From contig CAJTFO010000004.1 of assembly GCA_910575755.1 (NCBI GenBank), positions 16,494 to 80,493 on the forward strand: a stretch of DNA of 64,000 bases. Reading direction: 5' to 3'. Position 1 is the stretch's first letter, and each line of letters begins with the position of its first letter. Below the pieces are notes generated by a model. That model had not been told where the DNA came from. It worked only from the letters and a program-made list of their open reading frames with translations, and did no database searches. Position numbers and translations under genes: made by a program. This DNA comes from Desulfovibrionaceae bacterium. GTDB lineage: Bacteria > Desulfobacterota > Desulfovibrionia > Desulfovibrionales > Desulfovibrionaceae. Shown here piece by piece: positions 1 through 64,000 of this stretch.

Positions 1-2
1 CA

Positions 3-419
3 GGGCATGAGCCGCACAAAAGGGGGCTCAACACAAAGATACATTTGGCCGTGGATGCGCATGGTATGCCGCTCAGAGCTGTTATTACAGAAGGCTCCAG
101 AGCTGATTGCAAAGAAGCTTGCGCAGTGATTGACGGATTTGCTGCGGAAGCTCTTTTGGCAGATCGAGCTTTCGACACAGACGCTGTGGTCGAAGAAGCT
201 ATACAACGAGGTATGAAAGTTGTAATTCCCCCGAAAAAAAGTCGTAAAAAGAAACGAGAATACGACAGATATTTGTATAAGGCACGCCACCTTGTGGAGA
301 ATGCCTTTTTACATCTCAAAAGGTGGCGTGGAATTGCGACCCGTTATGCAAAAAGAAGCGATTCTTTTCTTGCTGCCGTCCAAATCAGATGCATCTCGTT
401 ATGGGCTGCAATAATTTGA
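3..419 (+). CDS. IS5-family transposase, C-terminal part (5' end outside window)
   Basis: The frame is open from the first bases of the window to a TGA at 417-419, so the N-terminal part of the gene is missing. The protein contains the segment TKIHLAVDAHG, which carries the first catalytic Asp, then LADRAFD with the second Asp. The C-terminal Y-(2)-R-(3)-E-(6)-K signature follows, seen as YKARHLVENAFLHLK, with the catalytic Glu. This spacing is typical of IS4/IS5-type DDE transposases, and the basic stretch KKSRKKKREYD resembles the IS427/ISL2 branch. The enzyme would cut and join the ends of its own element. The visible part is intact, but activity cannot be judged without the N-terminus. 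Confidence 0.85.
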   Translation, partial: GHEPHKRGLNTKIHLAVDAHGMPLRAVITEGSRADCKEACAVIDGFAAEALLADRAFDTDAVVEEAIQRGMKVVIPPKKSRKKKREYDRYLYKARHLVENAFLHLKRWRGIATRYAKRSDSFLAAVQIRCISLWAAII

Positions 420-430
420 CGACACTATCT

Positions 431-490
431 AGTTCAGACTTGATCTGACAGTTGTCTCCGTTTTGATGGTTTTGCTTGTCCGCTCAGTTA
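431..490 (+). repeat. 60-bp repeat at the IS end, inverted partner at 30191-30250
   Basis: This 60-bp stretch matches the reverse complement of 30191-30250 at about 52 of 60 positions, with the first 20 bases identical. It begins 11 bases after the transposase stop codon, so it is probably the terminal region of the IS. The first 20 bases contain a small dyad (TCAGA, 5-base spacer, TCTGA). Confidence 0.8.
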
Positions 491-544
491 TTGATTTCAG
501 CGTTTATATCTAAACTCCAAATACCCCCCATTGCCTGGTTCTGT

Positions 545-1354
545 TTACAGTGTCGTCAGCAGAAAGCACAATTGGCCCAGCTCAATGGCCGCGCCCAGAA
601 AGTCGCCGGAAAGCCCGCCCTGGCGGCGGGCCGTGGCGGCCAGGTGACGCGTGAGCCAGTATTGCGCCCCGGACAGGAGCAGACATTGCCAGAGGCTGAG
701 GCCCTGCGCCGCCAGGAGGCAAAGCAGCAGAAAGGCCGCCAGCCGGTAAAGGCGACGCACGGTGGGATTGATTCCGGCGCAGGCCAGACCGCCCAGAGAG
801 GTGGGGCTGTGGGGCGGCGCGCTGGCGGCCAGCCATACCGCGCAGGCCCGGCCCCAGGCCGGAGCCAGGACAAGCAGCGGCCAGTGCCCGACCGCCAAGT
901 GCCAGGCCAGCGCCAGCCATTGGCCGCTGAAAATCAGCAGCAGGCTCAACGCGCCGAAGGCTCCCAGGCGGCTGTCCCGCAGAATTTCCCGAAAACGCGC
1001 TCCGGTCGCGCCGCTGCCGCAGGCATCGCCCAGATCGGCCAACCCGTCCCAGTGCAGGCCGCGTGTGCTCCACAGCTCCAGAGCCAGCCAGAGCCAGGCC
1101 GCCAGCGCGGCGCTGAGCCAGGCCGCCCCGGAAAAGAGCGCTGTGCCGGACGTTACGGAAAGCAGCGTCAGCAGCAGCCAGGCTGCAAGGGTATACAGAC
1201 AGCCCAGAACCAGACCCGCAGGCGCGAACCACGGCACGCAGGCGGCCAGAGTGTGCGCATTGCAGGCCCTGGGCGGCACAAGACGGCTCAGAAAAGCCAG
1301 AGCGTCCAGAAAACGGCCTCCGGCCCTGGTCAGTCGGGAGGCGCAGCCGTTCAA
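545..1354 (-). CDS. cobS: Adenosylcobinamide-GDP ribazoletransferase (cobalamin synthase)
   Basis: CobS is an inner-membrane enzyme that joins adenosylcobinamide-GDP to alpha-ribazole, the last assembly step of the cobalamin nucleotide loop. The 269-residue protein is very hydrophobic, with several predicted membrane segments. It carries the family motif GLHWDGLADLGDACGS near residues 99-114, whose acidic residues are expected to bind metal and substrate. The start is a TTG at 1354-1352 that overlaps the rex stop in TTGA, so translation is probably coupled to rex. Length and motif fit the family well. The pairing with a redox regulator is notable because B12 serves corrinoid-dependent anaerobic reactions. 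Confidence 0.9.
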   Translation of the reverse strand: MNGCASRLTRAGGRFLDALAFLSRLVPPRACNAHTLAACVPWFAPAGLVLGCLYTLAAWLLLTLLSVTSGTALFSGAAWLSAALAAWLWLALELWSTRGLHWDGLADLGDACGSGATGARFREILRDSRLGAFGALSLLLIFSGQWLALAWHLAVGHWPLLVLAPAWGRACAVWLAASAPPHSPTSLGGLACAGINPTVRRLYRLAAFLLLCLLAAQGLSLWQCLLLSGAQYWLTRHLAATARRQGGLSGDFLGAAIELGQLCFLLTTL

Positions 1355-1995
1355 TAGCGGGCCTGGGTATGATTGAAGGCCAGCGCGTAGAGATGGTGGA
1401 AAAAGTCTACATATTCCACATGAACGCGTTCCGGCACCTTGATCCGGGCGGTGGTGAAATTGAGTATGGAGGTCAGGCCCGCGTCCATCAGATGCTGGGC
1501 CGCGCGCTGGGCGCGCTCTGGCGGGGTGGTGATGATGCCGATCTCAATGCCCAGATCGGCTACCATGCCTTTGAGATCCTTGGTGCAATGCACTTCCAGA
1601 CCATGCACAATTTCACCTATCTTGAAGGGATCACAGTCAAAGATGCCCACAATGTTGAAGCCGCGCGTGCGGAATTCGTCGTGATTCAGAATTGCCTTGC
1701 CCAGATTGCCCACGCCTATGAGGGCCATCCGCCATTCGCAGTCCACACCCAGCGCCGAGGTGATGGCCGCGATAAGCGAGGTCACATGGTAGCCCACGCC
1801 ACGGATGCCGAACTCTCCGAAGTAGGCCAGATCCTTGCGCACCTGTGAACCGTTGACCCCGCAGGCTTCGGCCAGGGGATTGGAAGAAATAACCTCCACA
1901 TCATCGCGGGCGAAATTTTCAAGCACCTGTACATAGGTGGCAAGGCGCTGAATGGTGGCGCGGGGGATATGCTTGCTTTTGGGCTGAGTGGCCAT
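1351..1995 (-). CDS. rex: Redox-sensing transcriptional repressor Rex
   Basis: Rex reads the NADH/NAD+ ratio and represses fermentative and energy genes when NADH is low. The N-terminal winged helix (about residues 8-75) contains SQVRKDLAYFGEFGIRG, the recognition region typical of Rex. It is followed by a Rossmann fold with IGVGNLGKAI (glycine motif at residues 94-99). I chose the ATG at 1995 (214 aa) because GAAGG lies 8 bases upstream and the length matches the family. In-frame ATGs at 2010 and 2028 lack a clear ribosome-binding site. It overlaps cobS by 4 bp. A degenerate Rex-type site lies upstream, so autoregulation is possible. Confidence 0.93.
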   Translation of the reverse strand: MATQPKSKHIPRATIQRLATYVQVLENFARDDVEVISSNPLAEACGVNGSQVRKDLAYFGEFGIRGVGYHVTSLIAAITSALGVDCEWRMALIGVGNLGKAILNHDEFRTRGFNIVGIFDCDPFKIGEIVHGLEVHCTKDLKGMVADLGIEIGIITTPPERAQRAAQHLMDAGLTSILNFTTARIKVPERVHVEYVDFFHHLYALAFNHTQARY

Positions 1996-2038
1996 GTGCG
2001 GTGCCTTCATTGCTCGAAATGTAGTCATCTGTGTTGAT

Positions 2039-2056
2039 TTGTGAAATAAATTATTA
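2039..2056. promoter_or_regulatory. Degenerate Rex-operator-like sequence upstream of rex
   Basis: The plus strand begins TTGTGAAATA, which equals the left part of the known Rex operator TTGTGAAATATTTCACAA, but the right half matches poorly (about 13 of 18 overall). It lies 44-61 bases upstream of the rex start codon, where an autoregulatory operator would be useful. The match could be chance in an AT-rich leader. Confidence 0.35.
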
Positions 2057-2068
2057 CTCAGAATACGT

Positions 2069-2094
2069 AAAAAAAGACCGCAGTGCAAGCGGCC
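2069..2094 (-). terminator. Intrinsic terminator in the rex leader
   Basis: Read on the minus strand, GGCCGC and GCGGTC form a 6-bp stem (one G-U pair) around a 7-base loop, followed by seven T. It lies between the rex promoter candidate and the rex start codon, so it would end most transcripts after about 68 nt unless it is read through. Confidence 0.6.
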
Positions 2095-2142
2095 TTTTCG
2101 CAAGCGCCAGAGCTGACGCATGAAGGAAGGATTACAAGTGCA

Positions 2143-2172
2143 ATTATATACCCTGGCCTTGGAGGCAGTCAG
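2143..2172 (-). promoter_or_regulatory. Candidate promoter for rex-cobS leader
   Basis: On the minus strand a perfect TATAAT (2148-2143) is preceded by CTGACT (2172-2167) with an 18-bp spacer. Transcription would start near 2136 and meet the terminator at 2094-2069 before reaching rex. Confidence 0.5.
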
Positions 2173-2255
2173 GGAAGGCGCGCGCATCAAGCGCCGATCT
2201 GGATCTTTTCGCGGCGCTTCCTGCTCTGAAGCGGACGGGAAAAGTCATTTACCCC

Positions 2256-2286
2256 GGAGCGGAAAAACAGACTACGTTTTCGCTCC
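2256..2286. other. Stem-loop in the rex / lipoprotein intergenic region
   Basis: GGAGCG and CGCTCC (6 bp) plus an adjoining AAAA/TTTT pairing enclose about 9 bases. No T tract follows on either strand, so it is not an obvious terminator. The rest of 2173-2434 holds no gene that I can support. Confidence 0.3.
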
Positions 2287-2434
2287 AGACGCCAGCCAGG
2301 TCCGGAACCATCAGGAAAGGCTGATCTGCACAGGAAATTGCTTCCGTGCTGAAATCGTGCATGAGGAGCAATTACCCGTAATACGGAGGAATTTTTCCTA
2401 TTTCAGACAGCATATTTATAGATTTTTTCTAATT

Positions 2435-2463
2435 TTGACTTTTATATTTGTTATTTGTAATAT
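2435..2463 (+). promoter_or_regulatory. Candidate sigma-70 promoter for the NlpC/P60 lipoprotein
   Basis: TTGACT at 2435-2440 and TAATAT at 2458-2463 are separated by exactly 17 bp inside a very AT-rich stretch (about 2395-2565). This would give a 5' leader of about 100 nt before the ATG at 2570. Confidence 0.5.
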
Positions 2464-2569
2464 TTCATATATAAATTTTCATGTGGCATGGCGAAAGAAT
2501 CATCGTCAATATATTCACATCTGGATTTACTAGAGTTTTAAAAAGTTTCTATACATTGTTGAGACATTT

Positions 2570-3067
2570 ATGAAGAGAGCATATCCTGCATCCACGCACT
2601 TCTGGCGCGCATGTCTGCTCGGACCGCTGCTGGCGGCGCTCTTGACGGGCTGTGGTCTATTACGGCCGGCGGATAACGGCCCGACATCCGCCAAGGCGCA
2701 AAAAGTGGTGCATACCGCTTACAGCCAGATGGGTAAAAAGTACCGACTGGGTGGCGCTTCACCGCAAAAAGGCTTTGACTGCTCCGGGCTGATCTGGTGG
2801 GCCTACCGCCAGAACGGGCTGAATGTTCCCAGAATCACGGTGGATCAGGCCCGGACAGGTCGATCTGTGCCGAAAAATCTGGCCCGCCCGGGAGACATTG
2901 TGGTTTTTCGTACTGCGCAAAGCCCGCGCGGCCTGCATACCGGCATTTACGCCGGCGGCAACGCCTTTATCCACAGCCCGCGCCGGGGTGAGCGCGTGCG
3001 CATGGAGAGCATGAATATTCCCTACTGGCGCAGCAAACTGATTTCCGTGAGGCGGGTTGTCCGCTGA
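2570..3067 (+). CDS. NlpC/P60-family lipoprotein, probable cell-wall endopeptidase
   Basis: The 165-residue protein has a lipoprotein signal peptide with lipobox LLTGC (lipidated Cys28), so it should sit in a membrane facing the periplasm. The rest is an NlpC/P60 domain (about residues 45-165). The catalytic Cys is in FDCSGL, the His in LHTGIY, and a third polar residue is likely the His of FIHSPR. Such enzymes (Spr/MepS type) cut peptide cross-links or stem peptides in peptidoglycan. The size equals a single-domain Spr-like hydrolase. It stands alone, with an AT-rich promoter region before it and a terminator after it. The ribosome-binding site is weak (GAGAC). Confidence 0.88.
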   Translation: MKRAYPASTHFWRACLLGPLLAALLTGCGLLRPADNGPTSAKAQKVVHTAYSQMGKKYRLGGASPQKGFDCSGLIWWAYRQNGLNVPRITVDQARTGRSVPKNLARPGDIVVFRTAQSPRGLHTGIYAGGNAFIHSPRRGERVRMESMNIPYWRSKLISVRRVVR

Positions 3068-3088
3068 AGCGCCTTGCCCTTGTTCAGC

Positions 3089-3125
3089 AAAAGCCCCGCG
3101 CCATGGCATTTGGCGTGGGGCTTTT
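3089..3125 (+). terminator. Intrinsic terminator after the NlpC/P60 gene
   Basis: AAAAGCCCCGCGCC and GGCGTGGGGCTTTT pair over 14 bp (one G-U) around a 9-base loop, 22 bases after the stop codon at 3067. Confidence 0.75.
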
Positions 3126-3176
3126 GGCATGGCTCTCCTGCTTGCGGCAACATTGCAGGAATACCCCTGCGCTGTT

Positions 3177-3218
3177 GAGAACAAAAGACGCATCCTTGCG
3201 GATGCGTCTTTTGTTCTC
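3177..3218. terminator. Bidirectional terminator between convergent genes
   Basis: A perfect 19-bp stem (3177-3195 with 3200-3218) encloses a 4-base loop and ends in CTTTTGTT on one strand and the equivalent on the other. It separates the rightward lipoprotein gene from the leftward dsbA-like gene. Confidence 0.75.
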
Positions 3219-3250
3219 AGGTAATGTCTTGTGTACTGCCTTGTGTGGCG

Positions 3251-3297
3251 CGCTTCTGGAATATTTCAAAAGGAACCGCTTTGCATTTCCAGAAGCG
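3251..3297 (-). other. Stem-loop in the 3' region of the DsbA-like gene
   Basis: CGCTTCTGGAA (3251-3261) and TTCCAGAAGCG (3287-3297) form a perfect 11-bp stem with a 25-base loop. It lies downstream of the DsbA-like stop at 3351 and has no T tract, so it may stabilise the transcript or be an RNA-end element. Confidence 0.4.
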
Positions 3298-3350
3298 TCA
3301 GGCCGCGGGAAGCGCGCGACCCTTCCCAGGTCGCCCTGCTGCGCAAGGGA

Positions 3351-4160
3351 TTACTTGCCGCTCTGCCTGAGCGACATGTCCACCGCGCCCTTGAACAGAT
3401 CCAGGGGCAGCGCTCCGCGCACCACCAGATTATTGACCAGAAAATACGGCGTGCCCTCCACACCCAGCTTTTGGGCGTCCTGCTGGTCCTCGGCCAGGAT
3501 ATCACTGACCTTCTTGCCGCGCACATCACGCGCCAGACGTTTCATATCCACATCCAGACTCTCCGCGGTCTTTTTCAGAAAATCCTCGCCTTCGCTCACC
3601 AGCCGATCCCGGTCGGCAAACAGGGCTTTGTAGAACTTCCAGGCCTTTTCCTCGCTCTGCTGCGAAACAGCCACAAAATAGGAGGCCGCCTGCCCGGCCG
3701 GTCCCTTTTCATCAAGAGGCAGATGCTTGAATACCAGGCTCACGTCCTTGCCGTATTCCTGCAAAAGAGCATCCACAGTTTTGGAAGCCTGCTGACAGAA
3801 ATGACAGGTAAAATCGGAAAAGGCCACAATGCGCACCTTGGCCTTGGGCGATCCCAGAACCGGGCGGCCTTCCAGGCGCACGCTTTTGGGCGCTTTCATA
3901 TCTTCACGCCACTGTGTTTCCAGATTGCGCTTGCGACGCATATTGGACCCCTGCTGGGCGATATCAAGCACAGCCTCGCTATGGCGACGCAATACATCCA
4001 GCACAATATCCGGATGTTCACGCAAGATTTTTTCCAGCAATTGCGGCAGATCCTCTTGCGTGATCTGGACTGCCGCGCGAGGAGCCCCGCCCGGCAGACA
4101 AAGCCCCCCCAGGAGCAACAGCATGCTCAGCGCAAAAAGCCTTGTAGTCAAAATGTTCAT
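3351..4160 (-). CDS. DsbA-family thiol:disulfide oxidoreductase
   Basis: This is an exported thioredoxin-fold protein of 269 residues. A hydrophobic signal segment covers residues 1-29, followed by a helical region (about 35-85) and then the catalytic domain, with the active site CHFC at residues 119-122. The cis-Pro loop appears as GVEGTPYF near the C-terminus. Proteins of this shape (ScsC / BcrC-like DsbA family) form or isomerise disulfides in periplasmic proteins. The helical N-terminal extension resembles oligomerising isomerase types, but this is inference. The gene follows the response regulator at 4203 by 42 bp on the same strand, so the two may share a transcript. Confidence 0.85.
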   Translation of the reverse strand: MNILTTRLFALSMLLLLGGLCLPGGAPRAAVQITQEDLPQLLEKILREHPDIVLDVLRRHSEAVLDIAQQGSNMRRKRNLETQWREDMKAPKSVRLEGRPVLGSPKAKVRIVAFSDFTCHFCQQASKTVDALLQEYGKDVSLVFKHLPLDEKGPAGQAASYFVAVSQQSEEKAWKFYKALFADRDRLVSEGEDFLKKTAESLDVDMKRLARDVRGKKVSDILAEDQQDAQKLGVEGTPYFLVNNLVVRGALPLDLFKGAVDMSLRQSGK

Positions 4161-4202
4161 ATGTCCCTCATGTAACAGGTTGCAAATTCTATGGGCCGCT
4201 TT

Positions 4203-4604
4203 TCAGCGTCCCATTGTTTGGTTGTCGTATTCCAGATGGCTTTGCATGGCGGCATCTTCAATTTTAAAGAGCAGGTCATCAAAGTCCACAGGCTTCATCA
4301 AATATCCAAAGGCGCCCTGTGTCATGGCCTGAACCGCCAATTGCATATCGGCATGTCCGGAAAGCAGAATGACCTGCGTCTTTGGCCAACGTTCGGCAAT
4401 CTGCTGTAAAGCGCCCATACCGTCCAGTACCGGCATTTTGACATCCATCACCACTATGGGAAAGGATTCTTCCTTCATGGCGTCCACGGCTTCCTGGCCA
4501 TTAGCGGCCCTGCCGCAGGAATATCCCCGCCTTCCCAGACGTTTTGCCAGTATCCGGGTAACATCTTCCTCATCATCCACAAGCAAGACACGTTTCCCAC
4601 ACAT
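4203..4604 (-). CDS. Single-domain response regulator (CheY-like receiver)
   Basis: The 133-residue protein is one receiver domain with no output domain. The acidic pair D10-D11 in LLVDDEED, the phospho-acceptor D54 in VVMDVKMP, the switch Ser82 in LLSGHAD and the conserved Lys104 in YLMKPVD are all present. It should be phosphorylated by a histidine kinase, which is not encoded nearby, and should act by protein contact. It is not clearly CheY: the FliM-binding surface cannot be judged from sequence. It lies upstream of the DsbA-like gene on the same strand. Confidence 0.9.
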   Translation of the reverse strand: MCGKRVLLVDDEEDVTRILAKRLGRRGYSCGRAANGQEAVDAMKEESFPIVVMDVKMPVLDGMGALQQIAERWPKTQVILLSGHADMQLAVQAMTQGAFGYLMKPVDFDDLLFKIEDAAMQSHLEYDNQTMGR

Positions 4605-4837
4605 ACATTCTCCCGATCAAGCGCTGTATTGCTTACGTTGCTGTATACTCTTATCCGCATTTCGACCATCAGACAAGATGCAACAGCCAGATCCAGCCTG
4701 CATCAGGCTCGCACAACAGCACTGACTCACACTGCATTGCGCACTGCAAGGCCCGCGCCTCTTTAGCCGTTGCTGGCCATCCAGCCAGAAAAATCAATTT
4801 TTTTATGCGCCCGTCTGGCAGAAAAAGTACTTATATC

Positions 4838-4866
4838 TTGACGCTTTTGCCTGCCTCTTTTACAAC
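4838..4866 (+). promoter_or_regulatory. Candidate promoter for parA
   Basis: TTGACG (4838-4843) and TACAAC (4861-4866) are separated by 17 bp. A start near 4873 would place the parS-like site at 4904 inside the parA leader. The rest of the 4605-4837 gap shows no gene that I can support. Confidence 0.45.
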
Positions 4867-4903
4867 CAACGCTACCAAGCGGCACAAATTTTTTTGGCGT
4901 GAA

Positions 4904-4919
4904 TGTTTCATGTGAAACA
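4904..4919. promoter_or_regulatory. parS: parS-like centromere site
   Basis: The 16-mer TGTTTCATGTGAAACA matches the bacterial parS consensus TGTTNCACGTGAAACA at all but one fixed position (T for C in the central CACGTG). It lies 88 bp before parA, a common place for chromosomal parS. ParB should bind it as a dimer and spread. Confidence 0.8.
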
Positions 4920-5006
4920 CCTAAAAACACCGCCATACACTGTCGCCAATTTCAGCACTGCGCATACATCAGTCAGTCAGACACACAAAGAGCGCGGAGG
5001 TCACAT

Positions 5007-5795
5007 ATGGCACGCATTATTGCCATTGCCAACCAAAAAGGCGGCGTGGGTAAAACCACGACTGCCATCAATCTTTCCGCGGCGCTGGCCGTCATGGAAA
5101 AAAAAGTCCTGCTGGTGGATTGCGACCCGCAGGCCAACAGCACCAGCGGACTGGGGCTGAGCCAGGAAGCATTGAGCGGCAACTTGTACAATACGTTTTA
5201 TTCTCCAGACAATATACACATGAATATTGCGAAAAGTCGCACTCCGTTTCTGGATGTCCTGCCTGCCAGCACCAGCCTTGTGGCTGTGGAACTTGAACTG
5301 GTGGATAAAATGGCCCGCGAGTTTTACCTGGAAGAATGCCTCAAGCGCATCAGGGACGAGTACGAATATGTTATTCTGGACTGCCCGCCTTCTCTGGGGC
5401 TGCTGACCCTCAATGCCCTTTGTTCCGCCACGGAACTGATGATCCCCCTGCAATGCGAATTTTTTGCCCTGGAAGGCATCGTCAAACTGCTCCAGAGCTA
5501 TGAGCAGGTGAAGAAAAGGCTCAATCCCAATCTGGCTTTGCTGGGCGTGGTGCTGACCATGTATGACATCCGCAACCGGCTCACCCGTGAAGTAAAGAAT
5601 GAAGTGCGCCGCTGTTTCCCTGATCACCTGTTTGAAACAGTCATCCCCCGCAATGTGCGTCTTTCGGAAGCTCCCAGCCACGGGAAATCCATCATTCATT
5701 ACGATGTCAAATCCAAGGGCGCGGAAGCCTATCTGGGACTGGCCAAGGAAGTGGTGCTGCGGCGGCCTTCCAAAAAGAACACTGTGCTGCAATAG
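5007..5795 (+). CDS. parA: Chromosome-partitioning ATPase ParA (Soj)
   Basis: ParA is a deviant-Walker ATPase that binds DNA non-specifically when ATP-bound and moves or separates ParB-parS complexes. The 262-residue protein starts MARIIAIANQ and carries the deviant Walker A KGGVGKTT at residues 11-18, with the signature first Lys. It also has DCDPQANST and the Walker B region VILDCPPSLG. Length is typical of chromosomal Soj rather than plasmid ParA, because there is no N-terminal helix-turn-helix. The start is the ATG at 5007, with GGAGG 7 bases upstream. An upstream in-frame extension to 4899 would cover the parS-like site and is unlikely to be translated. Confidence 0.95.
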   Translation: MARIIAIANQKGGVGKTTTAINLSAALAVMEKKVLLVDCDPQANSTSGLGLSQEALSGNLYNTFYSPDNIHMNIAKSRTPFLDVLPASTSLVAVELELVDKMAREFYLEECLKRIRDEYEYVILDCPPSLGLLTLNALCSATELMIPLQCEFFALEGIVKLLQSYEQVKKRLNPNLALLGVVLTMYDIRNRLTREVKNEVRRCFPDHLFETVIPRNVRLSEAPSHGKSIIHYDVKSKGAEAYLGLAKEVVLRRPSKKNTVLQ

Positions 5796-5807
5796 CGCCG
5801 CCCGGCG

Positions 5808-6209
5808 TCAGGCATTGGGCGGCGTATGCTCCACAGCCACATGATCACGAAAATGCTTCTGCCGGATTGTCGCGCCACAGCCGCGGCAATGAAAAACCAG
5901 CAGGCCGCCCAGGTTGGCATTGGCCAGACGAAAAGGATGCGCCTGATCTTCACGCCAGTTTTGCGTGGCCGCGCCGCAATGCGGACAGCGCACCGCCGGG
6001 CTGTAGGCATAGCTGAAATCCCAGTAGTGCAGAAATTCTGCAAACGCCGCCAGAGGTTCAGCAGGCTCTTCAGAAGCTTTTGCCATGAGGGAATCCAACG
6101 CCGGCCGGGCCAGGGGTTCTATTCTGCGCCAGAGTTCCCAGGGAATCTGCACAGCCTGAACCTGCCTGTCAGCATCCATAACATAAAGCAATTGCAACGA
6201 ATCAGACAT
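5808..6209 (-). CDS. Uncharacterised protein with a C-terminal zinc-ribbon
   Basis: I do not recognise this 133-residue protein. Two Cys pairs, CPHC and CRGC about 33 residues apart, suggest a zinc ribbon in the C-terminal half. The N-terminal half is acidic and helical, with the segment EFLHYWDFSYAYSP. The start is taken as ATG 6209 because GAAGGAAG precedes it; an in-frame ATG at 6233 is also possible. It lies convergent to parA (12 bp between the stops) and separates parA from parB. The good ribosome-binding site and paired cysteines support a real gene. Confidence 0.7.
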   Translation of the reverse strand: MSDSLQLLYVMDADRQVQAVQIPWELWRRIEPLARPALDSLMAKASEEPAEPLAAFAEFLHYWDFSYAYSPAVRCPHCGAATQNWREDQAHPFRLANANLGGLLVFHCRGCGATIRQKHFRDHVAVEHTPPNA

Positions 6210-6522
6210 AAAAACTTCCTTCAGATGAAACATGCCGCCAACAGTGCAAAGAAGCTCGCGCCGAAACAGCTCAGGCTTGAAACTTCAGCACCTGGCATGG
6301 GTTTTGGCTCGCTCTCGGCATTTTTCACGCCGCGCCGGGCGCGCAGCCGGCAAGAAAAGCCGGAACAGAGCGAATAAAAACGGCCTCAACAGTATTTTGC
6401 CGCTGAAAATGCGTTGAACATGGTTTCAAAACGCACAGCGCATCAAAAATAATCAGCTTTGAGCAGGGTGCCGCGCCACAGGGGCACTTGTCAAGGCGCG
6501 GACGGCGCCACAAGGAGAATAC
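6210..6522. other. Divergent intergenic region between the zinc-ribbon gene and parB
   Basis: This 313-bp stretch must hold promoters for both flanking genes. I see a short hairpin (CCGGC, 7 bases, GCCGG near 6349-6365) and an AT-rich patch near 6440-6460. I see no convincing gene and no second parS-like site. Confidence 0.4.
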
Positions 6523-7452
6523 ATGAGCAACGCAAACAAGGGCCTGGGACGAGGCCTTGACGCGCTCTTCGGCGGGTCTGAACCGCAACGCGAAATCAAT
6601 GCGCACAGCAGTATGCTGCCGCTGACGGCCCTGCGGCCCAACCCTGACCAGCCCCGCAGGAGTTTTGACCCTGAAAGCCTGAAGGAACTGGCCGACTCCA
6701 TCAAAGCTCAGGGCATCATTCAGCCGCTGCTGGTGCGCCCCCAGAGCGACGGCACAAGCTATCAGATTGTGGCCGGCGAACGCCGCTGGCGCGCGGCGCG
6801 TCTGGCCGGGCTGACCCAGGTGCCGGTTTTCGTGCGTGAACTGAGCGACAAGGAAGTCATGGCCGCCGCCCTGATCGAAAACCTGCAACGCGAGGACCTC
6901 AACCCCATCGAAGAGGCCCTGGCCCTGCAAGGCCTGCGCGACACGCTGGAACTGACGCAGGAGGAGCTGGCCGCGCGTCTGGGCAAAAGCCGTCCGGCCA
7001 TTGCCAATGCGCTGCGTCTGTTGCAGTTGAGCCAGGCGGCGCGCGACGACCTGAGCGCCGGAAACATCAGCCCAGGGCACGCCCGCTGTCTGCTGGGCGT
7101 GACGGATGCGGACGCCGCCGAGAGCCTGCGCCAGCGCATCATCAGCCATGCCCTGACCGTGCGCGAAGCCGAAGAAGCCGCAAGCTTCTGGCGGAAAAAT
7201 CATATGCTGCCCTGGCAGGCGGAAAAGAACTCAGCGGACGAAGCCCAGGGAGAAAAGGAAGCGCGCCCCCGCGCGGGGCGCAAGAAAAGTCCGCAAATTC
7301 GCAGCTTGCAGGAAAACCTCAGCCAGACTCTGGCCTGTAAAACCCTGGTCAGCGGCAACGAGCAGAATGGAAAGATTACATTAACCTACGCCAGCACCGC
7401 CGAATTGCAAAAGCTGCTGGCGCGTCTGGGCGTGAGCCTGCCCGAAGCCTGA
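6523..7452 (+). CDS. parB: Chromosome-partitioning protein ParB (Spo0J)
   Basis: ParB binds parS, spreads along the DNA as a CTP-dependent clamp and activates ParA. The 309-residue protein begins with a conserved ParA-activating peptide (KGLGRGLDALFG). It has the CTP-binding motif GERRWRAA near residues 85-92 and the motif ENLQREDLNP. A helix-turn-helix (about 150-190) and a C-terminal dimerisation domain of about 45 residues follow. AAGGAG precedes the ATG. Unusually, parA and parB are not adjacent: about 730 bp and an opposite-strand gene lie between them, so parB probably has its own promoter. Confidence 0.95.
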   Translation: MSNANKGLGRGLDALFGGSEPQREINAHSSMLPLTALRPNPDQPRRSFDPESLKELADSIKAQGIIQPLLVRPQSDGTSYQIVAGERRWRAARLAGLTQVPVFVRELSDKEVMAAALIENLQREDLNPIEEALALQGLRDTLELTQEELAARLGKSRPAIANALRLLQLSQAARDDLSAGNISPGHARCLLGVTDADAAESLRQRIISHALTVREAEEAASFWRKNHMLPWQAEKNSADEAQGEKEARPRAGRKKSPQIRSLQENLSQTLACKTLVSGNEQNGKITLTYASTAELQKLLARLGVSLPEA

Positions 7453-7464
7453 ACCGGGCGTCAC

Positions 7465-8886
7465 TCAGACCCGGCGCAACACCGCCCCGTACATGCCTTC
7501 CAGCCAGGGATGCGCATGCGGGGTCTGCCACTGACGCAGCAGGGTCAGTTCAGGCCGTGCCCGCAACAGGCGGGCCACGGCCTGTTCATTTTCCGCAGGG
7601 TTCAGGGTGCAGGTGATGTAGGCCAGTTCCCGCCCCGGCTGCAACAGGCCGCCGAGGCTGTTCAGCAGGCCACGCTGCAAGTGCGCAAGCTGCGCCAGAT
7701 CCGCCGGAGCACTCCCGAAGCGTTTGCGGATGTCCGGTCGCCTGGCCAGCACGCCCAGACCGCTGCACGGCGCGTCCAGAAGAATATGACCGTTCCAGCC
7801 GGACAGGGGCGGCCTTGCCGCGTCTGTCAGACAAACAGCCGGAACCGGCAGGCGCAACTGACGGCACATATTCGGAAGATGGCGCAAACGGGACCAGGAA
7901 CGATCCGTGCTCAGGGCCACATCCGCTCCCCGCTCCAGCAGAACCGCGCTCTTGCCGCCAAAGCCGGCGCAGGCGTCCCAGATTTTACCCTGCCAACGGC
8001 TCAGGCCCAGCTCTTCCAGCGCCAGTTGCGAAGCAGCGGACTGAAAGGAAAGCGCCCCACTCCGCCGCCATTGCTCCAGACTCCTGCCCAGCGCTTCGGC
8101 AGGCAGGGCCCCCGGCGCGAAAGCGACGCCCCACAGGCCCACAGCCTGCCCGCATTCCTTTTCCGCAAGGGCAAGCAGGGCCGCGCGCAGGTCTGACGCA
8201 AACGCATGGCGGGCATTGATGCGCAAGCCGGTCCAGGGCCGCAGGGAAGAGCGCCGCATCAGCAGGCGCGCATTCTCCTCGCCGTACGCCGCAAGCCAGA
8301 TGTCCGCAATGCGGCGAGGCAAACCGTAATAGCGGCACAACCCGTCCCAGGCATCGCAGGCTGCACTTCCGGCGCTTTCGCCGTAAAATTCAGGCCTGCC
8401 CACAGCCGCGCCGAAACGCTGGATGGAACGCAGGGCGCCGTTGGCCACCCGCGCCAGCGAAGGGCCAAACAGGCGTTGCGCCTGCTCCACCGCGCCGTGT
8501 ACCGCCGCATGATCAGGAACCCGCTCCTGAAACAGCAGGGCATAGACCGCAAGCTCAAGAATATGCAGCAGAAGAGAGGGCAGACGATCAGGCCGGGGCA
8601 GAACCCGGCTCAGAAGATACGCAATGCGGATTTCGGCGCGCAACACGCCGTAAACCAGTTCAGAACAGAGATGGCGTTCCTGCGGGGGCAACGCGGTCTC
8701 CCGTTCTGATGAACCAGGCCGCCTGTCGCCGTCCAGGGCGGCGGACAGGGCTTCCTGCGCGCTCAGCCCCGCGTCCGTCAGCAGGAGCGCGTGCAAAGCG
8801 GCCCTGCGTCCGTCACGCGGCAATTTTTTCAAGAGCCGCAAAGGGGCCGCGCTCCGGCCTGACACAGCACGCCTGCCCCCGCTCAC
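7465..8886 (-). CDS. rsmB: 16S rRNA (cytosine-C5) methyltransferase, RsmB/Sun family
   Basis: RsmB methylates C967 of 16S rRNA using S-adenosylmethionine. The 473-residue protein has a NusB-like RNA-binding domain (about residues 10-150). The Rossmann methyltransferase domain then carries the catalytic motifs LLDAPCSGLG (motif IV Cys) and YITCTLNPAENE (motif VI Cys). The glycine-rich SAM motif appears as IWDACAGFGGKSA. The start is a GTG at 8886-8884, overlapping the stop of the DUF116 gene (GTGA). It belongs to a translation-linked cluster def-fmt-DUF116-rsmB. A second paralogue lies at 30692-31987. Confidence 0.9.
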   Translation of the reverse strand: MSGGRRAVSGRSAAPLRLLKKLPRDGRRAALHALLLTDAGLSAQEALSAALDGDRRPGSSERETALPPQERHLCSELVYGVLRAEIRIAYLLSRVLPRPDRLPSLLLHILELAVYALLFQERVPDHAAVHGAVEQAQRLFGPSLARVANGALRSIQRFGAAVGRPEFYGESAGSAACDAWDGLCRYYGLPRRIADIWLAAYGEENARLLMRRSSLRPWTGLRINARHAFASDLRAALLALAEKECGQAVGLWGVAFAPGALPAEALGRSLEQWRRSGALSFQSAASQLALEELGLSRWQGKIWDACAGFGGKSAVLLERGADVALSTDRSWSRLRHLPNMCRQLRLPVPAVCLTDAARPPLSGWNGHILLDAPCSGLGVLARRPDIRKRFGSAPADLAQLAHLQRGLLNSLGGLLQPGRELAYITCTLNPAENEQAVARLLRARPELTLLRQWQTPHAHPWLEGMYGAVLRRV

Positions 8887-9716
8887 GCCTGCCCCCCCTG
8901 CTCCGCATCCGCAACTGTGTCTGAAAGACCAAGAAAAAGACGAATGCTCTCTTCAAGGCCCGCCAGCGGAACCAGGGTATCCAGGCAGGGACCGCAGGGC
9001 CGCTGGTTGAGCACCCCGAAAACCGGCAGAGGATAACTGTCCTGAATACCGGAAGTCAGGTCGCGTTCGCAGGCCACAGCCACAATGCAGCGCGGCCTGG
9101 TCTGAACCACAATGCGGCGGGCAATGGTTCCGCCCGTGGCGATGGCAAACTGAATACCGTAACGGTCGCGCAAGTTCAGAAGATCGCCCACCTGGCACTT
9201 TCCGCAACGTGCGCAAAGATCCGCCTTATGCCGCAAGCGGCGGGGGCAAAGACTGCTCTGCACGCAATGCGGCAAAAGCAGCAGCAGTTGGCGCGGGGCC
9301 ACAGGGCGGCGCGCCGCCAGCACCAGCTCATTATTGACCTTGATGAAAGAGCGCCGCACCTTGTCGCGCTCAATGCCCACGGCCTTGGCCAGCAATTCCA
9401 TCAGCGGAAAAAACAGGCGGATGATCACATGCCGCAGGCCGCGCATGCCGGGCAGGGGAATGCCTGTGTAGATATGAAAGACCAGGCTGAGGCAAAGCCA
9501 GGCCAGAACCGCAATGCCCAATCCTCCCACCGCCATGCTGAACAGCGGCAGCCAGCGCAGTTCACTCCCCAGGTCGGACCAGGGCAGGATCAGAAAAAAA
9601 CAGAGCGCCAGGCACAGCAGAACGCAAGAGGCCAGCATCAGGCCGATGAAAATCCGCTTGCGGCCGCCGCCGTATTGCTCTGGCGGCAGAGAATAGGGGG
9701 ATTTGCGCAAGAACAT
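8883..9716 (-). CDS. DUF116-family membrane protein with a Cys-rich cluster
   Basis: This appears to be a DUF116 protein, a family of unknown function. Two predicted membrane helices (starting IFIGLMLASC and PLFSMAVGGLGIAV) precede a cytoplasmic domain with CPRRLRHKADLCARCGKC and further cysteines (ACERD, CGPC). That arrangement suggests a metal or Fe-S site. I chose ATG 9716 (277 aa) because GAGG lies a few bases upstream and the protein then begins just before the first helix. Starts at 9806 or 9992 are possible but lack a good ribosome-binding site or overlap fmt. It overlaps rsmB by 4 bp. The recurring linkage with fmt and rsmB suggests a translation or RNA role, but this is inference. 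Confidence 0.8.
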   Translation of the reverse strand: MFLRKSPYSLPPEQYGGGRKRIFIGLMLASCVLLCLALCFFLILPWSDLGSELRWLPLFSMAVGGLGIAVLAWLCLSLVFHIYTGIPLPGMRGLRHVIIRLFFPLMELLAKAVGIERDKVRRSFIKVNNELVLAARRPVAPRQLLLLLPHCVQSSLCPRRLRHKADLCARCGKCQVGDLLNLRDRYGIQFAIATGGTIARRIVVQTRPRCIVAVACERDLTSGIQDSYPLPVFGVLNQRPCGPCLDTLVPLAGLEESIRLFLGLSDTVADAEQGGQA

Positions 9717-9868
9717 GCCGCCTCGATAAAAACGCCCAAACCGTTCCAGGCCTGAAACAGCATAAAAAAGGGCTTCTGACGCTTTCAGACGCACAGGCCG
9801 AAGCATGACGCGTAAAATGAAAAAAACAGCCTCAAATCGCCCGCAATTACAGGCGCCGCTCAGCCCAC

Positions 9869-10861
9869 TCAGCGCGGCGCCGCCGCGCGGCCGCAAATAC
9901 CCTCGGGCAGTCCGCGCAAATACCCGTTGATGAAATCGCGCACAGGCATGTTCTTGCGGCCCTGCGGACGCACAAGAGAAAGCCTGTACCAACGGTCGGC
10001 GCAGGCCACGCTCAAACCACGGGCATCGTGCCGCACATCGCCGGGCCGCGCGCCGTCAGCGCTCTCCTCCACCGCACCGGGCGCAAGCAGAAGGTGCAGC
10101 GCCTGCGCCTCTCCTGTCAGGTCAAAGACCACGCGCGCGCCGGGCCAGGGCGTCACGCCGCGAATGCAGGCATGCACTTCAGCCGCGGGGCGCGCCCAGT
10201 CAATACAGCCATCTTCCCTGGTGATCTTGGCCGCGTAGCTGACGCCATCCTCATCCTGCGCCCGCGCCACCGCCCGACCGTCCAGCAGGTCATCCAGCAC
10301 GCGGAGCAGCAGATCAGCCCCCAGACGGGCCAAAGCGTCATGCAGACTGCCCGCCGTATGTTCGCCGATGGGCAAGGCCGCGTCGGCATACACCGGCCCG
10401 GCGTCCAGCCGGCTGACCATGCGCATGATGGCCACCCCGCTTTGCGCGTCAGGCCCCCAGTTTTCCATAATGGCTCGCTGAATGGGCGCCGCGCCGCGGT
10501 AACGCGGCAAAAGCGAGGCATGCACATTGATGGGGGCCAGCCGTGGCGCGGCCAGCACGGCATCCGGCAAAATCAGGCCATAGGCGGCGACAACCAGCAC
10601 ATCCGGCCGCAGAGCAGCCAGCTCAGCCTGAGCCTCGTCATTTTTCAGGCTTTGCGGCTGGAGCGCCGGCAGACCCAATTCCCGCGCCAGACGCTTGACC
10701 GGGGAAGGCGTCAGCTTGTGACCGCGCCCGGCGGGGCGGTCCGGCTGCGTGTATACCGCAACAATTTCGCCGCGCGGCCATTGCGCAAGCGCCTTGAGGA
10801 TCACCCCCGCGAAATCTGGCGTGCCCATGAAAACTAGACGGCATTTTTGCGCTTGAGCCAT
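9869..10861 (-). CDS. fmt: Methionyl-tRNA formyltransferase
   Basis: Fmt formylates the methionine on initiator tRNA with 10-formyl-tetrahydrofolate. The 330-residue protein shows the N-terminal Rossmann start RLVFMGTPDFA and the signature SLLPRYRGAAPIQ, with the preceding INVHA carrying catalytic Asn and His. A C-terminal OB-like domain begins around residue 210. The start overlaps the 3' end of def by 28 bp, the usual def-fmt arrangement, in which one enzyme adds the formyl group and the other removes it. Confidence 0.95.
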   Translation of the reverse strand: MAQAQKCRLVFMGTPDFAGVILKALAQWPRGEIVAVYTQPDRPAGRGHKLTPSPVKRLARELGLPALQPQSLKNDEAQAELAALRPDVLVVAAYGLILPDAVLAAPRLAPINVHASLLPRYRGAAPIQRAIMENWGPDAQSGVAIMRMVSRLDAGPVYADAALPIGEHTAGSLHDALARLGADLLLRVLDDLLDGRAVARAQDEDGVSYAAKITREDGCIDWARPAAEVHACIRGVTPWPGARVVFDLTGEAQALHLLLAPGAVEESADGARPGDVRHDARGLSVACADRWYRLSLVRPQGRKNMPVRDFINGYLRGLPEGICGRAAAPR

Positions 10862-11352
10862 TTTTTTACCTTGCTGTCATACAGCGTGCGCCGCAGGCGG
10901 CTGATCCTGTCAATGAACAACACGCCGTCCAGGTGATCGGCTTCGTGCTGCATGACAATGGCCGGAAAACCTTCCAGCTCTTCCTCAACGCTGTTTCCCT
11001 CAAGGTCCGTGGCCCTGAGCAGGACACGGCTCTTGCGGGTCACGTCCGCCCGGTAATTCAGGGGCACGGACAAGCAGCCCTCCAGCTCGCTGACCACATC
11101 CTCGCCGCAAAGCTCCAGCACGGGATTGATCAGCACGCGGGGCTGTCTCTTCTCATCCTTGCCCGCCGGGTCCATGACCAGCATGCGGATATTGCGCCCC
11201 ACCTGCGGCGCGGCCAGACCCACGCCGGGCGCGTTGTACATGGTTTCCAGCATGTCGGCGGCCAGACGGCGAATCTCGTCCGTCACTTCCGCCACAGGTT
11301 CGCACGGCTGTTTCAGACGCGGATCGGGATAGGTCACAATATCAAGAATCAT
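10834..11352 (-). CDS. def: Peptide deformylase
   Basis: Def removes the formyl group from new proteins, using a metal bound by one Cys and two His. All three family motifs are present: GVGLAAPQVG near residue 44, EGCLSVP with the metal Cys, and QHEADHLDGVLF with HExxH-type metal ligands and the catalytic Glu. At 172 residues it matches the usual bacterial length. It starts with ATG at 11352 and overlaps fmt by 28 bp. aspS ends upstream at 11396, so the run aspS-def-fmt may be co-transcribed. Confidence 0.95.
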   Translation of the reverse strand: MILDIVTYPDPRLKQPCEPVAEVTDEIRRLAADMLETMYNAPGVGLAAPQVGRNIRMLVMDPAGKDEKRQPRVLINPVLELCGEDVVSELEGCLSVPLNYRADVTRKSRVLLRATDLEGNSVEEELEGFPAIVMQHEADHLDGVLFIDRISRLRRTLYDSKVKKWLKRKNAV

Positions 11353-11395
11353 GCTTTTGAAGCTCCCCCCAAAGCCTTTTCAGAGCAAAAATAGT

Positions 11396-13252
11396 CTATG
11401 CCTGAGCCGCGCCGCCCTGTCCGGTCTCGCTTTCCCTGGCGGGTTGCTCGCGCAGGCGCAGGCCCAGTTCACGCAATTGCCTGGCCGCCACCGGAGCCGG
11501 GGCCTCGGTCAGCAGGCAGGTGGCCTTCTGGGTCTTGGGGAAGGCGATGACGTCGCGAATGCTGGACGCCCCGGCCAGCAGCATGACCAGACGATCCAGA
11601 CCAAAAGCCAGACCGCCGTGCGGCGGCGCGCCCTGCTCCAGCGCCTGGATCAGAAAGCCGAACTGCGCTTGAGCCTGTTCAGGCGTAAAGCCCAGCGCTT
11701 CAAACATCCGGCGCTGCACATCGCCCGAATGAATGCGAATGGAGCCGCCGCCCACTTCATTACCGTTGAGCACCATGTCGTAGGCGCGGGCGCGGGCGCG
11801 GGCCGGATCGTCGCGCATCAGCTCCAGATGGCCGGGCGCGGGCGAAGTGAAGGGATGGTGACAGGCCACATAGCGCTTTTCCTCCTGGTCATATTCATAG
11901 AGGGGGAAATCCGTAACCCAGAGAAAATTGAAGCTGTTTTCCGGGATAAGCCCAAGCTGCCCGGCCAGATGCACCCGCAGATTGCCCAGAGCCGCGTTGA
12001 CCATATCCGGTTCGCCTGCCTGGAAAAACACGATATCGCCCACCTGAAGATCAAGGGCCTGCGCAATGCCCTTGCGTTCTTCCTCGGACAGAAACTTGGC
12101 GATGGGCGACTGCCATTCGTCGGCCTTGATCTTGATCCAGGCCAGACCCTGCGCGCCGTAAATCTTCACAAATTCGGTGAAGGCGTCAATTTCCTTGCGG
12201 GTCATGGATTCGCCGCCCGGCACTTTCATGCCCTTGACCAGTCTGGCCTGGGCAAAAAGCTTGAAGCCGGAACCGCGCACAATATCCGTAATATCCTTGA
12301 GTTCCAGGCCAAAGCGCGTGTCGGGCTTGTCCACGCCATAACGCGCCATAGCCTCATCCCAGCGCATGCGCGGGAAGGGCAGGCTGAGTTCCCTGCCCAT
12401 GACCTCCCTGAAGACGCGGGCCATGAGGCCCTCGGCCATGGACATGACCTTTTCCTCATCCACAAAGCTCATTTCAATATCCACCTGAGTGAACTCAGGC
12501 TGGCGGTCGGCGCGCAAATCCTCGTCGCGGAAACAGCGCACGATCTGAAAATAACGATCCAGGCCGGAAACCATGAGCAGTTGCTTGAAAAGCTGCGGCG
12601 ACTGCGGCAGGGCGTAAAACTCGCCGGGGTTCAGACGGCTGGGAACCAGAAAGTCGCGCGCGCCTTCGGGCGTGGATTTGGTCAGCACCGGGGTTTCCAC
12701 TTCCACAAAGCCATCCTCGTCCAGATAGCGGCGGATGGTCTGGGCCACCTTGTGGCGCAGGCGCAAATTTTCCTGCATGCGCGGACGGCGCAGGTCCAGA
12801 TAACGCCAGGCAAGACGCAGGTTCTCGCCCGCTTCGCAACGGTCCTCAATGGGAAAAGGCGGCGTCTTGGAGGTGTTCAGCAGCTTCCATTCATGGGCCA
12901 CCACCTCAATTTCACCGGTGATCAGTGTGCTGTTGACCATGCCTTCAGGCCGGGGGCGCACCCTGCCCCTGACAGCCAGCACATATTCCGAACGCAGGAT
13001 ATGCGCGTTTTCATGGGCCGCCGGGGCGATATCAGGGCTGAAAACCACCTGGGTCAAACCGTCGCGGTCGCGCAGGTCAACAAAAATCAGGCCGCCGTGG
13101 TCGCGTCGGTACTGCACCCAGCCCATCAGGCAGACTTCGGCCGCGTCGTCGGCCAGAGTGAGCTGACCGCAGGAGTGACTGCGCTGCCAGTCGCCCAGGT
13201 CTTCAATGAATTTCTGATGTTCCTGCTGTATGTCCTGCGTTTGCTCAGTCAT
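11396..13252 (-). CDS. aspS: Aspartyl-tRNA synthetase
   Basis: AspRS charges tRNA-Asp. At 618 residues it is the long bacterial type. It has an N-terminal OB-fold anticodon domain (about 1-125), class II motif 2 around [14 protein letters not shown] with the catalytic Arg, an inserted GAD domain in the middle, and motif 3 in [12 protein letters not shown]. Whether it also charges tRNA-Asn cannot be settled here. ATG 13252 overlaps the end of hisS by 8 bp, so hisS-aspS form one transcriptional unit. Confidence 0.95.
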
Positions 13253-14504
13253 TGGCTGTTCCCGTTTGCTTCAGGTAAAGAATTGCGTCGGCCTGCGGCA
13301 GGCTGCGCTGCTCGCCGCTGTCCAGATGTTTGATGCTCACGTCGCCCCTGGCCACTTCGTCCGGTCCTATGATCAGACAGCAGCGCGCGCCTGATTTGCC
13401 GGCCTGGCGCATCAGGCTTTTGAAGCCGCCGGCGCTGAAATTCATTTCTCCGCGCAGGCCGGCGGCGCGAAGTTTCTGGGCCAGGGCAAAGGCCTGCATG
13501 CGCCCCCCCTCCTCCATGCCCAGCAGATAAAAATCGGGCCGCTGTTCCGCGCCGTCGCCCAGAAGCAGGGCCAGACGCTCCATGCCGCAGGCAAAGCCCA
13601 CGCCGGGCGCGTCCGGTCCGCCCAGACTCCTGATCAGGCCGTCATAGCGGCCTCCGCCAGCCACGGCGGACTGCGCGCCAATGCTCCCGCTTACCACCTC
13701 AAAGGTGGTCCGGCAATAATAGTCCAGCCCGCGCACCAGGCGGTGATCCAGCTCCAGCGGAAGTTCTTCAGCCCGCAGCATGCTCAGAACGGTTTCAAAA
13801 TGGGCCTTGCAGTCCGGACAGTTGTAATCCGCCAGCCGGGGCGCATTATCGGTCAGTGCGCGGCAGCCGGGCTGCTTGCAGTCCAGCACGCGCAGGGGAT
13901 TGCTCTCCACACGGCGGGCGCAGTCCGGGCAAAGGGCATGGCGGTCCACGCCGCGCAGATAGTTCAGCAGGGCTTCCTTGAAGCGCGGACGGCATTCCGC
14001 GCAGCCCAGGGAGTTGAGCTTGAGGGTCAGTTCCCCAAGCCCCAGGGCGCGCAGAAAACGCATCAGCATGATGATCAGTTCCGCATCGGCCAGCGGGCTT
14101 TGCGAGCCCAGACATTCGCAGTTGATCTGGTGGAACTGGCGCATGCGGCCCTTCTGGGGGCGCTCATAACGGAACATGGGACCGGTGGTGAAAAGACGGC
14201 TGACCGCTTCGCGGTTGGCCAGACCCGCCTCAATATAGGCGCGCATGACCCCGGCCGTGGCTTCGGGGCGCAGGGTCAGGGAGCGGCCCTTGCGATCCGG
14301 GAAGGTATACATCTCTTTCTGCACCACGTCGGTTTCCTCACCGATGGAGCGCTGGAAAAGTTCCGTAAACTCCAGGAGCGGCGTGCGCAATTCCACAAAA
14401 CCGTAACGGCTGAAAATATCCCGCGCGCAGTTTTCCATGCGGGTGAACTGGTCGCTGCGGGGCGGAAGCATATCCGCAAAACCCTTGATGCGTGCAATGC
14501 TCAT
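13245..14504 (-). CDS. hisS: Histidyl-tRNA synthetase
   Basis: HisRS charges tRNA-His. The 419-residue protein shows class II motif 1 in the N-terminal region and motif 2 as [21 protein letters not shown]. The histidine-binding segments [15 protein letters not shown] and GGRYDGLI are present, and a C-terminal anticodon domain follows. A four-Cys insertion around residues 150-220 ([20 protein letters not shown]) fits a zinc-ribbon-like insert found in some HisRS. It starts at ATG 14504 and overlaps aspS by 8 bp. Confidence 0.95.
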
Positions 14505-14596
14505 ACTATCCTCTGCTGATCTCTATGGACCCTTGAAACCGTAGCGGCCCTCTATCTTGTCAGCGCCGCGGCGTCAAGCCGGGCGGCATAAAGGCC

Positions 14597-15997
14597 CTAG
14601 CGGACGCCGCAGGCCCCTTCCAGCCGGTATTTCCCGCATTCGCCGCAGGGCACGGGATATTCGCCGGTGAAACAGGCCAGGCAATAGCTGTCCGAATGCA
14701 TGACAGAGCGCAACAGGCCGTCAATGCTCAGATAATGCAGAGAATCCACATCCAGTCGGCTGACGATCTCCGGCAGGGTGCACTGGGCCGCAATGAGTTC
14801 GCCGCGCGAGGAAAAGTCAATGCCGTAATGGCAGGGATACTTGACCGGCGGACAGGAAATGCGGATATGCACTTCCCTGGCGCCCAGTTCGCGCAGTTTT
14901 TTCACGCGGGTGATCATGGTGGTGCCGCGCACTATGGAGTCGTCAACAATACAGATCTTCTTGCCTTCGATCATGGCCCGCACCGGATTGATTTTCACCC
15001 GCACGCCAAAGTTGCGCATGCTCTGGGTGGGCTGGATGAAGGTGCGCCCCACATAGTGGTTGCGTATCATGGCATGTTCATAGGGCAGTTCCGCGCATTG
15101 GGCGAAGCCCACGGCCGAATATACCCCGGAATCCGGAAAAGGCAGCACAAAATCCACATCCGGCGTGGATTCGTGCGCCAGTTGCCAGCCCATCTGCTTG
15201 CGGCAAAGATAAACCTGCTCATTGAAAACATAGGAATCAGGCCTGGCGAAATAAATCAGCTCAAAGATGCACTGGCGCGGTTTTTCGGGCAGTGCCCCCT
15301 GCAAGCGCTCACTGCGTTCGCCCTGGGAGTCCACAATAATCATTTCGCCCGGTTCCACCGAACGTTCGTACTCGGCTTCCAGCAGATCAAAGGCGCAGGT
15401 TTCGGAAGCAAAGACCGGCATGCCGTCCAGACGGCCCAGCGCCAGGGGGTGAAAACCGAAAGGATCGCGCACGGCGATCAGGGTTGAACCGGCCATCACC
15501 AGCAGGCAATACGCGCCGCGCACCTGCGCGCAGGCTTCGCGCACGGCGTCGGAAAGATTGTGACGCCGCAGGGCCCGCACCAGCAGGTGCATGAAAATTT
15601 CCGTGTCATTGCTTGTGGAAAAGATGGCTCCCTCATTTTCCAGCTTTTCGCGCAATTCTCCGGCATTGACCAGATTGCCGTTGTGGGCCAAAGCTATGTC
15701 CTGTCCCTTGTAATGAGCCAGAAAAGGCTGGGCGTTGCAATTGGAGGAACGGCCCGTGGTGGAATAGCGCACATGGCCCACGGCAGTGCGACCGGTGAGA
15801 GAGCGCAGACTGCTTTCGGTAAAAATGTCGGGGACCAGACCCATGCCCTTGTATTCGTGCACGCCGTCCGCATCGCGGGTGACTATGCCCGCGCTTTCCT
15901 GACCGCGGTGCTGCTGGGCATAAAGGCCAAAATAGGCCAGACGGGCCGCATCCGCATGCTCATAAATGCCAAAAAGGCCACATTCGTGCCGAATCAT
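14597..15997 (-). CDS. purF: Amidophosphoribosyltransferase
   Basis: PurF carries out the first committed step of purine synthesis, PRPP plus glutamine to phosphoribosylamine. After a five-residue leader, Cys6 in HECGLFGIYEH should become the N-terminal nucleophile of the glutaminase domain. The PRPP-binding loop is seen as IVDDSIVRGTTM. The C-terminal segment CLACFTGEYPVPCGECG, together with an internal Cys, fits the Bacillus-type enzyme with a structural 4Fe-4S cluster. At 466 residues it is full length. It follows the TPR lipoprotein by 4 bp and probably belongs to the gyrA transcript. Confidence 0.95.
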   Translation of the reverse strand: MIRHECGLFGIYEHADAARLAYFGLYAQQHRGQESAGIVTRDADGVHEYKGMGLVPDIFTESSLRSLTGRTAVGHVRYSTTGRSSNCNAQPFLAHYKGQDIALAHNGNLVNAGELREKLENEGAIFSTSNDTEIFMHLLVRALRRHNLSDAVREACAQVRGAYCLLVMAGSTLIAVRDPFGFHPLALGRLDGMPVFASETCAFDLLEAEYERSVEPGEMIIVDSQGERSERLQGALPEKPRQCIFELIYFARPDSYVFNEQVYLCRKQMGWQLAHESTPDVDFVLPFPDSGVYSAVGFAQCAELPYEHAMIRNHYVGRTFIQPTQSMRNFGVRVKINPVRAMIEGKKICIVDDSIVRGTTMITRVKKLRELGAREVHIRISCPPVKYPCHYGIDFSSRGELIAAQCTLPEIVSRLDVDSLHYLSIDGLLRSVMHSDSYCLACFTGEYPVPCGECGKYRLEGACGVR

Positions 15998-16001
15998 ATG
16001 C

Positions 16002-16800
16002 TTATTTCGCCTGCTTCTTCAGTTTTTTGCGCAAATGCGCAATGCGATTATCCATAACCGACGGATTGGGATATTCGTCGCGCGCCAGTTCAAATTGTTT
16101 CAGAGCTTCCGCGCTCCGGCCCAGTTGTTCCAGAGCGTCGCCCAGCAGATATCCGCTCAGCCCCCGCAGATTTTTGTCCGGCCCGCTGTCCAGAATCTGC
16201 TGGCAAAGATCCACCACTTCCTGCCAGCGTTCGCGGGCCATGTTCTGATCCGCCAGATCATACATGCACATCATCTTGTCATGGTCCGGCAGAGGCAGGG
16301 ACAGACATTGCTGCAAGGTTTCCTCGCCGGCCTCAAAACGCCGCTGGCTGAACTGCATGGAGGCCAGATGACGATAGCCTTCCACGGTTTCCTGTGCGGT
16401 CAGACCCGTCAGACCTGTATAGGCGCTCCAGGCTTCCGCTGCCCGGTCATAACGCCGCAGGCTTTCATTAAGGCGGCCCGTGCGCTCCAGAACCAGCTTG
16501 ACGCGGGCATCGTCGTCCGCGTATTCCGCCAGCATGACCTCCAGATATTCCAGAGTGGCGCGCGCTTCGGGATTGGCGGAATTGACCACGGTCAGCAATT
16601 GCTGCCAGGCCTCCCAGCGCTTGTCCGGATTCTGTTCTTCACGCAGATAGCGTTCCAGCAGGCGCTCGGCCAGGGGCCAGTTGCGCTCAACCACCGCGGC
16701 GCGCGCCGCGCCGAGGTCGTCCGCCAGCAGCGCGTTCTGTTCACAACCGGCGGACAGACTGGCCCAGAGAACCAGAGCTGACAGAAAACAGAACCGAATG

Positions 16801-16808
<8 letters not shown>
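16002..16808 (-). CDS. TPR-like lipoprotein
   Basis: A signal peptide with lipobox SLSAGC (lipidated Cys22) starts the 268-residue protein. The rest is helical with several degenerate tetratricopeptide-like units, such as [15 protein letters not shown] and [28 protein letters not shown]. It is probably a periplasmic or outer-membrane-linked scaffold protein of unknown partner. The start at 16808 overlaps the gyrA stop codon region by 8 bp, and purF begins 4 bp after its stop. This tight packing suggests coupling with gyrA and purF, although no functional link is obvious. Confidence 0.8.
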
Positions 16809-19359
<2,551 letters not shown>

Positions 19360-19418
19360 GTTGGCCTCACGGGTAAAATATCAACTGTGGCCGCGCCGCG
19401 CGCGACCGGCAAAACAAC

Positions 19419-19733
19419 TCAGGCTGCTATAAAAAACCTGCCCCATCCGTAAAGAATCAAAAGCAGCGCGCCTTCACTCAGACACACGAGACACACGGCC
19501 CGGAACAGTTTTCCGGCATGAGCCCCGCAGCGTGACGCCATGAACATGAATACCAGAATATTGCTGAACAGAACGGCCACCACGACCGGAAAGACAAACT
19601 CATAGGCCCTGGGCCAGCCTTCCAGCCGGATAGTCAGCACAAGACACATGGTCGCGCAAAGCAGCCAGCCGCCCACGGCTGTCAACCAGGACAGCCAGCC
19701 TGCTGAGGATGTTTCTTCCTTTTTCCTTTCCAT
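19419..19733 (-). CDS. Small uncharacterised membrane protein
   Basis: I do not recognise this 104-residue protein. It has three predicted membrane helices (about residues 15-35, 44-67 and 78-98) and a charged N-terminus (MERKKEE). Its place between gyrB and gyrA on the same strand and the absence of an overlapping better frame support a real gene. The function is unknown. Confidence 0.65.
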   Translation of the reverse strand: MERKKEETSSAGWLSWLTAVGGWLLCATMCLVLTIRLEGWPRAYEFVFPVVVAVLFSNILVFMFMASRCGAHAGKLFRAVCLVCLSEGALLLILYGWGRFFIAA

Positions 19734-19795
19734 GCCTGTTTGTCCGCTTCTTTCAAAAATTTTCCGAACAAATGCTTTCTCAAAGACAATTGGTT

Positions 19796-23436
<3,641 letters not shown>

Positions 23437-23582
23437 ATTTTTTCCTTGCTATTATTAATAGGCGTCTCTTTGTGTCTAACTTTCAGAACAAGCTGGAATA
23501 TTTTGTTTTTTTACGGGCATTTTCAGGGAAACGTCGGAAACGCCACATACATGACGCGTTTTTTCCGGGCCGTGCGTCATGT

Positions 23583-24899
23583 TCAGAGCGCACTTGTTTC
23601 TAATTGCGTCACAAGCCGTTGCACATCTTTGTCACTAATCAGCAATTTCTTAATTTTTTTAATGGCATGGATGACAGTGCTGTGGTCTCTTCCGCCAAAG
23701 GCTCTGCCCAGTTCCGGGTAGGACAGCCCCAGCTTCTGGCGACAGAGATACATGGCCACCTGCCGGGCCAGAACCAGATCCGGGCGGCGTCTTGTGCCCA
23801 GAATATCATCGGGCCGCAGATTGAGCCCGCGGGCCACTTCGTTCAGTATTTCCCGGCAGCCCGGCAGCTTTTCCGCCCCGCCGGTGCGCACGATGTTTTC
23901 CAGATCCGCCGGGGTAAGGGCTCTGCCGTGCATGGCGGCAAAGGCTTCCACTTTCAGCAGCAAACCCTGAAGCAGGCGAAACTGTGCGCAACGCTGGGCC
24001 AGATACAAAAGCTGATCACGCCCCAGGGTAAGCCGCCGTTTCTTGCTGAGCGTCTGCAAATACCGCAGACGCACATCCAGATCCGGTTCCAGCAGCTCCA
24101 CCACCAGGCCGCTTTCCAGACGGGAACGCAGGCGCTCATCCAGAATTTTCAGGGCCTGGGCCGGGCCGGCATGGGCAAAGACCAGCTGGCGCGACCCGGC
24201 ATGATCCGCCACACCCGCCACGGCGTGTCCGCCATGCGGGCAGGCGTCCATACAGGCTGTCAGTTTTTGCTGCCAGGCGCTCTGGCCGGCCAGATCCTGC
24301 ATGTCATCCAGGACGAGCACATCACACTGTTCCCAGAAAAGTTCCGGACGGCGCGTCCAAGGCGTGTTCTCCGCGCAGAAACGCGCGGCGTTCTGGCAGA
24401 TGACGCGCGCCCCGCGTTGCGTGAATGCCGCGGCCAGAGCCCGCAGCAGATGTGTTTTGCCCGTGCCGCTACGCCCGCAGAGCAAAAAGGGGCTATAGAC
24501 CGCGCCTATGGCGCTGGCGGCTACTTCCTTGGCGGCGGCCAGCGGAAAAGCGTTTTTGGCGTTGCTGATGAACGCGGCGAAACTGTCCTCGCTTTCATGC
24601 CCGGTTTCGCCTTGCGCTTCGCGTTGCAGAGGCGCGCTGCCATGCAGGGCCTCTGCCAGGGCTTTCGGCGCGCTTTGCTCGTACACGACGCGCAACGGAA
24701 CCTTATCCGTGAAATGACGGTGAAGCGCGTCTTCAAAGGTATCGCGCTTGTGGCGTGAAAACCAGGCGGCGAAGTAGGTATGGGGAAAAACAACCCGCAA
24801 GGTGCCGTTTTCCTGATGCAGGGTCAGAGCTTCAAACCAGGCTTGCGTCTCCTGTCCTCCGTCCTGATTCAGTATGTGCCGCAGTTCGTTTTTCAGCAT
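23583..24899 (-). CDS. dnaA: Chromosomal replication initiator DnaA (diverged)
   Basis: DnaA binds origin boxes and melts DNA. The 438-residue protein has domain I (1-75), a short linker, an AAA+ domain with Walker A GRSGTGKT (142-149) and Walker B LVLDDMQ (about D198-D199), and domain IV with the box-binding signature GRDHSTVIHA (403-412). Several AAA+ positions differ from typical DnaA. The segment after Walker B lacks the usual FLAGKE pattern, and the arginine-finger segment reads SRLESG rather than SRFxxG. The place beside dnaN and the intact domain IV support true DnaA. The candidate origin lies directly upstream. Confidence 0.9.
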   Translation of the reverse strand: MLKNELRHILNQDGGQETQAWFEALTLHQENGTLRVVFPHTYFAAWFSRHKRDTFEDALHRHFTDKVPLRVVYEQSAPKALAEALHGSAPLQREAQGETGHESEDSFAAFISNAKNAFPLAAAKEVAASAIGAVYSPFLLCGRSGTGKTHLLRALAAAFTQRGARVICQNAARFCAENTPWTRRPELFWEQCDVLVLDDMQDLAGQSAWQQKLTACMDACPHGGHAVAGVADHAGSRQLVFAHAGPAQALKILDERLRSRLESGLVVELLEPDLDVRLRYLQTLSKKRRLTLGRDQLLYLAQRCAQFRLLQGLLLKVEAFAAMHGRALTPADLENIVRTGGAEKLPGCREILNEVARGLNLRPDDILGTRRRPDLVLARQVAMYLCRQKLGLSYPELGRAFGGRDHSTVIHAIKKIKKLLISDKDVQRLVTQLETSAL

Positions 24900-25171
24900 G
24901 GCGTCCCATGTCGCGGGCGCTGACGCGCCGTCCTGTGGATAAGCTTCCGGACTGTACGCCGCCGGCGCGGATAAAGTTCCCCGTACTTTTTCTCCGCCTC
25001 AATGGGGACAAGGTACATATATAGCATAAAAACTTTGTTGAAACAAGTCTTGCGCGCCGCCCGGACGTTCCCTGTGGACATCTGTGGACAGCGGCCCGGC
25101 TGGCGGCGTTTCGCGCCTGCCAAACTGGACAAGGCGCTGAGGGCTGGATATAGTCATCACTGGGGTAGCCG
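24900..25171. other. oriC: Candidate chromosomal replication origin
   Basis: This 272-bp divergent gap upstream of dnaA holds one perfect DnaA box (TGTGGATAA, 24934-24942) and two near boxes in the same orientation (TGTGGACAT 25073-25081; TGTGGACAG 25083-25091). An AT-rich stretch at 25011-25048 could be the unwinding element. Every gene from here left to 7465 is read away from it. Confidence 0.65.
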
Positions 25172-26767
25172 ATGAAACGACTCTGGCTGGTGGGAATGTT
25201 ACTGATTTTGCTGGTGGGGGGCGTGCTGGTGCGGCATGCCGGCAGAACCGGCCCCGCGCCCGCTGACGAGCCTGAACAGCAGCACAATGCCACGGCGGAG
25301 TCTTCCGATCTTCCGGTCGTGCTTCCCGATGTTCCTCCGGTCTTTCCTCAATCCGGCTCCTCCGCCCCTGCTGAAGCCAAACGCCTGCCTGAGGCCGTGG
25401 CGGTGGAAGATTCCGCCGGAACCCGCCTTCCGCAGGCAGTGCCCGGTTCCTCCACTGACGCGGCGGCCCCTGGCGACAGCGCCCTTCCGGCGGCTCTGAC
25501 GCCGACCGGGCCTTTGGCTGTTCCCTCTTCCGCCCGGCCTTCCACAGGCCCGGACACTGCAAAGCGGGCTGACGGAACAGCTCCCGGCGAGGAAGTGGTC
25601 AAAGGCACTGTGGAAAAGGGCGACACCATCAGCAAAATTTTGGAAGAGACGGGCAGCGAAGGCGTCTATCAATATATCAGCGCGGCCCGGCGGGTTTTTT
25701 CCCTGCGCTCTTTTCGTGAAGGGCAGCCTTACTCCATTGTCACCGATACGGCTTCGGGCCGGGTCAAGCGCTTTGAGTATGAGATTGACAACCGCCACCG
25801 TCTGGTGGTGGAAGGCGTTGAAGATCCGGTGGCCAGGGTGGAGGCCATTGAGTATGTCACCCTGCTTGATACGGTGGAAGCCACCATCAGCGACAATCTT
25901 TTCCAGGCTGTGGCCGATGTGGGCGAAAGCCCGCAAATGGCCCTGCAACTGGCCGAGCTTTTCGGGGCGGAAATCAACTTTATCCGTGATCTTCAGCAAG
26001 GCGACAGCTTTTCCGTACTGGTGGAAAAACGCTATCGAGAAGGGGAATACAAGGGCTACGGCCGTATTCTGGCCGCGCATTTCACCAATAAGGGCAAGAC
26101 CTTCGAGGCCTATCTTTTCCGCGACGGCCAGGAGCGGGCGCAGTATTACAACCGCAAAGGCGAAAATCTGCGCAAGACTCTTTTACAGGCTCCCCTGGCC
26201 TTCACCCGCGTGACATCCCGTTTCACATCGAGCCGCAAACACCCTATTCTGGGATACAGCCGTCCGCATATGGGGGTGGACTACGGCGCTCCCACCGGCA
26301 CGCCGGTCAAGGCCGTGGGTGAGGGCACCGTCACCAGACGCGGCTGGGCCGGCGGTTACGGCAATCAGATCATTCTCAAACATGCGGCCGGGCTGGAATC
26401 CCTGTATTCCCATCTCTCCGGCTATGCCCGCGGCCTGCGACAGGGGCAGCGCGTGAAACAGGGGCAGGTCATAGGTTTTGTGGGCAGCACTGGTTTGTCC
26501 ACCGGGCCGCATCTTGATTTTCGCCTGCGCCAGAACGGCAAATTCATCAATCCAACCAAGGCCATCAACCCGCGCGGCGCGCCGGTTTCCGCCAGGCATA
26601 TGGCCGCGTTTGAAAAAACCGTGACCGAGGAACTGGCTTATCTGCAAGGGAAACGTCCCCTGGCGGGATATACCGTGGACAGTGTGGTGCCGGAACATCC
26701 CGTGCTCGCCAAGCCGGACGCCGAGCAGAAAAAAAAGCCCGCCCGCAACAAGAGGCGGCGGAGTTAG
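25172..26767 (+). CDS. M23-family metallopeptidase, probable cell-wall endopeptidase
   Basis: This 531-residue protein has an N-terminal membrane anchor (about residues 4-22) and a Pro/Ala-rich low-complexity linker (about 25-140). An OapA/LysM-like region begins VKGTVEKGDTISKIL. The C-terminal M23 (LytM) domain carries HMGVDYGAPTGTPV with the zinc His and Asp, and GPHLDFRLRQNG with the distal zinc His. Such MepM-like enzymes cut peptidoglycan cross-bridges. The second motif is HxD rather than the usual HxH, a variant known in some M23 proteins; whether it keeps activity is unclear. The tail is strongly basic. It stands divergent to dnaA across the candidate origin. Confidence 0.88.
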   Translation: MKRLWLVGMLLILLVGGVLVRHAGRTGPAPADEPEQQHNATAESSDLPVVLPDVPPVFPQSGSSAPAEAKRLPEAVAVEDSAGTRLPQAVPGSSTDAAAPGDSALPAALTPTGPLAVPSSARPSTGPDTAKRADGTAPGEEVVKGTVEKGDTISKILEETGSEGVYQYISAARRVFSLRSFREGQPYSIVTDTASGRVKRFEYEIDNRHRLVVEGVEDPVARVEAIEYVTLLDTVEATISDNLFQAVADVGESPQMALQLAELFGAEINFIRDLQQGDSFSVLVEKRYREGEYKGYGRILAAHFTNKGKTFEAYLFRDGQERAQYYNRKGENLRKTLLQAPLAFTRVTSRFTSSRKHPILGYSRPHMGVDYGAPTGTPVKAVGEGTVTRRGWAGGYGNQIILKHAAGLESLYSHLSGYARGLRQGQRVKQGQVIGFVGSTGLSTGPHLDFRLRQNGKFINPTKAINPRGAPVSARHMAAFEKTVTEELAYLQGKRPLAGYTVDSVVPEHPVLAKPDAEQKKKPARNKRRRS

Positions 26768-26780
26768 CGTCAGGGCGCTT

Positions 26781-28157
26781 TCAGCGGCGGCTGATGCCGT
26801 ATTTGCGCAGTTTTTCGTAAAGCGTGGTGCGCGCGATATGCAGCGTGCGCGCCGTGCGCGAGACATTGCCACCCTGTTCGGCCAGCGCCTTGCGAATGAT
26901 CACGGCCTCGGCGTCGGCCATAATGTCGGAGAGATCCCCGGCGGGCACGGCGTGCAGGGGCAGATTGGCGCTGGGCAGGGTGTCCGGCGGAAAATCCCCC
27001 ACTTCGATCAGGTCGCCCTGGCGCATGGTGGCCGCATGAACCACCGCATTATGCAATTGGCGCACATTGCCCGGCCAGGAAAAAGCCAGCATGGCCGCTT
27101 CGGCTTCAGGCGAAAAGCTCAGGTGCTCCAGCCCCATGCGCGAGAGCACATAGCGGGCAATGGGCAGGATGTCGTCCGCGCGCTCGCGCAGCGGCGGGAT
27201 TTCCAGGACAAAGGTGTTGATGCGGTAGTAAAGATCCTCGCGAAAGGAACCCGTGCTGAGCATGGCCGAAAGATTGCGGTTGGTGGCCGCCACCAGACGA
27301 AAGTCCACATGGCGGGCGTTGACCGAGCCAACCCGGCAGATGCTGCGGCTTTCCAGCACGCGCAGCAGCTTGGCCTGGATTTCGGTTGGCATTTCGCCAA
27401 TTTCGTCCAGAAAGAGGGTTCCTTTGTCGGCCAGTTCAATCTGACCTATCTTGCCATCCTGATGCGCGCCGGAAAATGCGCCGCGCGCATAGCCGAACAG
27501 CTCTGATTCAAAAAGATCCTTGGGAATGGCCGCGCAGTTGATGCTGACCAGCGGACCTTCGGCGCGCGGACTTTCGGCGTGCAGCGCGTGGGCGAACAGC
27601 TCCTTGCCCGCGCCTGTGGCGCCCAGAATCAGCACAGGAGCATCCAGTTGGGCATAGCTTTGCACCTGCCGTTTGAGGCGGCGCATGGGCGCGCTTTCGC
27701 CCAGAATGCTGCGCAGACTGTACTGCGGCGACAGGCTGGCCTTGATCCGGCGCTTGTATTGATTGAGGGTATGGCCCAAATGTTCGATCTTGGAGGAGAG
27801 TTTTTTCAGTTCCTCGGGATCGTTGAAAATGGCCTGCGAGACCATGCCCGCCAGGCGTCCCTGGCTGTCGCGCACCGGAATCCGGTTAACGATCACAGGC
27901 AGGGCGTTGCCCGGTCCCAGTTGGCAGAGCTCGCCCATTTCGGCCCGGCCGTCGCGCAGCACCACGCGCGCGCGCGAATGGGGGATAATATCGGTGATGT
28001 CGCGCCCCAGCAGCTCTTCGGGCCGCTGGCCCAGCAGGTCGGAATAGGCCTTGTTGACAAAACGGATGACGCCGTCCATGTCGCAAAACAGCACGCCCAT
28101 GGGCAGGCTGTCCAGAATGAGGGAGGTGCCCTCGCTGTTGCTTGTGAAAGGGGACAT
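26781..28157 (-). CDS. Sigma-54-dependent activator with an N-terminal PAS domain
   Basis: The 458-residue protein has an N-terminal PAS sensor domain (about 10-120) and an AAA+ domain with Walker A GATGAGKE and Walker B GTLFLDEIGEM. A Fis-type helix-turn-helix ends the protein (GGNVSRTARTLHIARTTLYEK). It should activate sigma-54 RNA polymerase in response to a signal sensed by PAS, not by phosphorylation. The sigma-54 contact loop reads GAFSGA rather than GAFTGA. AAGGAGT precedes the ATG. It lies 119 bp downstream of cheV on the same strand. The target genes are unknown. Confidence 0.92.
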   Translation of the reverse strand: MSPFTSNSEGTSLILDSLPMGVLFCDMDGVIRFVNKAYSDLLGQRPEELLGRDITDIIPHSRARVVLRDGRAEMGELCQLGPGNALPVIVNRIPVRDSQGRLAGMVSQAIFNDPEELKKLSSKIEHLGHTLNQYKRRIKASLSPQYSLRSILGESAPMRRLKRQVQSYAQLDAPVLILGATGAGKELFAHALHAESPRAEGPLVSINCAAIPKDLFESELFGYARGAFSGAHQDGKIGQIELADKGTLFLDEIGEMPTEIQAKLLRVLESRSICRVGSVNARHVDFRLVAATNRNLSAMLSTGSFREDLYYRINTFVLEIPPLRERADDILPIARYVLSRMGLEHLSFSPEAEAAMLAFSWPGNVRQLHNAVVHAATMRQGDLIEVGDFPPDTLPSANLPLHAVPAGDLSDIMADAEAVIIRKALAEQGGNVSRTARTLHIARTTLYEKLRKYGISRR

Positions 28158-28276
28158 GGAACACTCCTTGGTCGCGCCTCGCGCCGTTCGCGCCGGCTGA
28201 TTCCGGAGCGAACGCCTTATCCTTATACCGACGGGCGGGGAGTCTCAAACGTAAACCCGTCATGGCGGGCCCATGC

Positions 28277-29230
28277 TCATTTGTGCAGCTTTTCGGCGAT
28301 CAGCTCGCGAATGATCTTGCTCAGGCCGGGCAGATCAGGTTTGGAAACCTGTCGATCCGCGCCCACCTTGACGCCCTTGTCGTGCAGGGCCTCGGTGATC
28401 AGGGAAGAAAAAAGGATGACCGGCAGGCCTTTTGTGCCCGGCATTTCGCGAATTCTGCGCGTCAGCGCGTGGCCGTCCATTTCCGGCATTTCAATGTCGG
28501 AAATGACCAGGTGCACCATATCGGTAAGTTGCACCCCTTCGGCCTGCGCTTCATTGCACTTCTGCGTGAGATAGTCCCAGGCTTCCCGGCCGCTGCCCAC
28601 TGCCGTGACCTGAAAGCCGGATTTTTCCAGAGAGGATTTGATGATATGACGCAGTGAACTGGAGTCGTCGGCCACCAGCAGGTGAAAATCGCTGGCCCCT
28701 TCCACCGGCGTGGTGTCCACTTTCACCTGAGACATATCCAGAGAGCTGTCCAGACTGGCCAGGATCTTTTCCATATCCAGCACAAAGAGCACCCGGTCCT
28801 GAATGCGCAGCACGCCGGTGATGCTCTCGCGCGAGTAGGCCTGCACATACAGGTTGGGCGGTTCAATGCGATCCCAGGTCATGCGGTGGATGCTGGTCAC
28901 GGAAGAAACCAGAAAGGCGGCTTGTACGCTGCTGAACTCCGTAACGATAACCTTGTTGTTCTCTTCCGAAGCCATTTCCTTGCCGAGCCAGGCCGCCAGG
29001 TTCAGCAGGGGCAGCACCTTGCCGCGCAGGTTGAAGGTGCCCAGCACCGAAGCGTCATGTTTGCTGGGCACGCTGGTTACGCTGGGCAGACGGATGATTT
29101 CCAGCACCTTGGCGACGTTGATGCCATAGTGACCGCTGTAGGTACTGCCGTCGGGCAGCCTTTCATCAATGAGAAACTCTATGATTTCAAGTTCATTGTT
29201 ATTGACGTTGAGCAGGCTGTTTTGGGTCAT
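28277..29230 (-). CDS. cheV: Chemotaxis coupling/response protein CheV
   Basis: CheV joins a CheW-like coupling domain (about residues 1-165) to a receiver domain (about 185-315). The receiver shows LLVADDSSS with the acidic pair, VISDIEMP with the phospho-acceptor Asp, a Ser in ILFSS and the conserved Lys in VSKPDL. The protein links chemoreceptors to CheA and adapts the array through its phosphorylation. AGGA precedes the ATG. No other chemotaxis genes are in the window. Confidence 0.93.
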   Translation of the reverse strand: MTQNSLLNVNNNELEIIEFLIDERLPDGSTYSGHYGINVAKVLEIIRLPSVTSVPSKHDASVLGTFNLRGKVLPLLNLAAWLGKEMASEENNKVIVTEFSSVQAAFLVSSVTSIHRMTWDRIEPPNLYVQAYSRESITGVLRIQDRVLFVLDMEKILASLDSSLDMSQVKVDTTPVEGASDFHLLVADDSSSLRHIIKSSLEKSGFQVTAVGSGREAWDYLTQKCNEAQAEGVQLTDMVHLVISDIEMPEMDGHALTRRIREMPGTKGLPVILFSSLITEALHDKGVKVGADRQVSKPDLPGLSKIIRELIAEKLHK

Positions 29231-29334
29231 GGCAGTCCTCGTCCTGTGGCTGGAACAGCGTCAATGAACTTTATCGGCCGCCGCCTGCTTTCCTTAAGGC
29301 GCAGGGGGAAATATCGGCTGAATTCGCCAAAGCT

Positions 29335-30042
29335 TCAGCGGCGCGCGCGGGCCGGGCGTCCGGCGGGTTTTGCCGCCGCGCGGCCCTGCTCCCTGGGAGG
29401 CTCCAGACGGGGGCAGAAATCCGCCATCTCGCACGCTTCACAACGCGGCTTGCGGGCGTGGCAGACATCCCGCCCGAACCAGACCATGCGGTGGTTGACG
29501 TCGCCCCATTCCCGCTGCGGAAAAAGCGCCATCAGATCCTGCTCCACGGCCACGGGGTCGGTCTGGTCCGTGAGGCCCAGCCGGTGGCTGATCCTTTTGA
29601 CATGGGTGTCCACGGCCAGCCCCTCATTGAGGCCGAAAGCGCCGAACAACACCACATTGGCCGTTTTGCGGGCCACGCCCGGCAAGCTCACCAGATGTTC
29701 CAGGGTGCGGGGCACCTGGCCGTCGAAGTGGTCCCGCACGCGCCGGGCCGCGCCCAGAAGATTTCTGGCCTTGCTGTGGTAAAATCCCGCGGAATGGATG
29801 ACCTCTTCCAGCTCTTCCTGTGTGGCGCATGCCAGCTCCGCCGGGCCGGGCCAGCGCCGGAACAGTTCCGGCGTGATGGTGTTGACCCGCGCGTCAGTAC
29901 ACTGGGCGGCCAGTACCGTGGCCACCAGCAGTTCCCAGGCGTTGCGGGCGGTCAGATGGGTTTCGGGCCGGGGGTAGCGGGCCTGAAGGGCGGTCAGAAC
30001 TTTTTGCGCCCGTGCCGGGCGGCATTGAGCTTTTGTTGTCAT
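29335..30042 (-). CDS. nth: Endonuclease III (DNA glycosylase/AP lyase)
   Basis: Nth removes oxidised pyrimidines from DNA and nicks at the abasic site. The 235-residue protein shows the helix-hairpin-helix LPGVARKTANVV with the catalytic Lys and VDTHVKRIS with the catalytic Asp. The C-terminal 4Fe-4S motif CHARKPRCEACEMADFC has the correct C-6-C-2-C-5-C spacing. A basic, low-complexity tail of about 25 residues follows and is longer than in E. coli. It is transcribed leftwards, 104 bp upstream of cheV. Confidence 0.95.
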   Translation of the reverse strand: MTTKAQCRPARAQKVLTALQARYPRPETHLTARNAWELLVATVLAAQCTDARVNTITPELFRRWPGPAELACATQEELEEVIHSAGFYHSKARNLLGAARRVRDHFDGQVPRTLEHLVSLPGVARKTANVVLFGAFGLNEGLAVDTHVKRISHRLGLTDQTDPVAVEQDLMALFPQREWGDVNHRMVWFGRDVCHARKPRCEACEMADFCPRLEPPREQGRAAAKPAGRPARARR

Positions 30043-30163
30043 TTCTCAGCTATGCCACAGGCGGCTGTGCCCCGCAAGCGCAGTTTTTCTGCGAGACAGG
30101 GCAAGCGCATGAAGGTCAGGCCGCCGGTTTGCCCATATCAAGGCCTCGTATAACCAAAAATTG

Positions 30164-30190
30164 GTAAGCCCCGGCTTTGCCGGGGCTTAC
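30164..30190 (-). terminator. Intrinsic terminator after the ModE-like gene
   Basis: GTAAGCCCCGGC and GCCGGGGCTTAC form a perfect 12-bp stem around TTT; on the minus strand CAATTTTTGG follows. It abuts the 60-bp repeat at 30191 with no spacer. Confidence 0.7.
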
Positions 30191-30250
30191 TTACTAAGCG
30201 GACAGGAAAAAACATCAAAACGGAGTGCACTGTCAGATCAAGTCTGAACT
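30191..30250 (-). repeat. 60-bp solo copy of the IS-end repeat, inverted relative to 431-490
   Basis: The reverse complement matches 431-490 at about 52 of 60 positions, with 20 identical bases at one edge. No transposase lies beside it, so it is a solo remnant or a related non-autonomous end. It sits between the ModE-like stop (30259) and the terminator at 30164-30190. Confidence 0.8.
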
Positions 30251-30258
30251 ACTACATT

Positions 30259-30675
30259 TTATTTCTCTTGAGTATCCGCGTCAATATTCTCCCCCGCGCC
30301 GGTTTCCGGTCTGAGATCATACAATCGGGGCGCGTGCGCCAGAGCGAAACGGCGCACCTTGTCTTCCCACTGGCGGAAATCTCTGATCAGTTCCACGCCG
30401 GCGGGCGTGAGGCGATAGCCGCCGCGGCGGTTGTCGCTGCTTTCCACCAGGGGGCGGCCCAGAGCTTCTTCCATTTTTTTCAGTCTGCCCCAGGCCAGGC
30501 GGTAGGACATATTCATGCTTTCGGCGGCTTTTTTCAGTGAACCCAGCGCGTCCATGCGGCGCAAAAGCTCTATGCGGCCCTGGCCCACCATCTCCTGACC
30601 TTCCTTGTCGTCGTCGGCGTGGCCATCGGCGCGGGTCAGCCATATTTTCAGATGCATGCGCGCCTTCACGGGCAT
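30259..30675 (-). CDS. ModE-like winged-helix regulator without a molybdate domain
   Basis: The 138-residue protein matches the N-terminal DNA-binding domain of ModE. It has the helix-turn-helix segment GSLKKAAESMNMSYRLAWGRL followed by the wing region RRGGYRLTPAGVEL. The MOP domains that bind molybdate in full ModE are absent, so it may use another partner or act constitutively. GGAGA precedes the ATG. It follows the methyltransferase gene at 30692 by 16 bp, which suggests one transcript. The C-terminal tail (about 15 acidic residues) ends 8 bp before the IS-like repeat. Confidence 0.85.
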   Translation of the reverse strand: MPVKARMHLKIWLTRADGHADDDKEGQEMVGQGRIELLRRMDALGSLKKAAESMNMSYRLAWGRLKKMEEALGRPLVESSDNRRGGYRLTPAGVELIRDFRQWEDKVRRFALAHAPRLYDLRPETGAGENIDADTQEK

Positions 30676-30691
30676 GGCGGTCTCCTTGCCT

Positions 30692-31987
30692 TTATTTGAA
30701 TGCGGCTATGGCCCGGCCCTGTTTAAGAGCCACCCGCCCCAGAGGCAGATCACGCCACCACAGCGCGGCTTCCCGGCCCGCAAGCCCGGTCTGGCGACTC
30801 TGGCCGGCAAGCAGGGCCGTGAGGTCCCCCATGTCGTCCAGCACCAGAGCCGCATCGGGCCGGGCCGGTTCCGGCAGCAGGCGGCGCAGGCGCGGGGCCG
30901 GGCTCAGCCGTCCGCCGGTCAGCCGCCCCAGCAGCGCCCCCTGCCAGATGAAATCCGGCGGCAGCATTTCTTTTGCCTGTTCAGGAATGAAGCGGACATG
31001 CTCGCCATACAGCGCCGCATGGCCCGGCGGCAGCAAGGCGGGATCACAGCAGGGACCGGCCAGGCACTCCGGCGTCAGGGGGTGGCCGGTGTCCCTTCCT
31101 TCGCGGCCCTTGCGCCCCTTGTGCAGGGCGGACGCGATTTGCGTTGCGGCGTCCGCCGGCTCATGCTCCGCTTTTTTGCGCAGCAGAGCCAGATAAAAGC
31201 CCTGCGCCCGGGATTTTGCGCCGTCCACGCGCAGGGTTCCCGCGCCGCCGGGGCGTTCCTCCCAGACAAAACCGGGAAAGGGCGACAGCGTTTCACGCAC
31301 AAGGCCCAGTTCTTCTTCGGCAAAACGCACCTGGTCTTCGTTTTCCGCCTCATTGGTGGTGCAGGTGGAATAGACCAGTCGCCCGCCCGGTGCGAGCAGG
31401 GACGCGGCATGGCGCAGCAGGCGCTGTTGCAGGCCGGTCAGGCTGTTGAGCTTGTCGCCCTGCCAGAGCTTGAGCACGCGGGGATGTTTTTCCGCCGTGC
31501 CCCAGCCGGAGCAGGGCGGGTCCAACTGGATGGCGCTCCAGGAGGCGGGAAACAGGGGCAGGTTTTCGCCATTGCAGGAGCAGGTGGCGGCCTGAAACAG
31601 ATTGCACTGATGCAGATTGGCCCGCAGGGTGCTCAGTCGCGCTGGCGTGGGCTCGTTGGCCAGCACAAAGCCGTCGGGGCCGGTCAACTGGGCCAGAAAG
31701 CCGCTTTTGCTGCCCGGACTGGCGCAGATATCCAGCACGGCTTCTCCCGGTCGCGGGGCCAGAGCCAGGGGCGGCAGCATGGAGGAGCGATCCTGAATAT
31801 AGATATAGCCGAAAAAGGCGGCCAGGGATGCGCCCAGAGGGCGGGGTTCGCAGCAGAGCCTGCGGCAGAGGGGAGAAAAGGGCTCAGGCTCGAACGCATA
31901 GCCCTGAGCGCGCAGCAGGGCTTCCACCAGAGGGATGAACCGGTCTTCGCAGACCAGGCGGAAGGAACGGGAATATTGTCTGGGCAT
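30692..31987 (-). CDS. RNA (cytosine-C5) methyltransferase, NOL1/NOP2/Sun family
   Basis: This 431-residue protein is a second m5C RNA methyltransferase, closer to RsmF/YebU than to RsmB because it lacks a NusB-like domain. The SAM motif reads LDICASPGSKSGFLAQL, motif IV is LDPPCSGWGT with the catalytic Cys, and motif VI is YSTCTTNEAENED with the second Cys. A C-terminal region of about 130 residues (from LPPDFIWQGALLGRL) resembles a PUA-like RNA-binding domain. I chose ATG 31987; a TTG at 32017 would add ten residues. It heads a two-gene unit with the ModE-like regulator. Confidence 0.85.
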   Translation of the reverse strand: MPRQYSRSFRLVCEDRFIPLVEALLRAQGYAFEPEPFSPLCRRLCCEPRPLGASLAAFFGYIYIQDRSSMLPPLALAPRPGEAVLDICASPGSKSGFLAQLTGPDGFVLANEPTPARLSTLRANLHQCNLFQAATCSCNGENLPLFPASWSAIQLDPPCSGWGTAEKHPRVLKLWQGDKLNSLTGLQQRLLRHAASLLAPGGRLVYSTCTTNEAENEDQVRFAEEELGLVRETLSPFPGFVWEERPGGAGTLRVDGAKSRAQGFYLALLRKKAEHEPADAATQIASALHKGRKGREGRDTGHPLTPECLAGPCCDPALLPPGHAALYGEHVRFIPEQAKEMLPPDFIWQGALLGRLTGGRLSPAPRLRRLLPEPARPDAALVLDDMGDLTALLAGQSRQTGLAGREAALWWRDLPLGRVALKQGRAIAAFK

Positions 31988-32115
31988 GGGAAGCACTCTA
32001 CGCTGTATCAGCGGCAAAGTCAGCCGGTTAGAGCGAATGCCCTTTTCAAAGTCAACTGGCTCTAACGGGCTGGATAAAATCTGTTGATTTCTCCAGCCTT
32101 TAGGATAAGCTTACT

Positions 32116-32143
32116 AAAATGGGAAGTTTTACGATCCCATTTT
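32116..32143. terminator. Bidirectional A/T-flanked stem-loop
   Basis: AAAATGGGA (32116-32124) and TCCCATTTT (32135-32143) pair perfectly over 9 bp around a 10-base loop, giving A and T runs on both sides. It sits just upstream of the leftward methyltransferase and 256 bp beyond the stop of the leftward oxidoreductase operon, which it may terminate. Confidence 0.5.
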
Positions 32144-32211
32144 GGATGTGTGCGCCTTGCGGGCTGTTTCCAGCCTCACGGCGCACACGAAAGGGAAAAG
32201 AACGCAAGGCC

Positions 32212-32396
32212 ATGAACATCACTCGTCGGATCTGCCTTATCTGCGGGATTTGCATGGGGATCGTCACGATCTTCCTGCTGACCTGCGGGCGGACTCCAAC
32301 GCGCTGTTCTGCTGCATGCAGCGCTCCACGGCCGAGGTGGTGGGCATGTAGCCCGAACTGGCCGTGGCGGCCAACTTCTCCGGCGGCGCTGCAATC
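32212..32396 (+). pseudogene. Possible remnant of a membrane-anchored protein (frame-shifted)
   Basis: An ATG at 32212, with AAGG upstream, opens a peptide with a strong membrane segment (ITRRICLICGICMGIVTIFL). The continuing coding pattern then jumps frame to ADSNALFCCMQRSTAEVVGM, which ends at a stop. The following in-frame residues PELAVAANFSGG would continue a sensor-like sequence. The pattern resembles the start of a chemoreceptor or sensor protein broken by a frameshift and a deletion, but no homologue can be checked here. The region 32018-32398 otherwise holds only the terminator at 32116. Confidence 0.3.
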
Positions 32397-32398
32397 CC

Positions 32399-32962
32399 TC
32401 ATGCTTCCTGGCCGGCAGCCCGCCGGGCAAAGTTGTAACCGGCCTCCAGAGCCTGGGCATTGACCGGAATCAGCCTGGCGTAATGCGCGCTGACCACGCG
32501 CCTGAGCGCCTCCTGCACCGCCGTCAGCGGCAGCGCGCCCGTGGCCCTGAGCCAGGCCCCCAGGGCCACCATGTTGGCCAGCTTCACATTGCCCAGTTCA
32601 TGGGCCATGTCATTGGCCGGAATGCAGACGCTGCGCAGCTTCTTGTCCACAAGCTCCTCCCTGATCAGCGAGGCGTTGACGATCTGCACGCCGTCCTTGC
32701 GCAGGCGCGGCTGAAATTTGTCCAGCGAAGGCTCGTTGAGCACAATGGTGGACAGGGGTTCGCGCACCAGGGGCGAGCCGATGGGCCGGCTGTCCAGCAC
32801 CACGGTGCAATTGGCCGTGCCGCCGCGCATTTCCGCGCCGTAGACAGGGATGAAACTCACTTCCAGGCCGTGTTCCATGGCGGCCTGGGCCAGCAGATTG
32901 CCGATCAGCATGACGCCCTGACCTCCGAAACCGGCCATGATCACGTCCTGATATTCAGCCAC
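32399..32962 (-). CDS. 2-oxoacid:ferredoxin oxidoreductase, gamma subunit
   Basis: The 187-residue protein begins VAEYQDVIMAGFGGQGVMLIGNLL, the typical start of the gamma domain, with YGAEMRGG and LNEPSL following. It is part of a four-subunit enzyme that oxidises a 2-oxoacid with CoA and reduces ferredoxin. The start is GTG at 32962, with GGAGG upstream, overlapping the beta subunit by 8 bp. It is the last gene of the delta-alpha-beta-gamma operon. The substrate (branched-chain oxoacid or 2-oxoglutarate) cannot be fixed from sequence alone. Confidence 0.9.
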   Translation of the reverse strand: MAEYQDVIMAGFGGQGVMLIGNLLAQAAMEHGLEVSFIPVYGAEMRGGTANCTVVLDSRPIGSPLVREPLSTIVLNEPSLDKFQPRLRKDGVQIVNASLIREELVDKKLRSVCIPANDMAHELGNVKLANMVALGAWLRATGALPLTAVQEALRRVVSAHYARLIPVNAQALEAGYNFARRAAGQEA

Positions 32963-33788
32963 GGGGAGCCTCCTTGGCCTGCCCGGCGTCCGCCGGCGCG
33001 GTCGTGGTCGCATCCTTGAACACGCCCAGGGGAAAAACCGGTATCATGGCCTCGGCAATGCGCCTGTTGGCCGCCACAGGATCCAGATGCCAGTTGGTGG
33101 GGCAGCCCGAAAGCAGTTCCACAAAGCCGAAGCCCAGACCGTCCAGCTGCACTTCAAAGGCCTTGCGCATGGCCCTTTTGGCCGCGCGCACATGCTTGAC
33201 CGAATCAAGGGCGCAGCGCGCGGCATAGGCCACGCCGTCGAGCTGAGCCATAATCTCGGCCAGCCGCACCGGCCCGCCTTCATTGCTCAGGGAGCGGCCC
33301 TGGCATGTGGTGGTGGTTTTCTGGCCCACCAGGGTGGTGGGGGCCATCTGGCCGCCAGTCATGCCGTACACCGTGTTATTGATGAAGATGGTGGTGATTT
33401 TTTCGCCCCGGTTGGCCGCGTGCAACGATTCGGCCAGGCCGATGGCGGCCATGTCGCCGTCGCCCTGATAGGTGAACACCACGGCGTCGGGCCTGGCCCG
33501 GCGCACGCCCGTGGCCACGGCGCAGGCCCGGCCGTGCGGGGCCTCCAGGCCGTCCACATTGAAGTAATCATAGGTAAAGGTCGCGCAACCCACCGAGGCC
33601 ACCAGTATGGCCCTGCGGGCCACGCCCAGTTCGTGCAGCGCTTCGCTGACCAGCCGGTGCGCAATGCCGTGATGACAGCCGGGACAATAGTGGGTGGGCC
33701 GCTCGTTGAGAACGGGATTGACGTCAAACGCCAGGCATTCGCCCGGCTGCGGGCGCAACGCGTCGGCTGAATCCGAAACCCGGATCAT
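32955..33788 (-). CDS. 2-oxoacid:ferredoxin oxidoreductase, beta (TPP-binding) subunit
   Basis: The 277-residue protein carries the thiamine diphosphate site. It shows HYCPGCHHGIAHRL near the N-terminus and the TPP motif TYQGDGDMAAIGLAE with the metal-binding GDGD and, further on, the Asn of INNTVYGMTGGQMAPT. The single CPGC plus scattered Cys may contribute to an Fe-S site. It overlaps alpha by ATGA and gamma by 8 bp, so the subunits are translated together. It is 2-oxoglutarate- or 2-oxoisovalerate-type rather than the fused pyruvate enzyme at 57787. Confidence 0.93.
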   Translation of the reverse strand: MIRVSDSADALRPQPGECLAFDVNPVLNERPTHYCPGCHHGIAHRLVSEALHELGVARRAILVASVGCATFTYDYFNVDGLEAPHGRACAVATGVRRARPDAVVFTYQGDGDMAAIGLAESLHAANRGEKITTIFINNTVYGMTGGQMAPTTLVGQKTTTTCQGRSLSNEGGPVRLAEIMAQLDGVAYAARCALDSVKHVRAAKRAMRKAFEVQLDGLGFGFVELLSGCPTNWHLDPVAANRRIAEAMIPVFPLGVFKDATTTAPADAGQAKEAPRG

Positions 33789-34885
33789 TGTTTCTTCTCC
33801 TTGAGAGCGCGAAGGATGGGTTCTGTCAGATCGTCCGCGCCGATGAACAGGCCGGGCATGACCCCGTGCCAGGAGACGGCGGCAGCGCCGTTGAGCGCCA
33901 GAAGCACGTCTTCCACCATCTGGCCGGTATTCTGCTCCATAACCAGAAAACGCCGCCCCGGCGCCAGAGCGCGCAGAGCCTCGGCCGGAAAGGGATACAG
34001 AGTCACGGGCCGGAACAGACCAAGCTTGCGGCCATCCGCGCGCAAACGGCGAATGGCGCTGCGCGCGATGCGGGCTATGGAGCCGAAGGCCACCACGATC
34101 AGTTCCGCGTCGTTCGTATCCGTCTGCTCAAAGGCGCATTCCGCGCGCATGGCCGCGTATTTTTCCATCAGCAGGCGGTTGCGCCCGGCCAGGGCCCCTT
34201 CGGCCAGATACACGGATTTGAGCAGGCGCGGGGCCGCGCCTTCGCCGCGCCCGCCATAGCCCTCCAGCCGCCAGTCCTTGGCCAGGGCCATGACGGCTTC
34301 TGGCCGCAGGGCGTCTTTGGGCGGCTCGCGGCGCACGGGCTCCTTGATCTGGCCCACAATGGCGTCGCCCAGCACCATGACCGGATTGGCGTATTTGAAG
34401 GCCAGGGCAAAGGCCCGGAACATGAGGTCATAGCATTCCTGCGCCGTGGCCGGGGCCAGCACCAGATTGCGGTGGTCGCCGTGGCCGCCGCCCTTGACCG
34501 CCTGAAAATAGTCGCCCTGGGAGGGGCCGATATCCCCCAGGCCGGGCCCGCCGCGCTGCATGTTGACGATGACGCCCGGCACATGGCTGCCGGCCATGTA
34601 GGAAATGGCCTCCTGCATCAGCGAAATGCCGCAGCCGGAGGACGAGGTCATGGCCGGAATGCCGCAGGCCGCCGCGCCCAGCAGCATATTGGAGGCGGCC
34701 ACTTCGCTTTCGGCCTGCACAAAAGCCCCGCCGTTTTCCGGCAGCAGAACGGAGAGGGCCTCGGGAATTTCATTCTGCGGCGTGATGGGATAGCCGAAAT
34801 AGCAGCGGCAGCCCGCGTCCACCGCGCCGAAGGCCACAGCCTCATTGCCCTTGATCAGCACGCGTTCCTTCTGTGATGCGTTCAT
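33785..34885 (-). CDS. 2-oxoacid:ferredoxin oxidoreductase, alpha subunit
   Basis: The 366-residue protein has the pyrimidine-binding domain, with the segment CYFGYPITPQNEIPEAL and AESEVAASNMLLGAAACG, and a C-terminal domain beginning AELIVVAFGSIARI. It forms the TPP site together with beta. I chose ATG 34885, which overlaps the ferredoxin stop (ATGA); an upstream frame extension to 34984 would read through the ferredoxin gene. The wording of the active-site loop fits VOR/KGOR rather than pyruvate enzymes, but a substrate call would be a guess. Confidence 0.93.
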   Translation of the reverse strand: MNASQKERVLIKGNEAVAFGAVDAGCRCYFGYPITPQNEIPEALSVLLPENGGAFVQAESEVAASNMLLGAAACGIPAMTSSSGCGISLMQEAISYMAGSHVPGVIVNMQRGGPGLGDIGPSQGDYFQAVKGGGHGDHRNLVLAPATAQECYDLMFRAFALAFKYANPVMVLGDAIVGQIKEPVRREPPKDALRPEAVMALAKDWRLEGYGGRGEGAAPRLLKSVYLAEGALAGRNRLLMEKYAAMRAECAFEQTDTNDAELIVVAFGSIARIARSAIRRLRADGRKLGLFRPVTLYPFPAEALRALAPGRRFLVMEQNTGQMVEDVLLALNGAAAVSWHGVMPGLFIGADDLTEPILRALKEKKQ

Positions 34886-35118
34886 GCCGCGCCCTCTCCC
34901 GCCGTGTTCCGTATTTTGACGCTTCTGAATACCCGAATGGCCGTGTCCGGGCACATGACGGCGCAGGAGGCGCAGCCCGTGCACTGGCCGTCCATTTCCA
35001 TAACTTCATAGCCCTGATGGTTAAAGCGCCCCGACGGGCGGAGAATATGCGCGGGGCAGGCCTCCACACAGAGACGGCAGCCCTTGCAGCGTTCCTCCAG
35101 AAAAACAATTCGTGACAT
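34882..35118 (-). CDS. 2-oxoacid:ferredoxin oxidoreductase, delta (2x4Fe-4S ferredoxin) subunit
   Basis: A 78-residue ferredoxin-like protein with two complete 4Fe-4S motifs, CKGCRLCVEACP and CTGCASCAVMCP. It passes electrons from the catalytic subunits to external ferredoxin. AGGAG lies upstream of ATG 35118. It is the first gene of the oxidoreductase operon and follows queA by 71 bp on the same strand. Confidence 0.92.
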   Translation of the reverse strand: MSRIVFLEERCKGCRLCVEACPAHILRPSGRFNHQGYEVMEMDGQCTGCASCAVMCPDTAIRVFRSVKIRNTAGEGAA

Positions 35119-35189
35119 ATGATTTTTGCGCTCCTTGCGGCGGCTTTGCAGGCGCCGCCTTTGCCCGGGATAGGGACGGAAAAGGCGGT

Positions 35190-36308
35190 TCAGCATATGA
35201 GCATGGCGTCCCCATAGGAAAAAAAGCGGTAGCCCCTGGCCACGGCTTCGGCATAGGCCGCCAGCACGCGCTCACGCCCGGCAAAGGCCGAAACCAGCAT
35301 GAGCAGCGAGGATTCCGGCAGGTGAAAATTGGTCAGCATGGCGTCCACCACGCGGAAGCTCCTGCCGGGATAGAGAAAAATGTCCGTCCAGCCCGCATAG
35401 GGCTGCACCCGTCCGCAGAGTTCGGCCACGCCCTCCAGGGCGCGCGCGCTGGTGGTGCCCACGGCCACCACGGGGCGTCCCTCGGCCCTGGCCCTGGCCA
35501 CGGCCTCGGCGGTGGCCTCCGGCACTTCCACATATTCACGGTGCATGCGGTGGCCGCGGATGTCCTCGCTGCGCACAGGGCTGAAAGTGCCATAGCCCAC
35601 ATACAGGGTCACTTCGGCCCATTCAAAACCTCGCGCCGCCAGTTTTTCGCGCAGGGCCGGGGTGAAATGCAGGCCGGCCGTGGGCGCGGCCACGGAGCCG
35701 GTTTTTTCCTCCCTGGCGTAGACGGTCTGGTAGCGGCTGAGATCTTCCTCGCCGTCGGCGCGCTTGATGTAGGGCGGCAGAGGAATGTGCCCGGTGGCCG
35801 CAAAGGCCCTGGCCAGATCGCCACGCCAGACCAGGCGCACCCGACGCCTGCCGAAGGGGCCGGATTCCAGCAGCGTGACGCGGATGCCCGCGCCGAAGGC
35901 AAGGGTTTCGCCCTCGCGCACGCTGCCGCCGCAACGTATCAGCCCCTCGGCCTCGGCGCTGAAGGCGTCCGCGCCGCCGGCCCTGTGGGGCGCGGCCCGC
36001 TCCATGACCAGGGGCAGGGGCGTGAGCAGCAGAAATTCCACCTTGCCCCCCGTGCTGCGCAAACCGAGCAGGCGGGCCTGGAGCACGCGCGAATTATTGG
36101 CCACAATCAGCGCATTGGGCGGCAGCAGGTCGGGCAGTTCGCCGAACGCGGCATGGCGCAGTTCGGGGCGCGGATCAGCGGCGCCATGACGCGGCATGAC
36201 CAGCAGGCGCGAGGTTCCGCGCTCTTCCGGGGGGAACTGGGCTATCTGTTCCGGCGGCAGATCAAAACGATAGCCGCTCAGAAAAAAATCGGCTTCTTCG
36301 GGCGTCAT
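35190..36308 (-). CDS. queA: S-adenosylmethionine:tRNA ribosyltransferase-isomerase
   Basis: QueA transfers and rearranges the ribose of SAM onto 7-aminomethyl-7-deazaguanine in tRNA, in queuosine synthesis. The 372-residue protein starts near YRFDLPPEQIAQFPPEERG. It carries the signatures ANNSRVLQARL and TAGLHFTPALREKL, and the segment YVGYGTFSPVRSEDIRGHRMH. The start is ATG 36308 because the family begins just before this segment; a longer frame to 36455 would run over the upstream intergenic region. It is probably co-transcribed with the oxidoreductase genes, although the link looks positional. Confidence 0.94.
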   Translation of the reverse strand: MTPEEADFFLSGYRFDLPPEQIAQFPPEERGTSRLLVMPRHGAADPRPELRHAAFGELPDLLPPNALIVANNSRVLQARLLGLRSTGGKVEFLLLTPLPLVMERAAPHRAGGADAFSAEAEGLIRCGGSVREGETLAFGAGIRVTLLESGPFGRRRVRLVWRGDLARAFAATGHIPLPPYIKRADGEEDLSRYQTVYAREEKTGSVAAPTAGLHFTPALREKLAARGFEWAEVTLYVGYGTFSPVRSEDIRGHRMHREYVEVPEATAEAVARARAEGRPVVAVGTTSARALEGVAELCGRVQPYAGWTDIFLYPGRSFRVVDAMLTNFHLPESSLLMLVSAFAGRERVLAAYAEAVARGYRFFSYGDAMLIC

Positions 36309-36429
36309 GGCTGTGGCGGGCCTCGCTGCTGCGCCCGGCCCGTCGCCGGGCTTGTCAGGGCGCGGCGGAGAGGCTAGGCTGTGTTCCTGAACCCGGACGG
36401 CCTGAGCGTTCGGGAGAAGGAGTATAGCC

Positions 36430-37044
36430 ATGCGACGCACGCTTGTCACCCTCACCCTGGGGCTGCTTCTCGCCGCCGCTCAGGGCTGCGCCTCCGTAGG
36501 CGGCGGCAATCCTTTTTCCAATGATCCGCTCACCGGCGGCACGGACGCGGCTTCCAGCCAGTTGCTGGGCGTGCCCCTGCCCGCCGGCATGCAGCGCTAT
36601 GCCTCCCACGGTTATATGAACTATGGCGCAGCCGGAGGCCGCGAGGGCCTGGAAACCCTGCGCGGCAATGTGGACGCCGCGCAGGCGGCGCAGAGCATGT
36701 TCACGGCCCTCCAGGGTCAGGGCTGGCAGTTGCGCCTCTCTCTGCGCAAGGGGGACCGCTCCCTCTATCTCTACGACAAGGGCAACAGCGTAGCCGCGCT
36801 GATTTTTCGCCGCCAGACCGTACTGACCATCCTTGAAATCTGGACAGGAGACCGCCTGCCCGACGGCTCGGCCCTCAGCCTGCCCGGCGCGGCGGAAAGC
36901 GGCGTCGAACTGCCCGGCGAGGAATATGCGCCCATAAACGATGAAACGACGCAGAGCGGCCCCACACCGCAGCCCGCGCCGGGCGCCACTGAACAATGGG
37001 GCGGGGGCGGCCAGAGCGGCGGCCTGCAGGAGCGCACTCTGTGA
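36430..37044 (+). CDS. Uncharacterised lipoprotein
   Basis: The 204-residue protein has a signal peptide with lipobox AAQGC (lipidated Cys20). A region of about 100 residues follows (from LLGVPLPAGMQRYASHGY to ILEIWTGDRLP) that looks like one folded alpha/beta domain. The tail is low-complexity, rich in Pro, Gly and Gln. I cannot assign a function. The stop overlaps the GTG start of coaBC by 4 bp (GTGA), so the two genes are coupled, and a cofactor-independent envelope role is only a guess. Confidence 0.75.
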   Translation: MRRTLVTLTLGLLLAAAQGCASVGGGNPFSNDPLTGGTDAASSQLLGVPLPAGMQRYASHGYMNYGAAGGREGLETLRGNVDAAQAAQSMFTALQGQGWQLRLSLRKGDRSLYLYDKGNSVAALIFRRQTVLTILEIWTGDRLPDGSALSLPGAAESGVELPGEEYAPINDETTQSGPTPQPAPGATEQWGGGGQSGGLQERTL

Positions 37045-38303
37045 GCTGCCCGACCGCATCTCTTGCCGCGCCCTTTGACCACAGCACGCGCTTTGCCGGC
37101 AAGCGCCTGCATCTGGGTGTCTGCGGTTCGGTGGCCTGCTACCGCGCCACGGATCTGCTGCGGGCCTGGCTTGCAATGGGCATCCACGTTTCGGTCACGC
37201 TTACGGAGGGGGCCCGGCGCTTTGTCGCGCCCCTGCTCTTTGAATCCCTGGGCGCACTGCCGGTCTATGGCGGCATGTTCGAGCAGGGGCAGGATATCTT
37301 CGCCCATCTGGAGCCGGGGCAGCGCGCCCAGGCCATGATTGTGGCGCCGGCCTCGGCCGACGCTCTGGCGCGTCTGGCCCACGGCGCGGCCTCGGACATG
37401 CTGGCGGCGCAGGCCCTGGCCTTTGACGGCCCCCTGGTGCTGGCCCCGGCCATGAACCCGCGCATGTGGAGCCACCCGGCCACCCAGGCCAATGTGGAGC
37501 TGCTGGAACGGCGCGGCGCGTTTTTTGTGGGGCCGGATTGCGGCGGCACGGCCTGCGGAGACCAAGGCCGGGGAAGGCTGGCCGCCCTGCCCGAAATTTT
37601 TCTGACCGCCTTGCGTGCCCTGGCCCCGCAGGACATGGCCGGGCTGAAGGTCATGGTTACGCTGGGGCCCACGCGCGAGGCCTGGGACGGGGTGCGCTTC
37701 TGGTCCAATCCTTCCAGCGGTCTGATGGGCGCGGCCCTGGCCGTCTGCGCCTGGCTGCGCGGGGCTGACGTGGCGGCCGTCTGCGGGCCGGGGGTCACGG
37801 CCTTTCTGCCGCGGGGCGTGCGCCGCTTCGACGTGACCGGCGCGCGCGAAATGTACGAGGTCGCGCAAAGCCTCTGGCCGGATATGGACATGGGCATGTT
37901 CACGGCCGCGGTGGCCGATTTTTCGCCTGACGCTCCTGAAGGCGGCTGCGGGCACAAATTCAAGAAATCCGAAGCTCCGGAAGGTTTCAGCCTGCATTTC
38001 AGCCCTAATCCGGACATTCTGCAAAGCCTGGCCGCCGCGCGCCGTCCCGGCCAGAAAGTGCTGGGTTTCGCGGCGGAAACCACTGCGGACATGGATGCCC
38101 TGCTGCCTCTGGCGCGCGCCAAGCTGGCCCGAAAAAGGGCAGACCTGCTGGCCGCCAACCGCGTCAACGCGCCGGACAGCGGCTTTGGCGCGCCCACCAA
38201 CAGCATGGCCGTGGCTGACGCGCACGGTCGCGAGGAAATCTGGCCCTCGCAAAGCAAGGCTGATGTGGCCTGGGAGCTGTGTTCATGGCTTTTGCGGATC
38301 TGA
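37041..38303 (+). CDS. coaBC: Phosphopantothenoylcysteine synthetase/decarboxylase
   Basis: CoaBC makes 4'-phosphopantetheine, a coenzyme A precursor, in two steps. The N-terminal flavin domain shows GVCGSVACYRATDLLR and LAPAMNPRMWSHPA with the active-site Asn. The C-terminal CoaB domain shows TLGPTREAWDGVRFWSNPS and the KFKK motif with the conserved Lys. The CoaB entry motif reads TLGPTREAWDGVR instead of the common TxGGTxExIDPVR, a clear variation. GTG 37041 is the start, with AGGAG upstream; it overlaps the lipoprotein gene. CoA supply fits the acetyl-CoA-based energy metabolism encoded nearby. Confidence 0.93.
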   Translation: MSCPTASLAAPFDHSTRFAGKRLHLGVCGSVACYRATDLLRAWLAMGIHVSVTLTEGARRFVAPLLFESLGALPVYGGMFEQGQDIFAHLEPGQRAQAMIVAPASADALARLAHGAASDMLAAQALAFDGPLVLAPAMNPRMWSHPATQANVELLERRGAFFVGPDCGGTACGDQGRGRLAALPEIFLTALRALAPQDMAGLKVMVTLGPTREAWDGVRFWSNPSSGLMGAALAVCAWLRGADVAAVCGPGVTAFLPRGVRRFDVTGAREMYEVAQSLWPDMDMGMFTAAVADFSPDAPEGGCGHKFKKSEAPEGFSLHFSPNPDILQSLAAARRPGQKVLGFAAETTADMDALLPLARAKLARKRADLLAANRVNAPDSGFGAPTNSMAVADAHGREEIWPSQSKADVAWELCSWLLRI

Positions 38304-39100
38304 ATCCGCTGGGCGCGCTCTGGCAGAGCCACGGCCTGCGCTGTCTGCTGCTGCCCGGCGATGTCCCGCCGGAGCGCTCGTTCAGCGCCGCCCTGGCGCA
38401 GGCGCCGCGCCGGCATCCTCAGCCGGGCCGCCCGGCCCCGTCTTCTGCCCCCGCACGCGCGTTTCGCCCGGCTCATCCGGCTCATCCGCCTCATCCGATT
38501 GAAGCGGGCCGCCAGCCACGCGCGGAAACCGCCCCGGCCCCGGCGCAAACCGCCGCCAAAACCGCCCGAAACGACGGGCGCTGGCAGCCCCTGCCGCCGC
38601 AGGCCTGGCCCGTGCCCTGGCAAAAACGCCTGGCGGCCACCCGGCCCGGCCTGGTGGTCTGGACCTACTGGAATCTCGGCCGGGATCTCTGCAACGCGGG
38701 GGGGGGCGACAGCCAGCGCCTGGAGCGGAGCGCCTTTCTGAAACGCCTGCTGGGCGATCTGGCCCATCCGGCGGGCACCCACACCTTCTGGCCCGCCTGC
38801 CTGCCCGTGCAGGCTGGAGAAAAAGGGGAAGAGGCGGGCGCAGGCGACTTCGCGCCCCATGCCGAGGCTTTCTGGTCCGGCGTGCACAGGCTGGGCGCGC
38901 GCGGCGTGGTGGTCATGGGTTCGGCGGCGGCCAAAGCCCTGGCCCTGCCGGGCGGTCTGCGTCCCTTGCAGCAGACCCGCCACCACGGGCATCTGGTCTG
39001 GGTGCTCTGGGATGTGGAATATCTGCTGCACGAGGAGCAGCGTTATACGGCCATGCTGGCTTTTTTGCGGCAGGCCTTGCGTCCGGTGGTCCGGATCTGA
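38285..39100 (+). CDS. Uncharacterised protein with a Pro/Ala-rich linker
   Basis: I do not recognise this 271-residue protein. It has an N-terminal segment (GLRCLLLPGDVPPE), a low-complexity Pro/Ala/His region of about 60 residues and a C-terminal alpha/beta domain. That domain contains LVVWTYWNLGRDLCN and RGVVVMGSAAAKALAL, loosely reminiscent of uracil-DNA-glycosylase-like folds, but no catalytic motif can be shown. GGGAG precedes ATG 38285, which lies inside the end of coaBC. A run of nine G (38698-38706) lies in the coding sequence at codon 138. Confidence 0.65.
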   Translation: MAFADLNPLGALWQSHGLRCLLLPGDVPPERSFSAALAQAPRRHPQPGRPAPSSAPARAFRPAHPAHPPHPIEAGRQPRAETAPAPAQTAAKTARNDGRWQPLPPQAWPVPWQKRLAATRPGLVVWTYWNLGRDLCNAGGGDSQRLERSAFLKRLLGDLAHPAGTHTFWPACLPVQAGEKGEEAGAGDFAPHAEAFWSGVHRLGARGVVVMGSAAAKALALPGGLRPLQQTRHHGHLVWVLWDVEYLLHEEQRYTAMLAFLRQALRPVVRI

Positions 39101-39144
39101 CAGATCAGCGGATAAACAACCGTAATCAGGGAAAACGGGAAAAG

Positions 39145-39480
39145 ATGTTCATTGCCATGAGCCTGATGCTGCTGGGCGTAATGCTGGGGCGGCTGCTGCG
39201 CGGGCAACGCTGGATTGGCGCGCCGAGTCGCTGCATTGCGCCTGCCATCATGCTGCTGCTTTTTTCTCTGGGCGTGGCCGTGGGCGGCAATGAGCACCTG
39301 ATGCGCAATCTGCCCCTGCTGGGCGGCAAGGCCCTGCTGCTGAGCCTGGCGGGCGTGGCCGGTTCTCTGCTCTGCGTGGCCGTGATCCGGCGCTGGTTCC
39401 GCGATTTTCCGCCGGCTCCCGGCGCTGGCAAGCGGCCTCAAACGCCCGTTGAGGCCCAGCCGCCGCACGGCGGCCAGTAA
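39145..39480 (+). CDS. LysO-type exporter, N-terminal half (small membrane protein)
   Basis: The 111-residue protein has three predicted membrane helices and the segment LLLFSLGVAVGGNEHLM, which matches the N-terminal half of LysO (YbjE, DUF340) lysine exporters. A Pro-rich tail of about 20 residues ends it. The matching second half is the next gene, 20 bp downstream. In E. coli the two halves are one chain of about 300 residues, so a two-subunit transporter is likely here. Confidence 0.75.
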   Translation: MFIAMSLMLLGVMLGRLLRGQRWIGAPSRCIAPAIMLLLFSLGVAVGGNEHLMRNLPLLGGKALLLSLAGVAGSLLCVAVIRRWFRDFPPAPGAGKRPQTPVEAQPPHGGQ

Positions 39481-39500
39481 CCGGCCGGAGCCTTGCCGCC

Positions 39501-40100
39501 ATGTCTGGAAGCCTGCTGATCCTGGCCTTTTTCGGCGCGGGTGTGGGGCTGGCCCGGCTGGGCCTGATTCCCCGCTATTTTATGGAGCATGATGTCACGC
39601 TCTATGTGCTCTGGCTGCTCATGCTGCTGGTGGGCCTGTCCATCGGCGCGGACCGGCGGCTGGGTGAAATTCTGCGTACATTGCGGCCGCGCGTGCTGCT
39701 GCTGCCGCTGGCCACCACTGTGGGAACCTTTGCGGGCGTGGCGGCGGCCAGCTTTTTTCTGGCCTACAGCCTGGCGGACTGCCTGGCCGTTGGCGCGGGT
39801 TTCGCCTATTACTCCCTGTCCTCCATCTTCATCACCCAGTACAAGGGCGCGGAGCTGGGAACCGTGGCCCTGCTCAGCAATATTTTGCGCGAAATACTGA
39901 CCCTGGTGGGCACGCCGCTGCTGGTGCGCCTGCTGGGGCCGCTGGCCCCCATTTCCTGCGGTGGGGCCTCCACTATGGATACCACCCTGCCCGTCATCGC
40001 CCGCTACGCGGGCCGGGAGTGGATTTTCATCTCCATTGTGCACGCCATGATTCTGGATTTCAGCGTGCCCTTCTGGGTCATTCTTTTCTGCAGTCTGTAA
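39501..40100 (+). CDS. lysO: LysO-type lysine exporter, C-terminal half
   Basis: The 199-residue membrane protein has about six predicted helices and the family segment GGASTMDTTLPVIARYAG near residue 153. LysO exports lysine (and thialysine) from the cytoplasm. Together with the 111-residue protein upstream it makes up a full-length LysO. GGAG lies about 10 bases before the ATG. An AT-rich accessory region begins about 30 bp after its stop. Confidence 0.8.
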   Translation: MSGSLLILAFFGAGVGLARLGLIPRYFMEHDVTLYVLWLLMLLVGLSIGADRRLGEILRTLRPRVLLLPLATTVGTFAGVAAASFFLAYSLADCLAVGAGFAYYSLSSIFITQYKGAELGTVALLSNILREILTLVGTPLLVRLLGPLAPISCGGASTMDTTLPVIARYAGREWIFISIVHAMILDFSVPFWVILFCSL

Positions 40101-40129
40101 CAGGACGCCGTCCATTATGAGGATTCACC

Positions 40130-40543
40130 ATGTCATTGTTTTCATATATAAAACAAAATTTTTTTTATAGAAAGCAACAATCGCCTTTTGTTGATTTGAC
40201 TTTTCTCCCGCTAGTGCCGAATCCATTTATTCCATGGGAGATATATCCTGATATAGATCCCGATTCTTGTTTATTTACTCAAGGAAATGAATCAACATGG
40301 CTCTGTGAAATTTGGTTTCCATATTGGGAAAGTCTTTCAGAGAAAGAAAAAGAAGATTTAAAAAATCAAGCACCTACTGATGCTTGGTGTGAATGATTGG
40401 ATTGGAGAGGAGAAGGGGCAAGAAAAACAAGAATTATCTGTGAAAAAGAGGGAATTCCATTTGACTATAATGGATATTTATATGAATTTAAAATCAATTA
40501 TATAATTGATTATTTGCAGGATAAAAAATCACAGAATAAATAG
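40130..40543 (+). pseudogene. AT-rich orphan gene broken by an in-frame TGA
   Basis: An ATG at 40130 opens an 88-codon reading frame (ends WCE) to TGA at 40394-40396. The same frame continues after the TGA for 48 more codons (LDWRGEGARKTRIICEKEG... to a TAG at 40541-40543) with plausible coding sequence. A single change from TGG (Trp) to TGA would give a 137-residue acidic protein with WCE[W]LDWRGEG. Base composition (strongly AT) differs from the neighbours, suggesting recent transfer; small immunity-type proteins often look like this, but that is a guess. Selenocysteine at the TGA is a formal alternative. Confidence 0.7.
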
Positions 40544-40634
40544 CCCGCCGCCAGCCGGCGAGGGTATGAAGAGCGCGGCCTGCGCGGCAACGCCCGCCCT
40601 GAGGGCAAATAAGCTCTATAATATGCAGCATATG

Positions 40635-40674
40635 AAAAAAGCGGGGAATGCCCTTGGGCATTCCCCGCTTTTTT
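40635..40674 (+). terminator. Strong intrinsic terminator before the glycan locus
   Basis: AAAAAAGCGGGGAATGCCC and GGGCATTCCCCGCTTTTTT (with TTTT following) form a long near-perfect stem around a 3-base loop. It cuts the glycan region off from transcription coming from the left. Confidence 0.85.
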
Positions 40675-40710
40675 ATGCTTCGCATCAGCCCGTATCCGCA
40701 GGCTCGTTGA

Positions 40711-40883
40711 CACAATGACTGTCAGTGAAGTGAATTTGATCAATACCTGACAAACCCTTTTTTAGCAAGCTTTACCCTGAAATAAAAATCCCTTGCCTGC
40801 CGTCAAGGCAAATCTGCTATAAATTCATCTTAGTTATAAATAGCCTCCTCCCTTTTTGCTCCCGTTCACTGACAGTCATTGTG
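40711..40883. repeat. 173-bp segment bounded by perfect 19-bp inverted repeats
   Basis: CACAATGACTGTCAGTGAA at 40711-40729 recurs as its exact reverse complement at 40865-40883. The enclosed 135 bp is AT-rich and contains no gene. It lies between the terminator at 40635-40674 and the first glycosyltransferase start at 40973, so it holds the likely promoter of the glycan locus. Such a layout is that of invertible promoter segments, but no recombinase is in the window. The rest of 40544-40972 holds no other gene that I can support. Confidence 0.75.
40779..40823. promoter_or_regulatory. Promoter-like elements inside the inverted-repeat segment, facing both ways
   Basis: Rightward: TTGCCT (40793-40798) and TATAAA (40818-40823), spacer 19 bp, pointing to the glycan genes. 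Leftward: TTGACG (40806-40801) and TATTTC (40784-40779), spacer 16 bp. The leftward pair would face the glycan genes if the segment were inverted. Neither is a perfect promoter, so the current ON/OFF state is unclear. Confidence 0.35.
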
Positions 40884-40972
40884 ACGGCATTTGCCGACCG
40901 TGCCCGCCGCCCTCAAAGCTCACGGCATGGCTTGCGGCTGTTCTCACTGCCGTCATGAAAGAGGAGCGCAAC

Positions 40973-41995
40973 ATGGGAGAGCGGAACGCGGGCATGCCTC
41001 GCGCCGGGCACGGGCCGGATGCAACGGCACAGCCGCGTATCGGCGTTGTCATCCTCAACTATAACGGCTGGCAGGACACCATTGTCTGCGCGGAATCCGT
41101 GCTGGCCGGCGCCGAGCCTCCCTCCTGGCTGGTTGTGGTGGACAACGCCTCGCCCGATGACAGTGTGCGCTGGCTGCGCCATTGGGCCGCCGGGCGCATG
41201 GATTTTGCCCTGCCGGAACTGGGCGCGCCCAGGCCATGCCCCAAACCCCTGCCCCTGCTGGAGCTGGATGAGGATGCGGCCCGCCACGCCGCGCCCGCGC
41301 CGCTGACATTGCTGCGCCGCCACAGCAATGCGGGCTACGCGGCGGGCAACAATGCGGGCATGCGACTGCTTATGACCTGGGGCGCGGATGCCGTATGGAT
41401 TCTCAACAATGACACCATAGTGGACGCCAACTGCCTGGGGGCCATGCGCCGGCGGCTTTTTGCCAAGCAGCGCCCCGGCCTGTGCGGTTCGCTGGTCTGC
41501 TATCAGGGCAGCGGCCTTGTGCAATGCCGCGCGGGCGGACACACCAACAGATGGACCGGCCTCTCTGTACTGGACGGAGGCAGGGAAAGTGTGGCTCAGG
41601 CCAGACGCGCGGACGCGGCCCAGGTGGAGAACCGCCTCAATTTCATCTACGGGGCCAGCGTCATGGTCAGCCGCGACTTTATTGAGCAGGTGGGCCTCAT
41701 GGACGAGCGCTATTTCCTTTACTGCGAAGAACAGGACTGGGCTTACAGCGCCAGGGGCCGCTTTGACTTCGCCTACGCGCCGGACGCCATCGTCTGGCAC
41801 AAGGAAGGGGCCAGCACGGGCTTTTCCCACGCCGGCTTCAACGCGCGCCGCCTGCTTACGCTGATCCGAAGCCGCCTGCGGCTCACGGCCAAGCATCTGC
41901 CCCTGGCCCTGCCCTCGGTCTGCCTGAGCATGGTCTTTGCCGCCGCGCGCATGGCCTGCCGACGGCTGGGACGCGGGCTCTGGAGCGCGTCATGA
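40973..41995 (+). CDS. Family 2 glycosyltransferase
   Basis: The 340-residue protein shows the GT2 start RIGVVILNYNGWQDTIVC. The acidic WILNNDTIVD (DxD-like metal/sugar-nucleotide site) follows, and the acceptor-side segment ERYFLYCEEQDWAYSARGR fits rhamnosyltransferase-like GT2 enzymes. A basic helical C-terminus may touch the membrane. I chose ATG 40973 because GAGGAG lies 7 bases upstream. Its stop overlaps the start of the methyltransferase gene (ATGA). It is the first gene of the glycan locus and transfers an unknown sugar. Confidence 0.88.
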   Translation: MGERNAGMPRAGHGPDATAQPRIGVVILNYNGWQDTIVCAESVLAGAEPPSWLVVVDNASPDDSVRWLRHWAAGRMDFALPELGAPRPCPKPLPLLELDEDAARHAAPAPLTLLRRHSNAGYAAGNNAGMRLLMTWGADAVWILNNDTIVDANCLGAMRRRLFAKQRPGLCGSLVCYQGSGLVQCRAGGHTNRWTGLSVLDGGRESVAQARRADAAQVENRLNFIYGASVMVSRDFIEQVGLMDERYFLYCEEQDWAYSARGRFDFAYAPDAIVWHKEGASTGFSHAGFNARRLLTLIRSRLRLTAKHLPLALPSVCLSMVFAAARMACRRLGRGLWSAS

Positions 41996-42611
41996 TAAAA
42001 CTGCCGTATTTTCTGAAAAACCGCCTCCGCTACCGCGCCTTGCAGTTCGTCCGCAGACGTTTTCCCCGCATGATGCACGGCATTCCCAAGCGGGCGCTCG
42101 CATTGACCCGGATTTTACACGCTCAGGGCATAGAGCCTGAGCGCGCGGCCGAAATCGGCGTCTGGCGCGGACATTCCTCAATTGTTTTTTGCCGCTTATG
42201 GGCATCCCTAAAAGAATATCACTGTATTGACAGTTGGGCTAACTACGCGGACTACAGCGATTCAGGCGACGCCATCGCCGAAAATGATTTTAACGTTGAT
42301 AAAGCCATATTTCTGGACAGAATATCTCCATTTAACCATATAGTATCTATTCATGAAGGATTTTCATCTGATATAAGCAGTAAATTTTCTGATAAATATT
42401 TTGATTTCATTTTTATAGACGCAAATCACGCCTATGAATATGTCAAAAAAGACATTGCGTCCTGGCTCCCCAAAGTTCGGGGGGGGGGGTACTGGCAGGC
42501 CATGACTTTGACGCACCGCCCTATCCAGGAGTTCGCAAAGCCGTGGAAGAGATGATTCCATATCCAGTCTATCTTGCGGAAGATCATGTCTGGTGGACTG
42601 TTGTTCCATAA
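41992..42611 (+). CDS. SAM-dependent methyltransferase, out of frame at a poly-G tract
   Basis: As read, the frame runs from ATG 41992 to a stop at 42555 and ends in unlike sequence after the G run. In the +1 frame after the run, the conserved end of a Methyltransf_24-type enzyme appears: LAGHDFDAPPYPGVRKAVEE to WWTVVP, stop at 42611. The SAM motif AAEIGVWRGHSS and IFIDANHAYEYVKKDI lie before the run. Eleven G at 42479-42489 put it out of frame; nine or twelve G would restore about 205-206 residues. It should methylate a sugar or glycan when in frame. It overlaps the GT2 gene before it by 4 bp. Confidence 0.85.
42479..42489 (+). repeat. Poly-G(11) tract inside the methyltransferase gene
   Basis: Eleven consecutive G follow GTTC in the conserved GG-V-L-A-G-H-D region of the methyltransferase. 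The in-frame lengths are 9 or 12, so this copy is out of frame by one base. Such tracts slip during replication. Confidence 0.95.
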
Positions 42612-42630
42612 GAGAGAGGAAGTATAGTCT

Positions 42631-43596
42631 ATGCAACCCATGAATAAGGCATGGTGCGTACAGATTGACGTGACCAATTACTGTGTGCGCTCATGCCTGT
42701 ATTGCTCCAGATACAATCGCCACTTGCGTCCTGATCAACGCGCGCACATGCCGGTGGAGACATTCAGCGCCGCCTTGCGCAGCCTGCGCCACTGGCCGGG
42801 CAAGATTGGCGTCATCGGCGGCGAACCGCTGCTGCATCCAGAGTTCAAAACCCTCAACGCCTTGCTGCGGCGGCACTTCCCCCCTCATCACAGCCTGCGC
42901 GCAAGACTCGTGGCCCTGCTGAAAAGGAGGCCGCTGCCTGCCAATAAAAAGCTGGGGCTCTGGACTTCCGGCCTGCCCGGCACCCCTCTTGCCGACCCAC
43001 GGCATGACCCGGATATTGCCGCAACATATGGTTTCATTGCCTATAATCCTCATGATGCGGAACAGATGAAAAAGTGCCGGCATCAGCCACTGACTGTGGC
43101 CATCAGAGAAGCCGTGCCGGATGAGGCCCTCATGTGGCAGCTCATTGATAATTGCTGGGTGCAGCGCACCTGGTGCCCCAGCATAACCCACAAGGGAGCC
43201 TATTTCTGCGAGGTGGCCGCCGCGCAGGATATTTTGCTGAACGATGGGGCCAATGCCTGGCCCATTGAACCGGGGTGGTGGAGCGCCCCCCCCAACTCAA
43301 GGGAATTTCTCGCGCAGAAAGAGGCCCTCTGCCCCAATTGCGGCATGGCCATCCCCATGGAACGCGAACTGCTGCTCAAGCAGAGCGAAAAGATAAGCCC
43401 TCAACTTCTGGAAGCATTCCGCGCCCGAAAACTGAAGAGAATACATGAACAGGATGTTGAAATCTTCAGCGGAACATTCAGCAAGGAAGAGCTGCAACAG
43501 AATATTCTGAGCTGGTATCCCGGCAATTACCGCGAAGATGTGAAGCCGGACGAACAGGCCCGCGAAGGGCGCGGCTTTCCCGGCGAGCTGCGCTGA
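42631..43596 (+). CDS. Radical SAM protein of the glycan locus
   Basis: The 321-residue protein carries the radical SAM cluster motif CVRSCLYC (CxxxCxxC, residues 18-25) after WCVQIDVTNY. IGVIGGEPLLHPEF forms the SAM-binding GGEP segment. A C-terminal half with GAYFCEVAAAQD and CPNCGMA suggests an extra Cys-bound site, like a reduced SPASM domain. The reaction is unknown; in a glycan cluster it may modify a sugar or a linked group. An eight-C run (43286-43293) lies in frame at the codons for APP. It starts 19 bp after the ON-frame methyltransferase stop. Confidence 0.85.
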   Translation: MQPMNKAWCVQIDVTNYCVRSCLYCSRYNRHLRPDQRAHMPVETFSAALRSLRHWPGKIGVIGGEPLLHPEFKTLNALLRRHFPPHHSLRARLVALLKRRPLPANKKLGLWTSGLPGTPLADPRHDPDIAATYGFIAYNPHDAEQMKKCRHQPLTVAIREAVPDEALMWQLIDNCWVQRTWCPSITHKGAYFCEVAAAQDILLNDGANAWPIEPGWWSAPPNSREFLAQKEALCPNCGMAIPMERELLLKQSEKISPQLLEAFRARKLKRIHEQDVEIFSGTFSKEELQQNILSWYPGNYREDVKPDEQAREGRGFPGELR

Positions 43597-43606
43597 AGGG
43601 GGAATC

Positions 43607-44431
43607 ATGTCCATTGAAGTGCTGACCATGTGGTATAATGAAGCGCAACTGGCCCCCTACTTTCTGAAGCATTATGCCTATGCCGACAGAATCACCCTGC
43701 TGTATGACGCCGACACCAGCGACAATACGCTGGAGATCGTCAGATCCGCCCCCAATGTCTCTGTGATTCCCTTTCATTTTCCCGACATGATGGACGATGA
43801 GCTGAAGCGGGATTTTCTGAACGCACAGTACAGGCAGAGCCAATGCGACTGGGTTTTGTGCGTCGATGCCGATGAATTTGTGTTTTATAAAGAAGCAGAA
43901 ACATTTGTGTATGACCTGCATGATTTTTTGGCGGAAAGATCAAAATATGACGTTTTTTATGTGACACTCTACCAGATCTACCGCCATGCCGATGACATGG
44001 ATCTGAACCCCCGGGAATATCCTGTACCGCAACGCAGGCATGGCGATCCCAATGTCACACATGGCATGAACGCCCTCTATAACAAGCCCGCTCTTGTGCG
44101 GACCGGGCTGAATATACAGTGGACTCCGGGTTGCCACGCGGTCAAGCTGTATTCCCCTCCCCTGCGGACATTGGGCCTGAGAAGAGCCGTCCGAATGTTT
44201 TTTCATGAACATACCCTCCCCTCGCTGAAAATAGCGCCATTCCCCTTGCTCGGCGCGCACTGGTCAATGGCTGACCCCTCATTTGCCGTTGAACGCCGCG
44301 TCAAGAACAGAAGGGAGCGTCAAAGCAAAAACAATCTGACCAAGGGAATGACACGACAGCATCATACTATAACAGAAGAAAGCATTATGTCCGAATTTAA
44401 CCAACATATGCACGATGTTTTGTTATTTTAG
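43607..44431 (+). CDS. Glycosyltransferase (GT2-related, PF13704-like)
   Basis: The 274-residue protein begins SIEVLTMWYNEAQLAPYFLKHY, the start of Glyco_tranf_2_4-type enzymes, and has the DxD site in CVDADEFVFY. The later segment LYNKPALVRTGL and the His-rich RMFFHEHTLP fit the family pattern. It would transfer a sugar to the glycan or to a lipid/protein carrier. GGGGG precedes the ATG at 43607. GC content falls towards its 3' end, where the AT-rich part of the locus begins. Confidence 0.8.
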   Translation: MSIEVLTMWYNEAQLAPYFLKHYAYADRITLLYDADTSDNTLEIVRSAPNVSVIPFHFPDMMDDELKRDFLNAQYRQSQCDWVLCVDADEFVFYKEAETFVYDLHDFLAERSKYDVFYVTLYQIYRHADDMDLNPREYPVPQRRHGDPNVTHGMNALYNKPALVRTGLNIQWTPGCHAVKLYSPPLRTLGLRRAVRMFFHEHTLPSLKIAPFPLLGAHWSMADPSFAVERRVKNRRERQSKNNLTKGMTRQHHTITEESIMSEFNQHMHDVLLF

Positions 44432-44468
44432 CAAATAATAGCAGAATATATAATAATTTGAGGTTAAA

Positions 44469-45398
44469 ATGTTTGAAAATTTAAACTACTCTCACAGTCG
44501 CATTGCATTGCTTGCAAAGCTGAATAATGCGACAAACTATCTTGAGATAGGAGTACAGTCAGGATTCACTTTTTTATCTGTCGATCTGCCATTGAAAGTG
44601 GCTGTTGATCCTTATTTAAAATTCAATCCTCTTGATCGCAAAAAAGATGGGGAATATTTTTTTCAAATGTCTTCAAATGATTTTTTCGGGGGTCTAGCTG
44701 GCAACTCTCCAGTTGTACAGGAACTTTATGCAAAAAATAAACTTGCATTTGACATTATTTTCATTGATGGGCTGCATACATATAAACAATCATACAAAGA
44801 TTTTATAAACTCACTTGCTTATTCACATGAAAAAACATTATTTATAATAGATGATACAATACCATGCGATATATACAGCGCTATAAATAATCAAGAAAAA
44901 TCTCTTTCTGAAAGACGTCGCGCGTGCATGTATGGCACTCCCTGGCATGGAGATGTCTATAAAACAATATTTACAATACATGATTATCATCCAGATATTT
45001 CATATTGTACCATCCTTAATGCCGGAAACCCACAAACGATCTTGTGGAAGACAAAAAAAGAACGCTCCCAAAAAAAATTTAAGTCAATAGACGATATAAA
45101 TAATATGTCATTTTATGACATGATAAGCAATGCCAGATTATTAATGCCGACAAGTATAGAAGAGCTGCCAAAACATATATTCAATTATCTTGATCCTGAT
45201 CAAGATGCAAACATAGCAATATTTGAAAAATCAATCTGGATCAATTCACTGCCATATATCAATAATACGATTTATAATATAAATAAATCCTGTGAAGTAT
45301 GCATTCAAGCAATCATGAACTCATGTAGTTGGAAAATTACCAAACCACTGCGATTTTTGCGGCACGCTCTCACAAAGATATCATCAAAAACATTATAG
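44469..45398 (+). CDS. SAM-dependent methyltransferase-like protein (AT-rich)
   Basis: The 309-residue protein has a Methyltransf_24-type core: NYLEIGVQSGFTFLSVD (SAM motif I), FDIIFIDGLHTYKQSYKDF and FIIDDTIPCD. The C-terminal 100 residues contain SWKITKPLRFLRHAL, a tail frequently seen in glycosyltransferase-locus proteins. It is strongly AT-rich compared with the chromosome, as expected for transferred glycan genes. A role in methylating the glycan is inferred from position and fold. Confidence 0.75.
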   Translation: MFENLNYSHSRIALLAKLNNATNYLEIGVQSGFTFLSVDLPLKVAVDPYLKFNPLDRKKDGEYFFQMSSNDFFGGLAGNSPVVQELYAKNKLAFDIIFIDGLHTYKQSYKDFINSLAYSHEKTLFIIDDTIPCDIYSAINNQEKSLSERRRACMYGTPWHGDVYKTIFTIHDYHPDISYCTILNAGNPQTILWKTKKERSQKKFKSIDDINNMSFYDMISNARLLMPTSIEELPKHIFNYLDPDQDANIAIFEKSIWINSLPYINNTIYNINKSCEVCIQAIMNSCSWKITKPLRFLRHALTKISSKTL

Positions 45399-45415
45399 CA
45401 TAAAAGAGAATCAAT

Positions 45416-47263
45416 ATGCTGTCATATATTCGCAAATGTATACAATTTTTGATTCAATTTATACGCAAATATTTACCAGGACTTTTTTATCTATTGAAAA
45501 ATAACGACTTTGTGTCTTCTCTGCATCAGACACTTTTTCCGTTAACCACAACAACTATACACTACGATGAAGAGCACCTGCGCCTGAAAGAATATCTGCA
45601 TACGCCCAAAGACGGGCGCATTGTCTTTTATACAGCCATTGCGGGCGAGTATTCCCGCCTGCTGCCGCCCGCGCGGCTCATGCCAGGGGCGCGCTATGTC
45701 TGCTTTTCGGATTCACCAAAGCCCACATATGGCATCTGGGCCATTCGCCCCCTGCCCAAGACTTTTGCGGAGTCTCCCCGCTGGGCCAGCCGCTGGTGCA
45801 AGCTGCATCCGCACGAGCTGTTCCCGGATGCGGAAGTGGTCATATGGCTGGACGGCAACATAGTCATCAACGGCGACATGGAAGCGTACATCCAGCGCGT
45901 TATAAGCAGCGGCCTGCCGGTCGGCATGATCCGCCACCCTGAGCGGCGTTGCGTCTATGAAGAGATTGCCGCCTGCCTGCGGCTGGGCAAGGACAGTGAA
46001 GAACGCCTTGAGCGCCAGCGTCAACGCTATGTCAGTCTTGGCCTGCCCGCCGCTAACGGCCTGTATGAAACCAATGTTATCATCAATAACATCAAACACC
46101 CCGGTCTGTCAGAACTGTATGACGCCTGGTGGCGGGAACTTTCGGAACAAAGTTGGAGAGATCAGATAAGCCTTTCCTATGTATTACATGCACTACGTCT
46201 CACGCCCTGCGAGTTCTTACCAGAGGGAATCTCCGCAAAAAATAGTGAATTCTTCATTTTTTTAAAGCATGAGGCCACATTCAGGGCACATATAGACGAC
46301 CAGTCCCTGTTCTCCACAGAAGTGACTTTTCCCTCTCCTCCGGTCTCTTTTGCCGAATATGGCCGACAACACCCGCACAGCCTGGAGGCGGCAGCGCCTC
46401 ACAGGGCGGATGTCATCGTACCCGTACATAATGCGCTGGGCCATGCGCGGGCGTGCTTTGCCTCCCTGCTGCCCACACTGCGGGCAAAAGACGGACTCAT
46501 CATTGTCAATGACCTGTCAGATGCCGAAACCAGCGGCTGGCTGCGGGCCTTTGCGCAGTCTGACGCGCGGGTCAGGCTGCTCGAAAATGAAACGAATCTT
46601 GGCTATACCGGCAGCGCCAACCGGGGCTTGCGGGCCTCGGACGCCCCGTTCAGAGTCATGCTGAACAGCGATACCGTTGTTTGCCCCGGCTGGCTGGAAA
46701 AAATGCTTCTGGTGGCCTATGGCGACGACAAAACCGGCATTGTCGGCCCGCTGTCCAACGCGGCTTCGTACCAGTCTGTTCCTTCTCTGAGCCCCGCCGA
46801 GAACAATACACCCATCAATGTCCTGCCGCGTGGCAAAAGCGTCAGAGATATGGACAGGCTCTGCGAAGAGTCCGCGCCGTGGGGGCTGTATCCCTCGGTA
46901 GCCCTGATTCATGGCTTTTGTTTCGGCATACGTCAGGAAGTCATCAACACCATAGGATTTTTTGATGAAATCAACTTCGGCCGCTTTTTCGGAGAAGAAA
47001 ACGACTACTCGCTGAGGGCGGCGCAAGCCGGGTTTATCCTGCGCGTGGCGACCCCTGTATATATTTATCACGCAAAATCAAAAAGCATCAGCACAGAGAT
47101 ACGAACGTCTCATGTTGGCAAGGCAAGCCGTAGATTACATAAAATTTATGGTACAAAACGAGTTAATAATGCAATATATAAAACACTCAATACCCCAATT
47201 CTCATTTATATGCGAAATATATTCTCTAAATTTTATAATCAGTGTGATAAAAATGAAAAATAA
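45416..47263 (+). CDS. Two-domain glycosyltransferase: DUF616 + GT2
   Basis: The 615-residue protein joins two catalytic-type domains. The N-terminal half (about 65-300) matches DUF616 (TOD1/MUCI70-like), with VFYTAIAGEYSRLLPP, SRWCKLHPHELFPD and VVIWLDGNIVI. The C-terminal half (from about 335) is GT2, with ADVIVPVHNALGHARACF, FRVMLNSDTVVCPGWLEKM (DxD-like) and FFGEENDYSLRAAQAGF. One chain could add two linkages in order. The N-terminal 60 residues are AT-coded and basic-hydrophobic, possibly membrane-touching. Its 3' end overlaps the start of the next methyltransferase. Confidence 0.85.
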   Translation: MLSYIRKCIQFLIQFIRKYLPGLFYLLKNNDFVSSLHQTLFPLTTTTIHYDEEHLRLKEYLHTPKDGRIVFYTAIAGEYSRLLPPARLMPGARYVCFSDSPKPTYGIWAIRPLPKTFAESPRWASRWCKLHPHELFPDAEVVIWLDGNIVINGDMEAYIQRVISSGLPVGMIRHPERRCVYEEIAACLRLGKDSEERLERQRQRYVSLGLPAANGLYETNVIINNIKHPGLSELYDAWWRELSEQSWRDQISLSYVLHALRLTPCEFLPEGISAKNSEFFIFLKHEATFRAHIDDQSLFSTEVTFPSPPVSFAEYGRQHPHSLEAAAPHRADVIVPVHNALGHARACFASLLPTLRAKDGLIIVNDLSDAETSGWLRAFAQSDARVRLLENETNLGYTGSANRGLRASDAPFRVMLNSDTVVCPGWLEKMLLVAYGDDKTGIVGPLSNAASYQSVPSLSPAENNTPINVLPRGKSVRDMDRLCEESAPWGLYPSVALIHGFCFGIRQEVINTIGFFDEINFGRFFGEENDYSLRAAQAGFILRVATPVYIYHAKSKSISTEIRTSHVGKASRRLHKIYGTKRVNNAIYKTLNTPILIYMRNIFSKFYNQCDKNEK

Positions 47264-47990
47264 AATGTTAATATACTCTATCGTGCGTTCCACATATGTA
47301 AAATCTTTTATTAAATCAGTGCTCTTTCACAGAGGCAAGGCTCCCTCTTCCCTGCGGACTGATTATCATGCTCTGTTCATCCCGCCCAAAACAGTTTCGG
47401 ATGCCTCTCGACTACGGGAAACACTCAGAAAACATCACATAGGTTTTTTCGATTTCGGCTGCTCACGGGGTGGGGCAACATCAATGTTTTCACGTTATAC
47501 GGGCTTAACCGGCTTGGGTTTTGATCGCGACATGCATAAAATCAAACTTGCCCTCAAAAACGGATGCCATTGCAGTAACGCCGATATCCTCAGCATACCG
47601 GATGAGCCTTTTGTCCCATTTGTGATTATGTTTGATTTTCTGGAACATCTTGATTCACGAACGGCGGTTTATACTTTCATTGATAAAGCCTGCAAGGTAA
47701 GCAATGGCAATGTTTTTATCAGCCAGCCCTTTCATGACGCTGATCAACTGTTGTTCGCGGATGGCTTCAAAACGTACTACTCCCACTGGAATTGTCATAA
47801 AAACTCCACGACGACTACAGACTTTTTTCACCATTTATGGGAGTTAAGAGCGCATTCTGTCATATCCGACTTTCTCATTGGGTATAAGAATCCTATTCTC
47901 TCATCTGGTCATACATCTATTCACCCTTTACAATCCCCTATAGATTGTCACCAGTACGACATTGCAAAACATCCGCCAAAGGACCTATAA
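47253..47990 (+). CDS. Class I SAM methyltransferase of the glycan locus
   Basis: The 245-residue protein has the SAM motif FFDFGCSRGGATSMFSRY and the later FVIMFDFLEHL (motif II-like), then FISQPFHDADQLLF. I chose ATG 47253, which overlaps the upstream stop (47263) by 11 bp; an ATG at 47265 is possible. No good ribosome-binding site is seen, so translation may be coupled. The gene is AT-rich. It may methylate a sugar or cap the glycan. About 160 AT-rich bases without a gene separate it from the ABC transporter. Confidence 0.8.
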   Translation: MKNKMLIYSIVRSTYVKSFIKSVLFHRGKAPSSLRTDYHALFIPPKTVSDASRLRETLRKHHIGFFDFGCSRGGATSMFSRYTGLTGLGFDRDMHKIKLALKNGCHCSNADILSIPDEPFVPFVIMFDFLEHLDSRTAVYTFIDKACKVSNGNVFISQPFHDADQLLFADGFKTYYSHWNCHKNSTTTTDFFHHLWELRAHSVISDFLIGYKNPILSSGHTSIHPLQSPIDCHQYDIAKHPPKDL

Positions 47991-48150
47991 TGTTTTTATG
48001 AAGATCATTGTAATGATTGATGTTTCAGGAAATGGATATAAACCTATAAAGAAATTGCTTTGCGATCATATCGCCATAGACACAAAAAATTTTTAAGAAA
48101 ACTATATTATAATAATACAATACAAAAAATTCAGAAATTAATATAACGAT

Positions 48151-49974
48151 ATGCCATCAAAAAATTTTGAACAGTTCTTTGCTGATTTTTTTCAGATATA
48201 CCATGTGCTGCCGCCCCCATTGCGTCGCGCCGCGGTACAAAACTTCCTTTTGTCCGTCATTCTCTCCTTCACCGAGCTGTTGAGCATATCCTTCATTTCC
48301 GTCTTGGCCATAAGCATCGCCACGCCGGAAAAAGTACTCGCCCTGAAGCCGGTGACGCTGCTTTTGAACTGTTTCCCCCAACTGAACCGCCTGACTGCGG
48401 ATACACGTTTGTTCGCCCTGGCTGTGGCCACCTGCGCGGCCGCCCTTATTGCCGCCAAAAACCTGCTCATGATGCTGGTCACGCTGAAGGTCAAGCGGCT
48501 GGAGACGGAAATTGCCCGCTTTGCCGGCGAAAGCATCTTCAGGCACTATCTTTACAGCCCCTATATGGCGCACCTGACCGGGAACAGCCAGGATGTGCTT
48601 CAGGCTCTCTCCTGGCGCGTTCAGTTTGCCGCCTTTTTTGGCGCATATCTTATGTTCTATGTAAATGGTCTTATTTCGCTGCTTCTGCTTGTCGCCCTTT
48701 TCTTTGTCACGCCGGGCATGGTGCTGCTGCTTATTGCCGCGCTCATCAGTATAGTGCTCTGTATTTACAGCTCGCTGCGGAAAAAGCTGGACAGGGCGGG
48801 CAGGAACATGGCCTCCTTCAGCCGTCGGGAACATAAATGTTTTATTGACGCCATTTTCGGCATCAGGGAAACGCTTATTTACAATCAGCAAAGCGTGTTT
48901 TTCTCCGCCTATCGTCAGATCAGCCGGGAGGCTGTGCCTGACCGCGTACTGGGCGCGGCAGCCCCGTCCATGCCTGTCTGGATGCTGGAAAGCGCGGGCT
49001 TCATGCTCGTGCCCCTTATTTTCTGTTGCATGTACTTTGTCATGGATGCTTCCATGACGCGCATCACGGCCGTGCTGACCGTGCTTATGCTGGTGCTCTG
49101 GCGGGTGCTGCCCATATGCAACAAGATGCTTGGCGCTCTGGTGACGGCGCGCACCCTGCGCCACGCCTCCCGGGGCTGTCTGGACATGGTGAAAAAAGCG
49201 ATTGAATCCCCCGTGACGCCGCCTCCCGCGCCGGCTCCCGACTTTATCTTGCGCAAGGGCATAGGCCTGAGCGACGTGGGTTTTCGCTATCCCGACGCTG
49301 AAAGAAGCTGCCTCAGCCATATAGACTGCTTCATCCCCTGCGGCTCTCGTGTGGGCGTCATAGGGCGGTCCGGGGCGGGCAAAAGCACGCTGGCGCTGTT
49401 GCTGAGCGGCCTGATGCGGCCCACTGAAGGAGCACTGCTGGCGGACGGCAGGGAACTTTCCCCCGCGGCTCTGGCGGCGTACCGCCTGCGCGTGGGCTAT
49501 GTGCCGCAAAGCCCGTATCTCATGCCGGGAAGCCTGGCCGAAAACGTGGCTTTCAGCCAATGGGGCAAAGCGTGGGATGAGGCAAAAGTGCGGCGCGCCT
49601 GCCGCATGGCGCAACTGGATGTGGCGGAAAGCCGCGGCCTGAACCTCGCCATCGGAGAACACGGTGCCGGCCTTTCGGGCGGGCAGATGCAACGCCTTGC
49701 CATAGCAAGGGCGTTGTACGTCAATCCTTCCGTGCTTATTCTGGATGAAGCCACCAGCGCTCTGGACAGCGGCGTGGAAAGGGCCGTCATGGATACCATA
49801 TTTTCGCTGCCGCAGAGCATCACCACCATTATCATCGCCCACAGACTTTCCACGGTTGAGCGCTGCGACACCCTGTTCTGGCTTGAAAACGGCCGCCTTG
49901 CGGCGTCCGGCCCGCCGGCTGCACTACTGCCGGACTACAGGGCGCATATGGCAGAGAGAGTATTAACTAAATAA
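48151..49974 (+). CDS. ABC exporter (MsbA/PglK-type), permease-ATPase fusion
   Basis: The 607-residue protein has an N-terminal six-helix membrane domain (about 20-330) and an ATPase domain. The ATPase shows Walker A GRSGAGKSTLALLLSG, signature LSGGQMQRLAIARAL and Walker B VLILDEATSALD. It should work as a homodimer that flips a lipid-linked glycan or lipid across the inner membrane. It is the last gene of the glycan locus. No other flippase (Wzx) or polymerase (Wzy) was seen, so it is the best candidate for export. Confidence 0.88.
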   Translation: MPSKNFEQFFADFFQIYHVLPPPLRRAAVQNFLLSVILSFTELLSISFISVLAISIATPEKVLALKPVTLLLNCFPQLNRLTADTRLFALAVATCAAALIAAKNLLMMLVTLKVKRLETEIARFAGESIFRHYLYSPYMAHLTGNSQDVLQALSWRVQFAAFFGAYLMFYVNGLISLLLLVALFFVTPGMVLLLIAALISIVLCIYSSLRKKLDRAGRNMASFSRREHKCFIDAIFGIRETLIYNQQSVFFSAYRQISREAVPDRVLGAAAPSMPVWMLESAGFMLVPLIFCCMYFVMDASMTRITAVLTVLMLVLWRVLPICNKMLGALVTARTLRHASRGCLDMVKKAIESPVTPPPAPAPDFILRKGIGLSDVGFRYPDAERSCLSHIDCFIPCGSRVGVIGRSGAGKSTLALLLSGLMRPTEGALLADGRELSPAALAAYRLRVGYVPQSPYLMPGSLAENVAFSQWGKAWDEAKVRRACRMAQLDVAESRGLNLAIGEHGAGLSGGQMQRLAIARALYVNPSVLILDEATSALDSGVERAVMDTIFSLPQSITTIIIAHRLSTVERCDTLFWLENGRLAASGPPAALLPDYRAHMAERVLTK

Positions 49975-50368
49975 TGTTTTAATGTCTTCCAGTCTTCCAT
50001 TTACATGGAACCTGGCAAAAAGAGCCATTGTCAAATCAACCATATGCAAACTCCGCAAAACAACTGCCGACTTTCGCCGAAACCTGGCAAACCAGTGACG
50101 TTGACGGCAATTGTTCCTTTCGATACGGACTGTCCCATTTTTTCCTTCCCAGCGTAAAACAGCGGGAGTTGAAACCTGAAGCAGTATTGGAATTTATAGC
50201 GCGCCAACAATTTTTCAAATAAAATCAATATAATATAGATATAGTTGGCTTCATGGATACCTAAATAGTCTGCCACAAGGCTGCACGCCTATGATCCGAC
50301 CGCTTGCCGGACGCGAAAAAAGTCATACCTCTTATGAAAAATGCGCCTTAAACCTGCGGAGGAGAGCC
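49975..50368. other. Gene-poor AT-rich gap after the glycan locus
   Basis: The stretch holds a 64-codon open frame at 50028-50222 with a weak start and no recognisable features, which I do not accept as a gene. I see no repeat and no clear terminator. It separates the glycan locus from the housekeeping genes. Confidence 0.5.
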
Positions 50369-51118
50369 ATGTCCCGGATGCGTTCGGCCAAACAGCAATT
50401 AAAACAGTATTTGCAGAACCCGCAATGGCGGGAACATCTGAATGACATCGCTGCCGGCGGCGCGGCCCATGTGGGGCCGCTCTTTTCCTTTCTGCTGCTG
50501 GATTCGCAGACCATGCACCGGGCCGCCGCGGCTCTGGGCCTGACCACGGCCCGCCTGGCCGAGCGCGAGCCTGAGGCGGCCCGCAACGTCATCCGCCGTT
50601 TCATGTGGCATCTGAACGAAGAATCCGGCAACATCGGCTGGGGCATTCCCGAGGCCTTTGGCGAAAGCCTGGCCGCCAGCCCCCTTCTGGCCAGAGAATT
50701 TCACCGCGTGCTGATTTCCTACATCATTGATCTGGGCCGGGACGACAATTACTGCGACCATGACATGTTGCGCCGCTCATGCTACTGGGCCGTGGGCCGT
50801 CTGGCTCAGGCCCGGCCCGAACTCTGCGCCGTCGCGCGGCCCTGGCTGCGCAAAGGACTGCAAGACAGAGACGCGATCTGCCGGGGCATGGCCGCCTGGG
50901 CATTGGGTCGCCTGCCATCGGATCTCATGGACGCGCCCGCCCTGCGCCGCCTGGCCGACGCCGCGCACGATGAGCGCTGCGAACTTTTTGACGGCGACCG
51001 GATTTATGAAAAAAGCGTAAACTGTCTGGCCCGCGAGGCGCTGGAACACGTGGCGCCCGCCGGAGCCGCATATGATGCTGACGCAGACGGCGCCGAAAAG
51101 CCCGGTTTTGACGGATAA
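50369..51118 (+). CDS. HEAT-like repeat protein, conserved but uncharacterised
   Basis: The 249-residue protein is mostly helical. Repeating units such as [18 protein letters not shown] and [17 protein letters not shown] are typical of HEAT/PBS-type scaffolds. GGAGGAG precedes ATG 50369. No catalytic motif is seen. The last residues (GAEKPGFDG) and the stop codon fall inside a 48-bp repeat shared with 57483-57530, so the original C-terminus may have been replaced. selB follows 135 bp downstream; a link to selenoprotein translation is not supported. Confidence 0.8.
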
Positions 51119-51126
51119 TCACGACA
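51079..51126 (+). repeat. Half copy of a palindromic repeat, inside the HEAT-like gene's 3' end
   Basis: These 48 bp match 57483-57530 at about 42 of 48 positions, including a 13-base identical core. They code for the last residues and stop of the HEAT-like protein. The opposite palindrome arm, present at 57394-57450, is absent here. Confidence 0.75.
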
Positions 51127-51253
51127 AACAGCAGGCTGGCAAAACTCCAACCGGATGCGGTTGCCCTGTTCTTGCACTCCTTGCTTGCAATGCCGCATGC
51201 CCCGATGTATGTTCAGTCCTGAATACGGCGCGGACGGGGCAGGAGCGGCAATC

Positions 51254-53200
51254 ATGGCAGTCATTCTGGGTACGGCCGGACATATTGACCACGGCAAGAC
51301 ATCTCTGGTGCGCGCTCTCACCGGCATCGACTGCGACCGCCTGGAAGAGGAAAAACGCCGGGGCATCACCATTGAACTGGGCTTTGCCTGGGTGGATCTG
51401 CCCGGCGGCGAGCGTCTGGGCATTGTGGATGTGCCCGGGCATGAACGTTTTGTCAAAAACATGGTGGCCGGGGCGGCGGGCGTGGACTTCGTCATGCTGG
51501 TCATCGCCGCGGATGAGGGCGTCATGCCCCAGACCCGCGAACATCTTGAAATCTGCTCCCTGCTGGGCATACGCAGCGGCTTTGTGGCCCTGACCAAGAC
51601 CGATATGGTCGAGGCGGACTGGCTGGCCCTGGTCAGGGAAGACATTCAACGCTTTCTGCAAGGCTCCTTTCTGGAAAACGCGCCCGTCTTTCCCGTCTCC
51701 TCGGCCACGGGCGAGGGCCTGGACGCGCTGCGGGCGCATATGCTGCAATGCGTCGCCGGGCTGCCGCCGCGCCGGCGCGGCGACATTTTCCGCCTGCCCG
51801 TGGACCGCGTGTTCAGCATGAAGGGGCACGGCACGGTCATCACCGGCACAGTGATTTCCGGCGCCATCAATGCCGGGGATGAAGCCCGCTTCATGCCGGC
51901 GGGCCTGCCCACCCGCGCGCGCGGCCTGCAACGCCACGGCAAGCCCGTGAACACGGTGGACGCGGGTCAGCGTTGCGCGGTCAACGTGCAGGGGCTGGAA
52001 GTCACGGAAATCGAGCGCGGTTTTGTGCTGGCCCGTCCCGGCGAGCTTTTCCCCTCCCGGCGCTGGCTGCTGCGCCTGACCTGCCTTGCCTCCGCCCCCC
52101 GGCCCTTGCGCCAGCGGGTGGAAATACATTTTCATCACGGCACGCGCGAATGCCCGGCCCGAGTGGTGTTTCGCGACCGCGACAGGCTGGCCCCCGGCGA
52201 AACCGCTCTGGCCGAAGTGCGTTTTGCCGAAGACATGGTGGGCGTGTTCGGCGACCATTGCGTGCTGCGGGCCTATTCGCCCCTGCGCACCGTGGCCGGG
52301 GGCACGCTGGTCAGCCCCCTGCCGCCGGAACTGCGCCGCAAGGACCCGGCGTTGACCGACAAGCTGAACCTGCTGCAAAGCCTGCCCGGCCTGCACGAGC
52401 GCGCCTGCAACGGCAAGGCCGGGGAACGCGCGGCCCTGGCCCGCGCCGTTCTGCTGCTGCGCGGCAGGGAGGGGGCCGACGAGGCCCGGCTCAAGGCGCT
52501 CACCGGCCTGCCCGCCTCCGCCCTGGAATCCGGCCTGAACCTGCTGGCCTCCAGGGCCGAGGCCCTCTGCTGGGACAAGGAAAGCCGCTTCTGGATCAGC
52601 CAGGCGGCCTTTGCGGAACTGTTGGCGGCCTGTCTGGCGCGCGCGGCGGAACTGCACCGTAAAGATCCGCTCAAACCCGCCTTTTCGCGCAACGCCCTGT
52701 GGGCCGGCTGGGGCAGAAATCTGTCGCCGCGACTGATTCAGAGGGTTCTGGACGCGGCCCTCAAGCAGGGCCGCCTGGTTGTGGAAGGCGAGGGCCTGCG
52801 CCTGCCGGAGCATAAAATCACCCTGGCGGCGGATCAGGCCGGTCTGCGGCAAAAGCTGCTGCAAGCCCATCAGCGCGGGGGCCTTGCCCCGCCCAACGTC
52901 AGGGATGTGCTGGAAGAGCTGGGAGTCAGCGCCAAAGAAGCCGCGCCCGTGCTGCGCCTGCTCTGCGAGGAGGGCGCTCTGGTCAGGGTGAAGGACGGCC
53001 TTTACTATGACGGCGGCACGCTGGGCGGCATTCTGGAACAGGTGCGCCTCTGGTTTGCCGACCACGAAAATCTGGATGTGGGCGGCCTGAAGGAGATGCT
53101 GGGCCTGTCCCGCAAATATCTCATCGCTCTGCTGGAATACATGGACAATACGCGGATAACCGTAAGGGTTGGCGACCAGCGCCGCTACCGTGGACATTAA
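51254..53200 (+). CDS. selB: Selenocysteine-specific elongation factor SelB
   Basis: SelB brings selenocysteyl-tRNA to UGA codons marked by a SECIS hairpin. The 648-residue protein has G1 [12 protein letters not shown]3 DVPGHE and G4 TKTD, plus the EF-Tu-like domains (about 1-340). The C-terminal half holds winged-helix repeats that bind SECIS RNA. AGGAG precedes ATG 51254. Its presence says the organism makes selenoproteins; selA, selC and selD are not in this window. It is followed by the flavoprotein-rhodanese gene, but a functional link is unproven. Confidence 0.95.
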
Positions 53201-53253
53201 GGCCTCTTTTGGCCCGCTGGCCGCGTTCTCTATAAATGTATCAGGAGTGCTGT

Positions 53254-54963
53254 ATGGCTGAAAAAATTGTTATTGTGGGCGGCGTGGCCCTGGGGCCCAA
53301 AGCCGCCTCCCGCTGCATGCGTCTGATGCCCGATGCCGAAGTGACCCTTGTGGATGAAAATGTCTACATCTCCTACGGCGGCTGCGGCATCCCCTACTAT
53401 GTTTCCGGCGAAATCCAGAATCTGGACGACCTGCGCTCCACGCCCTACCACACGCTGCGCGACCCCGCATTTTTCCGCGCCATGAAGGGCTTTACCGTGC
53501 GCACCCAGACCCGCGCCCTGTCCATTGACCGCGCGGCCAGAACCCTGCTGGTCAAAGACGTGGTCAGCGGCAAGGAAGAAAAACTGCCCTACGACAAACT
53601 GGTGCTGGCCACGGGCGCCAGCCCGCGCGTGCCGCCGGTGGAGGGCAAAGACCTCGGCAACGTGCTTTCGCTCACCCGTCTGGAGGCCGCCGACGCCATC
53701 CGCACGGCCTGTCAGGAAGGCAAGGTCAGCGAGGCCGTCATCGTGGGCGGCGGCTTCATCGGTCTGGAAGCCGCCGTGGCCCTGGCCGACATGTGGGGCG
53801 TCAAGGTCAGCGTGGTGGAAATGATGGATCAGATTCTGCCGGGCGTGCTTTCCCGCTCCCTGGCGAAAATGGCCGCCCATGACTGCGAAAGCCACAAGGT
53901 GAATGTCTACGCTTCCGAAAAGGTGCTCAGGCTGGAAGGCAAGGACGGCGCGGTGAGCAAGGTGGTCACGGACAAGCGCGAACTGCCCGCCCAGCTCGTC
54001 ATCTTTGCCGCCGGCTTCATCCCCAACGGGCAACTGGCCAGGGATGCGGGCCTGGAAGTGGCCCCCTTCGGCGCGGTGGTGGTGGACGAGCACATGCGCA
54101 CCTCCGACCCGGCCATCTATGCGGGCGGCGACTGCGTGTGCATCAAAAACATCATCACCGGCAAGCCGGGCTATCTGCCCCTGGGCAGCATGGCCAACCG
54201 CCAGGGCCGGGTCATCGGCACAAACCTGGCGGGCGGCGACGCCACCTTCCCCGGCTATGTGGGCACATGGGCGGTGAAGTTGTTCGGGCTGTCCTTCTGC
54301 GGCGCGGGCCTTACCGTGGAGCGCGCCCGCAAGGAGGGCTACGACGCCATCGGCGTCAGTGTGGAGCAACTGGACCGCGCCCACTTCTATCCCGAAAAGA
54401 ACATGATGAGCCTGGAACTGGTGGTGGACAGGCCAACCCGCCGCGTGCTGGGCATCCAGGGGGCCTGCTCGGCCGGCGATGCCCTCAAGGCCCGCGTGGA
54501 CGCCGTGGCCGGCGTGCTGCAATACGCCAAACCCACGGTGGAGGACATCTCCAATCTGGAAATTGCCTACGCGCCGCCCTTCGCCTCGGCCATGGATGTG
54601 GTCAACGTGGTGGCCAATGTGGCGGACAATGTGCTGTCCGGGCGCTTCAGGCCCGTCACCGGCGACGAATTTATGGAACTGTGGAAAAACCGCGACCAGA
54701 ACCATGTATTCTTTATCGACGCGCGCCCGGCCAAGGCCGGTCAGGCCGTGCAGGCCGAACATCCGGAATGGCACTCCATTCCGCTGGAGGAAATGGCGGC
54801 CAGGGCTGGCGAAGTGCCCAAAGACCGACCCGTGGCCCTCATCTGCAATACTGGCCTGCGCGCCTATGACAGTCTGCTGGTTCTGGCCCGCAACGGCGTC
54901 ACCGATCTGGTCAATTCCACCGGCGGCATGCAGGCCGTGACCAAGATGGGTCTGAAACCGTAA
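53254..54963 (+). CDS. FAD-dependent disulfide oxidoreductase with C-terminal rhodanese domain
   Basis: The 569-residue protein is a flavoprotein (about 1-445) of the CoA-disulfide reductase/NADH oxidase type. It shows IVIVGGVALGPKAAS (FAD motif), the redox Cys in YGGCGIPYY near residue 42, NAD-binding IVGGGFIGLEAAV and GGDCVCIKN. A rhodanese domain (about 460-569) follows, with its active-site loop CNTGLRAYDS. Family members reduce CoA disulfides, NAD(P)H-linked polysulfide or sulfur, fitting sulfur metabolism of a sulfate reducer. The loop lacks the common CRSGxRS form, but the Cys is kept. AGGAG precedes the ATG. Confidence 0.9.
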   Translation: MAEKIVIVGGVALGPKAASRCMRLMPDAEVTLVDENVYISYGGCGIPYYVSGEIQNLDDLRSTPYHTLRDPAFFRAMKGFTVRTQTRALSIDRAARTLLVKDVVSGKEEKLPYDKLVLATGASPRVPPVEGKDLGNVLSLTRLEAADAIRTACQEGKVSEAVIVGGGFIGLEAAVALADMWGVKVSVVEMMDQILPGVLSRSLAKMAAHDCESHKVNVYASEKVLRLEGKDGAVSKVVTDKRELPAQLVIFAAGFIPNGQLARDAGLEVAPFGAVVVDEHMRTSDPAIYAGGDCVCIKNIITGKPGYLPLGSMANRQGRVIGTNLAGGDATFPGYVGTWAVKLFGLSFCGAGLTVERARKEGYDAIGVSVEQLDRAHFYPEKNMMSLELVVDRPTRRVLGIQGACSAGDALKARVDAVAGVLQYAKPTVEDISNLEIAYAPPFASAMDVVNVVANVADNVLSGRFRPVTGDEFMELWKNRDQNHVFFIDARPAKAGQAVQAEHPEWHSIPLEEMAARAGEVPKDRPVALICNTGLRAYDSLLVLARNGVTDLVNSTGGMQAVTKMGLKP

Positions 54964-55062
54964 GCCGCGGCTTGCATCCGCCATGCACGGGCTCCGCTCC
55001 CGCGTTTCAGGGACGCGGCGCGGAGTCCGTTTTTTTTCGCCCTGTCCGCCAGGGAGGCAGGC

Positions 55063-57096
55063 ATGTCCCGAGCAAAAAACGCGCGCCGTGATTCCCGGCG
55101 CAAGGGAGTTGCGCTTCACGCCGCGTGCGAAACGCCAGCCGCAACGCCGGACGCGGATGCGGAAAACTTCCACGGAGTTCCCCGGCGGCTGTTGCGCATC
55201 CTGCTTGTGCTCATGGCGGCGCTGGGCCTGTTCATGCTGTTCCGCGAGCTGCTGGAGGACAGCGCTATGGGCCTCATGCGCATGGCCCGCTCGGACAAGC
55301 CCATGAGCCTGCTGGAGGCTGCGCCCCGTCTGGGGCTGCTGCTGGGGCGCAAGCCCGCGTCGGTGGAGGAGTTCGCGTCCTTCTGCCGCCACGCCAGACC
55401 CGGCGACGCCCTGCGCGCTCTCAAGGCTCTGCCCGCGTCCGCTCTGAACCAGCGCCCTGCGCTGCATGCCCTGGTGGAAAACACGGACAATCACGCCGTG
55501 CTGTTGCGCCTGCTCAAGGCTGATTCCCCGCTGCGCGCGCAGATTAACGCCCGCGACGCAAGGGGCCGCACGCCCCTGCACCTGGCCGCGCGCAAGGCCG
55601 ATCCGCTTTCTCTGCTCATACTGCGCAACGCCGGAGCCGAACCCAATGTTTACGACGCCGCCGGCGTCTCGCCCCTGGCCGAACTGCTGGCCGCGCCGGA
55701 AGAGACCGTGGCCCGGCACGCGGCGCCCCTGATCCGGCAGGGCATGTCGCTGGGCTATCCGCCGCCCGACAGTCCGTCAGACAGGGGGCAGCCTGCCCGC
55801 CAGTGGAATGTGCCGAACCATCCGGAAGCGGCCCTGATCCATTGGCTGGCGGAACTGTTCTCCCGGCGGGACGGCGGGGATTCCGGCTTTTTCTGTCTGG
55901 CCGAACAGATGGAAAGCCGCGCGGGCAAGGACTATGTGGCCGTTCTGGCTGCCGTGCTCAAAACCATGAGCGACAAGGGCGCGTCCGATACCCTGATTCC
56001 CTGCCGCGATCTGCCCGTGCCGCCTCCTTCTCCGGCGCAGCTGCATTACATGAATTCCCTGTCCCCGGCCCCGCTTGCGCCGGATTTTCTGCTGCAATAC
56101 AAGCGCCGGGGATCGGGCGAGTGGCGCGGGCTCGACCTTCAGAAAAACACCGGCCCGCGCATGGCGGCCGTCAAATGCCTGTTGCCCGAGGCCCGTTGCG
56201 CGACCATCAACTGGCTGTCCGGCCTGGCCGCCGGGCAACCGGCGGCAGAGCCGCCTTTGAGCATGGAGTGGAACGCCTGGGATATCCCCCCGGAAACCGT
56301 TGCGGCCCTTGCCTTGCGTGTTTTAGGCAAGCGCGGGACGCAGGACGGCGAATCGTTTGCACGGCTGGGACGCGACATGGATGCGCGCATGCGCTGGCTG
56401 GGCATGGAAGCCCTGCAGCAGTTCAATGCCGAAGCGGAGCAGCGCAATCCCGTATTGCTGACCGGCCAGGTGCTGGATCTCATGCCCAGGGACGACCTGC
56501 GCTCCTGGCTGGACAAAAGGACCAAGGCGCGGCGCACAAAGGACAAGGCCGACAGTCTGGACACGCTCTGCGCCCTGCGCCTGGAACTGCCGGACACGGC
56601 CTGGCGGGCGGCTGGCGGACATCTGACGGCGGCGGCCTATCTGAAAAAAATCAGCGCTTCCAGGCTGTTGACCCGGCCGCCGGCCTGGTGCCGCCAGGGA
56701 AAGAGCTATGAACCGCTGCGCATCTGGGCCGCGAGCCCTGTAAGGGAACGCTCCGCAGCCGCCGCAAGGGTCAAGGCCATGCAAGACTTTATGGCGGCCC
56801 GCAATCTTATGGAAACCGGCCGCAGCGACGGCGGGGCGCGGCGCGTCCCCCGGCCCGTCCGGGATGCCGGGGAACCGCTGACGGCTGTGGCCGCGATACT
56901 GGGAGAAGTCAGCGCGGAAACAGGCCCGCGCCTGCTGCGGCTGATGCTGGATGCAGGCGCGCGACCGGAACAGGCCGATGCGCGCGGCGTCCTGCCCCTG
57001 GATGCGGGCCGCGCGGCCGGCGCGCCGCCGGAAGCGCTGCGCCTGCTGCAAAGCGCCCCGGCGGAAGAAGCGTCCACAACGCGCATTGCCCCGTAG
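55063..57096 (+). CDS. Ankyrin-repeat membrane protein
   Basis: The 677-residue protein has one predicted membrane helix (residues 43-60, LLRILLVLMAALGLFMLF). An ankyrin unit follows around residues 166-207 (GRTPLHLAARKADPLSLLIL), and a second degenerate one lies at the C-terminus (RLMLDAGARPEQADARGVLPLD). The middle 400 residues are not recognised. GGAGG precedes the ATG. It probably binds partner proteins in the envelope; no enzymatic motif is seen. It stands 99 bp after the flavoprotein gene on the same strand. Confidence 0.75.
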   Translation: MSRAKNARRDSRRKGVALHAACETPAATPDADAENFHGVPRRLLRILLVLMAALGLFMLFRELLEDSAMGLMRMARSDKPMSLLEAAPRLGLLLGRKPASVEEFASFCRHARPGDALRALKALPASALNQRPALHALVENTDNHAVLLRLLKADSPLRAQINARDARGRTPLHLAARKADPLSLLILRNAGAEPNVYDAAGVSPLAELLAAPEETVARHAAPLIRQGMSLGYPPPDSPSDRGQPARQWNVPNHPEAALIHWLAELFSRRDGGDSGFFCLAEQMESRAGKDYVAVLAAVLKTMSDKGASDTLIPCRDLPVPPPSPAQLHYMNSLSPAPLAPDFLLQYKRRGSGEWRGLDLQKNTGPRMAAVKCLLPEARCATINWLSGLAAGQPAAEPPLSMEWNAWDIPPETVAALALRVLGKRGTQDGESFARLGRDMDARMRWLGMEALQQFNAEAEQRNPVLLTGQVLDLMPRDDLRSWLDKRTKARRTKDKADSLDTLCALRLELPDTAWRAAGGHLTAAAYLKKISASRLLTRPPAWCRQGKSYEPLRIWAASPVRERSAAAARVKAMQDFMAARNLMETGRSDGGARRVPRPVRDAGEPLTAVAAILGEVSAETGPRLLRLMLDAGARPEQADARGVLPLDAGRAAGAPPEALRLLQSAPAEEASTTRIAP

Positions 57097-57393
57097 TCGC
57101 GGTCCAGAGCCGGTCAGCAGGCTGCAATCGCGATACATGCTTTTTCGCAATGACCACGCTTTTTAACTGTTCAATCAAACAATTTTATGCTATGGCTGCT
57201 GACAGCAATCGGGATGCGGGCAGCTTCGCCCTTTTTCGCCATGCCGCCGCGCCAGCTCCGGCCCGGGGTACAGGGCTGACAGCCCTAAAAAAATTTTATT
57301 TGAAGATAAATCAGCAAGAGGCGCAAAGGGACGAAGTCGCCTTTGCTCCGCCGCAGCGCAGCGCAGGCGGATGGCTGGTGTCGGGAGAATCCT

Positions 57394-57514
57394 AAAAACT
57401 AAGAGTTTTCGGCGCTGGCAAGGAAAATGGCGCTTTTTTGCGCGCAGCGTACTCAGGTACGTGAGCGGCAAAAAGCGTCAGATGACGCCGCCAGCGCCGA
57501 AAAGACTGGTTTTG
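57394..57514. repeat. Long imperfect palindrome (about 120 bp)
   Basis: The left arm (from AAAACT at 57394) and the right arm (ending CTGGTTTT at 57513) pair over most of their length. The perfect core is TTTTCGGCGCTGGC with GCCAGCGCCGAAAA, and the centre lies near 57453. Its right part is shared with 51079-51126. Confidence 0.75.
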
Positions 57515-57530
57515 ACGGATCATCACGACA
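57483..57530 (+). repeat. Copy of the 48-bp repeat at 51079-51126
   Basis: About 42 of 48 positions match the stretch that ends the HEAT-like gene. Here it is non-coding and begins in the right arm of the long palindrome. Confidence 0.75.
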
Positions 57531-57747
57531 TAACGGGCGGCCAAAACGCAACGCAGATGCGCAGCTCCGGCCCGGGGCAATCTTCTGGACGAACAGGCAT
57601 GGATCAGCTAAACTCGCTCATCCCGTTGCAATACGCCCCGCCCCAGGACGGGCCACACGCCCTAGGCCAGGGGCGTTCGCCTTGCGCGGCGTTTTTTCGT
57701 TGACATCGCGCCTCGCCGGGCCTCGTGACGGCCCGGAACAGATATGA

Positions 57748-61320
<3,573 letters not shown>

Positions 61321-61425
61321 TAATGCACAAACAGCCGTCGCGCGTCCGGGGCAAGCCCGCCGGACGCGCGGACGGCAGGCATGAGGCGCACCCGCACGCG
61401 GGCGCGCATGAGTACGGGACACACA

Positions 61426-61454
61426 GGGCGCGGCGGAAAAGCCGCGCCCCTTTT
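61426..61454 (+). terminator. Intrinsic terminator between por and pta
   Basis: GGGCGCGGC and GCCGCGCCC form a perfect 9-bp stem around GGAAAA, followed by CTTTT. A second GC-rich stem-loop lies just upstream near 61338-61370. They lie 62 bp before the pta ATG, so they may limit read-through from por. Confidence 0.65.
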
Positions 61455-61515
61455 ACATCACGGGGTGCGCCGCGGCAGCCCCGCCGCTCTCTCCGGCACC
61501 GGCCAAGGAGTTCCT

Positions 61516-63627
61516 ATGAAACACAACGCACTGTATGTCACGGCCACAGGGCCGCTGACCGGCAAAAGCGCCATAGCCCTGGGCACCATGCAGATGCTCA
61601 GCCGCCACATGCGCAACGTGGCCTTCTTCCGGCCCATCATCAACCAGCCGCAACTGGACGACCGCGACCCTGACATCAACCTGATGCTTGAGCATTTCAA
61701 GATCGACATGGATTATGCGGATACCTTCGCCTATACCCATGCCGAGGCGCGCGAAATCATCAATCAGGGTTCGCGCAATCTGCTGCTGGAAAACATCATC
61801 CAGAAATTCAAGAAAATTCTTCTGCAACACGATTTCGTGCTGTGCGTGGGCACGGATTTTCTGGGCAAGGATCCGGTCTTTGAATTTGAGCTCAATGCCG
61901 AGATCGCGGCCAACCTGGGCTGCCCGGTCATGCTGGTCACGAGCGGCGACGAAGCCGGCGCCGAAGATATCCGCCAGTCCCTGCAAATGACCATGGACAG
62001 CCTGGAACCCTATTCGCTGGACGTGGTGGCCACCATCATCAACCGCAGCCAGCTTTCCCAGACCGATCTGGACGAGCTGCGCAGCCAGTTCGGCGAGGAT
62101 GGCCAGCCCGCCCTGATTTACGCCGTGCCCAATGATCCCACCATCGGTCGGGCCACCATGGGCGACGTGAAAAAGGGCCTCAACGCCGAAGTGCTCTTTG
62201 GCGAAAACCGCATGGACACCCTGGTGGGCGACTATCTGGTGGCGGCCATGCATGTGGACAATTTTCTCCGCTACATTGCCAAGGACCAGTTGATCATCTC
62301 GCCCGGCGACCGCTCGGACATACTGCTGGCGGCCATAGCCTCGCGCCTGTCCTCGGCCAAGCCGGACATTGCGGGCGTGCTGCTTACCGGCGGTCTGCGG
62401 CCGCCGGAAGAAGTCTGCAAGCTCATCGAGGGCTGGACCGGCGCGCCCGTGCCCATCCTGCTCACCGAATTTCATACCTACAGGACCATCACGGCCCTGC
62501 AGGAGGTTTACGGGCTCATCGAACCCGGCGACCTGCGCAAGATCAATACAGTGCTGGGCCTGTACGAGCATCATGTCAACGGCAAGGAAATCGCCAGCCG
62601 TCTGGTCTGCAGGCGCAGCAGCCGCATGACGCCCATGATGTTTGAATTCGAGCTGATCGAACGGGCCAAAAGCAACAAGATGCGCATTGTTCTGGCCGAA
62701 GGCGAGGAGGAGCGCATCCTGCGCGCCACGGATATTCTGCTGCGCCGCGAGGTGGCCGACATCATTCTGCTGGGCAATGTGAACGCCATACGCCAGAAAG
62801 CCAGCGAGCTGGGCCTGGACATCGAAAAAGCCACGCTTATTGACCCGGTAAACTCGCCCAGCTTCGAGGACTACGCCCAGACCTATTACGAACTGCGCAA
62901 GGCCAAGGGCATTACTCTGGAACACGCGCGCGACGTCATGAGCGACGCCACCTATTACGCCACCATGATGGTCAAAAAGAACGACGCCGACGGCATGGTG
63001 TCCGGCGCGGTGAACACCACGGCCCATACCATTCGCCCGGCCTTTGAGTTCGTCAAGACCAAGCCTGGCTATTCCGTGGTGTCCTCGGTCTTTCTGATGT
63101 GCCTCAAGGATCGCGTCCTGGCCTTTGGCGACTGCGCGGTGAATCCCAATCCCACGGCGCAGCAGCTGGCGGAAATCGCCGTGGCCTCGGCCCACACCGC
63201 CGAAGTGTTCGGCATTGAACCGCGCGTGGCCATGCTGTCCTACTCCACCGGCACTTCGGGCAAGGGCGCGGATGTGGATGTGGTGGTGGAAGCCACCAGA
63301 ATAGCCAAGGAAATGGCCCCTGACCTGGCCCTGGAAGGCCCCTTGCAGTATGATGCGGCCATTGATCCCACAGTGGCCAAGACAAAAATGCCCGACAGCA
63401 AGGTGGCCGGCAAGGCCACGGTGTTCATCTTCCCTGATCTGAATACCGGCAACAACACCTACAAGGCCGTGCAGCGCGCCGCCCAGGCCGTGGCCATCGG
63501 CCCTGTGCTTCAGGGCCTGAACAAGCCGGTCAACGACCTCTCGCGCGGCTGCACCGTGCCGGACATCGTCAATACGGTGGCCATCACCGCCGTGCAGGCC
63601 GCCGCTGAAAAAAACGGCAAGAAGTAG
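61516..63627 (+). CDS. pta: Phosphate acetyltransferase, long form
   Basis: Pta converts acetyl-CoA and phosphate to acetyl phosphate and CoA. The 703-residue long form has an N-terminal BioD-like P-loop domain (VTATGPLTGKSAIALG), a DRTGG-type middle region and the catalytic C-terminal domain (from about residue 370). That domain carries AEGEEERIL and YSTGTSGKGADVDVV. AAGGAG precedes ATG 61516. Long N-terminal domains usually make the enzyme allosteric. It follows por and precedes ackA, forming the acetate-producing energy module. Confidence 0.95.
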   Translation: MKHNALYVTATGPLTGKSAIALGTMQMLSRHMRNVAFFRPIINQPQLDDRDPDINLMLEHFKIDMDYADTFAYTHAEAREIINQGSRNLLLENIIQKFKKILLQHDFVLCVGTDFLGKDPVFEFELNAEIAANLGCPVMLVTSGDEAGAEDIRQSLQMTMDSLEPYSLDVVATIINRSQLSQTDLDELRSQFGEDGQPALIYAVPNDPTIGRATMGDVKKGLNAEVLFGENRMDTLVGDYLVAAMHVDNFLRYIAKDQLIISPGDRSDILLAAIASRLSSAKPDIAGVLLTGGLRPPEEVCKLIEGWTGAPVPILLTEFHTYRTITALQEVYGLIEPGDLRKINTVLGLYEHHVNGKEIASRLVCRRSSRMTPMMFEFELIERAKSNKMRIVLAEGEEERILRATDILLRREVADIILLGNVNAIRQKASELGLDIEKATLIDPVNSPSFEDYAQTYYELRKAKGITLEHARDVMSDATYYATMMVKKNDADGMVSGAVNTTAHTIRPAFEFVKTKPGYSVVSSVFLMCLKDRVLAFGDCAVNPNPTAQQLAEIAVASAHTAEVFGIEPRVAMLSYSTGTSGKGADVDVVVEATRIAKEMAPDLALEGPLQYDAAIDPTVAKTKMPDSKVAGKATVFIFPDLNTGNNTYKAVQRAAQAVAIGPVLQGLNKPVNDLSRGCTVPDIVNTVAITAVQAAAEKNGKK

Positions 63628-63642
63628 TCTGCTTGCAAAAAG

Positions 63643-63686
63643 AGGCCCGTGGCGGCAAGGCCGAAATGCTTCCGCACGGGCCTTTT
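63643..63686 (+). terminator. Hairpin with T tract between pta and ackA
   Basis: AGGCCCGTG (63643-63651) and CACGGGCCT (63675-63683) pair over 9 bp, with further pairing inside, and are followed by TTT. It could weaken read-through from pta to ackA; about 35 bp then remain to the ackA ATG. Confidence 0.6.
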
Positions 63687-63720
63687 CCCTTCAACGTCAA
63701 GGCAGGAAAAAGGACGGGAT

Positions 63721-64000
63721 ATGAAAGTACTGGTGATCAACGCGGGTTCCTCGTCGTGCAAATATCAACTGCTGGAGATGGACACGCAAAGCGTGCTCTG
63801 CTCCGGCCTTGCCGAGCGCATCGGCCAGGCCGGCGGTCGCCTGACCCACAAAATCGCCCCTGATACGGACAAGGAAAACAAGCTGGTTCGCGAGGCGGCC
63901 TTCCCCACCCATGTGGAGGCCATGGAGCTGGTCATCGCCCTGCTGACCGATCCTGAAGTGGGCGTCATCAAGGACAAGGGCGAAATATTCGCCATCGGCC
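63721..64000 (+). CDS. ackA: Acetate kinase, N-terminal part (cut by window end)
   Basis: AckA makes ATP and acetate from acetyl phosphate and ADP. The frame starts MKVLVINAGSSSCKYQLLEM, the family N-terminus, whose NAGSSS segment binds the phosphoryl group. It continues open to the window edge (93 codons seen of about 400). AGGA lies upstream of ATG 63721. It completes the por-pta-ackA pathway. An acceptor-side active site lies beyond the window. Confidence 0.95.
   Translation, partial: MKVLVINAGSSSCKYQLLEMDTQSVLCSGLAERIGQAGGRLTHKIAPDTDKENKLVREAAFPTHVEAMELVIALLTDPEVGVIKDKGEIFAIG

Follow-up and report, generated by a model that had tools for sequence, protein, structure and literature searches.

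Surface-sugar phase variation is described in the searched literature for Campylobacter, Helicobacter, Neisseria and Bacteroides; resistance to phages and recognition by the immune system are governed by it. The poly-G/C tracts of Campylobacter range from 7 to 15 bases, with 7 as the cut-off; lengths of 9 and 10 are the commonest, and 11 and 12 are less so (PMC6321876). Among the genes that carry such tracts are those for SAM methyltransferases and for a radical SAM enzyme (PMC6321876). The gene cj1426c encodes a phase-variable capsular 6-O-methyltransferase of Campylobacter (PMC8355987). A sugar O-methyltransferase of mycobacteria, MeT1, has also been described as an enzyme (PMC9883506). No description of phase variation in Desulfovibrio or in sulfate-reducing gut bacteria was found in the same literature.

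The locus presented here lies in a window of 64,000 nucleotides of a Desulfovibrionaceae bacterium (contig CAJTFO010000004.1, positions 16,494 to 80,493), which was analysed as a whole. We consider it fairly probable that the gene at 41992-42611 is a poly-G contingency gene of the Campylobacter kind, and the whole operon is perhaps also controlled by inversion. The features are collected in Table 1. The G run contains exactly 11 letters in the window, and the assembled reading frame continues behind it with 21 junk codons and a stop. The frames were built for each run length from 9 to 13 G. Nine G give a protein of 205 residues and twelve G one of 206, ending VLAGHD...WWTVVP, while 10 or 13 G give 170 or 171 residues and the product of 11 G is also truncated. 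A change of one unit in the run toggles between the full-length and the truncated product. The initial annotation had described the gene as open up to 11 G and nonsense thereafter, with 205-206 residues restored by 9 or 12 G, and its coordinates and counts are right. What it called the +1 frame requires one base more (or two fewer), and the GHD and the WW end are recovered in the 9-G and 12-G forms. There is no second lesion in the 123 bases 3' of the run. The ATG of the gene and the stop codon of the glycosyltransferase gene before it overlap (ATGA), which suggests coupling of the two.

Table 1. Features of the G-run gene, its upstream region and the surrounding glycan cluster (window coordinates).
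Feature	Position	Strand	Remarks
Perfect 19-bp hairpin, A/T runs on both sides	40635-40674		Putative strong bidirectional terminator insulating the segment
Left arm, perfect 19-nt inverted repeat	40711-40729	+	CACAATGACTGTCAGTGAA
AT-rich 135-nt segment between the arms	40730-40864	+	39% GC; candidate invertible promoter
Promoter-like site TTGCCT-19-TATAAA, extended -10 TG	40793-40823	+	Faces the operon (GT2 start 40973)
Right arm, perfect 19-nt inverted repeat	40865-40883	-	Pairs with 40711-40729
Glycosyltransferase family 2 (GT2) gene	40973-41995	+	First gene downstream of the inverted repeat
Methyltransf_24 gene as assembled	41992-42555	+	187 aa, final 21 codons out of frame
G(11) run	42479-42489	+	At the conserved x-G-G loop preceding the V-L-A-G-H-D strand
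Displaced 3' end of the Methyltransf_24 gene	42489-42611	+	VLAGHDFDAPPYPGVRKAVEEMIPYPVYLAEDHVWWTVVP, stop; 62.5% identity to the intact G105 relative
Radical SAM-like gene	42631-43596	+	Profile match below the Pfam cut-off
Glycosyltransferase (Glyco_tranf_2_4)	43607-44431	+	Profile match
Second Methyltransf_24 gene	44469-45398	+	Intact, 33% GC
Two-domain glycosyltransferase (TOD1/MUCI70 + GT2)	45416-47263	+	Profile match
Methyltransferase-like gene (Methyltransf_23)	47112-47990	+	Profile match below the cut-off
ABC exporter (MsbA/PglK-like)	48151-49974	+	In G105, the exporter relative adjoins the methyltransferase relative

The protein up to the G run matches Methyltransf_24 (PF13578) with 61.7 bits, the curated cut-off being 26.3 bits. 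When the displaced end is included, the score rises to 67.6 bits and the match extends to the end of the profile. This profile match above the cut-off bears out the family that had been named from the letters. Among solved structures, PDB entry 6g7d comes closest in sequence, and we take it to be the mycobacterial sugar 1-O-methyltransferase MeT1; the match, over the D-x-N/G-H ... G-G ... H-D core, is weak (E = 0.089, not significant by itself). The product is probably a SAM-dependent O-methyltransferase that methylates a surface-glycan sugar made by the surrounding cluster. A sugar substrate is suggested because the neighbours are glycosyltransferases, radical SAM-like and methyltransferase-like genes, and an ABC exporter. 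The cluster around the G-run gene comprises two GT2-type glycosyltransferases, one two-domain glycosyltransferase and two further methyltransferase-like genes. Successive genes differ sharply in GC content (67, 59/42, 58, 49, 33, 52, 40, 58%), an unevenness as in exchanged glycan clusters.

It is important to compare the displaced 3' end with intact relatives of the gene. At 1e-10 there was no relative among 78 congeners, and seven distant or moderate ones were found in 287 members of the family. The closest of those found, in the family genome G105, is about 50% identical, unbroken and without a G run; the tract itself is not conserved. The relative reads K-V-R-L-G-G-V-L-A-G-H-D where the window has K-V-R followed by the run, its codons at this site being CGG CTT GGA GGT, and no gap is needed to align it with the 12-G form. 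The identity is 25/40 (62.5%) after the run and 74/163 (45%) before it. Both alternative frames of the displaced end score negative against the G105 relative, and the differences after the run fall as 12/8/22 on codon positions 1/2/3, so that third positions dominate. The spacing x-G-G ... G-H-D is kept in 16 further, more distant relatives. The displaced frame was selected, as the 62.5% identity, the negative alternative frames and the third-position differences indicate, so the displaced end was under selection until recently. Loss of selection after the run, which the initial annotation had named as evidence against a switch, was examined against G105 only; the end is conserved there and no stop interrupts it. 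An old pseudogene is ruled out by this conservation, which is compatible alike with a switch, a very recent loss or a miscounted run.

In the proposed mechanism, slipped-strand mispairing at the G run would add or remove single bases. Twelve G (also nine) would yield the full enzyme of 206 or 205 residues. With 11 G, as assembled, or with 10 or 13, the protein would stop short of its last strands, lack the G-H-D motif and presumably be inactive. One clone would then be a mixture of methylated and unmethylated cells. The comparison covered one genome of the species, and no same-species or close counterpart was found in plasmids, in viral contigs, among genomes taken one per species or in the genus. 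A point against the mechanism is that poly-G glycan genes do not form a genome-wide set, G/C runs of at least 10 being present in four places. The contingency switch that had been suggested for this gene is supported in part: the run lies in mid-gene and is off by one base, the 3' coding is conserved, and the enzyme class and the setting match the contingency genes of Campylobacter (PMC6321876, PMC8355987); slippage in this organism is what the mechanism would add.

In addition, flipping of the 135-nt promoter segment that the 19-nt repeats enclose might switch the whole operon on and off. Inverted repeats upstream had been noticed at the outset, and they are indeed a perfect pair. Simulated windows contain about 0.3 repeats of even 14 nt at comparable spacing, and the 19-nt repeat is far beyond chance. 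The "second layer" of control that had been attached to these repeats stands in so far as the inverted repeat is real and perfect and is arranged as in an invertible promoter; the promoter part of it is consensus-like only, having a 19-nt spacer and being absent from a stricter promoter scan. We give about even chances to the element at 40711-40883 as a candidate invertible promoter. Another perfect 19-nt inverted repeat in the window, GC-rich and about 3 kb apart (34447-34465 / 37434-37452), lies inside two unrelated coding regions and is probably due to chance or codon bias.

The main alternative for the upstream repeats, to which we give slightly less than an even chance, is that the two arms serve as operators, or mark where a small mobile element ends, and do not form an inverton. 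Window positions 40630-40735 recur once in the genome, at G000:C4:171603-171708, as a 106-nt block (terminator and left arm) that is 81% identical. This second copy follows a CheV-like gene, ends right at the arm and has no right arm. A block that terminates in the left arm and recurs without the partner arm fits operators or mobile ends, and so does the partly palindromic structure of each arm (ACTG-T-CAGT). The same reading is favoured by the lack of a recombinase nearby: none was found on the same 232-kb contig, and the 24 tyrosine and 2 serine recombinase matches are all on other contigs. However, the arms have neither a flanking target duplication nor further copies. The repeat occurs nowhere else in the genome, and a search with the arm in 287-288 family genomes gave only single hits with one mismatch, at about chance level. 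For the same reasons, no target duplication and no other copies, the reading of the 173-bp element as a MITE is disfavoured. The 19-nt arms, the total of 173 bp and the promoter-like site towards the glycan operon match the invertible promoters of gut bacteria.

Other inversion systems were found by scanning the recombinase neighbourhoods of the genome. In the first (L105, G000:C2:333000-350000), a perfect 16-nt inverted repeat at 8232-8247 / 8395-8410 encloses 147 AT-rich nucleotides, 208 nt upstream of a flagellin gene (6402-8024, minus strand, PF00669/PF00700). It adjoins a tyrosine recombinase (8514-9578, minus strand), which is followed by phage genes, and the locus is a candidate flagellin inverton. 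The second (L104, G000:C6:45000-64000) has perfect 23-nt inverted repeat pairs at 6657-6679/6795-6817 and 7412-7434/7550-7572 in genes of a Mu-like prophage that presumably encode tail fibres, beside a tyrosine recombinase (8346-9230, plus strand), and appears to be a tail-fibre inversion cassette. The arms of this second system share CTGTCAG with the window repeat, a weak resemblance. The two systems make DNA inversion in this organism credible, without direct bearing on the window repeat. That a Desulfovibrio-type gut bacterium combines an invertible operon promoter with a poly-G methyltransferase switch, as two stochastic switches that act in series and independently, can be suggested tentatively and with more doubt than confidence. 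If this were true, cells would be glycan-off, glycan-on and unmethylated, or glycan-on and methylated.

The G run has also to be judged against the background of its genome and genus. A one-step Markov model expects 0.04 G runs of at least 11 in the window; the G/C runs of 4-7 found there fall about two- to six-fold below the numbers that the same model predicts. In the whole 2.8-Mb genome, G or C runs of at least 10 occur in four places, and the model predicts more. These are the G11 run, an intergenic sequence that is present twice, and a run at the 3' end of an unassigned gene; only the G11 run breaks a gene in its middle. It is unusual for the genome, yet possible by chance genome-wide. 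The two intergenic copies are near-identical (L001 and L004 around 1501; G000:C1:163236, 234876), each a C10-C11 run followed by A8 in a C-rich stretch, and this repeated element looks unstable. The remaining run, a C10 (L003 1501-1510; G000:C1:193627-193636), overlaps the 3' end of the unassigned gene and lies immediately beyond the stop codon of a convergent CobH/CbiC-like gene, and other lengths would alter the C-terminus of the overlapped gene.

Among the congeners, the number of G/C runs of at least 10 varies from none to about 40 per genome. Among the runs examined, one per genome, those in frame lie in genes that include ones for a glycosyltransferase, a radical SAM/SPASM protein, ribosomal protein L4, a CheA-like kinase and a glycogen debranching enzyme. 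The run in the ribosomal protein L4 gene (L096 1055-1813, minus strand) has a length of 10. A genus-wide link of poly-G runs with glycan genes is not supported, with one run per genome and hosts that include L4 and the CheA-like kinase. In this genus poly-G runs do not single out contingency genes, and incidental occurrence is seen in core genes. Because congeners carry such runs in housekeeping genes, the argument depends on where the run lies, on the frame and on conservation, and not on the run alone.

This background is relevant to a recent fixed loss of function, in which a single slippage at the G run inactivated the gene and switching is not maintained. Such runs arise incidentally in the genus, as just described, the gene is accessory, as its few relatives show, and the 3' end would stay intact after a recent event. 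However, the gene that contains the run is an exchangeable one for surface glycan, and contingency tracts usually sit in such genes. In addition, slippage can by its nature reverse a change in a run of 11 G, and lasting fixation requires a second lesion, which the bases that follow do not contain. We regard a fixed loss as unlikely.

A little less probable again is a run miscounted in the assembly, with 12 (or 9) G in reality and a gene that is never off. Several platforms misread homopolymers as long as this one and PCR blurs them, the assembly is a draft of 61 contigs, and the G105 relative fits the 12-G length. However, no reading frame is broken by the window's two other G/C runs of 8-9, which indicates that indel errors are not common. 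Expression despite 11 G, with polymerase or ribosome slippage supplying a constant minor amount of full-length enzyme and no on/off switch, is very improbable: slippage on long homopolymers is generally known to be possible in transcription and translation, but transcriptional slippage on G runs is less documented than on A/T runs.

If the gene is indeed a poly-G contingency gene, its slippage switch, with an invertible promoter perhaps as a further layer, would mean that sulfate-reducing gut bacteria diversify their surfaces too, and it could account for differences between otherwise clonal isolates. The present locus differs from those of Campylobacter in belonging to a distant lineage, with a genome of 60% GC as against about 30%, and in being a single such locus, while Campylobacter has tens per genome; its run length comes from one genome. 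With the Campylobacter poly-G methyltransferases (cj1426c; C. fetus core phasome) it nevertheless shares an in-frame G run of a length within 7-15, a SAM methyltransferase, a surface-glycan setting and a one-base toggle between full-length and truncated products. The candidate invertible promoter upstream differs from the invertible capsule promoters of Bacteroides fragilis and from gut invertons in that it occurs in one copy only, has arms of unrelated sequence and comes from another phylum. However, the short perfect inverted repeats and the short AT-rich, promoter-like segment before a glycan operon are common to both.
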